DNA of 33,364 nt from an uncultured Bacteroidota bacterium (GTDB lineage Bacteria; Bacteroidota; Bacteroidia; Bacteroidales; UBA12481), in NCBI GenBank assembly GCA_903919065.1, contig CAIXHD010000036.1, forward strand, positions 1 to 33,364. The letters run 5' to 3'. The notes under the pieces are model-generated. The model saw only the letters and a list, made by a program, of their open reading frames with translations. It searched no databases and had not been told where the DNA came from. The position numbers were made by a program, and so were the translations under genes. Position 1 is the stretch's first letter, and every line of letters starts with the position of its first letter. Below, piece after piece: positions 1-33,364 of the stretch.

Positions 1-1542
1 AGTGCAGAAAAACTGTTGCTCAACCTCTTTCTGAGTGATGCAGGTCGTACGGAAGCTAATTTTGCTGCATCAGCTAAGATCAATAAAAATCTTAGCACCT
101 TGTTATTAGGGCATTTTAGTAATGATCAGACTAAAGAGGATCACAATATGGACGGATTCCTCGACGAGCCATTATATCGCCAGTATAATGTCATGAACAG
201 GTGGTATTATTCTTCTGATCACATACGTATGCATGCCGGGGTGAAATTGCTGAGCGAGGATCGGTTTTCCGGTCAAACCGAATTTAACCGCGATAGTCTC
301 AGAGATATGGATCATCCATATGGAATAGGCATAATGACCAAAAGGGCTGAGGGGTTTTTAAAATTGGGTTATGTTTTTAACAATGACCTGAAATCAAGTT
401 TTGGTAGTATAAACTCAGTTTCCTGGCATGACCAGAACTCCTTTTATGGTATCCGAAACTATCAGGGCAATCAGTTTAATTATTATCTGAACCTGATGTA
501 CGAGACCAATTTAGTGAATGATAAACATTACCTGGTTTCAGGAGTTTCCTTTAACCTTGATAATTATTCGGAACAGCTTGATGCCATCAATTCAACAAGA
601 AATGAAAGAGTACCGGGCGTTTACACTGAATATTCCTATAAACCTTCTCCGCATTTAAATGTCCTTGCCGGCGTGCGATTGGATTACAATAATCTTTATG
701 GATTGATGTTTACGCCTCGTATTCATGCCCGTTACGATATTAACGGAAATACTTTCTTCAGGCTCTCAGCAGGTAAAGGCTTCCGTTCTCCAATGATACT
801 AGCTGAGAACAACCACTTTCTGGCAAGCTCCAGAAGTATAATAATTGCCCCGGACCTTAAGCAGGAGGAAGCTTGGAATTTTGGACTGAATGTTATGCAA
901 TATATCCCGATAGGTGTTCAGCCGATGACAATTTCTATTGAAGGTTACCGGACCGATTTTTTACAGCAGATAATCGTAGACATTGATTCCAGCACTGATG
1001 AAGTAAGGTTTTCTAATCTAAATGGGAAATCATTCGCAAATAATCTCCAGATAGAAATCGGAGCACAATTTTTAAAAGGATTGGAATCGAAGTTTGCCTT
1101 CCGTTTTACAGATGTCAGGTACGACATAAATCAGCACCTGGTGGAAAAACCGCTGATCAGCAGGTATAAAGGCCTGGTGGTACTGTCCTACCAGACTCCG
1201 CTCAAGAAATGGCAATTCGATCTTACCTGGCAACTTAATGGCCCTGGAAGGGTGCCAACTACGTCGTCGAATCCCGAAACATACAGAATGGCTGATACTT
1301 TCGATGCTTATCAAATTGTTAATCTGCAGATCACTAAATATTTCAGAACCTGGGAAATTTACGGAGGTGTTGAAAATCTTACGGATTTCCGGCAGATGCA
1401 TGCCGTGATCGGTGGTGATCAGCCTTTCGGTGAATATTTTGATTCATCTATGATCTGGGGACCTTTGCACGGGCGCAAAATGTATGTTGGTTTCCGATAC
1501 AGGCTTGCCAAAACTCAAGAGAAACAAAATCCATATTTATAA
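1..1542 (+). CDS. TonB-dependent outer membrane receptor, C-terminal part (5' end outside window)
   Basis: Open frame enters from the window edge. Repeated amphipathic beta-strand segments, 'FRLSAGKGFRSPMILAEN' and 'EIYGGVENLTDFRQ' are typical of TonB-dependent receptor barrels. Confidence 0.88.
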   Translation, partial: SAEKLLLNLFLSDAGRTEANFAASAKINKNLSTLLLGHFSNDQTKEDHNMDGFLDEPLYRQYNVMNRWYYSSDHIRMHAGVKLLSEDRFSGQTEFNRDSLRDMDHPYGIGIMTKRAEGFLKLGYVFNNDLKSSFGSINSVSWHDQNSFYGIRNYQGNQFNYYLNLMYETNLVNDKHYLVSGVSFNLDNYSEQLDAINSTRNERVPGVYTEYSYKPSPHLNVLAGVRLDYNNLYGLMFTPRIHARYDINGNTFFRLSAGKGFRSPMILAENNHFLASSRSIIIAPDLKQEEAWNFGLNVMQYIPIGVQPMTISIEGYRTDFLQQIIVDIDSSTDEVRFSNLNGKSFANNLQIEIGAQFLKGLESKFAFRFTDVRYDINQHLVEKPLISRYKGLVVLSYQTPLKKWQFDLTWQLNGPGRVPTTSSNPETYRMADTFDAYQIVNLQITKYFRTWEIYGGVENLTDFRQMHAVIGGDQPFGEYFDSSMIWGPLHGRKMYVGFRYRLAKTQEKQNPYL

Positions 1543-1550
1543 TAAACATC

Positions 1551-1880
1551 ATGAAAAACGTATTTAAAACTATCGCTGCCTTGATCTTGATTCAGGTTGC
1601 ATTCGCCGGATTTTCAACTGTTTCGGCGCAGAATAAGAAGTCGAAAGCCAAAGACCAAACAGAAACTGTTAAAGTATGGGCTTCTATGACTTGTGGAAGC
1701 TGTGTGGCTAAAATTGAAAAAAATATCGCCTTTGAAAAAGGAGTTAGTGGCCTGGATGTTGACCTTCCTACCAAAATGGTGACAATCACCTACAAACCAA
1801 CCAAAACATCACAGGATAAGCTCGAAAAGGCAATTCAGAAACTGGGGTTCAAAACAGAAGTAATTGCGGATAAGAAATAG
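1551..1880 (+). CDS. Secreted heavy-metal-associated (HMA) domain protein, MerP-like
   Basis: N-terminal signal peptide followed by the HMA metal-binding motif 'MTCGSCVAKIEKNI'. Confidence 0.85.
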   Translation: MKNVFKTIAALILIQVAFAGFSTVSAQNKKSKAKDQTETVKVWASMTCGSCVAKIEKNIAFEKGVSGLDVDLPTKMVTITYKPTKTSQDKLEKAIQKLGFKTEVIADKK

Positions 1881-1900
1881 CTTTCATCTTCACTAAAATA

Positions 1901-1930
1901 AAGCTGCCCGCAATGGCAGCTTTTTTTTTA
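1901..1930 (+). terminator. Intrinsic terminator after the HMA gene
   Basis: AAGCTGCC-cgcaat-GGCAGCTT stem followed by a run of T. Confidence 0.85.
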
Positions 1931-1946
1931 TCGAAATTTTGCCATT

Positions 1947-1960
1947 TGTATAATTATGCA
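1947..1960. promoter_or_regulatory. Putative ARG box upstream of argR
   Basis: TGTATAATTATGCA resembles the ArgR operator core TGAATAATTATTCA and lies just upstream of argR. Confidence 0.55.
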
Positions 1961-1992
1961 TAGATTTGCAACGAATTAGTAATAATATACAA

Positions 1993-2469
1993 ATGGATCG
2001 ACTAACAAGACAGGAAACCATCATGCTGATCCTTCGCGATCAGTGGATCCGGAACCAGGATGAGCTTCAGAAAGCTCTGGAAAGTAAGGGCTTTGATGTA
2101 ACACAGGCAACCCTGTCACGGGACCTCCGCCAGATTCATGTGATGAAAATACTCGATCCGGTGAGAGGAGCCAGGTATGTTTTGCCTGAAGATAAAGATA
2201 TGAGGGAAGCTATCACACGGCTGCCTGATCATTTAGACGGTGTGCTGTCCATTGAGTTTTCTGGTCAGTTCGGTGTTATACGTACCCTTCCAGGTTTTGC
2301 CAATGGTATTGCATTTACCCTCGATTATCAGCAAATACCTGAGTTGATGGGTACTATTGCGGGTGATGATACGATTTTATTGATCATGAAAGAGGGAGTA
2401 TCCAAAAACCTCATGGCTGGAATCCTGAGTAGTAAATTTCCAGGTATCTCTCAGAAGATGACGTTTTAA
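1993..2469 (+). CDS. argR: Arginine repressor ArgR
   Basis: 'TLSRDLRQIHVMKI' winged-helix DNA-binding motif, C-terminal 'GTIAGDDTILLIMKEG'. ATG at 1993 preferred over the upstream TTG at 1966. Confidence 0.92.
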   Translation: MDRLTRQETIMLILRDQWIRNQDELQKALESKGFDVTQATLSRDLRQIHVMKILDPVRGARYVLPEDKDMREAITRLPDHLDGVLSIEFSGQFGVIRTLPGFANGIAFTLDYQQIPELMGTIAGDDTILLIMKEGVSKNLMAGILSSKFPGISQKMTF

Positions 2470-2473
2470 TTGG

Positions 2474-2487
2474 TGAATAATTATACA
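2474..2487. promoter_or_regulatory. Putative ARG box between argR and argG
   Basis: TGAATAATTATACA is a near-perfect palindromic ARG-box core. Confidence 0.6.
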
Positions 2488-2495
2488 AATTGGTT

Positions 2496-3761
2496 ATGAA
2501 TACGATGAAGAAGAAGGTAGTTTTGGCGTACAGCGGAGGTCTGGACACTTCGGTTATCCTGAAATGGCTTATCAATAAGGGGTATCAGGTGATTTGTTAT
2601 GTTGCTGATGTGGGGCAGGATGATAATTTTAAGGAAGTTGAGGCAAAAGCTTTGTCACTGGGCGCTCACAAGGTATTTGTTGAAGACCTGAAGCATGAGC
2701 TGGTTGTAGATTATATCTTTCCTGCTTTGCGCGGAAATGCACTTTACGAAGGTCGATATCTTTTAGGAACGGCCATTGCACGCCCATTGATCGCCAAGCG
2801 TCAGGTTGAAATTGCAAAAAAAGAAGGTTGTACCTATCTAGCTCATGGTGCTACCGGAAAAGGTAATGACCAGGTCCGTTTTGAATTTGCGTATTATGCA
2901 CTTTTCCCCGAAGCAAAAATTATTGCTCCCTGGAAAGATCCTGAATGGTTAAGCGAATTCAAAGGTCGGACAGATATGATCCGCTATGCTGAATTGTACA
3001 ATATTCCTATCAAGCAAACAGTTGCCAAAAGCTACAGCGAGGATGAAAATCTTCTGCATATAAGCCATGAGGCCGGTATTCTTGAGAATCCATCCGAAAG
3101 ATGTCCGGAACATGTATATTCCAAAACTCTTTCTCCAATGATGGCCCAGGACAAGGAAACCCTTGTTGAAATAGAATTTCAAAATGGGACACCGGTCAGG
3201 ATTAAGAACCTTGATGATGGAATTGAAAAGACAGATGCATTGGAGATTTTTAATTATGCCAATCATATCGCCGGAGTAAATGGTATCGGCCGTATTGATT
3301 TGGTGGAGAATCGCTTTATCGGCATTAAATCAAGAGGAATATATGAAACCCCGGGAGGTTTTCTGCTTTGGGCCGCACACCGTGACCTCGAGGGAGTTGC
3401 TATGGACAAGGAAGTCATGCACCTGCGTGATATGCTAATTCCTAAATTCTCTGAGTTGATATATAACGGATTATGGTTCTCGCCTGAAATGGATTTTCTG
3501 ATGGCTGCGTTTAATAAAAGCCAGGAACAAATTACGGGTACTGTTACTGTTGCCTTGTATAAAGGCAATGCAATGCCTGTTTACCGTGAATCACCGGTGA
3601 GCCTCTATGATCAGGACTTATCCTCCATGGATATTGAAGGAGGATTTGATGCAACTGATAGCAGAGGCTTCATAAATATCAATGCTATCCGTCTGAAAGC
3701 CCATTACCTGGTTATGCGCAAAAAGCAGCCATATCAGTGGCGTCCTGGTATTCTAAAATAG
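2496..3761 (+). CDS. argG: Argininosuccinate synthase
   Basis: '[18 protein letters not shown]' PP-loop and '[16 protein letters not shown]' signatures. Confidence 0.96.
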
Positions 3762-3768
3762 ATCAGAT

Positions 3769-4974
3769 ATGAAACTTTGGCAAACTGCTGATTCCATGGA
3801 TGCCAGGATCGAAGCTTTTACCATTGGCAACGATCCGGTATTAGATCAGGAACTGATTCCTTTCGACTGCCAGGCTACTATTGCACATGTTACTATGCTT
3901 CAGGAAATAGGAATTCTTGATGCCGTAGAAGCGGAACAGCTGATTGCAGCCTTGAATGACCTGGTAAATCTTCATAGCGCAGGACAATTCCATATACAGC
4001 CGGATCAGGAGGATGGCCATTCTGCAATTGAGGAATTTCTGACCGGCCGGTTAGGTGATACCGGCAAAAAGGTGCACACCGGCCGGTCGAGAAATGACCA
4101 GGTTCTAACTGCGGTAAGGTTGTTCGAAAAATCAGCCATCGAGCAGCTGATGGAACTTGCTGCAAAGCTGGCTGAATCTTTGAGCCGCTTTGGAAGTACC
4201 AACGCAGGTATTCCCCTTCCGGGATATACCCATACAAGAAAAGCTATGCCTTTTACGGTCAGGGACTGGGCAATGTCCTTTCATGATTCCCTGAAAGATG
4301 ATGTGAAATTGTTGCAGGGAACCTATGAGCTGATCGACCAGAATCCCCTGGGCACTGGAGCCGGATATGGTGTGCCATTGCCGCTGAATCGTCAAACTAC
4401 TACTGATCTGATGGGTTTCAGCAGAATTCTTGAGAACCCGATGTATGCACAGAATAGCAGAGGTAAATTCGAATCAAGAATATTGAATGATTGCCTGATG
4501 ATCTTATATGATCTGAATAAATGGGCATCGGACCTCATCTTTTTTACCATCCCTGATCTTGGCTACTTTAATCTCGATCCATCTATGGTTACGGGATCTT
4601 CCATTATGCCGCATAAGAAAAATCCTGACGTTCTTGAGCTGATCAGGGCTTCTTATCATTTGGTGGCTGGGTATGAATATCAGTTGAAAATGATTCCGGG
4701 AAACTTAATCTCAGGTTACCACAGGGATTTACAATACACAAAGGAACCTCTGATGAGAGGGCTTAAAACCTGCCGGGATGTATTGGAAGCCAGTCAGGTT
4801 GTGCTCAACGGATTGTCGGTTAATCAGGATAACCTGAATAAATCAATGACACCTGAATTACTGTCGGTTCAAAAAGTTATGGAACTTGTGAATTCGGGAA
4901 TGCCATTCCGTGATGCCTACCGCGAAATATCAAGGATCTATAAGCCGGATAAATCCGCTGAAGATTCCTTGTAA
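3769..4974 (+). CDS. argH: Argininosuccinate lyase (short C-terminus)
   Basis: 'HTGRSRNDQV', 'GYTHTRKAMP', fumarase/lyase signature 'GSSIMPHKKNPD'. Ends shortly after 'GMPFRDAYREI'. Confidence 0.93.
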   Translation: MKLWQTADSMDARIEAFTIGNDPVLDQELIPFDCQATIAHVTMLQEIGILDAVEAEQLIAALNDLVNLHSAGQFHIQPDQEDGHSAIEEFLTGRLGDTGKKVHTGRSRNDQVLTAVRLFEKSAIEQLMELAAKLAESLSRFGSTNAGIPLPGYTHTRKAMPFTVRDWAMSFHDSLKDDVKLLQGTYELIDQNPLGTGAGYGVPLPLNRQTTTDLMGFSRILENPMYAQNSRGKFESRILNDCLMILYDLNKWASDLIFFTIPDLGYFNLDPSMVTGSSIMPHKKNPDVLELIRASYHLVAGYEYQLKMIPGNLISGYHRDLQYTKEPLMRGLKTCRDVLEASQVVLNGLSVNQDNLNKSMTPELLSVQKVMELVNSGMPFRDAYREISRIYKPDKSAEDSL

Positions 4975-5594
4975 TAAAGGCAATACTCAGCTAATCCGCA
5001 TTCATTGCATTTTGGTTTTCTGGCCTGACAAACATAGCGGCCGTGAAGAATCAGCCAGTGATGTGCAATGGAATGGTATTCTAACGGGATATTCCTGGTC
5101 AGCTGGTGCTCTGTTTCAAGCGGATTCTTTGAACCAACAGTTAGCCCTATTCGGGCAGAAACTCTGAACACATGGGTATCCACAGCCAGTGCCTGTTTGT
5201 TAAAAGCTACAGCAGCAATAACATTGGCGGTCTTTCTGCCTATGCCGGGAATTGTCATTAACTGATCGATTTCCTGGGGTAAGGCTCCATCGAAATCATT
5301 CACAATCTTTTGTGATGCATTGATAAGGTGCTGGGCCTTGTTGTTGGGATAAGAGCAAGTCCTTATTAACTCAAATACTTCTTCACGGCTGGCTTTTGCA
5401 AGACTATCCACAGTAGGAAAGCGATCATAAAAGGGCGGAGTTATCAGGTTTACCCGTTTATCTGTGCACTGTGCTGAAAGAATTACCGCAACCATCAACT
5501 GATAGGGATCGCTGTGCTTTAACTCAGTCTCAGCTACCGGCATATTTTCCCTGAACCAATCAATAACCCGGCCGAACCTTTCTTCAGTTGTCAT
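4938..5594 (-). CDS. nth: Endonuclease III
   Basis: HhH 'LMTIPGIGRKTANVI', catalytic region 'AVDTHVFRVSARIGL', [4Fe-4S] motif C-X6-C-X2-C-X5-C. Confidence 0.95.
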   Translation of the reverse strand: MTTEERFGRVIDWFRENMPVAETELKHSDPYQLMVAVILSAQCTDKRVNLITPPFYDRFPTVDSLAKASREEVFELIRTCSYPNNKAQHLINASQKIVNDFDGALPQEIDQLMTIPGIGRKTANVIAAVAFNKQALAVDTHVFRVSARIGLTVGSKNPLETEHQLTRNIPLEYHSIAHHWLILHGRYVCQARKPKCNECGLAEYCLYYKESSADLSGL

Positions 5595-6541
5595 TTAGCT
5601 GCATTCGTCCCGAAAAAATAGTTTTTCCCTTGAAAAACCATATTAAATATTGCAGGCTGGTCTCCCGATAAGTAACTGGTTATGTTCTCACTCGAATTAA
5701 TAACTGTACCCTTTGAATCCCTGAACGCTCTGATTTCAACGGGTTTCATGTTTTGTCCGTTCAAAATAACTTTAAAAGCATTCTGGGGAACAGATTCTGC
5801 AGTAATATCATCTCTGAATTCATTGCCAACCAGATAGGCAACGTTTGTCAGGTATCCTGCCATCCGCGCAGAATCAACAGGCATACCATTCATTAACCAT
5901 TTGCCGCCTTCCTTAAGAAGTGAGTAGGAGCTGTCTGCCGGATAAATGAAACTGATCTGCGAAAGGTCGTTTTGATTGCCACGATAGATATTCTTGTCTC
6001 TCAAACTGTTAATTTCGCGGTTAAATGTCATGCTGAGGTAACCTTCTACAGCATAAACTTCCTTGTCATTATCTACTCTGATAAATGTTGTTGGTTTCCG
6101 GGTATCCTGATTGTAAGAAAAACGGCCTAGCGTGATTTCCGTTTTCTCACGGTCATTCCCATATATAACAACCTTAACACCTGCAGTATCTGTGATATCA
6201 TAGTCTTTCCAAAGATCCCGATTGTTGGCGACCAGACGTTCTGGCGTCATATTCGCAAGCTCATCAACAATACCATCAATCATTTGCTGGTCGGCCGCGA
6301 ATGTTTTCCCATCGAACTTCAGCTTCCATACGGTATCAAAACGCTCAATTTGAACCTCCCTGTTTCCCGAATTCTTTGGGAAAATTGCTATCTTTTTTAT
6401 CTCATTAACTTGCATTTCAACGATATCCTTGCGGAATGACCGTTCTCCTTTTGAGGATTTAATGAGTTGATTAGCTCCGACAGCGATGAGAAGAACAGCA
6501 AAAACAATTATTAAAACCCGGTTGTTTTTTTTCTTAGACAT
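5591..6541 (-). CDS. DUF4340-like protein
   Basis: N-terminal TM segment; repeated 'V..VEIRAF / YAVEG' architecture; directly follows gldG with an 8-bp overlap. Confidence 0.6.
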   Translation of the reverse strand: MSKKKNNRVLIIVFAVLLIAVGANQLIKSSKGERSFRKDIVEMQVNEIKKIAIFPKNSGNREVQIERFDTVWKLKFDGKTFAADQQMIDGIVDELANMTPERLVANNRDLWKDYDITDTAGVKVVIYGNDREKTEITLGRFSYNQDTRKPTTFIRVDNDKEVYAVEGYLSMTFNREINSLRDKNIYRGNQNDLSQISFIYPADSSYSLLKEGGKWLMNGMPVDSARMAGYLTNVAYLVGNEFRDDITAESVPQNAFKVILNGQNMKPVEIRAFRDSKGTVINSSENITSYLSGDQPAIFNMVFQGKNYFFGTNAAK

Positions 6542-8045
6542 GGCCTTCCTCCATTCTTTTGTTCCTCAGGTTCCTGTTATATTGTGTTCTGAAGATTCCG
6601 TAAAATACCACCAGCAATAACGGCAACAGAAAATTAAAATATTTCAGGAATGCTCTTTTACCATCTTCAAGCTGTTTGAGTGGCCTGTTTGTTACACCTT
6701 TGGTTCTCAGCTCAATTAATCCGGTATCGTCCGATAGGTAATCAATTGAGTTCACCATCAGGCTGATGTTATCCGGTTGCGTTGGACGAGCGTTCTGCCC
6801 TTCACCGGTCAGGGCAAAATCCCCGTCACCGAAAATAACAATGGAGGATTGATTCTCACCAGCAATCTTGCCGGTGAGGACACCGCCAACAGTAAGTGCT
6901 TTCAAAGGAAAGTCAGCGGGACCCCATTGTTTGCTTACATCAAAATAGACAGGAGCAGCCTGCGTCCCTGATTGCTCTGAAGTCTGGGCAATCGGAACGA
7001 AAGTTTTTGATGCATCCCCAATGTAATTTATGGTACTCGGAAAATACATGACTACAGATTCAAGACCTTTGGTAATAGGATGATCAGCAAACTTTGAGAT
7101 CAATGGAAGATATGGGAATTTAACCGCAGTATTGTAGGTAAACATCCCCTGTTGCTGCCTGACATTGATGTTTCCACACCGGCTGTCGATGACGAAATTG
7201 CTTTCAACAACAAGGCCTTTGTTTGCCAGCCAGGTTTCAAGACCGGTATTGACAACCATACCACGCTGAACTTCGAGTTTGCCTTCAACACGATTCATGC
7301 CGATAAACAACTTGCCTCCCTGAGCCAGGTACTCATCCAGCTGTGCCAGGTGTGACGGCGGAAATGAGTCTTTTGCGGCAACCAGCGCAATTGCTTTGAA
7401 TTTGAGAAGATTCTTGGCCGTATCAGTTATAAAAACAGGCTCCACTTCATACAATACATTCAAAGCTGTATAAACCTGAGCCAAGGCTGCTATACCCGGT
7501 TCACCATGTCCCTGAATAATCCCGATTGCAGGTTTGCTAATGACAGAGATCTTTTTAATGGCTGAAGCAAGAGCATATTCCATAGCTGCTCCTGGCTGCA
7601 TGAATGGAATTTTTTCTGATTCTTCACCCATGGATATAACAGCACCAAGATAAACCTTTTGCTGTTTTGCCTGATCCTTATCCCTGATGTTGGCAATAAC
7701 AGGTTGAATTCCCGCCGACATAGCCTTTTGTTCTGTAGCCTGGTCTGCACTGGGATCAATAAATTCATATACTATCTGACCTTTGGAAATGTTATTAAAT
7801 TCGATCAGCATTTCTTTAAAGTCGCGCTTTGTCTTAGCCAGTTCGGTAGGAATATTATTGCTGAAATAAGCAGTAACAGTAACGGGTTCCTTAAGATTTC
7901 GGATAATGTTCTTCGTGGCCGGGCTAAGTGTGTATCGGTTATCCGATGTTAAATCCATCCGCAGGAAGAAGTTGTCAGAAAGTACATTTACGAGCACCAG
8001 AATTCCAAGTGCGATGAGGATATACGTTGTTGTCTTTTTCATCAT
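6534..8045 (-). CDS. gldG: Gliding-motility-associated ABC transporter substrate-binding protein GldG
   Basis: N-terminal TM, 'RYTLSPATKNIIRNLKEPVTVTAYFS' typical of GldG/DUF4350-type proteins, C-terminal TM, adjacent to GldF and GldA. Confidence 0.88.
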   Translation of the reverse strand: MMKKTTTYILIALGILVLVNVLSDNFFLRMDLTSDNRYTLSPATKNIIRNLKEPVTVTAYFSNNIPTELAKTKRDFKEMLIEFNNISKGQIVYEFIDPSADQATEQKAMSAGIQPVIANIRDKDQAKQQKVYLGAVISMGEESEKIPFMQPGAAMEYALASAIKKISVISKPAIGIIQGHGEPGIAALAQVYTALNVLYEVEPVFITDTAKNLLKFKAIALVAAKDSFPPSHLAQLDEYLAQGGKLFIGMNRVEGKLEVQRGMVVNTGLETWLANKGLVVESNFVIDSRCGNINVRQQQGMFTYNTAVKFPYLPLISKFADHPITKGLESVVMYFPSTINYIGDASKTFVPIAQTSEQSGTQAAPVYFDVSKQWGPADFPLKALTVGGVLTGKIAGENQSSIVIFGDGDFALTGEGQNARPTQPDNISLMVNSIDYLSDDTGLIELRTKGVTNRPLKQLEDGKRAFLKYFNFLLPLLLVVFYGIFRTQYNRNLRNKRMEEGHV

Positions 8046-8060
8046 TTTCCAGATTAAATG

Positions 8061-8780
8061 TTAAAACCGCCTTCTGGTTAGATTCGTCTCAGCTAAAATC
8101 AGAGACAAGGCAATCAAACTGAAAAAGTAAATCAAGTCCTTCGAGTCAATGACTCCCCGGCTGATTGATTCAAAATGAGTATTCAGATTCAGGTAGGTGA
8201 AGACCCCGCCAAGAAATCCCGTGAAATTGCCGGCAAGAACACCGAAAATAATATGGAAGAATATACCAATCAGAAGTGCAACTAAAAAGGCAACAATCTG
8301 ATTTTTTGATAAACTGCTTGCGAAAAGTCCGATGCCAATATAGGAAGCTGACATTAGAATTAATCCCAGGTAACCTGTCCAAACGGCACCATGATCCAAT
8401 GGTCCGAGTGTGGCAATAGTAATGTAATAGGGTAGGGTAAAAGCAAGTGCAATACAAACCAATACTAAAGTCGAGAGAAATTTGCCCAGAATAACCTGCC
8501 AGTCGCTAATCGGCTTGGTCAGTAATAATTCAATTGTACCTGACCGTGTTTCTTCCGAAAGTAAACCCATCGTCATTGCTGGAATGAAGAAAAATAGTGA
8601 CCAGTAGGCAATGCCGAAAAATGATTGCATGTTAGCCTGTCCAACTAAAAACACATCAGCACCTGAAATCCAGGTAAAGAAACCACTGAATCCAAGGAAT
8701 GCGATCAGCAGTATATATGCCATGAGGGAATTGAAAAAAGAACTCAATTCACGCCGTGCAATAATCCAGATCTCTTTCAT
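8061..8780 (-). CDS. gldF: ABC transporter permease GldF
   Basis: Multiple TM helices, 'SEETRSGTIELLLTKPISDWQVILGKF' (ABC-2 permease). Confidence 0.88.
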   Translation of the reverse strand: MKEIWIIARRELSSFFNSLMAYILLIAFLGFSGFFTWISGADVFLVGQANMQSFFGIAYWSLFFFIPAMTMGLLSEETRSGTIELLLTKPISDWQVILGKFLSTLVLVCIALAFTLPYYITIATLGPLDHGAVWTGYLGLILMSASYIGIGLFASSLSKNQIVAFLVALLIGIFFHIIFGVLAGNFTGFLGGVFTYLNLNTHFESISRGVIDSKDLIYFFSLIALSLILAETNLTRRRF

Positions 8781-8799
8781 CTTACCGGATATTTAAAGA

Positions 8800-9729
8800 T
8801 TAATTCATTGTTAGTTCATGGAAAATGTCTTCCAGTTTAGTCTCAACAACAACCATTTCTGTGAGAGTCCAACTGTTTTTGACACATAAATCAAATGTTG
8901 CCTTTCTGGAGCTAACATTTGGCCGGCTTTGAATTTCAAAGCGGTTTTCGGATCCACTGATCGGATTTACCCAATCGATTGTAGCGATTTTCTGGAGCGC
9001 GGCAATTATTTCATTCTTGCTGCCATCTTCAATAGTTAGCTTAAGCATTTCCTGACCCTGAGCCTTCTTTCTGAGGTTTTCAGGTGTGCCGTCAGCAACG
9101 ATTCGTCCCTTATTGATAATAAGTATCCTGTCGCAGGTGGCTTCAACCTCGGCCAAAATATGGGAACTCAGGATGACTGTCTTTTCACGGCCAATAGCCT
9201 TGATAAGGTCTCTGATTTCAATAATCTGGTTTGGGTCAAGGCCTGAGGTCGGTTCGTCCAGAATTAACACCTCCGGATCATGGATCAAGGCCTGAGCTAA
9301 GCCTACACGTTGCTTATAACCTTTGGAGAGTTCACCGATTTTTTTGTGCTTTTCACCTTCAAGTCCACAAAGTTTAACCATTTCAAGGATACGGCCCGGA
9401 ATTCGTGTTTTATCAATCCCCTGTATCTGGGCTACAAACCGCAGATAATCTATTACTGGCATATCGTTGTACAGCGGATTGTTCTCAGGTAAATAACCTA
9501 TCCGTTTCTTTACCTCCTCCGGCTGGTCAATTACGCTGAATTCCCCGACATGGATATCCCCGTTGTTCGGAACCAGATATGAAGTTATCGCCTTCATTGT
9601 TGTCGTTTTCCCTGCTCCGTTTGGCCCCAGGAATCCGAGCACTTCACCGGTATGAACCTTGAAAGAGATATTGTCCACAGCTTTCTGTGTTCCATAAATC
9701 TTTGTAAGATTCTCGACAATGATGTCCAT
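8800..9729 (-). CDS. gldA: ABC transporter ATPase GldA
   Basis: Walker A 'GPNGAGKTT', signature 'LSKGYKQRVGLAQAL', Walker B 'VLILDEPTSGLDPNQ'. Confidence 0.9.
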   Translation of the reverse strand: MDIIVENLTKIYGTQKAVDNISFKVHTGEVLGFLGPNGAGKTTTMKAITSYLVPNNGDIHVGEFSVIDQPEEVKKRIGYLPENNPLYNDMPVIDYLRFVAQIQGIDKTRIPGRILEMVKLCGLEGEKHKKIGELSKGYKQRVGLAQALIHDPEVLILDEPTSGLDPNQIIEIRDLIKAIGREKTVILSSHILAEVEATCDRILIINKGRIVADGTPENLRKKAQGQEMLKLTIEDGSKNEIIAALQKIATIDWVNPISGSENRFEIQSRPNVSSRKATFDLCVKNSWTLTEMVVVETKLEDIFHELTMN

Positions 9730-9838
9730 GGTATATAAGTTTTAAAAGGTTTTTAGATCAGGTACAAATGAAGTAAATCGTACCAGTATTTAACACAGGT
9801 CATTAATGGTTGTTAATACACGTTAAGGAAAATTAACA

Positions 9839-9894
9839 GTAGAGACGAATAATTATGCGTCTTCAACCTAAGACGAATAATTATCCGTCTTTAC
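9839..9894. repeat. 56-bp nested palindromic (REP/MITE-like) element
   Basis: GTAGAGACGaataattatgCGTCTTcaacctAAGACGaataattatcCGTCTTTAC. The outer 25-nt arms match in 22/25 positions and each arm is itself a near-palindrome. Confidence 0.75.
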
Positions 9895-11225
9895 ATGGAA
9901 ACCTTGATTTCAAGGATTTCAGTGGTTTCACTGGATATTCGGAATCGATTATCGATCCTATAGCCAACTATCCATACAATTTTCTCACCACTGGCCAGAA
10001 TCCAGGCCCTGCTCTTATCTATTCGGTTCACTTTCTGATCAATAAAGAAATCACTTACCTTTTTGGTGCTTTCCATGCCAAAAGGGGAAAAGAAATCACC
10101 GTATTCCCATCTGCGCAATATCAGCGGTAGGTCTAATTTTTCGTAGTCAAGGCAGGCAATGTCAGAATCCTTCGATGGCCGGTAATCATTATTGCTTAAA
10201 ATTCTGCAGTCGAATCTTAATGGCAGATCATTGTCGGGTTGGTCAGGATCAAGATAAAATCGCTCATTAACAGGAGAGTATGTTTCAGCAATAATCATTT
10301 CTTCCCTGTCAATTAGAAGAGTGTGTGTTTTGCTTTCAAAAACCCTCCCGGAATTCAATCCCGCACTTGCAAGAATCGGCTTGATTTGCTTGCCGTTAAA
10401 GCCAAAGGGCCTTAATAGTTCGTATAATATTGTATCGCAGAATTCTTCCTCCTTTAACCTCCTGATATTGATTTTAGACTGATCCTCCTGCCGGGTCATC
10501 AATTCCCTGCCCTTTACGCTTGCAAATCCATCAATGATTCCCTGGGCTTGTGAAAACAATAACTGCTCCTGCTGAACAATCTGACGAAATGAAGGATTGA
10601 TCTTCTCTATCTCAGGTAAGATTACTTGTCTGATGCGATTCCTGATAAAATGAATATCCTGATTACTTGAGTCATGACGGTATTCCAGATGGCGGTACTC
10701 CAGATAATCAATAAGTTCGGGACGATTAGTGAACAATAATGGCCGGATAACATTTCCATGCCTTGGCTGAATGCCGGCTAGTCCCCTGATGCCGGTGCCC
10801 CTGATAAGATTGATAAACATGGTTTCAATTGAGTCGTCGGCATGGTGGGCTACTGCAACACATGAACTTTCAGTCTCAAGCCTGACCTCCTCAAACCATG
10901 CATACCGCAATTCACGTGCAGCCATTTCGATGGATATGCCTTTCTCCATTGAATATTCCCGGGTAGGAAAAACTTTAACATGAAGAGGCAAATCATAAAT
11001 TATGGATATTTTCCTTACGAAATCTTCATCGTCATCAGATTCCTGGCCCCTGAGCTTGAAATTGCAATGGGCAAGAATAACTTTTTGATTTAACCTTGAA
11101 AACAAATCGACCAGGGCTACAGAATCACCTCCTCCACTTAGGGCAATAATCACCTGATCATCAGGCTTGAATAGTCGGTTTGAATGAGTGAAACCGATAA
11201 AACGGTCGATCAGGTCAGTTTTCAT
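9891..11225 (-). CDS. tilS: tRNA(Ile)-lysidine synthetase
   Basis: PP-loop 'IIALSGGGDSVAL', 'VAHHADDSIETMFINLIRGTGIRGLAGI', C-terminal substrate-binding domain. ATG at 11225 avoids overlap with the upstream gene; alternative ATG at 11237. Confidence 0.93.
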   Translation of the reverse strand: MKTDLIDRFIGFTHSNRLFKPDDQVIIALSGGGDSVALVDLFSRLNQKVILAHCNFKLRGQESDDDEDFVRKISIIYDLPLHVKVFPTREYSMEKGISIEMAARELRYAWFEEVRLETESSCVAVAHHADDSIETMFINLIRGTGIRGLAGIQPRHGNVIRPLLFTNRPELIDYLEYRHLEYRHDSSNQDIHFIRNRIRQVILPEIEKINPSFRQIVQQEQLLFSQAQGIIDGFASVKGRELMTRQEDQSKINIRRLKEEEFCDTILYELLRPFGFNGKQIKPILASAGLNSGRVFESKTHTLLIDREEMIIAETYSPVNERFYLDPDQPDNDLPLRFDCRILSNNDYRPSKDSDIACLDYEKLDLPLILRRWEYGDFFSPFGMESTKKVSDFFIDQKVNRIDKSRAWILASGEKIVWIVGYRIDNRFRISSETTEILEIKVSM

Positions 11226-11226
11226 C

Positions 11227-12870
11227 TTACAATCCAAGAACCTTTAACCCCTGTTCGAAATAAATATCCTTAGGAATTCCTTTTTCATTCACCCGGTCAA
11301 GATCTTTCTGAAGTCCCGGGATGATAATTCCTTTTTCCGTCAAAATTGCTTTGACCCCATCATAGTTTCCATCTCCCTGAAGAGTTATTATTTTTGCAGC
11401 CAGACTGTTAACAGCAGCTTTCATCGGTTCGTAATTCACTGTATAAGTTCCACTCACAGAATCCCTGGTAAAGGCACCTGCTTCACTAAAATAATTAAAT
11501 TGCAGCATATTAGCCTTTCCATGTGCGTTCGAAGCACCGAATCTCACTGAGCGGAAGAGACCAGCAATGTAGGTGACATAATTATCCATCATGTCTTTTG
11601 CGCCAAGTTCACCCATGGCCCCTAGCTGCGAAACAAGGTATAATCCGAGTACATCCGCTTTTGCTTCTTCGATTGCACTATACTGATCACTCAAGCTCTG
11701 CCTGACCGCACCTTTTCCGTTCAGGGTATTTTTGATACCCAAACCATGCGCAACTTCATGAAACATAATATTCTCGAAAAAGGCATTGAATACCACATGC
11801 TTTTTTTGATCCGTATTAATCAAAATATCTGCAATGGGTAACAGGATTTTATCAAACTTTGCCTGAATAGAATTTTTCAGCTGAAGTTTTCTGCTCCCTT
11901 TTTCTATTTGAACCCTTTCGTCGTTAGGAAGATTGATGGCAATTGTTTTACTGCCTGAATTACAATCACCGGCATAAAAAATAGCATCATAAACTCCTAA
12001 ATCAGAAGCGCTTCCGGGAACTTCCTGTTTATATGCATCGGGTACCGGAAGTGATTTTTGTAATAACGGAAGCAGAGCGGCAAACCTGTCGAGTTTTTTA
12101 CTCCATACCTGATCCTTAATAAGTATGAAAGCTTCATGGGCAGCTTTGTGCCCTAACAGCGCATCTTCATAATTCTCGATTGGCCCGATAACAAAATCAA
12201 TATTGCTCGATTTCATATCCATCCAGGCAATGTCGCTGGCAAAATAATCATCTGTCAGAAGTGCTGCTGAGCGCAATTCCAGATACTTCTTTAATCCTTC
12301 GTTTTCAGCCAGGGCAGCTGCTTTTAACAATATCTCAGAGATTTTTCCAATCTGTTCAGCAAAAAACTTGTGGTATGGTATGGTATAGAGACTTCCATTT
12401 CTCTCCCTTCTCAACATGGTATACAGTCTCATTTTATCCTTTAGCTGTAACTTGTTGAATTCTTCTTTTGTCATATCAGCCGGATAAAACTGGGCACCTG
12501 CAGGTTTTGCACCAAACCCGCTGACAAATGGTTTGTCCTCATTCAGCCTTTCCCAGGGACCGTAATTTATTTTAAGGAATTCCTGAACATTGGCATCGGG
12601 AAATTTAGCGAACAGCTCTTTCTTGTCACCATAAGTTTCCTGCCAGAATATATCGTCGATTATCGCTGAAGCCTCGAAAAGCAGCGGCAGAATTTTCTTT
12701 TCATTTACTGATAAAGCACTCAGGTCGGTAGTAAGAGGAAAAGAAGCATACCCTTTTAATTTTTCTGCTATTGGATCAGGCTTGGCTGTTTCGGGCTTTT
12801 TTGTTTGGCACGACATACTAATCACTATTGTTAAACAGGTAAAAATCAGAATAGAGCCTTTTGTTTTCAT
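11227..12870 (-). CDS. M49 (dipeptidyl-peptidase III)-like zinc metallopeptidase, predicted lipoprotein
   Basis: Lipobox-like 'VISMSC', zinc motif 'FHEVAHGLG' and downstream 'AIEEAKADVLGLY' (EExxAD). Confidence 0.8.
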   Translation of the reverse strand: MKTKGSILIFTCLTIVISMSCQTKKPETAKPDPIAEKLKGYASFPLTTDLSALSVNEKKILPLLFEASAIIDDIFWQETYGDKKELFAKFPDANVQEFLKINYGPWERLNEDKPFVSGFGAKPAGAQFYPADMTKEEFNKLQLKDKMRLYTMLRRERNGSLYTIPYHKFFAEQIGKISEILLKAAALAENEGLKKYLELRSAALLTDDYFASDIAWMDMKSSNIDFVIGPIENYEDALLGHKAAHEAFILIKDQVWSKKLDRFAALLPLLQKSLPVPDAYKQEVPGSASDLGVYDAIFYAGDCNSGSKTIAINLPNDERVQIEKGSRKLQLKNSIQAKFDKILLPIADILINTDQKKHVVFNAFFENIMFHEVAHGLGIKNTLNGKGAVRQSLSDQYSAIEEAKADVLGLYLVSQLGAMGELGAKDMMDNYVTYIAGLFRSVRFGASNAHGKANMLQFNYFSEAGAFTRDSVSGTYTVNYEPMKAAVNSLAAKIITLQGDGNYDGVKAILTEKGIIIPGLQKDLDRVNEKGIPKDIYFEQGLKVLGL

Positions 12871-12885
12871 GTCTGAATATTATTG

Positions 12886-13575
12886 TTATTGATCAATATC
12901 ATCAACCTTAAACTGGAATCCGAGCCGCTTACCGGTTATTTGTTTTGCGTCGGAGATATTCTGATGAATCTGGCCAACTGAAATAAGCTTAACAGCTTCG
13001 TATGGAGGAACAAGCAGGTCGAAATCCAGGCAGTACTGAATTGAGGCTTTCACAATCTTCTGCATGTAATGCTGGTCTATAACATTAGCTCCCAGAGTTG
13101 TATAATTAAATCCTGACTGGCGCTTCCCTTGTACAAAAAAGTGGTTGTTCTTGTTGATGAAAATACGGGCAACCAGATAGCCAAGATCTTCCTGTCGATT
13201 ATATTTGAAGGAATCAGCAAGGAAATTATAGATATTAATTACTCCGGAATATCCTGCGGATGCATCTTCCTTGATATAATCAGTTTTCCAGATCTCATGA
13301 TCACGATCGAACTGGAAGATGTTTGAATGCATGCTGAATATTAGCAGGTCGCCGGCAACTTTCAGCTCAGCAGTAAATACTCCATGATCAGTAAACGCGA
13401 GCTGAACTCTTGGATCCCCGCCTTGAAGCTTCCCATTATAGTCCTCAGCTATCCTGAATAATTCTTGTTTAAGCAATTTGAAAGCGGCACACGTGTTGTC
13501 GAAAATTTGCTGCTTCAGTGTTGATTTACTGGTCAGCGTCGCGAGGATTTTTCCTTCAGAAGCGCCTTTTTTCAT
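12886..13575 (-). CDS. Conserved hypothetical protein of unknown function
   Basis: Long, well-formed ORF filling the gap between proS and the M49-like gene. ATG at 13575 avoids overlap with the proS 3' end. Confidence 0.8.
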   Translation of the reverse strand: MKKGASEGKILATLTSKSTLKQQIFDNTCAAFKLLKQELFRIAEDYNGKLQGGDPRVQLAFTDHGVFTAELKVAGDLLIFSMHSNIFQFDRDHEIWKTDYIKEDASAGYSGVINIYNFLADSFKYNRQEDLGYLVARIFINKNNHFFVQGKRQSGFNYTTLGANVIDQHYMQKIVKASIQYCLDFDLLVPPYEAVKLISVGQIHQNISDAKQITGKRLGFQFKVDDIDQ

Positions 13576-13585
13576 ATTACTGGAA

Positions 13586-15058
13586 TTAGTAAGATCGTGC
13601 AAAAATCACTCTCCGGACAGATGGCTTGCCTGTGCGAACGCACAAGCCGGCTTCAGCAACTGAATCCAAAGGTATGCATCGAATAGTTGCCTTGGTTTCG
13701 TCCTGAATCATTTTTTCTGTTGCTGCATCACCATCCCAATGAGCTGAAATAAATCCGCCCTTTTCAATCTGGACAAGAAATTCATCCCAGGTATCTACAT
13801 TGAAAGTGTTTTCAGCCCTGAATTTGAAAGCTTTATTGTAGATAGTTCTTTGAATTTCATCGAGCAGTGCCGGAATAACAGTCGTAAGCTGATCCTGGGC
13901 AATGACTTCTTTCGTAAGAGTGTCCCTGCGAGCAATTTCGATAGTTCCGTTTTGCATGTCACGCGGACCGATAGCTAATCTCAGGGGAACACCTTTTAAT
14001 TCATATTCGGCAAATTTCCAACCTGGTTTTTGTGTGTCTCGGTCATCAACTTTTACTGATACACCCAGCTTTTTCAAAGAATCCTTGATGGCATGAGCCC
14101 GTTCCCTGGTAGCAGCATATTCTTCCGGAGTTTTATAAATTGGAATAATAACTACTTGCTGCGGAGCAAGTTTTGGAGGCAAAACCAGTCCGTTATCATC
14201 GGAATGAGCCATTACCAGAGCTCCCATGAGACGAGTGGATACTCCCCAGGATGTTGCCCAGACATATTCTTCACGACCCTCACGTGATGCATACTTTACA
14301 TCGAATGCCTTCGCAAAATTCTGCCCGAGAAAATGGGAAGTCCCGGCCTGCAAAGCTTTACCATCCTGCATAAGGGCCTCTATGCAATAAGTGTCAAGTG
14401 CACCGGCAAATTTTTCAGAATCGGTTTTCAGACCTTTCAGGACAGGTATCGCGAGAAATTCCTCAGCAAAAGTTGAGTAAATGCCAAGGATTTTCAGTGT
14501 TTCCTCCACTGCTTCTTCACTGGTCTCGTGAGCAGTATGCCCTTCCTGCCAAAGAAATTCAGCAGTCCTTAAAAATAAACGGGTGCGCATTTCCCACCGT
14601 ACCACATTTGCCCACTGATTGATCAATATCGGAAGATCCCTGTAGGAATGGATCCAGTTTTTGTAAGTGTTCCAGATAATTGTTTCCGAGGTAGGGCGAA
14701 CCACTAATTCTTCTTCAAGCTTGGCTGACGGATCAACCTTCAAGCCGCCGTTCTCTTCGTCCTTCATTAAGCGGTAATGAGTAACCACTGCGCATTCTTT
14801 GGCAAAGCCCTCAACATGCTGCGCCTCGCGGCTGAAAAATGATTTTGGAATGAAAAGAGGGAAATAGGCATTAACATGATCAGTTTCTTTAAACATGCGA
14901 TCCAACTCTGCCTGTATCTTCTCCCAGATGGCATAACCGTAAGGTTTGATTACCATGCAACCCCGAACAGCTGAGTTTTCAGCCAAATCTGCCTTGATAA
15001 CCAAGTCGTTATACCACTGAGAATAATTTTCACTCCTGGATGTTAATACCTTAGCCAT
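13586..15058 (-). CDS. proS: Prolyl-tRNA synthetase
   Basis: '[38 protein letters not shown]' and '[19 protein letters not shown]'. True start is [17 protein letters not shown] at 15058; the ORF track over-extends. Confidence 0.96.
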
Positions 15059-15158
15059 TTTGATGTGTTTGGTACAATATTTGATTAGAATTGAAAAATG
15101 AGAATACAAATTAAGGAAATAATCTCCTATATTTAATACCTCATAGAAGGGTAACATC

Positions 15159-16508
15159 ATGAAAGCAACAATTGCAAAACTACTGCCCGTTTTACTGCTC
15201 GCCAGCTCTTGCGGAACAGGGGTATTCCTTACCTCGGGCAATTCGGATGATGTGTACTACAATCCAAGTAATGAAAAGGTTGTGGTAAACAAAAGAATCC
15301 AGGTAGCATCAATTCCGGCAAACCCCGGCAGACAGGAAACCTTGCGGTTAGTCGAAGACACCGTTAAGGTTGCCCAGGGAAATTACCAACTGGTGGATTC
15401 TGCTCAGCAGGAATATGTTAATGAAGGACAGTATGCTGAAGACAATGGTGAGTATTATAATAATTCTGATGAGGATTATTATTACACTAACCGTATAAAC
15501 AGATTTTCCCGTCCTTACATGGGGTCCAGTTTCTACGATCCATGGTATTCCGGATTTGGTTATGGAGGCATGGGATATGGTGGTTTCGGCTACTATGATC
15601 CATTCTACTCCGATTTCTATTCTCCATTCGGATTTGGCTACTCAATGTATAATCCCTGGTACGGCGGAATGTACGGAATGTACGGAATGGGCTATGGCTA
15701 CGGTTATGGCTCCATGTACTGGAACGATTATTACTGGGGTGGTTGGAATGATAATAATCACGGTAATTATGATGACGGCCTATACGGACCAAGGCACTCT
15801 CCCCGGACTGATGGGATCACCGGAGGACGCTCGGGCGGTTATGCAAATACTGAACGTGTTTATGCAAGCGGCGGTAGCCGTAGTTCAGGCTCAGCTTCTG
15901 GTTCCTCAAACGTTGCTACAAAGTCTGCCTCAACCGGTACTAATTTAACCACAAGATCCTCATCAGACTTAAAATCGGAATCACGTCCATCCGGTTTAAG
16001 AAGCAGCGTTTCAGGTGGTCAGAATACTCAGGTAAGAACCTCTTCTGATCTGCCCGACAGGACAAATTCAAGTAGCTACATACGGTCGCGCACCGGGTCG
16101 TCATATGTTCAGTCTCAAGGACAGGGATTGCGTTCTTCCGCATCCACAGGGTCTTCTGCATCTGATAACCGCTCATCTTATGTACGGCCTAAATCCTCAG
16201 TTTCCGGCAGCTCATCCTCTAATGTTGGAACATCCGGTGCTTACAGAAGTTCACCGTCTTCTCAGTCTGGTGCAGTCAGAAGTTCATCAGGTTCTTCCTA
16301 TTCTGCCCCACGAAGCAGCAGCTACAGCAGCGGAAGCTCCTCATCAGGCCGCTCAAGCGGTTCCTCCAGCTATAGCAGCGGGTCCTCTTCTTCGGGTCGT
16401 TCCAGCGGGTCTTCCAGCATGTCATCAGGAAGTTCATCCGGAAGTTCATCCGGCAGTTCCTCGGGATCCTCACGCTCGGGTGGCGGTGGGTCATCAGGCA
16501 GGAGATAA
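15159..16508 (+). CDS. Low-complexity predicted lipoprotein with Tyr/Gly/Phe-rich and Ser/Gly-rich regions
   Basis: Lipobox '[10 protein letters not shown]'; '[51 protein letters not shown]'; C-terminal SSG/SSSG repeats. Confidence 0.85.
16314..16475 (+). repeat. Protein-level tandem repeat ([16 protein letters not shown] x2 plus SSSG tail)
   Basis: Two identical 16-aa units at 16314-16361 and 16362-16409, followed by SSG/SSSG repeats. Confidence 0.85.
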
Positions 16509-16598
16509 TTACGATAGCTTTTTAGTACAGAAGGATTCACAAGATTCCGGAATATACTCTAGCTATATCATTTTAACAAATAGATATTACTCAACACC

Positions 16599-18038
16599 AT
16601 GAAAAGAAATATATTGACAATTAGTCTGTTAACCTTTATGGTTGCTGGACTCTATGCCCAGAATGAACAGGATGTACTTCGATATTCATTCATTCAAACC
16701 GGAGGAACCACGAGGTCCATAAGTATGGGTGGAGCTCTGGGAGCTGTGGGCGGTGACTTAGCAGCAGGAAGTTTAAACCCGGCAGGGTTAGGAATCATGC
16801 GGTCAGGTGAATTCTCTTTCACTGCCGATTATAATGCGTGGTCGTCTAAAGCCTGGTATCTTGGTAACAATATGTCAGATAATGGATTCAAAATGGGATT
16901 CAGCCAATTCGGTGTCGCTATGCCGATGAAATTTAAAAATGAAGGTTCACCTCTAACGGGTATTACATTCGGGATTGGCTATAACAAGCTGAAGGATTAT
17001 GGTCAGAATATCACGATCAAAGGGGAGAATAACGGCAATTCCATGGTCGATGGATTCGTTGAATCCGCTAACCAGTCAAACGGCCAATGGGACCCATTTA
17101 CTGATGGATTAGCCTGGGAAACTTATCTGATCGATTATGACTCAACTACCGGCCGATATTTCTCGGATTTCGACAATGCTCATTATGGCGAAATACAAAA
17201 AAGAACAGTTAGTACCAGGGGAGCTTTGGGTGAATATGATTTTAGTATGGGTATGAATTTTTCAGATAAATTTTATTTCGGAGCCACCCTCGGCGTTCAG
17301 AAAGCTAATTATTCTGAAGTATGGGAACATTCAGAGGAAGATACTAAAGAAGTTATTGACTTCTTCAATGCTTTCACTTTTCGGAATTCATTAACCACGA
17401 TAGGTACCGGTGTCAATCTGAAACTTGGCATTATTGCCAGACCACTTGATTTCCTGCGGGTAGGAGCATCAATCCAAACTCCGACCGTTCTTAAAATGAA
17501 GGACGATTTTCGCAGTTCAATGTCCACCGACCTGAATGATGGCCAACCCATACATACTTATGATGAAAGCGGGAATTACGATTATTCAGTGATTACTCCG
17601 TTCAAGGCTGCCGGGAGCCTGGCGCTGATCTTTAAACAGTACGGACTGATTTCTGTCGATTATGAATACATTGATTATTCTACCGGAAGACTCCGGTCGA
17701 CGGATTACGATTTCTTCACCGAAAACGAAGCTGTCACTGCACGCTTCAAGCCGGCTTCAAACCTGCGTATAGGTGGTGAACTTGTTGTTATGGGTTCCTA
17801 TTATGTAAGAGGTGGATATGCCATCTACGGCAGCCCTTATGTTTCCGGCGAGCCCAATGCAGGTAAAAACCTGAATATTTTCTCTGGTGGCGTAGGTTAT
17901 CGGGATAAACAATATTATTTCGACCTTGGATTTGCCCACGCAGGTTGGGAGCAGAGCTATTTTCTTTATGGAAGCAATGCTGCTGACGTGACTAACGGTC
18001 AGACCCGGTTTTCAGCAACCTTGGGTTTCAAATTCTAA
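16599..18038 (+). CDS. OmpP1/FadL-family outer membrane transport protein
   Basis: Signal peptide; 'GGTTRSISMGGALGAVGGDLAAGSLNPAGLGIMRSGEFSFT' is the typical FadL-like N-terminus; beta-barrel ending 'RFSATLGFKF'. Confidence 0.85.
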   Translation: MKRNILTISLLTFMVAGLYAQNEQDVLRYSFIQTGGTTRSISMGGALGAVGGDLAAGSLNPAGLGIMRSGEFSFTADYNAWSSKAWYLGNNMSDNGFKMGFSQFGVAMPMKFKNEGSPLTGITFGIGYNKLKDYGQNITIKGENNGNSMVDGFVESANQSNGQWDPFTDGLAWETYLIDYDSTTGRYFSDFDNAHYGEIQKRTVSTRGALGEYDFSMGMNFSDKFYFGATLGVQKANYSEVWEHSEEDTKEVIDFFNAFTFRNSLTTIGTGVNLKLGIIARPLDFLRVGASIQTPTVLKMKDDFRSSMSTDLNDGQPIHTYDESGNYDYSVITPFKAAGSLALIFKQYGLISVDYEYIDYSTGRLRSTDYDFFTENEAVTARFKPASNLRIGGELVVMGSYYVRGGYAIYGSPYVSGEPNAGKNLNIFSGGVGYRDKQYYFDLGFAHAGWEQSYFLYGSNAADVTNGQTRFSATLGFKF

Positions 18039-18630
18039 AATCATTGAATAACCAATCAAGGATGCTCAAATCCTGAACAAATCCAAAACGGTCTGAAAAG
18101 ACTTGTTGATAAGGCACAGGCACGTAACCTGTGCCTTGTTTTTTTACCTTGGGATGAATAGAATACCGATAATCTGTTGGCCCATAAAAACCCGGGACCT
18201 GATATTCATTGGTGTATTTAATGGTCACCGTGGCTTTCATCAACTTAAGTACAGCTTTCTGAGCCAACTGGTTGTAATCAAAAAGGAATTCCGGCCTGAC
18301 CTCCCAGAGGAAACGGAATTCATCAATCAGGAACTCATAATAGGGTGAACGCCTGTAAGCGGATTCTACGGATCTGAAATGAATTTTCTGCCAGTTCTCC
18401 CGATAATCAATACGTACTTCTCTGATTGGCTGCTTCTGCGAGCTTCCTTTGATGATCGGAATACTTAAAGTGATGGGGCCGTTTGCTGAAAGAATTCTGA
18501 AGCGGTTTCTCCATGATTGCTTCTCGTAATTTTCAAAAGATTCTATGTAGGCGCACTCAGCATGAATCATCTTCTGAAAATACTCAATGGTACCCAGATA
18601 AGAAGTAGTTAGCCAGACTTCTTTCATCAC
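18028..18630 (-). CDS. WbqC-family protein
   Basis: 'YLGTIEYFQKMIHAECAYIESFENYEKQSWRNRFRILSANGPITLSIPI', C-terminal 'DLSILDWLFN'. Confidence 0.85.
   Translation of the reverse strand: MMKEVWLTTSYLGTIEYFQKMIHAECAYIESFENYEKQSWRNRFRILSANGPITLSIPIIKGSSQKQPIREVRIDYRENWQKIHFRSVESAYRRSPYYEFLIDEFRFLWEVRPEFLFDYNQLAQKAVLKLMKATVTIKYTNEYQVPGFYGPTDYRYSIHPKVKKQGTGYVPVPYQQVFSDRFGFVQDLSILDWLFNDFRI
18111..18145 (+). terminator. Intrinsic terminator for the OmpP1-like gene, located inside the antisense WbqC CDS
   Basis: AAGGCACAGG-cacgtaa-CCTGTGCCTT (10-bp perfect stem) followed by GTTTTTTT on the + strand. Confidence 0.75.
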
Positions 18631-18636
18631 TGCATG

Positions 18637-19662
18637 TTAGCGAATTCTCTTAAGGAATCTTCCTGGATGGAAATTTCGGATATAATCGAACTTATTCTGA
18701 TGTGACCACATTACCCTTTTTGCAATGCCGATAATATGATCCTCCGGAATAAAACCAATTTTTCGACTGTCGTCGGGATTGTCACGATTATCGCTCATGA
18801 CGAAGTAGTAATTTTTATTGAAAGTGTATGAGGTCACGAGCTTCCCATCGATACGTATGCCGGAAAAATCAACAATAACATCATGCTTCTCGTGAACTTC
18901 AATAAGTTCGCGATAAAAATCAATGGTCTTAAAATCCAGATTAACAACCATACCCTTGGATGGAACCCTGAATGTGCCAAATTGATCCCGGTTCCACATA
19001 AAATAATTTGAAACAGGATAGTAGTCACCGGCAATATCGCCTAAGTAAAACATTCTTTCCCTCACGGTTTTTACACCCGGCTCTTTTTCTAAGATGGTGC
19101 TCACTCCCTGAGGTAAGTCAATATCAAAAATTCCAATATCTGCTGCAACCCTTGGCTTTTCCAAGTCATACCTGCGAAGGAATTCATTACTTATAACTTT
19201 TCCATCTGTTATGGTCCGGTATTCAGTCCTGGCCTTTTCAGGTAAGGGAATCACTGCCTGGTTGACTTTAACAATTTTATCCTGGATCAGAACGGTATCG
19301 GAAGGGATTCCGATAATACGGCTAATCATAATCCTTTTTCTATCGAGGGGCTTATCGGAGCCGGCCGGAAAATTGAAAGCCACAACATCCTGATGGCTGA
19401 ACTTTTTAAAGGCGGGTAACCTGAAGTATGGAAGCCTGATACCATCAGCATAAGGAGAATTGGTCCCTGGAAGTCCGATGATAGAGATCGGCAGACGCAG
19501 TCCGGAGCGGTATTTATTAACCAGAACCCTGTCGCCCGGGAAAATGGTTGATGCCATATGGAAATTGTCAACTTTCACGGTCTGGTAAAGGCAGGCACGC
19601 CCAAGAAGCAAGATGAGAAGTGTCAGAAACGACAGCTTCAGTATAGTCCTGTAATTCTTCAT
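18637..19662 (-). CDS. Signal peptidase I-like protein 3 (S26 family, predicted catalytically inactive)
   Basis: Box B region 'FHMASTIFPGDRVLVNK' with His at the catalytic Ser position; 'MISRIIGIPSD' with Ser at the catalytic Lys position; box E 'SDNRDNPDDSRKIGFIPEDHIIG' retained. Confidence 0.88.
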   Translation of the reverse strand: MKNYRTILKLSFLTLLILLLGRACLYQTVKVDNFHMASTIFPGDRVLVNKYRSGLRLPISIIGLPGTNSPYADGIRLPYFRLPAFKKFSHQDVVAFNFPAGSDKPLDRKRIMISRIIGIPSDTVLIQDKIVKVNQAVIPLPEKARTEYRTITDGKVISNEFLRRYDLEKPRVAADIGIFDIDLPQGVSTILEKEPGVKTVRERMFYLGDIAGDYYPVSNYFMWNRDQFGTFRVPSKGMVVNLDFKTIDFYRELIEVHEKHDVIVDFSGIRIDGKLVTSYTFNKNYYFVMSDNRDNPDDSRKIGFIPEDHIIGIAKRVMWSHQNKFDYIRNFHPGRFLKRIR

Positions 19663-19683
19663 TAATGATTTCTCTGACGGAAA

Positions 19684-21027
19684 TTACCTGATCTTCATGA
19701 AAACCCGGTTCCATCGTATGTTTGCCGGGAATTTCTTGTCTTTATTAAGGGACAGGTAAACAAATTTTGGTTTTCCAACGATATGATCTTCAGGTACAAA
19801 ACCCCAGAATCTTGAGTCTGCAGAATTGTGGCGGTTATCTCCCATCATCCAAAAGTAATTCATTTTGAAAGTATAGGATGTTGCAACTTTACCGTTGATC
19901 ATGATTTCGTTACCGACGACTTTAAGCTCATTGCCTTCATAAGTATGGATAATGCGTTCATAAAGAGGAAGGTTTTGAATTGTGAGTGGAACTGTTTTAC
20001 CCATCTTAGGAATCCAGATCGGACCATAATTATCGCGGTTCCATTTAAAATCCTCCTTAAATGGGAAAGTCATGCTATCCCAGGTACCAGCTGGCTCTTC
20101 CATGATTTCAATGAATTTCACGTTGGAAAGTTGCTTGATATCCTTAGCTTTTGCGGCGGACAAAGGCAAAAGATACTCTCCGTTAGAGAATCTGATATCC
20201 TCCTTAGCAACGTCGAGCAGTTCCAGTTTCTTTTGATTTATGGGTGTACCATCAGTAATAATATGGTATTGAAACTGCATGTTATTAATAGAATCCTGCG
20301 GTTTTCCATTAACATAAACCCAATTGTGCCTGACTTCCACAGTATCTCCGGGAAGCCCGATGCAGCGTTTGATGAAGTTTTCCCGGCGGTCAACCGGCCT
20401 GACAACTATTCCTCCAAAATCAGCAGGGTTATTAATTACAGTCTGTTTCCCATATCTGCGAACCAGGCTGAAATAACTTTCGTTGCTTTGAATTTTCGTA
20501 CAAACGGTATCTCCTTCCGGGTAATTAAAAACTATCGGATCATTGTTTTTGATTTTTGAGAAACCGGCCATGCGCCGGTAAGGATTCTGAATCCAGGTTA
20601 GAAATGAATTCTTATCCTTTGTTAATGGCAACGTATGCTGAACCAGTGGAAAGGATAGGGGAGTGGTCGGAACACGCGGACCATAACTGACCTTGCTCAC
20701 GAAAAGATAATCCCCGATGAGGAGCGACTTTTCCATGGAGGCCGTCGGAATGTTAAAGTTCTGAAAAAGAAATAGATTAATGAAAGAAACCGCTACCAGG
20801 GCAAAAATTAGAGCATCAATCCATTCAACCAATGATGAATTTTTCTGGTCCCTCTTTTTCCAGAAAGTCCAGTTAACCCTTCGGGTCAGATACAGATCGA
20901 AAATTATAGGCAAACCCAGCAACCAAAGAAAACTGCCAAGCCAGATTACCCATAATAGGTAAATAAATGCTGCAATTCCAAACTTGATGTACTGTTTGCG
21001 TGAGATGCTTTTGAAATCTGTTTTCAT
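19684..21027 (-). CDS. lepB: Signal peptidase I (canonical catalytic dyad)
   Basis: 'IPTASMEKSLLIGDYLFVSK' (catalytic Ser), 'FIKRCIGLPGDTVEV' (catalytic Lys), box E 'GDNRHNSADSRFWGFVPEDHIVGK'. Confidence 0.94.
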   Translation of the reverse strand: MKTDFKSISRKQYIKFGIAAFIYLLWVIWLGSFLWLLGLPIIFDLYLTRRVNWTFWKKRDQKNSSLVEWIDALIFALVAVSFINLFLFQNFNIPTASMEKSLLIGDYLFVSKVSYGPRVPTTPLSFPLVQHTLPLTKDKNSFLTWIQNPYRRMAGFSKIKNNDPIVFNYPEGDTVCTKIQSNESYFSLVRRYGKQTVINNPADFGGIVVRPVDRRENFIKRCIGLPGDTVEVRHNWVYVNGKPQDSINNMQFQYHIITDGTPINQKKLELLDVAKEDIRFSNGEYLLPLSAAKAKDIKQLSNVKFIEIMEEPAGTWDSMTFPFKEDFKWNRDNYGPIWIPKMGKTVPLTIQNLPLYERIIHTYEGNELKVVGNEIMINGKVATSYTFKMNYFWMMGDNRHNSADSRFWGFVPEDHIVGKPKFVYLSLNKDKKFPANIRWNRVFMKIR

Positions 21028-22247
21028 AGTCTGTTTAATATTCTGTTCCAATAAATCCTGAGCGGTTTGTCTGGACCCTTACTGGCAGAGAACCAGATGA
21101 GTAAGGGCTTTCCAATAATATGATTTTCGGGAAGGAATCCCCAATGCCTGGAATCCCTTGAATGATGGCGGTTATCTCCCAGAACAAAGAAGTAATCCTG
21201 CTTAAAGGTATACGACCCTGCTGGTAACCCATTGATAAAGATCTGATCATTATGAATTTCCAAACGATTACTCTCATAAACTTCTATAATTCTCTGATAA
21301 ATACAGAGATTCAGTAATGTCAGCCTGATTGAATCACCTTTCCGCGGAACAATTACCGGGCCAAAGTTATCACGGTTCCACGGATACCTTGCATCGTGAG
21401 GAAAAATATTATAATCACCCCTTTCAGCTTCGAGTAAATGAGCAGTCATAGCAGTAACTTCTGGCCTAATTCTTACCATGGCGAGTTGCTCAGCCCTGAG
21501 AGGCACAAGATAGCCTAACCCCGGTATTATTTGAATTTCAGATGCTCCTAATCCAAGGGTGTTTAATAAATCCATTGGCAATTGCTCGTTCTTTAACTCC
21601 ACCAGATAGTCATAAGTTAGCTGCAAGGATTGGCCTTCAGAGGATGGTATTTGGACTGTATCACCAGGGAGGCCAATGCACCTGCTGATCTCAGGGCTCC
21701 GGCGGTTAATTGAACGATATTTAATCTTTTCCTTGTTGGGTAGAGCGATGTTCTCCGACTCATTCTTTCGTTTCCAGGAGTAATAGCTTATCGAGGCCAG
21801 ATCTTCAAGTATAGAATCACCTTCCGGGAAATTGTATGCTAGAAAATCTCCCCGTTTAATGCTGGAGATACCGGGTATTCCCGATAACCTGAAAAATGGA
21901 TTTCCTTTATCTGGAGAAATACCAGGAAGTCTGGGGCCAAAGTATATTTTGGAGATGAGAACATTATCACCCGGTCGTAATTGCGGCTTACCTGCAACTG
22001 ACACCACGGTAATGCTGTCAATGGCGAGCAAACGGATAATCCAGATAGTAAAGGTTAACCAGCATAAAAGATTTAGCCACGACGGGAATCTTTTCAGAGT
22101 TTTGGGTAACCAGAAAAACCATTTAATTTTTTGGGTTAAAAAAATATCGATTAGGAATATTTCCCCAATGAGAAGCAGCGGTTGCTTGAAAAATAATGAT
22201 AATAAGCTGCAGATAAGAGTGAACGTTGCAAACCAGAACCACCTCAT
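21024..22247 (-). CDS. Signal peptidase I-like protein 1 (S26 family, predicted catalytically inactive)
   Basis: 'VSVAGKPQLRPGDNVLISK' with Ala at the catalytic Ser position; 'ISRCIGLPGDTVQI' with Ser at the catalytic Lys position; box E 'GDNRHHSRDSRHWGFLPENHIIGK' retained. Confidence 0.9.
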   Translation of the reverse strand: MRWFWFATFTLICSLLSLFFKQPLLLIGEIFLIDIFLTQKIKWFFWLPKTLKRFPSWLNLLCWLTFTIWIIRLLAIDSITVVSVAGKPQLRPGDNVLISKIYFGPRLPGISPDKGNPFFRLSGIPGISSIKRGDFLAYNFPEGDSILEDLASISYYSWKRKNESENIALPNKEKIKYRSINRRSPEISRCIGLPGDTVQIPSSEGQSLQLTYDYLVELKNEQLPMDLLNTLGLGASEIQIIPGLGYLVPLRAEQLAMVRIRPEVTAMTAHLLEAERGDYNIFPHDARYPWNRDNFGPVIVPRKGDSIRLTLLNLCIYQRIIEVYESNRLEIHNDQIFINGLPAGSYTFKQDYFFVLGDNRHHSRDSRHWGFLPENHIIGKPLLIWFSASKGPDKPLRIYWNRILNRL

Positions 22248-22259
22248 CTTCTACTATAA

Positions 22260-22976
22260 TTATTGTTTTAATAAATCCTTCATGGTAAAGATACCCTTTC
22301 TATTTACCATAAATTCAGCAGCTGCAACGGCTCCTTTGGCAAAACTGCTGCGGTTGAAGGCTTCGTGCCTTATCGAAATTTTATCTTCATCAGATGTGTA
22401 TGAAACAGAATGAATTCCGGTTACATTTCCTTCCCTCACGCTGTTTACCCTGATTTGATCTTTTGGCGCCAGCAACTCTTGTGTCCATCCGTTTATATTT
22501 GCATTTTCAGCAATAATCTGTTCCGCAAGTGTAAGGGCAGTTCCGCTGGGAGCATCTTTTTTTCGCGTATGGTGGATTTCTTCCAATCGGATAGAATAAT
22601 CAGGATATGAACTTGTTATCTTTGCCAGATAGGCATTGAGCTCGAAAAATAAGTTTACGCCGATGGAAAAATTAGATGCATAAAACAGACCTCCATTAAA
22701 CTTATTGCAAACGGTCTTGATTTCATCGAATCTCTCCAGCCAGCCAGTTGTTCCAGAAACAATTGGAACACCGGATTCGAGGCATGTCCTGATGTTTATA
22801 AATGCCGCATCCGGTCGTGTAAACTCAATGATTACATCAGCTTTGGAAAGAACAGATGATTTCAGATCTGCCTGATTATTCTCATCAATGATGAATGAAA
22901 TCGAGTGATCTTTGGCAAGAGCAACACTTTCCACCTCTTTGCCCATGTGTCCGTATCCTATCAGTCCTAAATTCAT
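22260..22976 (-). CDS. dapB: 4-hydroxy-tetrahydrodipicolinate reductase
   Basis: 'MNLGLIGYGHMGKEVE' NAD-binding, 'EEIHHTRKKDAPSGTALTLAE' active-site signature. Confidence 0.94.
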   Translation of the reverse strand: MNLGLIGYGHMGKEVESVALAKDHSISFIIDENNQADLKSSVLSKADVIIEFTRPDAAFINIRTCLESGVPIVSGTTGWLERFDEIKTVCNKFNGGLFYASNFSIGVNLFFELNAYLAKITSSYPDYSIRLEEIHHTRKKDAPSGTALTLAEQIIAENANINGWTQELLAPKDQIRVNSVREGNVTGIHSVSYTSDEDKISIRHEAFNRSSFAKGAVAAAEFMVNRKGIFTMKDLLKQ

Positions 22977-22991
22977 AACATAAACATACAT

Positions 22992-23024
22992 AAAAAAAGG
23001 GAAGTTCGAATAGGAACTTCCCTT
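22992..23024 (-). terminator. Intrinsic terminator of the thrS-infC-rpmI-rplT cluster
   Basis: 11-bp stem AAGGGAAGTTC / GAACTTCCCTT with 6-nt loop. On the minus strand it is followed by a T tract. Confidence 0.88.
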
Positions 23025-23046
23025 TATCTTAATTGCTGTGATTCAG

Positions 23047-23400
23047 TTATTTTGCACCCATAACCTCTTTAACAATTGCTGCAAAGGCCTGAGGCTCATT
23101 CATGGCCAGATCGGCAAGAACCTTGCGGTTCAGCTGATATGCACCTTTGTTGATCTGTCCCATAAAGACCGAGTATGAAACTCCGGCTTCGTGGCATGCT
23201 GCATTAATCCTGACAATCCAAAGAGCTCTGAAATGTCTCTTTTTAGTCCTTCTGTCACGATATGCATACCCTAATCCTTTTTCGTAGGTATTCTTTGCAA
23301 CTGTCCAGACGTTCCCTCTCGGGCCGAAATTTCCTCTGGTCTGCGACAGAAGTTTTTTCCTTCTTTTTCTCGCTGCTACGACGTTAACACTTCTTGGCAT
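23047..23400 (-). CDS. rplT: 50S ribosomal protein L20
   Basis: '[37 protein letters not shown]', '[21 protein letters not shown]'. Confidence 0.97.
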
Positions 23401-23503
23401 AATTTTTCTTTTTTTGAAGGCAGGCGGTGAAATTAATCAACTCTTTAGTGGCTCTGCATTCGGGTTAAACACTGTTAATAAACCATTTGGGAAATCCTGA
23501 TGA

Positions 23504-23701
23504 TCATTTCATCGCGAGCATCAGCTTCACATTGTTTGAATCGGTTTTGTCGACCAAACCAAAATAGCCAAGGTTGCGTTTTCGCTTAGTTGACTTTTTT
23601 GTGAGAATGTGGCTTTTGTAAGCGTGCTTTCTCTTGATTTTCCCTGTGCCGGTCAGCGTGAAACGTTTTTTCGCGCCGGCTTTCGTCTTCATTTTAGGCA
23701 T
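23504..23701 (-). CDS. rpmI: 50S ribosomal protein L35
   Basis: '[44 protein letters not shown]'. Confidence 0.97.
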
Positions 23702-23721
23702 CGTATATTTCTCCTTTAAAA

Positions 23722-24282
23722 CTACTTTTTCTTCTTTGATGAAAGAATAATTGTCATTCTCTTACCTTCAAGCGTTGGATTTTGATCCATTTTCCCATAT
23801 TCTTCCAGTTCAAGAGCAAATCTCTGCAGCAACTCTTCGCCGTACTCCTTGAATAAAATAGATCTGCCTTTGAAAAAAACATATGCTTTTACTTTGGCAC
23901 CCTCTTCAAGGAATTTTTTTGCATGATTCAACTTGAAATTGAAATCATGATCGTCAGTTTGCGGACCAAAACGAATTTCTTTTACAATAATCTTGGTCTG
24001 CTTAGCTTTAAGTTCCTTTTGCTTTTTCCTCTGCTGATATAGGAACTTGCTGTAATCAGTCACCTTGCAAACTGGTGGATCGGCATTGGGGGAAATTTCC
24101 ACCAAATCCATTTCAAGGTCTTCAGCTATCTTGAGCGCTTCCTGCAGACTGACGATACCTGCATTTTCAACGTTCTCACCGACAACTCTAACAACACGGG
24201 CACGAATCTCTTCATTGATTCTGAACTTTTCCCGAAGCTCATCTCTCTTACGGGGTGCCCACTTTGGTTTGGTCTGATTAAT
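23722..24282 (-). CDS. infC: Translation initiation factor IF-3, starting at an AUU codon
   Basis: Reading frame extends upstream of the listed ATG (24111) as '(M)[64 protein letters not shown]', a complete IF3 N-terminus. ATT at 24282-24280 is preceded by AAAAAGGAGGA. Confidence 0.93.
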
Positions 24283-24323
24283 AGCGCAATCCTCCTTTTT
24301 TGTTTCTATTTCGTTTCATTGTT

Positions 24324-24349
24324 CATGGAGACTGAAAATCAGTCTCTAC
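24324..24349. repeat. Short GTAGAGAC-type palindrome spanning the thrS stop codon
   Basis: GAGACTGA-aaa-TCAGTCTC (24328-24346), flanked by ..CTAC. Resembles the termini of the 9839-9894 element. Confidence 0.5.
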
Positions 24350-26279
24350 TTAATGCTTCGTCAACTTCTTTCCGGATAAGATTAATAAAATCTTCCGGTT
24401 TCATACTTCCTAAATCTCCCTGACCTTGCTTCCGGACCGATATCGTTCCCTCTGTTTCTTCTTTTTCTCCAACTATAAGAAGGTACGGAATTCGCTTTAA
24501 CTCGTTATCCCTTATTTTCTTACCTATCTTTTCGTTTCGGTCGTCAATCAGGGTGCGAATATCGGAATTATTTAGCAATTTCAAAACACCTTCTGCGTAA
24601 TTCTGATACTTTTCACTGATTGGCAGAACTATAGCCTGATCAGGGGTCAGCCAGATCGGAAATTTACCGGCTGTATGTTCAATCAATACTGCCACAAACC
24701 TTTCCATAGAACCAAATGGAGCTCTGTGAATCATGACTGGGCGGTGCTTTTGATTGTCCTGACCAATGTACTCAAGTTCAAATCGTTCGGGTAAATTGTA
24801 ATCCACCTGAATAGTGCCTAGCTGCCATTTCCGGCCGATAGCATCCTTTACCATGAAGTCAAGTTTCGGACCATAAAATGCAGCTTCTCCGGGAACCACA
24901 ACTGCTGTAAGCCCTTTTTCACTAGTCACCTCAATGATCGCTTGTTCAGCTTTGTTCCAGTTTTCATCGGAACCAATATACTTATCGGGATTATTTGGAT
25001 CCCTTAAAGATATTTGTGTTGTAAAATCTTTAAAATCAAGAGTTTTAAAAATATACAAAACGATATCGATAACCTTTGAGAATTCTTCCTTGATTTGATC
25101 AGGCCTGCAGAAAATATGTGCATCGTCCTGTGTAAAACCCCTGACCCTTGTGAGACCGTGTAATTCTCCACTTTGCTCATAACGATACACTGTGCCGAAT
25201 TCAGCAAGACGAACCGGAAGATCCTTGTAAGATCTGGGTTTGTACTTGTAAATCTCGCAGTGATGCGGACAATTCATCGGTTTAAGCAAGAACTCCTCGC
25301 CTTCAACAGGGGTAGTGATCGGCTGGAAGGAGTCTTTTCCATATTTTGCATAATGGCCTGAGGTCACATAAAGTTCTTTCTGACCGATATGCGGAGTGAT
25401 TACCCCTTCGTAACCATACTCTTTTTGAATTTTCTTTAGAAAATTTTCGAGCCTTTCTCTCAACGCAGCACCTTTTGGAAGCCACAAAGGCAGTCCGCTT
25501 CCAACTCGCTGGCTGAATGTAAATAGTTCCAGGTCACGACCAACTTTCCGATGATCCCTCTTTTTAGCTTCCTCGAGCAATATCATGTATTCATCGAGCA
25601 TGCTCTTTTTCGGAAAAGTTATCCCGTATATTCTTGTCAGCTGTTTCCTTTTTTCATCACCGCGCCAATAAGCACCGGCAAGGCTGGTTACCTTGATAGC
25701 CTTTATTAATGAGGTATCAGGAAGGTGAGGTCCACGGCATAAATCCGTAAATGAACCATGTTTGTATAGTGTAATGGTGCCGTCTTCCAGATCAGAGATG
25801 AGCTCCACCTTATATTCATCACCCTTTTTGCTGAAAAGGTCAAGGGCTTCTGGTTTAGATATTTCTTCCCGGTTGAAAATCGATTTTCGGGCTGCCAGCT
25901 CAATCATTTTCGATTCAATATCCACCAATTCAGTTTCCGAAAGCACTTTTTCCCCAAGATCAACATCGTAGTAGAAGCCGTTCTCAATTGCTGGTCCAAT
26001 ACCGAATTTCGTTCCGGGGTAAAGGTTTTCGATGGCTTCAGCCATGAGATGTGCTGAAGAATGCCAGAAAGCATGTTTGCCTTCGGCGTCGTCCCATTTA
26101 TGCAGACGAATAGCTGAATTTTCAGTTATTGCGCGGGTGGCATCACGTATTTCGCCGTTAACACTGATTGCCAACACCTCCTTAGCCAATTGAGGGCTAA
26201 GGCTTTGTGCTATTTCCAAGCCGGTAGTGCCTACCGGATATTCCTTGACTCGTGAGTCCGGAAAAGTAATTTTTATCAT
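24339..26279 (-). CDS. thrS: Threonyl-tRNA synthetase
   Basis: TGS domain '[27 protein letters not shown]', editing domain '[15 protein letters not shown]', catalytic '[11 protein letters not shown]', '[18 protein letters not shown]'. Start at 26279, not 26318. Confidence 0.97.
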
Positions 26280-26282
26280 AAT

Positions 26283-26336
26283 AAAGTTGCCAACTCTATA
26301 CAAAAGTTGCCAACCCAATTAAGAGTTGGCAACTTT
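26283..26336 (-). promoter_or_regulatory. Candidate thrS leader with mutually exclusive hairpins (or tRNA terminator)
   Basis: Minus strand: AAAGTTGCCAACTCT, then GTTGGCAACTTTT, then AGAGTTGGCAACTTT three nt before the thrS ATG. One 5' arm can pair with either of two 3' arms. Confidence 0.5.
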
Positions 26337-26346
26337 AAAGTTTGGG

Positions 26347-26430
26347 TGCCCAGAACAGGACTCGAACCTGCACATCCTTGCGAATACTAGTCCCTGAAAC
26401 TAGCGCGTCTACCACTTCCGCCATCTGGGC
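26347..26430 (-). tRNA. tRNA-Leu (anticodon CAG)
   Basis: Minus strand GCCCAGATGGCGGAAGTGGTAGACGCGCTAGTTTCAGGGACTAG...GGTTCGAGTCC...TCTGGGCA. Class II with long variable arm; loop TTCAGGG. Confidence 0.94.
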
Positions 26431-26451
26431 GTTTTTAAAAAGAACGCCTCG

Positions 26452-26535
26452 TGCCCAGGACAAGAATCGAACTTGCACAACCTTACGATTACATGGCCCT
26501 CAACCATGCGCGTCTACCATTTCCGCCACCTGGGC
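26452..26535 (-). tRNA. tRNA-Leu (anticodon GAG)
   Basis: Minus strand GCCCAGGTGGCGGAAATGGTAGACGCGCATGGTTGAGGGCCATG...GTTCGATTC...CCTGGGCA. Class II; loop TTGAGGG. Confidence 0.94.
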
Positions 26536-26567
26536 TTGGGGACCGCAAAGATATATATTTTTTATAA

Positions 26568-27434
26568 TTACCAAAGATTAATCAAATCTCGTACTTGAGA
26601 AGATCTTTTTTCGCTTCCGGTAAGCTCATAATCCAAGGCAAGTTTTTTAAGACATATCCGTATGAAATCGGCATTTGGCCTGGGTTTGTAAAATTCCGCC
26701 TTTAAAGGCAATGATTGTTTGATCAGGTAATTAGTCACATCCCGGCGTGAATGAACCGTGCCATTGTCAGCCGGATTTATAAAAAACAGGACATCGAAAA
26801 GATCGGGATGAAAATGGCCTTCAATTTCAATCGGTACATCGAGATAAGTTAAAATTGGGAAGTCAGGCATATCAGCAACAAATAATGGAAGGCTTAGCTC
26901 CTGACCGATGATCGCGAATAACAAATTCATTGAATGCTCGTTAGCCTTACTGGTTTCCAAAACCCTGTTGATGAAATTATTCCCTGGCGATTCAGGATGT
27001 CCTTCGTTGAGAATAATTTTGTGCTTCGTAAAAAGAAAAGTATTCATAATCCGGATTTTTTCAAGACCGGTAAGAATATCTGAAAATTCAAGCCAGATTT
27101 CTTCTATTAATGGCTTGATCCGGTTAGTAAATTGCAGGAGAGTAAGATCAGGAAACTGATATTTCGACATCAGCCATGCACCATCTATCAATTTTTGGTT
27201 GTCAGACTTGATCCAGTCGTTAAATTCAGATTTGAGCTGATTAAATTGAAGGACTCTGATGATCGACTCAATACGTTCGTGCAGAATCGGGGACATGGCT
27301 TCCATAGCTGCTGATTCAAGATCAGGAAGCAGTTCTGTCCCCAGCTGTTCAATTTTATGGCTTACCGCTTCAAAGACCATCTGATCAGGGTCGTCGAGCA
27401 ATTTAATCAATGCTTCACCTTCTCGGGATTCCAT
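26568..27434 (-). CDS. SirB1-like / transglutaminase-like domain protein
   Basis: 'NNFINRVLETSKANEHSMNLLFAIIGQELSLPLFVADMP' resembles the SirB1-family core '.FLNRVLETRRGNPISLS..Y..VA..L.LP..GV..P'. Confidence 0.6.
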   Translation of the reverse strand: MESREGEALIKLLDDPDQMVFEAVSHKIEQLGTELLPDLESAAMEAMSPILHERIESIIRVLQFNQLKSEFNDWIKSDNQKLIDGAWLMSKYQFPDLTLLQFTNRIKPLIEEIWLEFSDILTGLEKIRIMNTFLFTKHKIILNEGHPESPGNNFINRVLETSKANEHSMNLLFAIIGQELSLPLFVADMPDFPILTYLDVPIEIEGHFHPDLFDVLFFINPADNGTVHSRRDVTNYLIKQSLPLKAEFYKPRPNADFIRICLKKLALDYELTGSEKRSSQVRDLINLW

Positions 27435-27441
27435 GTGGATA

Positions 27442-28317
27442 CTATATAATAACGGAATTCAATGTCTTATCAATCAGATTTTTAATCTGTGAACTATATT
27501 CACCCAGAAAATCTCCGGTCATCCTGTTGGCTATGATAAGGCAAACAGTTAAAGCTTCATGATCCAAAACCTCGCCAAGCCCATACAATGCTGATGATTC
27601 CATTTCAAAATTCGTGGTCCTCAGGTCGTCGAATCTGAATGATTGCAGCTTTTCATTCAGGTTGGGGTAAGCTAGTGTTGCTCTGATCTGCCTTCCCTGT
27701 GGCCCGTAAAAACCATGGGCTGCAACGGTAATTCCCTTGGTGCAAAATGATTCTGCCAGTTTAAGAAGCCGGGGCGCCGCTTTTGCTGCGTATGGGTGGG
27801 GAAGGAGCGCAGGCCAATCCGTGGAAACAATCAGTGACTTTTGAAAAGTATCTCGTTCGTGATCTGCCTTACGCTGATAATAATTCATTAGCCCGTCAAG
27901 CCCGATTGACCAGGCTGAGGCAACCGAACTCCCAACAGGCAGGTCAGGCTGCAAGGAGCCTGAGGTTCCGATCCTTATAAGTTTTAACCTTCGCTTTGAA
28001 GGTTTATCCTCACGTCGGTTTATATCAATGTTTGCAAGAGCATCCAATTCATTAACGACTATATCCATATTGTCAGTACCTATTCCCGTACTTAAAACCA
28101 GGACCTTTATCTGGTGATAAAAACCGGAGAGCGAAGTAAATTCCCTGTTTGTGGCAAGGTTCTCAACTCTGTCGAGAAATTGTCCAACCCAGGCAACACG
28201 TGCCGGATCGCCCACCAAAATTACATAATCGGCTATCTGATCAGGAAAAAGCTTCAAGTGAAAAATGCTGCCGTCACGATTTAATATCAATTCAGATTCA
28301 AGGTATGTGCTCATCAT
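27442..28317 (-). CDS. Nucleoside phosphorylase (uridine phosphorylase-like)
   Basis: 'YVILVGDPARV', 'VLVLSTGIGTDNMDIVVNEL', 'LIRIGTSGSLQPDLPVGSSV', 'NFEMESSALYGLGEVL'. Confidence 0.88.
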   Translation of the reverse strand: MMSTYLESELILNRDGSIFHLKLFPDQIADYVILVGDPARVAWVGQFLDRVENLATNREFTSLSGFYHQIKVLVLSTGIGTDNMDIVVNELDALANIDINRREDKPSKRRLKLIRIGTSGSLQPDLPVGSSVASAWSIGLDGLMNYYQRKADHERDTFQKSLIVSTDWPALLPHPYAAKAAPRLLKLAESFCTKGITVAAHGFYGPQGRQIRATLAYPNLNEKLQSFRFDDLRTTNFEMESSALYGLGEVLDHEALTVCLIIANRMTGDFLGEYSSQIKNLIDKTLNSVII

Positions 28318-28423
28318 TCTGTTTAATCTAACGAACTAAAATACGCATTGCAAATCGTTCAACCTCCCTTTAGAAGAACCTTTTTTATACTTTTATCGCC
28401 CAAATCATAAATCATTGTCCATC

Positions 28424-28804
28424 ATGATTCAAAGAATGCAGTCGCTCTATCTTCTTATCGGCCTTGTTATCTGGAGTTTATTATTCCTCATTCCTGTTGT
28501 TATTGAAACGGTTCCAATGGCAATTTGTTTTGGATTGGTTGGATTCCTGATTCTTATTTCGATTTTCCTCTATGGAAAGCGGGAGCTGCAAAGTAAATTA
28601 ACAATCGTAACTCTTGCTATTCAGATTTTATTCTACGCACTTGTTGCCATCTATGGAGTAAAGGGGAATAATGGGTCGCAATCAAATGCTGATTTGCAGC
28701 TTTGGATGGCTATTCCACTGGTTTCAGCGATATGCGTTTATTTGGCGTACAGGGGAATTAAACATGACATTTCATTGCTGAAAGCCCAGGACAGGATTCG
28801 TTAG
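28424..28804 (+). CDS. DUF4293-like four-TM membrane protein
   Basis: 'MIQRMQSLYLLIGLVIWSLLFLIPV' start, four hydrophobic segments, 'LQLWMAIPLVSAICVYLAYRGIKHD'. ATG at 28424 preferred to the TTG at 28415. Confidence 0.72.
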   Translation: MIQRMQSLYLLIGLVIWSLLFLIPVVIETVPMAICFGLVGFLILISIFLYGKRELQSKLTIVTLAIQILFYALVAIYGVKGNNGSQSNADLQLWMAIPLVSAICVYLAYRGIKHDISLLKAQDRIR

Positions 28805-30072
28805 TATCGCTCGCTAAACCTTGGATTGACAACATTATTATAAATGGATCCAAACGTATAGGAGAATCCAATTTTCAGGGAATAATCATATTGCGAGGCT
28901 ATCTGTTTCTGTCTGAGCAGGATTTCCTCTTCGGTGGCTCCGCCTTTTGTCAGTGAAAGCTGGTCGTGAATAACTGCTGCATCTCCTGAAATGCTTAGCG
29001 ACAAGCCTTTGAATATTCTGAAATAAAACCCTGCCCACATTTTCAGGCTGTTTTTTGAGAAATCATGGAGGTAATTAGATCCCTGTAAGGATAAATTAAT
29101 ACTCCCCCAGGGCTGCCTGAAATCAGCGGCAACAGACAATTGATGGCTGAAAAGTCCTTCCTCCATCTTATCATAAATGGTACTGTCCTGGTAAAAAACG
29201 TAGCCATAGCCAACACGATACTGAAACCTGATTTGTTTTCTGTTCGACTCAAAATATGGAAAATAATTGTACTCAACAGCCGGTGCAAACGAACCGCTGA
29301 ACAGAGTATTTCCATAGGTACTGGAATATATACCAGCCCGTGCCCCCAGTGACCAGTGATCATTAAGACTCTTTACCGTTAGATTTCTAATAGAGAAACT
29401 GGTTTTCGAGGATAAATATTCCTCACCATCATATCGATATTTATTATTGCTTTGATCATAGCTGGCGCCAAATTCCACTTTCCAGTCAGGGGTGATTTTT
29501 CTGGCTCCCAAATCCGATTCGGAACTAATACTCGAATAGGACTCTTGCTCGTCGAGCTGGCCGATTACCCTGATATCGAAAACCCAGCTTTTCCAATTAT
29601 CTTCAACGGTCTGATTTTCTGATATTTTCCCAAGGCTGTCGCTGTATTGCAAGTTAAGACCATCAACCAGTGGGGTAGTAGCAACATACCTCATCAGCCC
29701 GAAAGAGATCATGCGGGTATAGCCACGCCGGGTTTTATCACTGGTTTCATCAGGAGATGAATTGTAAACGGTTTCTTCATTTATTCCATCAAACTCTTTC
29801 AGACCGATGAAATTCAAACGGTATTCAGTCCCGCCAGAACCTGTTAGTTGCTTAGTTATCAATAAATGAACCTGTGCTTCCTGTCGGTCCCTGACATAAT
29901 TTACATAAGGAATCTCTCTATGAATAAAATCGATATCGCAACGATTACAGTCAATATATACCTTTAAGGCCAGATCCCTTAAATTCCGGTTTGAATCCTG
30001 TGATAAAATCCTGACCGGAACTAAAAGGAGTAGAAAAACAAGTATAGGTGACGCTTTGTGGTAAGGTAAATA
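28801..30072 (-). CDS. Secreted/outer-membrane protein with N-terminal 'DCNRCDIDFIHREIPYVNYVRDR' domain and predicted beta-barrel
   Basis: Signal peptide from ATG at 30072, CxxC-containing N-terminal domain, then alternating amphipathic strands ending 'YDYSLKIGFSYTFGSIYNNVVNPRF'. Confidence 0.72.
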   Translation of the reverse strand, partial: YLPYHKASPILVFLLLLVPVRILSQDSNRNLRDLALKVYIDCNRCDIDFIHREIPYVNYVRDRQEAQVHLLITKQLTGSGGTEYRLNFIGLKEFDGINEETVYNSSPDETSDKTRRGYTRMISFGLMRYVATTPLVDGLNLQYSDSLGKISENQTVEDNWKSWVFDIRVIGQLDEQESYSSISSESDLGARKITPDWKVEFGASYDQSNNKYRYDGEEYLSSKTSFSIRNLTVKSLNDHWSLGARAGIYSSTYGNTLFSGSFAPAVEYNYFPYFESNRKQIRFQYRVGYGYVFYQDSTIYDKMEEGLFSHQLSVAADFRQPWGSINLSLQGSNYLHDFSKNSLKMWAGFYFRIFKGLSLSISGDAAVIHDQLSLTKGGATEEEILLRQKQIASQYDYSLKIGFSYTFGSIYNNVVNPRFSERY

Positions 30073-30149
30073 CATACAATGGCAATTTGACCGCCAAAGT
30101 AGCAAACCAGCTCCTATGAATAAATACCGGCCTAGTTAAAAAAAGTTAA

Positions 30150-30608
30150 TCAATGAATCTCGAGGTGATCCTGATCGGTGATCTTTTCGCAATATCTGCA
30201 TTTAAGCGCAACCGGCTTCTTTTCAACTACCGTAAAATGCGCAGTCATCTGTTCATGATTGCTGATGCATTTTGGATTCATGCATTTTGCAATTCCCGTA
30301 ATCTCATCCGGAATGATAACCACTCTTTTTTCAATTACTTCATAATCACGGATGATATTAAGCTTAGCATCAGGTGCTACGAGTGATATCTTGTTGATTT
30401 CTTCATCCTTGAAGAAAATGTCAGCAACCTTGATAATAGCTTTCTTACCCAGTTTCTTGCTTTCCAGGTTAAACCCAAATGTGACCTGTTGTCCGATTTT
30501 ATTTAAGCCGAGAATATTTATTACACTGAACAGGCTGGATGATGGAATATGATCAATAACAGTGCCGTTTCTGATGGCATTAACCTTTAATTCTTTCTTG
30601 GTTTCCAT
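30150..30608 (-). CDS. pyrI: Aspartate carbamoyltransferase regulatory subunit
   Basis: 'LKVNAIRNGTVIDHIPS', zinc cysteines C-x4-C...C-x2-C in 'CMNPKCISN...LKCRYCEK'; adjacent to pyrB. Confidence 0.96.
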   Translation of the reverse strand: METKKELKVNAIRNGTVIDHIPSSSLFSVINILGLNKIGQQVTFGFNLESKKLGKKAIIKVADIFFKDEEINKISLVAPDAKLNIIRDYEVIEKRVVIIPDEITGIAKCMNPKCISNHEQMTAHFTVVEKKPVALKCRYCEKITDQDHLEIH

Positions 30609-30620
30609 GTTTCTTGGGAT

Positions 30621-31529
30621 TTACTTTACACCTAAAATTTTCGAAATTATGGCCATTCTTGTGTAAACGCCGTTTTGTGCCTGCTGAAAGTAATATGCTT
30701 TTGGATTAGTATCTACATCATAGTTTATCTCATTAACACGCGGAAGGGGATGAAGGATTTTCATATTTGGCTTGGTATTTCCCAGCATGGCATTCCTAAG
30801 GATATAAACATTTTTAACTTTTTCATATTCAAGAGGATCTGAAAAACGCTCTTTTTGAACACGTGTCATATAGACAATATCAGCATCATCCATATTGTCC
30901 CCGATATCCTTGTATTCATAGTATTCCACACCTTTGCGGTCCAGGAGACTTTTATATTCCTCAGGCATCTTTAACTCTTCAGGAGCGATAAAGATAAAAA
31001 TCGGATGGAAGTCTGCCATAGCGATCAGCAGAGAGTGAACTGTTCGACCGTATTTCAAATCACCCACCATGCAAATTTTAAGATTTTCAAGTCTGCCCTG
31101 TGTCTTTCGGATGGAATACATATCAAGCAGTGTTTGCGTTGGATGCTGATGAGCACCATCCCCAGCATTGATAATTGGAACCGGCGAGACCTCACTGGCA
31201 TATTTTGCACTTCCTTCCAGTGGATGGCGCATGACGATAAGATCACTGTAATTGGAAACTGTAAGAATGGTATCCTTCAGTGTCTCACCTTTGGAAACGC
31301 TGGATGAGGAAGAGTCCGAAAATCCGATAACCCTGCCTCGCAAACGATTTACGGCAGATTCAAAGCTGAGACGTGTACGTGTGGATGGCTCAAAAAACAG
31401 TGTAGCTACCACATGTCCACCCAAAATATCCTGATTTGGCTTTTTTTCAAACTCAGCGGCAAGATCAAGGATCTGCAGCATCTCTTCCTGATTGTAATCA
31501 GTAATGGAGACCAGGCTTCTGTTTTTCAT
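30621..31529 (-). CDS. pyrB: Aspartate carbamoyltransferase catalytic subunit
   Basis: '[15 protein letters not shown]', '[13 protein letters not shown]', '[14 protein letters not shown]'. Confidence 0.97.
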
Positions 31530-31622
31530 AGGGTAGTGTCTGTTTTGATGCGTAGTTTGGTAAAATTAACCTAACCTTTAAATATCCAGTTCGACGAATG
31601 AAGGATATTATCAGTTTTTTAT

Positions 31623-32228
31623 TCACAGCGTATAAATCTGAGGTTCAACGAAATCGATATGTTTGAGCTGTTTAATTAAACCCTCGGAAACTCCTGTCCT
31701 GATTTCGATTAGGATTTCGCAGTCGTTACCGAATTCCTGTTTGATAATTTCAGCCTTTGAGTCACGAATCAAGCGCATAACATCATTCATTGCAATATAC
31801 GGATACAGGATTTTTATGCGGCAGTTGAAAGTTTTTACTACTATCTCAGAATTTTCCAAACTGTTTTTTGCGGCCGAGCGGTATGCATTTATTAATCCAC
31901 CAACACCTAGTAATATGCCACCAAAATACCTCACTACTACGATGAGGATATTTGTCAGATTGTTTGACTGAATTTGCCCCAGGATAGGTTTTCCGGCGCT
32001 ATTGGCAGGTTCACCATCGTCGTTCACCCTATAAATCGTGTCACCCGGGCCAATGCGATAAGCATAGCAATGGTGACGTGCGTCATGATATTCTTTGCGG
32101 AGAGAAGCAATAATTTCTTTAACCTGATCTACGGATTCAACAGGAAAGGCCCTGGCAATGAACCGGCTTCCCTTATCTTTGAATAATCCTTCGGATGGAT
32201 TTTGAATCGTTCTGAAAGTATCGTCCAT
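31623..32228 (-). CDS. YigZ/IMPACT (UPF0029) family protein
   Basis: 'KGSRFIARAFPVESVDQVKEIIASLRKEYHDARHHCYAYRIG', 'NDDGEPANSAGKPIL', 'VVRYFGGILLGVGGLINAYRSAA'. Confidence 0.93.
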   Translation of the reverse strand: MDDTFRTIQNPSEGLFKDKGSRFIARAFPVESVDQVKEIIASLRKEYHDARHHCYAYRIGPGDTIYRVNDDGEPANSAGKPILGQIQSNNLTNILIVVVRYFGGILLGVGGLINAYRSAAKNSLENSEIVVKTFNCRIKILYPYIAMNDVMRLIRDSKAEIIKQEFGNDCEILIEIRTGVSEGLIKQLKHIDFVEPQIYTL

Positions 32229-32278
32229 ATTGCATTGCAATATAGTCGAAAATGTACGTGTTTAAAAAACGGTATGGA

Positions 32279-32869
32279 TTAATAAATGGGAAAATACAGG
32301 CTGTCAACCTTTTGAATTTTTTCCTCATCCAGGAGTTTCTTTACAACAAAACCGATCCTCATTCGGGTTTCACCGAAAGGAGACTCCATGTCTGAAATCT
32401 TTATTCCATTTCTGTTTTGATCGATATATTGAAGAACTCTTTCCTCCAGAGTCAACATCTTTTTAATGTTACTCCCATGGTCGAATCCTCCTTTGCCCTC
32501 TCTTTGTAATGTATCAAAAACATTCTGATCTGGTATATTTTTCATACTTCTAAGTAAAACAGCTGTAGAAATTTCGATACTCTCCACTTCATCCTGAATA
32601 TGCGAAATTGAATCGTGAATTCCGCTTATCATTCCTTGGTACGATAAGATTTGTTCCTTGTCCTCTTTTTCCAATTCAGCAGGAAGAGTTGTCGCTTCAG
32701 CTGGTAAATCTGTCAGTTTATCCAGCTGTCCGTCTTTGAATAAGTCCAGCGTTTTCTGAAATTCATTCAGGATTTCAGTGACATCCGCCAAACGTTTCTG
32801 AAATGGGGTTGAACTCTTATAAATAGGAGTTGAAACCATCTTATCGAGCCTTTTTACATCTTCTGACAT
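32279..32869 (-). CDS. Hypothetical protein with coiled-coil N-terminus and possible C-terminal winged-helix domain
   Basis: ORF with 'LEERVLQYIDQNRNGIKISDMESPFGETRMRIGFVVKKLLDEEKIQKVDSLYFPIY', which reads like a wHTH. Confidence 0.65.
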   Translation of the reverse strand: MSEDVKRLDKMVSTPIYKSSTPFQKRLADVTEILNEFQKTLDLFKDGQLDKLTDLPAEATTLPAELEKEDKEQILSYQGMISGIHDSISHIQDEVESIEISTAVLLRSMKNIPDQNVFDTLQREGKGGFDHGSNIKKMLTLEERVLQYIDQNRNGIKISDMESPFGETRMRIGFVVKKLLDEEKIQKVDSLYFPIY

Positions 32870-32909
32870 TCAAACCTTTCAATTAGCTCATATTTTATAT
32901 AGAGCGGTT

Positions 32910-32924
32910 TCAAAGGATGTGCCA
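32910..32924 (-). promoter_or_regulatory. Candidate sigma-54 promoter (-24/-12) upstream of the 32279-32869 gene
   Basis: Minus strand TGGCAC-ATCCT-TTGA compared with consensus TGGCAC-N5-TTGC; one mismatch, at the -12 C. Confidence 0.35.
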
Positions 32925-33043
32925 GAATACACAACCAGGCATGTTTTTAGATGAGTAAATTGTAAAAGACAGTGATTTAATGAATTAGCGAATCAGCTAA
33001 AAGTCACGGTATCAGAGAAAATATGCTCACAAATGAGCGATGC

Positions 33044-33364
33044 TTATTTTCGATCTTTCGAAAAAACCAGGCTAATGTTATACTTCTGCATTTTTCGAGC
33101 CAGGGCCATCCTCTGAATCCCCAGAGCCTTTGCAGCAGCATTTTGATTATTTCCACAATTATGCAAGGCAAGCCTTATAAGTTCAACTTCATTTTCTTCC
33201 AGATTTAAGTTAGCTGTTTCATCGGTTGCTTCAGATTTGGATTTTGTTTTAAGAGGGAAATCTTTAATTCCAATAGGGTTTCCCTTACTTAATATTATGG
33301 CACGTTCCATCAGGTTTTTCAGCTCTCTGACATTGCCTGGAAAATCGTACGATTTTAACATTGG
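33044..33364 (-). CDS. Sigma-54-dependent transcriptional regulator, C-terminal part (5' end outside window)
   Basis: 'YDFPGNVRELKNLMERAIIL' end of the AAA+ domain and Fis-type HTH 'NQNAAAKALGIQRMALARKMQKYNI'. ORF runs to the window edge. Confidence 0.9.
   Translation of the reverse strand, partial: PMLKSYDFPGNVRELKNLMERAIILSKGNPIGIKDFPLKTKSKSEATDETANLNLEENEVELIRLALHNCGNNQNAAAKALGIQRMALARKMQKYNISLVFSKDRK

Follow-up and report, generated by a model that had tools for sequence, protein, structure and literature searches.

An operon-like array in Bacteroidales combining an active signal peptidase I with two maintained homologues that lack the catalytic dyad

A Bacteroidales bacterium carries three consecutive S26-family genes in the order dapB - c1 - c2 - c3 - wbqC, all on the minus strand, and only the middle protein, c2, has the Ser-Lys dyad of an active type I signal peptidase. 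It is very probable that catalysis has been lost in c1 and c3 and that both proteins are nevertheless maintained. With moderate confidence, the whole is best explained as an operon-like array of an active LepB and two pseudo-signal-peptidases of independent origin, which most likely serve as accessory subunits of LepB. The features of the locus, numbered on the window (the whole stretch of 33,364 nucleotides that was analyzed), are as follows.

22260..22991, minus strand: dapB, upstream neighbor of the array (profile match).
21024..22247, minus strand: c1, upstream S26 protein of 407 amino acids with three N-terminal helices and Ala85/Ser188 at the dyad sites; catalytically dead, judging by its sequence.
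21993..21995, minus strand: c1 Ala85 (codon GCA), at the position of E. coli LepB Ser90 (profile alignment).
21684..21686, minus strand: c1 Ser188 (codon AGC), at the position of the catalytic Lys145 (profile alignment).
19684..21027, minus strand: c2, LepB, 447 amino acids from the ATG at 21027, with an intact dyad, Ser97/Lys220.
18637..19662, minus strand: c3, downstream S26 protein of 341 amino acids with one N-terminal helix, His35/Ser114 at the dyad sites, Ser290 for Gly272 and Pro296 for Ser278; likewise predicted to be catalytically dead.
19558..19560, minus strand: c3 His35 (codon CAT), at the Ser90 position (profile alignment).
19321..19323, minus strand: c3 Ser114 (codon AGC), at the Lys145 position (profile alignment).
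18028..18630, minus strand: wbqC-like (WbqC-family) gene, downstream neighbor of the array (profile match).

The genes are closely packed: the stop codon of c1 and the start codon of c2 overlap as ATGA, and the remaining gaps are 12 nt (dapB-c1), 21 nt (c2-c3), and 6 nt (c3-wbqC). The c2 reading frame spans 19684-21051 (minus strand), with the ATG at 21027 as the likelier start and an upstream TTG at 21051 as a possible one. PF10502 matches c1, c2, and c3 with bit scores of 70.4, 138.9, and 91.6, respectively, against a curated cutoff of 22.9, and all three pass the cutoff of TIGR02227 (NCBIfam signal peptidase I). No further S26 gene turned up when the whole genome was searched with Pfam, and c2 is therefore the sole candidate for the essential signal peptidase. 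Two plus-strand reading frames on the wbqC side have no Pfam match: a probable outer membrane protein of 479 amino acids (window positions 16599-18038), in convergent orientation to the array at its wbqC end, and a protein rich in Ser, Gly, and Tyr whose N terminus resembles that of a lipoprotein (15159-16508).

An earlier note on this DNA had described three S26 reading frames with Ala, Ser, and His at the nucleophile sites of c1, c2, and c3, and a change from Lys to Ser, encoded by AGC, at the base site of both c1 and c3; codon reading and profile alignment to LepB bear out both statements. Against E. coli LepB, the c1 profile and the c3 profile both give ungapped alignments over Ser90 and over Lys145, and the dyad codons of c2 are TCC (S97) and AAA (K220). 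The note had also held that box E is kept in all three proteins, which is correct for c1 but not for c3: among the eight family genomes whose locus is readable, Gly272 and Ser278 are retained in every c1 and c2 but in no c3. Arg146, Asp280, and Arg282 are retained in both c1 and c3. In LepB structures, Ser278 contacts Lys145. Gly272 adjoins Lys145 in E. coli LepB (PMC4049620). We infer that c1 and c3 no longer cut signal peptides. The predicted models of both have a LepB fold, that of c1 (pLDDT 82) with three long N-terminal helices and that of c3 (pLDDT 84) with one. The best Foldseek matches were E. coli LepB entries (E values of 1e-6 for c1 and 2e-8 for c3, with modest TM-scores), and SipA of Streptococcus pyogenes was among the weaker PDB matches.

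The same trio recurs throughout the family. Eleven other genomes were sampled, seven of them with a readable array, and the dyad pattern is identical in all eight once the window is included. Where the earlier note had proposed scoring the dyad in S26 homologues, Ser/Lys was found in c2 of 8/8 genomes, in c1 of 0/9 (one being a contig-end fragment), and in c3 of 0/8. The nucleophile site is occupied by Ala, Gly, Ser, or His in c1 and by His, Arg, Glu, Lys, or Thr in c3, and the Lys site is Ser in every one of these c1 and c3 proteins. All 161 long copies sampled other than c1 have Ser/Lys, which, together with the agreement of the eight genomes, argues that the loss of the dyad in c1 and c3 is not due to chance. 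Contig-end fragments of the array were present in two family genomes. S26 matches were absent from genus members G001 and G006, as was dapB, and so the array is probably missing from these assemblies. Among named genomes, the trio was found only in Bacteroidetes bacterium GWF2_49_14 (MEOR01000141.1, L097). In one relative, c1 (L040:2945-4063) lacks the first N-terminal helices and contains a short in-frame peptide repeat, NYTEEGR, and c3 is shortened in one relative (L039); parts of c1 and c3 are therefore dispensable.

Several lines of evidence indicate that the flanking copies are maintained rather than decaying, as the earlier note had supposed. First, the frames of c1 and c3 stay open down to ∼41% identity, in the same arrangement, across eight genomes. 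Second, pairwise dN/dS between the window and its nearest relatives (computable pairs) is ∼0.10 for c1 and ∼0.09 for c3, compared with 0.03 for c2 and 0.05 for dapB; these values, rough because dS is near saturation, indicate purifying selection. Third, mean pairwise identity in c1 is 50% overall, 25% in the nucleophile strand, and 94% in box E, so that the catalytic strand has been released from a constraint that still acts elsewhere in c1; the nucleophile strand of c2 has a mean pairwise identity of 92%. In c3, box B is conserved about as well as the remainder of the protein, the nucleophile excepted. Both c1 and c3 evolve at ∼3 times the rate of c2. As maintained S26 homologues without the dyad, c1 and c3, but not c2, are pseudo-signal-peptidases of the SpsA/SipA kind.

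Phylogeny shows that c1 and c3 do not form a matched pair born of a single event. The c1, c2, and c3 proteins of the family each form one clade in a 164-row tree, and in a 75-row tree the AU test rejected the grouping of c1 with c3 that duplication of one dead copy would predict (P = 0.0002), which makes their origins independent. Gene conversion of the Lys site between c1 and c3 is not suggested either, as the codons around the shared AGC differ. In the 75-row tree, an origin of c1 as a recent copy of c2 was weakly disfavored (borderline P = 0.0585), and a clade uniting c1 with active upstream copies of other families was not rejected (P = 0.41). These active upstream LepB copies of other Bacteroidales (L045, L046, L048, L118, L120, L132, L140, L154, L165, and L174) resemble c1 in being long and lying directly 5' of a second lepB; in contrast to c1, with Ala, Gly, Ser, or His at the nucleophile site and Ser at the Lys site, all have Ser/Lys. 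The dead c1 is specific to the family and probably derives from an upstream LepB duplicate. The c3 proteins group with a clade of short copies located downstream of lepB. They represent a second LepB paralogue of ancient origin (dapB-lepB-lepB2-wbqC) in the form typical of this order, in which it has been inactivated repeatedly.

In the other Bacteroidia orders sampled, the second copy in this gene order has Ser/Lys, except in one family group with Asp/Gln (L261:2665-3573 and L265:2260-3147), apparently a separate loss. The active LepB2 proteins of those orders (L249, L251, L254, L256-L259, L262, L263, and L268) are like c3 in their place after lepB, length, and sequence but have Ser, Lys, Gly272, and Ser278, all four of which are absent from c3. 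Within Bacteroidales, after removal of duplicate loci and exclusion of one 5'-truncated row from the former count, the dyad is incomplete in ∼40 short copies and complete in 17, in addition to the eight c3 proteins. Counting matches whose DNA was read, dyad-less copies occur in ∼19 of the 114 family groups that the search numbered. Loci with a dyad-less short copy include L051, L055, L068, L071, L083, L088, L090, L113, L115, L149, L153, L208, L209, L211-L214, L253, and L264. On a quick tree with long branches, parsimony requires no fewer than 6 gains or losses of the intact dyad, 9 changes at Ser90, and 10 at Lys145. LepB is alone at many Bacteroidales loci, and a partner is therefore not generally needed. 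Three short copies (L147, L166, and L222) keep Ser/Lys, yet Asp takes the place of Gly272 and Ala that of Ser278, and these copies may be inactive or altered despite an intact-looking dyad.

Residue pairs at the dyad sites of inactive short LepB2 proteins include Q/S, Q/G, N/K, K/K, R/K, C/S, and G/S, among others. Lys145 is replaced by Ser in 36 of 48 non-Lys rows and less often by Gly, Arg, Gln, Ala, Met, or Val. The Ser codons are AGC, AGT, TCG, TCA, or TCC; no single base change turns a Lys codon into a Ser codon, and passing between AGY and TCN likewise takes more than one step. Arrival at Ser through two unrelated codon sets makes a small polar residue seem favored at this site, although, since related rows are not independent, the preference is a lead rather than a test.

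The pseudo-signal-peptidases known previously, SpsA and SipA, occur one at a time. The available passages of a review (PMC12445088) describe Staphylococcus aureus SpsA, which the earlier note had rightly cited as a precedent for a dead paralogue, as a type I signal peptidase homologue without both catalytic residues next to the active, essential SpsB. It resembles c1 and c3 as a dyad-less companion of an active enzyme but is a single, dispensable copy, unlike the two dead copies of separate origin found here; those passages do not describe the repeated clade-wide loss seen for the c3 paralogue in Bacteroidales. Of the pseudo-signal-peptidases found, SipA (LepA; PDB 4n31), which the earlier note had not mentioned, has the best functional data: Asp48 and Gly85 replace Ser and Lys in an S26 fold whose cleft is kept, Asn140 occupies the Gly272 position (also replaced in c3), and the protein is essential for pilus polymerization (PMC4049620). 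It belongs to a Gram-positive sortase-pilus locus and does not lie beside lepB, unlike c1 and c3. The open-access literature searched, which mostly excludes subscription journals, contained nothing relevant on Bacteroidetes pseudo-signal-peptidases or tandem lepB, and neither a dead-active-dead trio nor recurrent LepB2 inactivation across Bacteroidales was described there; a term search of the Q-rule paper on Bacteroidetes signal peptidase I substrates found no passage on LepB paralogues.

We postulate that c1 and c3 owe their retention to binding by the LepB scaffold, most likely of the co-translated LepB or of its precursors, and that c1 and c3 would thereby act as accessory subunits shaping which preproteins get to the active site. 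Tight coupling to lepB, the retained membrane anchor, and conserved box E make this role our first choice, although as a claim on its own it is tentative. Against it, SipA acts in pilus assembly and not as a LepB subunit (PMC4049620), many Bacteroidales loci manage with LepB alone, and the truncated c1 of L040 and c3 of L039 show that parts of both proteins can be spared.

The main rival, in our view rather unlikely, is that c1 and c3 are chaperone or docking proteins that work independently of LepB, as SipA does, and whose former peptide cleft, or a site close to it, binds a specific exported substrate or surface assembly component. Changing the nucleophile-site residue of SipA has no effect on pilus assembly (PMC4049620), an indifference that fits the drift of the c1 strand; c3 retrieves SipA in both fold and profile searches, and box B of c3, the nucleophile aside, is conserved much like the rest of the protein. 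However, the window ORFs scanned include no sortase, pilus, or pilin gene, the neighbors of the array being dapB and wbqC, and conservation is lacking in the c1 nucleophile strand, which forms one wall of the cleft. A role as local regulators by titration, in which c1 and c3 would restrain LepB or capture signal peptides and so set processing capacity, is improbable; the operon-like coupling and the retained anchor and scaffold agree with it but do not separate it here from an accessory subunit. Still less credible is that c1 and c3 are functionless duplicates caught before loss: their faster evolution, the N-terminal deletion in L040 c1, and the shortened L039 c3 point that way, but the long-open frames, constant arrangement, low dN/dS, and a c1 box E about as conserved as that of c2 do not. 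Least credible of all is peptidase activity through another Ser, Thr, or His, for although c3 keeps a Ser/Thr 3 to 4 residues past the old nucleophile and Ser is favored at the Lys site, the nucleophile site varies freely in c1 and c3, no Lys remains at the Lys145 site, and Gly272 and Ser278 are lost in c3 and most inactive short copies.

A wider and more doubtful proposal is that many Bacteroidales have a hetero-oligomeric signal peptidase of a catalytic LepB with one or two dead LepB-fold subunits, the second lepB of the order having been made into a subunit repeatedly, with Ser preferred at the lost Lys site. Bacterial signal peptidase I, a drug target, is generally regarded as a single-subunit enzyme. 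The repeated natural losses amount to replicates, open to direct study of which residues go first and what the scaffold contributes, and if Bacteroidales, an order of abundant bacteria, repeatedly keep dead copies alongside a live LepB, they may have a multisubunit signal peptidase or a second use of its fold.
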